Below, one piece after another: positions 1 to 5,205 of a stretch of DNA of 5,205 nucleotides. Made by a program: the position numbers and the translations under genes. How positions within the stretch are numbered: the first letter of the stretch is position 1; the number at the start of each line of letters is the position of its first letter. Under the pieces are notes generated by a model that worked only from the letters and a program-made list of their open reading frames with translations, ran no database searches and was not told the origin of the DNA. The DNA comes from Acidobacteriota bacterium. GTDB lineage: Bacteria > Acidobacteriota > Vicinamibacteria > Vicinamibacterales > UBA2999. The stretch covers positions 1 through 5,205 of the forward strand of contig JACCSI010000510.1 in the NCBI GenBank assembly GCA_013813075.1. The letters are read 5' to 3'.

Positions 1-127
1 CGCCTTGCGCGCGAGCCGCGTCCTGACGGTCTGGAAGATTCTGGCGGTTGCCGCGCAACTGTGCGTCGGCGTGAGTGCTGACCGCGAGAAAAGCGGCCGC
101 AAGCATTACAACTGCTGTTCGTGCCAT
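1..127 (-). CDS. Partial exported protein, N-terminus only (signal peptide)
   Basis: The minus strand has an ATG at 127-125 and stays open to the left edge, giving 42 complete codons. The protein begins MARTAVVMLAAAFLAVSTHA and continues DAQLRGNRQNLPDRQDAARA. This is a classic Sec signal peptide: Arg3, a hydrophobic core at about residues 5-16, a small-residue region ending HADAQ, and probable cleavage after Ala20 or Ala22. The visible mature part is hydrophilic and rich in Gln, Arg, Asn and Asp. A GAGGTG Shine-Dalgarno lies 6 nt upstream of the ATG and supports this start over the internal Met8, which would lose the charged n-region. The gene faces away from the ATPase gene across a 239-bp spacer. 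The mature protein cannot be identified from 42 residues. It is probably periplasmic or secreted; a lipoprotein is unlikely because no lipobox cysteine is visible. Confidence 0.75.
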   Translation of the reverse strand, partial: MARTAVVMLAAAFLAVSTHADAQLRGNRQNLPDRQDAARAQG

Positions 128-133
128 GAGATA

Positions 134-139
134 CACCTC
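134..139 (-). promoter_or_regulatory. Shine-Dalgarno site of the partial exported-protein gene
   Basis: The minus strand reads GAGGTG here, 6 nt before the ATG at 127-125. It is the main support for choosing that ATG. I see no convincing -10/-35 pair upstream of it. Confidence 0.6.
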
Positions 140-192
140 GTCTGCCGTAACGTTGCAGGTTCAGTGCCACGGGAAACGTCACCCAGACACTA

Positions 193-207
193 CGAGCCCC
201 AGGCTCG
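193..207. repeat. Perfect inverted repeat, 6-bp arms, 3-nt loop
   Basis: The sequence is CGAGCC-CCA-GGCTCG. It lies in the divergent spacer, 66 bp upstream of the exported-protein start and 160 bp upstream of the ATPase start. It could be an operator half-site pair or a small hairpin. No T-run follows on either strand, so it is not a typical intrinsic terminator. Confidence 0.5.
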
Positions 208-244
208 CACTCCAAAGCTGACCCACCATCAAACACGAGGAACG

Positions 245-268
245 GCGTCTAGTCGCACGACGCTAGTC
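245..268. repeat. Small nested repeats (CTAGTC direct, GCGTC/GACGC inverted)
   Basis: CTAGTC occurs at 249-254 and again at 263-268, a 14-bp period. GCGTC (245-249) and GACGC (259-263) form an inverted pair with a 9-nt loop. Each is short enough to occur by chance in GC-rich DNA. They are listed because they cluster with other repeats in this spacer. Confidence 0.25.
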
Positions 269-289
269 AGAAGCAGCGCCGCTCCGACT

Positions 290-316
290 CCTGCGGCCGA
301 CGCGGCGCCTGCGGCC
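290..316. repeat. 9-bp direct repeat CCTGCGGCC, 18-bp period
   Basis: CCTGCGGCC is found at 290-298 and 308-316, directly upstream of the phased CGTAA array. It may be a binding-site pair for a regulator of the ATPase gene, or a chance GC-rich repeat. Confidence 0.35.
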
Positions 317-330
317 AACCATTGCCAATT

Positions 331-367
331 ACGTAACTCTACGTAATGATGACGTAAAGTTCCGTAA
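331..367 (+). repeat. Four helically phased CGTAA repeats reaching the ATPase start codon
   Basis: CGTAA occurs at 332-336, 342-346, 353-357 and 363-367. The spacings are 10, 11 and 10 bp, close to one DNA turn per repeat. The first three copies are ACGTAA and the fourth is CCGTAA. The first copy sits in a perfect 8-bp palindrome, TTACGTAA (329-336). The final A of the fourth copy is the first base of the ATG at 367-369. Such phasing puts every copy on one face of the helix, as expected for cooperative protein binding. Binding here would cover the translation start and probably the promoter, so repression is the simplest reading. No recognisable Shine-Dalgarno fits in this stretch. The third copy also supplies the stop of a three-codon frame, ATG ATG ACG TAA (346-357). 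Confidence 0.75.
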
Positions 368-1518
368 TGAAGACCCACAACCCGTTCGTCTACGGCGAAA
401 TTGTCGGCGCCGCGGCCTTTGCCGACCGCGACGCGGAGCGGGCGCGGCTGGCGCAGGACCTGATGGAAGGGCAGAAGGTGTTCCTCATCTCGCCTCGCCG
501 CTACGGCAAGTCATCGCTCATTCGGGATGTGATGCGCACGCTGTCCCAACAGCACATCCTGACGGTGGAAGTGACCGTAGCCGCGTCAAGTTCCTACATC
601 GGGTTTCTCGAATCCTACGCACGCGCGCTCGTGGCCGCTGACACGCCGCCCAATCGGCTGCGGCGATGGGCATCGGAGCTGCTCGACAGCGTGCGACCCG
701 AACTGCGCTTCGACGCGCGGCCCGGACGGGACGCGGCGTTCTCGCTTGCCTTTCCAGCCGTGCGAACCGCGCGTGAAGCCGCCAGGCTGGCGGCCGAAGT
801 CTTTGCCTTGCCTGGCAAGATTGCCGCGGCGCGGCGGCAGCGCATGGCGATTGCGCTCGACGAGTTCCAGACCATTGCGACATTCGACGGCGGCAACGTC
901 GAGCACGCGTTGCGGGCCGCCGTGCAGGACCAGCGGCAGGTTGGCTATGTGTTTGCCGGGTCGGAGCCGTCCCTGATGGAGCGGATGCTCACCCCGAAGC
1001 GACCGTTCTACAAGGCCGGACCGGTCATGCGGCTGGAGAAGATTCGAGAAGCCGAGTTCTCGGCATTCATCGAGGGGCGGTTCAAGGCCACTGGTTTGTC
1101 GTTCGAGCCAGGGCTGGGCGACGCCATCGTCGAGCTCGCCGCGAACGTTCCTTATGACGTGCAGCGCCTTGCGCACGAAGCGTGGGACGACGTTCGCGCC
1201 GCCAGAAGAAAGGCGATCGGCCTCGACGACTTGCATCAGACGCTGATCCGACTGCTCGGCGAGCAACAGATGGTGTTCGAGGAGTCGTGGCAACGCCTGA
1301 CGCTGCCGCAACGTGCGGTGTTGCGTGCAATCGTGCTCGAAGGCGGTCGCGAACTGCTGTCCGCGGATGTGCGCACCCGGCATCGGTTGCCTGGCGCGTC
1401 AAGCGTTCAGTCGGCGCTGGCCGCCCTGGTCAAGCAGGACATCTGTCAAAAAGAGGACGGCCGCTACGTCGTCAACGACTCGCTTTACCGTGAGTGGGTT
1501 GTCCGCATCACGTATTGA
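367..1518 (+). CDS. P-loop ATPase (archaeal-type ATPase_2/AAA class) with winged-helix C-terminus
   Basis: The protein has 383 residues. It opens with the family-typical NPFVYGEIVG (5-14) and an FADRDAE box (18-24). The Walker A is SPRRYGKSSL (42-51), with K48 and S49 binding the phosphates; the usual first Gly is Ser. The Walker B is AIALDEFQ (161-168), with D165 and E166. A sensor-like strand, YVFAGSEPSLM (194-204), is followed by KRPFY (211-215), as in homologues. The last ~75 residues (about 308-383) resemble a winged helix and end in LYREWV, another family signature. There is no signal peptide or membrane span, so it should be cytosolic. The start is firm: an in-frame TAA at 355-357 leaves 367 as the first usable codon, and no clear Shine-Dalgarno precedes it. 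The 3' end overlaps mscL by 11 bp on the opposite strand. The substrate and partner are unknown. Relatives are usually annotated only as ATP-binding proteins, and a DNA-linked or STAND-like regulatory role is inference. Confidence 0.9.
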   Translation: MKTHNPFVYGEIVGAAAFADRDAERARLAQDLMEGQKVFLISPRRYGKSSLIRDVMRTLSQQHILTVEVTVAASSSYIGFLESYARALVAADTPPNRLRRWASELLDSVRPELRFDARPGRDAAFSLAFPAVRTAREAARLAAEVFALPGKIAAARRQRMAIALDEFQTIATFDGGNVEHALRAAVQDQRQVGYVFAGSEPSLMERMLTPKRPFYKAGPVMRLEKIREAEFSAFIEGRFKATGLSFEPGLGDAIVELAANVPYDVQRLAHEAWDDVRAARRKAIGLDDLHQTLIRLLGEQQMVFEESWQRLTLPQRAVLRAIVLEGGRELLSADVRTRHRLPGASSVQSALAALVKQDICQKEDGRYVVNDSLYREWVVRITY

Positions 1519-1939
1519 GGTCCGCGCAGCACGCCGCGCACCGGGTCGCACCGAACGGAATTGCCGTCAAGCACCAAGGGCAGGCCTTGGTGGCGACCGC
1601 AATCGGCGCTCTGAAGCGGTTCGCCTGCCGCACCAGCAGGAACACCGCAAACCCAACGATCAGGAAGTGCACGATCTCGTTGATGAAGGCGCCGTACGCG
1701 AGCACCGGGATGCCCGCCTCCTTGGCCTGCACCAGGGATAACGGGGCGCCCTTGCTGTAATCGAGGATCACAAACAGGCTCGAGAAATCGGCGCCTCCCA
1801 GCAGCAGGCCGATCGGCGGCATCAAGACGCCTTCCACGAATGCCGTGACGACACGGCCGAACGCCGCGCCGATGACCACTGCCACTGCCAGGTCGATCAC
1901 ATTACCGCGAGCGATGAACGCGCGGAACTCCGTTAACAT
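1508..1939 (-). CDS. mscL: Large-conductance mechanosensitive channel MscL with zinc-ribbon-like tail
   Basis: The protein has 143 residues and forms the inner-membrane emergency valve that opens under hypo-osmotic stress. The N-terminus carries the MscL hallmark FRAFIARGNVIDLAVAVVIG (5-24). TM1 spans about 14-43 and ends in MPPIGLLLGG (40-49). The periplasmic loop runs from about 50 to 78, and TM2 (about 80-104) contains INEIVHFLIVGFAVF. The E. coli pore-constriction residue G22 corresponds to A20, as in the M. tuberculosis channel. After TM2 the usual amphipathic helical bundle is replaced by KACPWCLTAIPF...TRCAACCADL, with C120, C123, C134 and C137 in a CxxC-x10-CxxC arrangement suited to one zinc ion. 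Similar tails occur in other bacterial MscL proteins. A strong Shine-Dalgarno 8 nt upstream fixes the start. The gene is divergent from the rhomboid gene and overlaps the ATPase gene tail to tail. Confidence 0.95.
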   Translation of the reverse strand: MLTEFRAFIARGNVIDLAVAVVIGAAFGRVVTAFVEGVLMPPIGLLLGGADFSSLFVILDYSKGAPLSLVQAKEAGIPVLAYGAFINEIVHFLIVGFAVFLLVRQANRFRAPIAVATKACPWCLTAIPFGATRCAACCADLNT

Positions 1940-1947
1940 TTGTCAGG

Positions 1948-1955
1948 CTCCTCCC
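1948..1955 (-). promoter_or_regulatory. Shine-Dalgarno site of mscL
   Basis: The minus strand reads GGGAGGAG, 8 nt before the ATG at 1939-1937. It is the strongest ribosome site in the window and contrasts with the apparently SD-less starts of the rhomboid and ABC ATPase genes. Confidence 0.8.
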
Positions 1956-2016
1956 GGCGACACAGTAGCGCATTCGGTCGTGGCGCGCGCCGGACGCCGA
2001 CTGTTTCGTCACGCGC

Positions 2017-2022
2017 TACAAT
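2017..2022 (+). promoter_or_regulatory. Putative -10 element for a leaderless rhomboid transcript
   Basis: TACAAT matches the TATAAT consensus at five of six positions and ends 9 nt before the rhomboid ATG at 2032. Transcription would begin at or within a few bases of the start codon, and no Shine-Dalgarno is present, so a leaderless mRNA is likely. No good -35 hexamer is seen at the expected distance, so the promoter call is tentative. Confidence 0.4.
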
Positions 2023-2031
2023 TCGATCTAG

Positions 2032-2796
2032 ATGATTCCGTACCACGACGAGAACGAGACGCAGCGGACCGCGTACGTGACGATGGCGATCATCGTGCTC
2101 TGTGCACTCGCCTGGGTCGTGCTGCAGGGCTTGGGCGCAGAGGGGTCGTTGGTGAGCTCGGTGTGCGAACTCGGACTCATCCCCGGCGAGCTGACGGGGA
2201 TGCTGCGCGCCGGGATGTCCTTCCCGATGACCGAGGAAGCGCGCTGCGTGATCAACCCAGGGCCGCAGTACTTCAACGTGCTGTCGTCGATGTTCCTGCA
2301 CGGCGGATGGATGCACCTCATCGGCAACATGTGGTTCCTGTGGCTGTTCGGCAACAACATCGAGGACTCGATGACGCGGCCGCGCTTTATCGCGTTTTAT
2401 CTTCTCTGCGGCGTCGGCGCAGCCCTGGCGCAGGTGGTCGCGGCGCCGGACTCGTTTGTGCCGATGGTCGGTGCCTCAGGCGCGATTAGCGGGGTGATGG
2501 GGGGCTATCTGGTGCTGTATCCACGTGTTCGCGTGTTTACGATCCTGCCGCTCGGGTTTTTCTTCACCACCATCACCCTCCCCGCCTGGGGGATGCTGGT
2601 CTACTGGATGGTCATTCAGATATTCGGCGGGCTGGCACAGAGCGTGGCAAAGCAGGGTGGCGGCGTGGCGTTCTGGGCGCACATCGGCGGGTTCGTGGCG
2701 GGCGTCGTCCTGATCAAGATATTCGCCAAGAGCAATCACATCGCTGCGCACGAGGCGCAGGATTATCGGCCTCAGCGGGTCGGTTGGGGCGAGTAG
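2032..2796 (+). CDS. Rhomboid-family intramembrane serine protease
   Basis: This 254-residue protein should cleave transmembrane substrates inside the membrane with a Ser-His dyad. The start MIPYHDENETQRTAYVT matches the typical short cytosolic N-terminus of this bacterial subgroup. TM1 is about 14-33. A long extracytoplasmic loop (about 34-90) holds C45 and C72, which could form a disulfide. The next conserved block is FLHGGWMHLIGNMWFLWLFG (88-107), where H95 and N99 match the HxxxN oxyanion-hole motif. The catalytic serine is S149 in GASGAISG (147-154), and the dyad histidine is H217 in AHIGGFVAG (216-224). Six to seven spans are predicted. The tail after residue 232 is short and hydrophilic, and no extra soluble domain is fused. 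The start lacks a Shine-Dalgarno but has a TACAAT element just upstream. The 3' end overlaps the convergent permease gene by 25 bp. The substrate cannot be read from the context. Confidence 0.93.
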   Translation: MIPYHDENETQRTAYVTMAIIVLCALAWVVLQGLGAEGSLVSSVCELGLIPGELTGMLRAGMSFPMTEEARCVINPGPQYFNVLSSMFLHGGWMHLIGNMWFLWLFGNNIEDSMTRPRFIAFYLLCGVGAALAQVVAAPDSFVPMVGASGAISGVMGGYLVLYPRVRVFTILPLGFFFTTITLPAWGMLVYWMVIQIFGGLAQSVAKQGGGVAFWAHIGGFVAGVVLIKIFAKSNHIAAHEAQDYRPQRVGWGE

Positions 2797-4363
2797 CGAG
2801 AGGCTCGGAGCACCAGCAGCCGGTTGACCAGCCACGACAGCAGTATCAGCAGCGAGGCCGTGACAGCGATGCGCATGGCCGACACGTAGACCCATACTTG
2901 GAGTACGACAACCAACGCGTTGCCGCCAATCATCACGACAATGATCCAGAGGGTGGTGCTGGCGCTACCCATCCGTTTTTCCGGTGGCGACGCGAACGGA
3001 AGCCGCGGGTTGATGACCATCGTCAACTGCAGAGCAAGGTGTCCGACCAGGCCCAACATGGCTGCGTGCAACAGGGCGCGGCCGACATCGCCGCCGTAGC
3101 GCCACGCGAAGAGTGGCCAGAGCAGCCCGATGAACGGCAGCAGGAAATAGGCAACCGTGACGTTCTTCAGGGCGATCACGAGGCGTCCTGTGTTAGACGG
3201 CGTGACGGCGTAGATCCACGCGGCGCGATAGGCGTCACTCGCGCCCAGTTGCTGGGTGAGAATGGACGGGAACAGCAGCACGGCCATGGCCATCAAGTCG
3301 GGGCCGCCATCGCCAAAGTCCATGAACAGGTAGATCAGGACCATGGGCACGATGCCGAAGATGCCCAGCCGGACACGATTGTCGTGGCGAAAATGCGCGA
3401 GCACGAGCAAGGACACCGCACGGCCCTCCGCACGCGAAAAGAACCATGCCCGACGCGGTGCGCGACCCGCATGACCCCGGATCGGCTCGGGCGTGGCGGT
3501 CAGCGGCAGGGCACCGAGACGCTCGGCGTAGTCCTCGCCAAGACGTCCGCGTAGCGCGCCGATGAGCGCCGCCAGAATGGCGATGGAAAGCGCCGCACGT
3601 ATCCAGGTCTGCGCGGTCGCGACGCCGGTTGCGATCTCGAGATAGCTGGCGAACCAGGCGGGCGGCAGCAGCAAGAGCCACTTTTCGCGCGGCATCGCCA
3701 TCCCGCTGATGGCGCCCCGCCCCGCGGTTTGCATCACCACCATGAAACCGCCGTACGCCAGAATGCCAAGGCCCATCTGCAAGTAGCCGAGCGCACGTTG
3801 CAGTCGTGCCGCGCTCACTCTGCGAAGAATCGCACCGTAGCCGGCCACCAATGCCAGGGTGAGGGCCAGCGCGCACGCGTAAAGCGCGGTTGCCGCGGCC
3901 ACCCCGCGGGCCGCGCTGACACCGTGCGCGAGGGTGAATGCGATAACTGGCGGGTAGGCCATCAACGTCGTGACGAGGAACGTGTGAAACAGGACGTTGG
4001 TGAGGCGGATCGCCAGAAAGGTACGGGAAGACACCGGTCTCGGCGCCAGGATGGCGTAATCGATGGTCGACAGGATCGTGGCGCCGTGTTGAGTCAACAC
4101 CGACGTCGAGACAACGAACGTCATGTAGGTCAGCGTCAAGGTGCCAGTCAGCAGCACGTCCGGATTCAGCACGACGAGCACTGCGGCGGCCATCCCGAAC
4201 ATGCCAAAGACGACGGCCATCATCAGCCAGCCGCCGAGACTTCGCAGCGAGTAGCTGGCCGTGGCCTGTGCGGCCGGGGGCCGGAAATCGCCGCGAAGCA
4301 ATGTGCGGCTGACAGCTTTCCATTGCTCGTAATCGATGCCGGCTCTTGCGAACAACGCCGCCA

Positions 4364-4364
<1 letters not shown>
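2772..4364 (-). CDS. ABC transporter permease, ABC-2-like multi-span membrane protein
   Basis: This 530-residue integral membrane protein is the likely channel partner of the ABC ATPase encoded just upstream. I place hydrophobic spans near residues 45-67, 73-93, 120-146, 155-179, 190-212, 228-248, 255-272, 333-349, 355-372, 400-420, 428-450, 470-495 and 498-518, about twelve in all. A hydrophilic cytosolic linker (about 272-330), rich in Arg and Glu, splits it into two halves. This suggests two fused six-span ABC-2 modules in one chain. A short cytosolic N-terminus (1-40) contains DYEQWKAVSR and precedes the first span; there is no cleavable signal. The ATG at 4364-4362 shares its A with the ATPase stop (TGATG) and lacks a clear Shine-Dalgarno, so translation is probably by re-initiation. 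I do not recognise a named family, and the exported substrate is unknown. The 3' end overlaps the rhomboid gene by 25 bp. Confidence 0.82.
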
Positions 4365-5128
<764 letters not shown>

Positions 5129-5135
5129 GACGGGG

Positions 5136-5165
5136 AGTCTACAAAAGTTCAAGTTCGAGGCACAA
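5136..5165 (-). promoter_or_regulatory. Putative promoter of the ABC operon (leaderless start)
   Basis: Read on the minus strand, TTGTGC (5165-5160) could be a -35 and TAGACT (5141-5136) a -10, with an 18-bp spacer. Only 7 nt separate the -10 from the ATG at 5128-5126. No Shine-Dalgarno is present, which fits a leaderless mRNA. Each hexamer is only a partial consensus match (3/6 and 4/6). The promoter would overlap the GTTCG repeat cluster. Confidence 0.3.
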
Positions 5166-5187
5166 AGTTCGAGTTCGCAGTTCGCAG
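5146..5187. repeat. Cluster of short degenerate AGTTCG repeats
   Basis: GTTC occurs at 5147-5150, 5153-5156, 5167-5170, 5173-5176 and 5180-5183, with periods of 6, 14, 6 and 7 bp. The copies extend as AGTTCAA, AGTTCGAGG, AGTTCGAG and two AGTTCGCAG/GTTCGCAG units. It lies upstream of the ABC operon, and its right end may continue beyond the window. From general familiarity, similar low-complexity AGTTCGA runs are common between genes in some acidobacterial genomes. The units are too short and too close together for a CRISPR array. Confidence 0.6.
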
Positions 5188-5190
5188 TCT

Positions 5191-5202
5191 GGGGCTCTCC
5201 CC
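5191..5202. repeat. GGGG-CTCT-CCCC inverted repeat
   Basis: A perfect 4-bp GC stem with a 4-nt loop lies at the right edge, next to the GTTCG repeats. The arms could extend outside the window through GCAG (5184-5187) and CTGC (5202-5205), although a TCT bulge intervenes. It could be part of a hairpin for an off-window neighbour, but too little sequence is visible to decide. Confidence 0.25.
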
Positions 5203-5205
5203 TGC

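Follow-up and report, generated by a model that had tools for sequence, protein, structure and literature searches.

The locus described here raises a simple question, namely why a series of short repeats should run directly into the start codon of an ATPase gene. The stretch of DNA that we analyzed, referred to as the window, is 5,205 nucleotides long and comes from an Acidobacteriota bacterium. The repeats form two tandem palindromes, and we consider it likely that these serve as an operator, to which the ATPase would bind through its predicted winged helix and thereby repress its own promoter. The features on which this reading is based are as follows.

322 to 350, forward strand: predicted sigma-70-like promoter (-35 element TTGCCA at 322-327, 17-bp spacer, -10 element AATGAT at 345-350)
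328 to 347, no strand assigned: dyad 1, ATTACG-N8-CGTAAT (core at 329-346, no mismatches to TTACG-N8-CGTAA)
349 to 368, no strand assigned: dyad 2, ATGACG-N8-CGTAAT (core at 350-367, one mismatch; overlaps the start codon)
367 to 1518, forward strand: ATPase gene from the list of open reading frames, 383 amino acids with a predicted AAA+ domain
1303 to 1515, forward strand: winged helix predicted at the C-terminus (residues 313-383) from alignments and from DSSP assignments in the AF2 model

Two tandem dyads at a predicted promoter

The preliminary description of this DNA reported four copies of CGTAA, spaced 10, 11 and 10 bp, leading into the ATG at 367. Their coordinates confirm this: the plus-strand copies lie at 332, 342, 353 and 363, and the final A of the fourth copy is the A of the ATPase start codon. 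An additional copy is found on the reverse strand at 329-333. A repeat finder detects a 21-nt direct repeat (328-348 and 349-369, 76% identical) as well as inverted arms at 328-347 and 349-368 that are 85% complementary. The array consists of two tandem dyads of the form TTACG-N8-CGTAA with a period of 21 bp and a 3-bp gap between their cores, the second reaching the ATG at 367. While the copies of CGTAA exist as described, they are not themselves sites phased at one helical turn; the units are 18-bp dyads that repeat every two turns.

A single dyad with up to two mismatches occurs two or more times in 46 of 200 shuffles of the window, indicating that a single dyad in the window can be explained by chance. 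At up to 3 mismatches in 20 positions, the double dyad has a single occurrence in the window, and 200 dinucleotide shuffles yielded none. Across the whole of the window's own genome (G000; 3,359,267 bases, 84% complete) it is found at one place, the start of the ATPase gene, and a reversed control pattern is not found at all. The double dyad is thus far beyond chance and uncommon at other genes, which answers the earlier concern that the array might be equally common at unrelated genes of the same genome. Within the window, all Rfam families score below their gathering thresholds, and a reading of the repeats as an RNA element was rejected on these grounds.

The array coincides with the predicted promoter. 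The TTGCCA-17-AATGAT pair is the sole promoter-like site between 200 and 1620, where shuffled sequences yield a mean of 0.1, and it is the best site in the 130 bp upstream of the ATPase gene (shuffle p 0.005). Its predicted -35 element abuts dyad 1, its predicted -10 element spans the junction between the dyads, and transcription is predicted to start near 357, within dyad 2. At 17 of the 48 orthologous loci that are defined below, the promoter-proximal dyad contains TATAAT or TATACT at 6 nt 5' of the ATG, a position from which a leaderless transcript is predicted; the promoter-proximal dyad of the window lacks the TATAAT present in those 17 relatives. At L122 and L208-L211, TTGACA is followed after 17 bp by TATAAA, TATTAT or TACATT, which is part of the first half-site or runs into it. 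Among the 19 upstream regions that were scanned, 11 contain a promoter-like pair that is better than 95% of mononucleotide shuffles.

A conserved dyad array at a regulator's own promoter is what would be expected for an autorepressed DNA-binding regulator, and this is the arrangement found here. In the mechanism that we propose, the ATPase itself, rather than another protein, would bind the dyads, with one dyad accommodating a pair of winged helices. Since the array covers the predicted -10 element and start site, the bound array would block RNA polymerase and so repress the ATPase promoter. Binding may be tuned by the ATP/ADP state of the protein, by analogy with one regulation step of the archaeal regulator Orc1-2. 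The outcome would be a portable, self-limiting AAA+-winged-helix module.

The ATPase and its predicted winged helix

Conserved columns in the homologue alignment support the AAA+ domain of the ATPase, in which we take RRYGKSS (residues 44-50) to be Walker A and DEFQ (residues 165-168) to be Walker B. Matches to AAA_16, AAA_22, AAA_14 and ATPase_2 all fall below their cut-offs, the last of these (PF01637, archaeal ATPase) at 23.1 bits against a cut-off of 33.2. A precomputed PF01637 label is attached to many close homologues, suggesting that the ATPase is a divergent relative of that family. The closest folds to its AF2 model (mean pLDDT 91.3) are 2qen and 2fna, which match over residues 4-380. 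A sequence profile search of the PDB likewise gave 2fna and 2qen as its only matches at E values up to 0.001, and no Orc1; the best stretches of this match are profile positions 12-254 and 97-263, with the winged helix lying outside them. Profile and fold thus both place the protein with the SSO1545/PABY2304-like AAA+ ATPases.

The winged helix that the preliminary description had thought probable is predicted with high confidence in the AF2 model. Its third helix, which we take to be the recognition helix, is predicted to comprise residues 344-356 and carries SSVQ at 345-348, ending in Gln348. The model and the fold match suggest an AAA+ domain followed by a C-terminal winged helix, the same order as in Orc1/Cdc6 proteins. 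With 383 amino acids made up of AAA+ domain and winged helix, the ATPase is not a large multidomain protein of the STAND type with further sensor domains, and its nSTAND1 score is 20 against a cut-off of 27.1. A role in a defense system was considered and not adopted; the PADLOC models for known anti-phage defense ATPases give weak matches only (the best being mad8, with an E value of 0.0039 and 14.8 bits). Assignment to a named NCBIfam family was rejected, the best match being far under its cut-off. In one search 6467 proteins scored as matches, and the source names shown for them are mostly hypothetical or uncharacterized protein.

Conservation of the array and its near-restriction to the ATPase gene

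The preliminary description had called for a search for phased repeats upstream of homologous ATPase genes, and it is there that the array is found. We compared the window's own genome with 98 relatives (99 genomes in all) from its order, which we take to be Vicinamibacterales. The gene is patchy, with a match of any kind in 53 of the 99. Fifty of these 53 genomes were counted as having orthologues or fragments, and the remaining three (G005, G040 and G079) were excluded as distant. From the 50 loci taken, we set aside a 31%-identical homologue (L077) and a contig-end fragment (L079, whose array was found in the genome-wide pattern search), leaving 48 loci with the window included. Of these 48, 45 carry the double dyad at no more than 3 mismatches in 20. 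Two others (L018 and L067) have it only at 4 mismatches, and the L030 orthologue has no array within the available 205 bp upstream. A laxer count, allowing up to 3 mismatches in the 10 positions of each dyad, finds two to four dyads at 47 of 48 loci (two at 38, three at eight and four at one), spaced by 21 bp except for two steps of 23. Some of the loci in these counts had also served to derive the pattern. A second sample of 59 loci was compared as well. Of these, 37 were already in the first set and 22 were new, and among the new loci, which constitute an independent sample, the double dyad occurs in 18 at up to 3 mismatches and in 21 at up to 4.

When 104 dyad units are stacked, TTACG and CGTAA are nearly invariant and the center is weakly constrained. 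Between the array and the conserved Asn-Pro codons there are at most 54 bp, except at L062 and L063 (130 and 144 bp), and the array is 130-151 bp from the start at L062, L063 and L173. At L062 and L063, approximately 120-140 bp of extra, partly repetitive-looking sequence stands between array and start as if inserted, with the array retained. A homologue from the Acidobacteria set (L184, 1460-1500) has no TTACG dyads (10 mismatches) and carries repeated CGCACGT units just 5' of its start.

The array and the gene also occur together. Of the 99 genomes, 46 have both, 4 the ATPase alone, 3 the array alone and 46 neither (Fisher p 9e-20). Among the genomes with the ATPase alone (G046, G054, G083 and G095), G083 is missing the start of the gene, and G046 and G095 have the array at 4 mismatches. 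The genomes with an array-like match and no ATPase are G098 (1 mismatch) and G037 and G042 (3 mismatches), and no ATPase remnant was found beside the sites in G098 and G042. The orphan double dyad of G098 is at G098:C44:2175-2213 (L032, around 1501) and may have been left behind when the gene was lost, or its gene may be absent from the assembly. Double-dyad sites away from an orthologue number five in the 99 genomes (the G098 site and four at 3 mismatches), the same number as for the reversed control. Perfect single dyads number 101, of which 58 are in ATPase loci and 43 elsewhere; since the reversed control gives 82, the 43 show no sign of a regulon.

The genes surrounding the ATPase were compared in 21 neighborhoods, comprising the window and 20 others. 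A first single-linkage grouping of open reading frames yielded clusters of 17-21 loci composed for the most part of the ATPase and of frames that overlap it, along with other reading frames, so the test was repeated with every frame overlapping the ATPase removed. An ATPase-like frame that the grouping had placed upstream in G033 and G036 was not found by tblastn and was taken to be a clustering artifact. The largest family of neighboring frames is present in 10 of the 21 neighborhoods. A block of neighbors is common to eight or nine loci, and at the others the array is retained in surroundings that differ. Among the window's neighbors, only the ABC-transporter frame falls in any shared family. 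The window encodes an MscL family match on the opposite strand (1508-1939) that overlaps the end of the ATPase gene by 11 bases, and, farther downstream, rhomboid (2032-2796, forward strand) and ABC transporter (4364-5152, reverse strand) family matches.

Two other explanations of the array can be weighed against these results. One, offered in the preliminary description, treats the array as the boundary at which a mobile ATPase cassette recombined or was inserted. The patchy occurrence of the gene, with any match in 53 of 99 genomes, and its presence in different neighborhoods are in keeping with such a cassette. The array, however, lies 5' of the gene only, with no 3' partner in the window and essentially none elsewhere, and there are few other genomic sites. 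Relatives on viral contigs were absent from two scans, and the matching mobile-element records, 12 from plasmids and 1 from a phage, are all below 60% identity. We therefore rejected this explanation on the missing 3' partner, the few other sites and the lack of viral-contig relatives, and regard it as extremely improbable. In the other explanation, the array would be a nucleation platform for an ATP-dependent oligomer of the Orc1/Cdc6 or TnsC kind with a role beyond repression, comparable to an iteron- or origin-box-like site beside its own initiator gene. Fold similarity to such proteins shows no function, no gene family occurs in more than 10 of the 21 neighborhoods, and the overlap of the array with promoter elements and start codon suffices as an explanation, making a platform of this kind very unlikely.

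An autoregulated ATPase-DNA unit, as the preliminary description had envisaged, predicts an array that is conserved, private to the gene and persistent in different neighborhoods. Comparison among genomes supports this part of the earlier proposal, in that the array is conserved at orthologue starts, nearly private to them and kept across neighborhoods. Judged from these sequence comparisons, the array looks like an operator, and autoregulation by the ATPase is likely.

Distant homologues and known DNA-binding ATPases

Distant homologues that are 24-39% identical to the window protein also have repeats upstream of their starts. Their hosts include Aminicenantes, Elusimicrobia, Hakubella, Methanophagales/ANME-1 archaea and Desulfobacterales, among others. 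The commonest form is TTATG-N8-CGTTAYG-N8-CATAA, which contains the same 18-bp dyad; neighboring dyads overlap by 3 bp, giving a period of 15 bp. In ten distant genomes searched with TTAYG-N8-CGTTAYG-N8-CRTAA, the pattern with up to 1 mismatch is present at the ATPase in nine and at one further place, in G370, with one match in all for the reversed control. At 3 mismatches the 15-bp pattern had been uninformative, the control matching as often, and it was for this reason rerun at 1 mismatch. Other distant homologues have unrelated letters at the same 15-bp period. An offset of 15 is the strict top upstream self-match in 23 of 32 distant homologues, compared with 29 of 930 segments taken from these loci as controls. 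The top offset is another one in six homologues (L108, L135, L138, L139, L196 and L201), and L122 gives a tie. Taken singly, 14 of 26 homologues show no significant 15-bp self-match (P > 0.05), and the case for it is the recurrence of one offset rather than the significance of any single homologue. With respect to the same-face phasing proposed earlier, the 21-bp period stands for the window; given the 15-bp period of many distant relatives, it is not a general rule.

Variation in the dyads tends to be accompanied by variation in the predicted recognition helix. All 17 distant homologues whose dyad has the form TTAYG-N7/8-CRTAA have a Gln aligned with Gln348; of the 14 that lack such a dyad, 10 lack this Gln as well, the exceptions being L108, L109, L134 and L136. 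Thus, the recognition-helix Gln tracks the TTAYG half-site, albeit imperfectly and in counts that ignore shared ancestry. The dyads of L138 (Desulfobacterales) and L139 (Deltaproteobacteria) have an N7 rather than an N8 center. By eye, a homologue on Geobacter plasmid pSD (L218) possibly has a 7-bp center too, and no array is evident in those on two Bacteroidales plasmids (L216 and L217) and a fecal phage contig (L219). On one of these, Bacteroides plasmid pCACC737_3 (L217), an annotated site-specific integrase gene lies directly 3' of the ATPase homologue. A rokubacterial homologue has a long TTTCG/CGAAA array with two double units 57 bp apart (L199:1375-1475), and it has Ala in place of the recognition-helix Gln.

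These comparisons bear on whether a separate host transcription factor might bind the dyads and control the ATPase gene only. The dyad does resemble an ordinary operator for a dimeric repressor, binding by the ATPase is something we infer, and a regulator encoded elsewhere would escape the neighborhood test. Such a factor, however, would need to accompany the ATPase in both bacteria and archaea, since the TTAYG-N8-CRTAA dyad stays with the gene in the window's order as well as in ANME-1 archaea and Elusimicrobia. Furthermore, no regulon is visible, and a change in the ATPase's own recognition helix tends to go with different half-sites. On balance, a separate factor is unlikely, and self-repression by the ATPase is the reading that we prefer. 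A broader proposal, which we offer tentatively and would give somewhat less than an even chance, is that these proteins constitute a one-gene, self-wired AAA+-winged-helix family across bacteria and archaea. Each clade's ATPase would read its own tandem operator, whose letters (TTAYG, TTTCG, CTACTAG and others) and packing (15 or 21 bp) would co-evolve with the recognition helix, yielding an Orc1/TnsC-like, nucleotide-gated oligomer at a single address, its own promoter.

We recognized no description of an operator at this ATPase family in the open-access PMC literature, as judged from titles and the beginnings of abstracts. A conserved, nearly private operator would provide the family with a concrete, testable activity and with a DNA ligand for structural studies. 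Since related dyads occur in both archaea and bacteria, in two packings and with a number of half-site variants, they form a natural series for the study of how AAA+ winged-helix proteins read DNA, and the same series is suited to learning how nucleotide state couples to ATPase binding.

Among known proteins, archaeal SSO1545 (PDB 2fna) and PABY2304 (2qen) are 16-19% identical to the ATPase over the fold match; they were deposited as a conserved hypothetical protein or Walker-type ATPase, and are compared here by protein alone. The Orc1/Cdc6 initiators (2v1u and 2qby) share its fold and domain order. They bind origin boxes at replication origins, whereas no such role is indicated for the ATPase. 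STAND regulators are large multidomain proteins with further sensor domains, and one of them, MalT, couples an ATPase to DNA binding. For the STAND protein IniR, a resemblance of the ATPase domain to SSO1545 and control of a single operon have been reported; at 818 residues, IniR has a MalT-like domain and activates another operon (PMC5760070). The ATPase, with 383 amino acids and only an AAA+ domain and winged helix, differs from IniR and from MalT, and would resemble them in the coupling of an ATPase to DNA binding. Orc1-2 of Saccharolobus islandicus is a non-initiator Orc1/Cdc6 protein with an AAA+ domain and winged helix that regulates transcription. It leaves a footprint on its own promoter, its ATP/ADP state is reported to matter for one regulation step, and it is a global DNA-damage regulator that acts through a hexamer element at several promoters (PMC9738581). 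Both proteins combine AAA+ and winged helix; in contrast to Orc1-2, the ATPase has a site that is a tandem dyad and nearly private to one gene.
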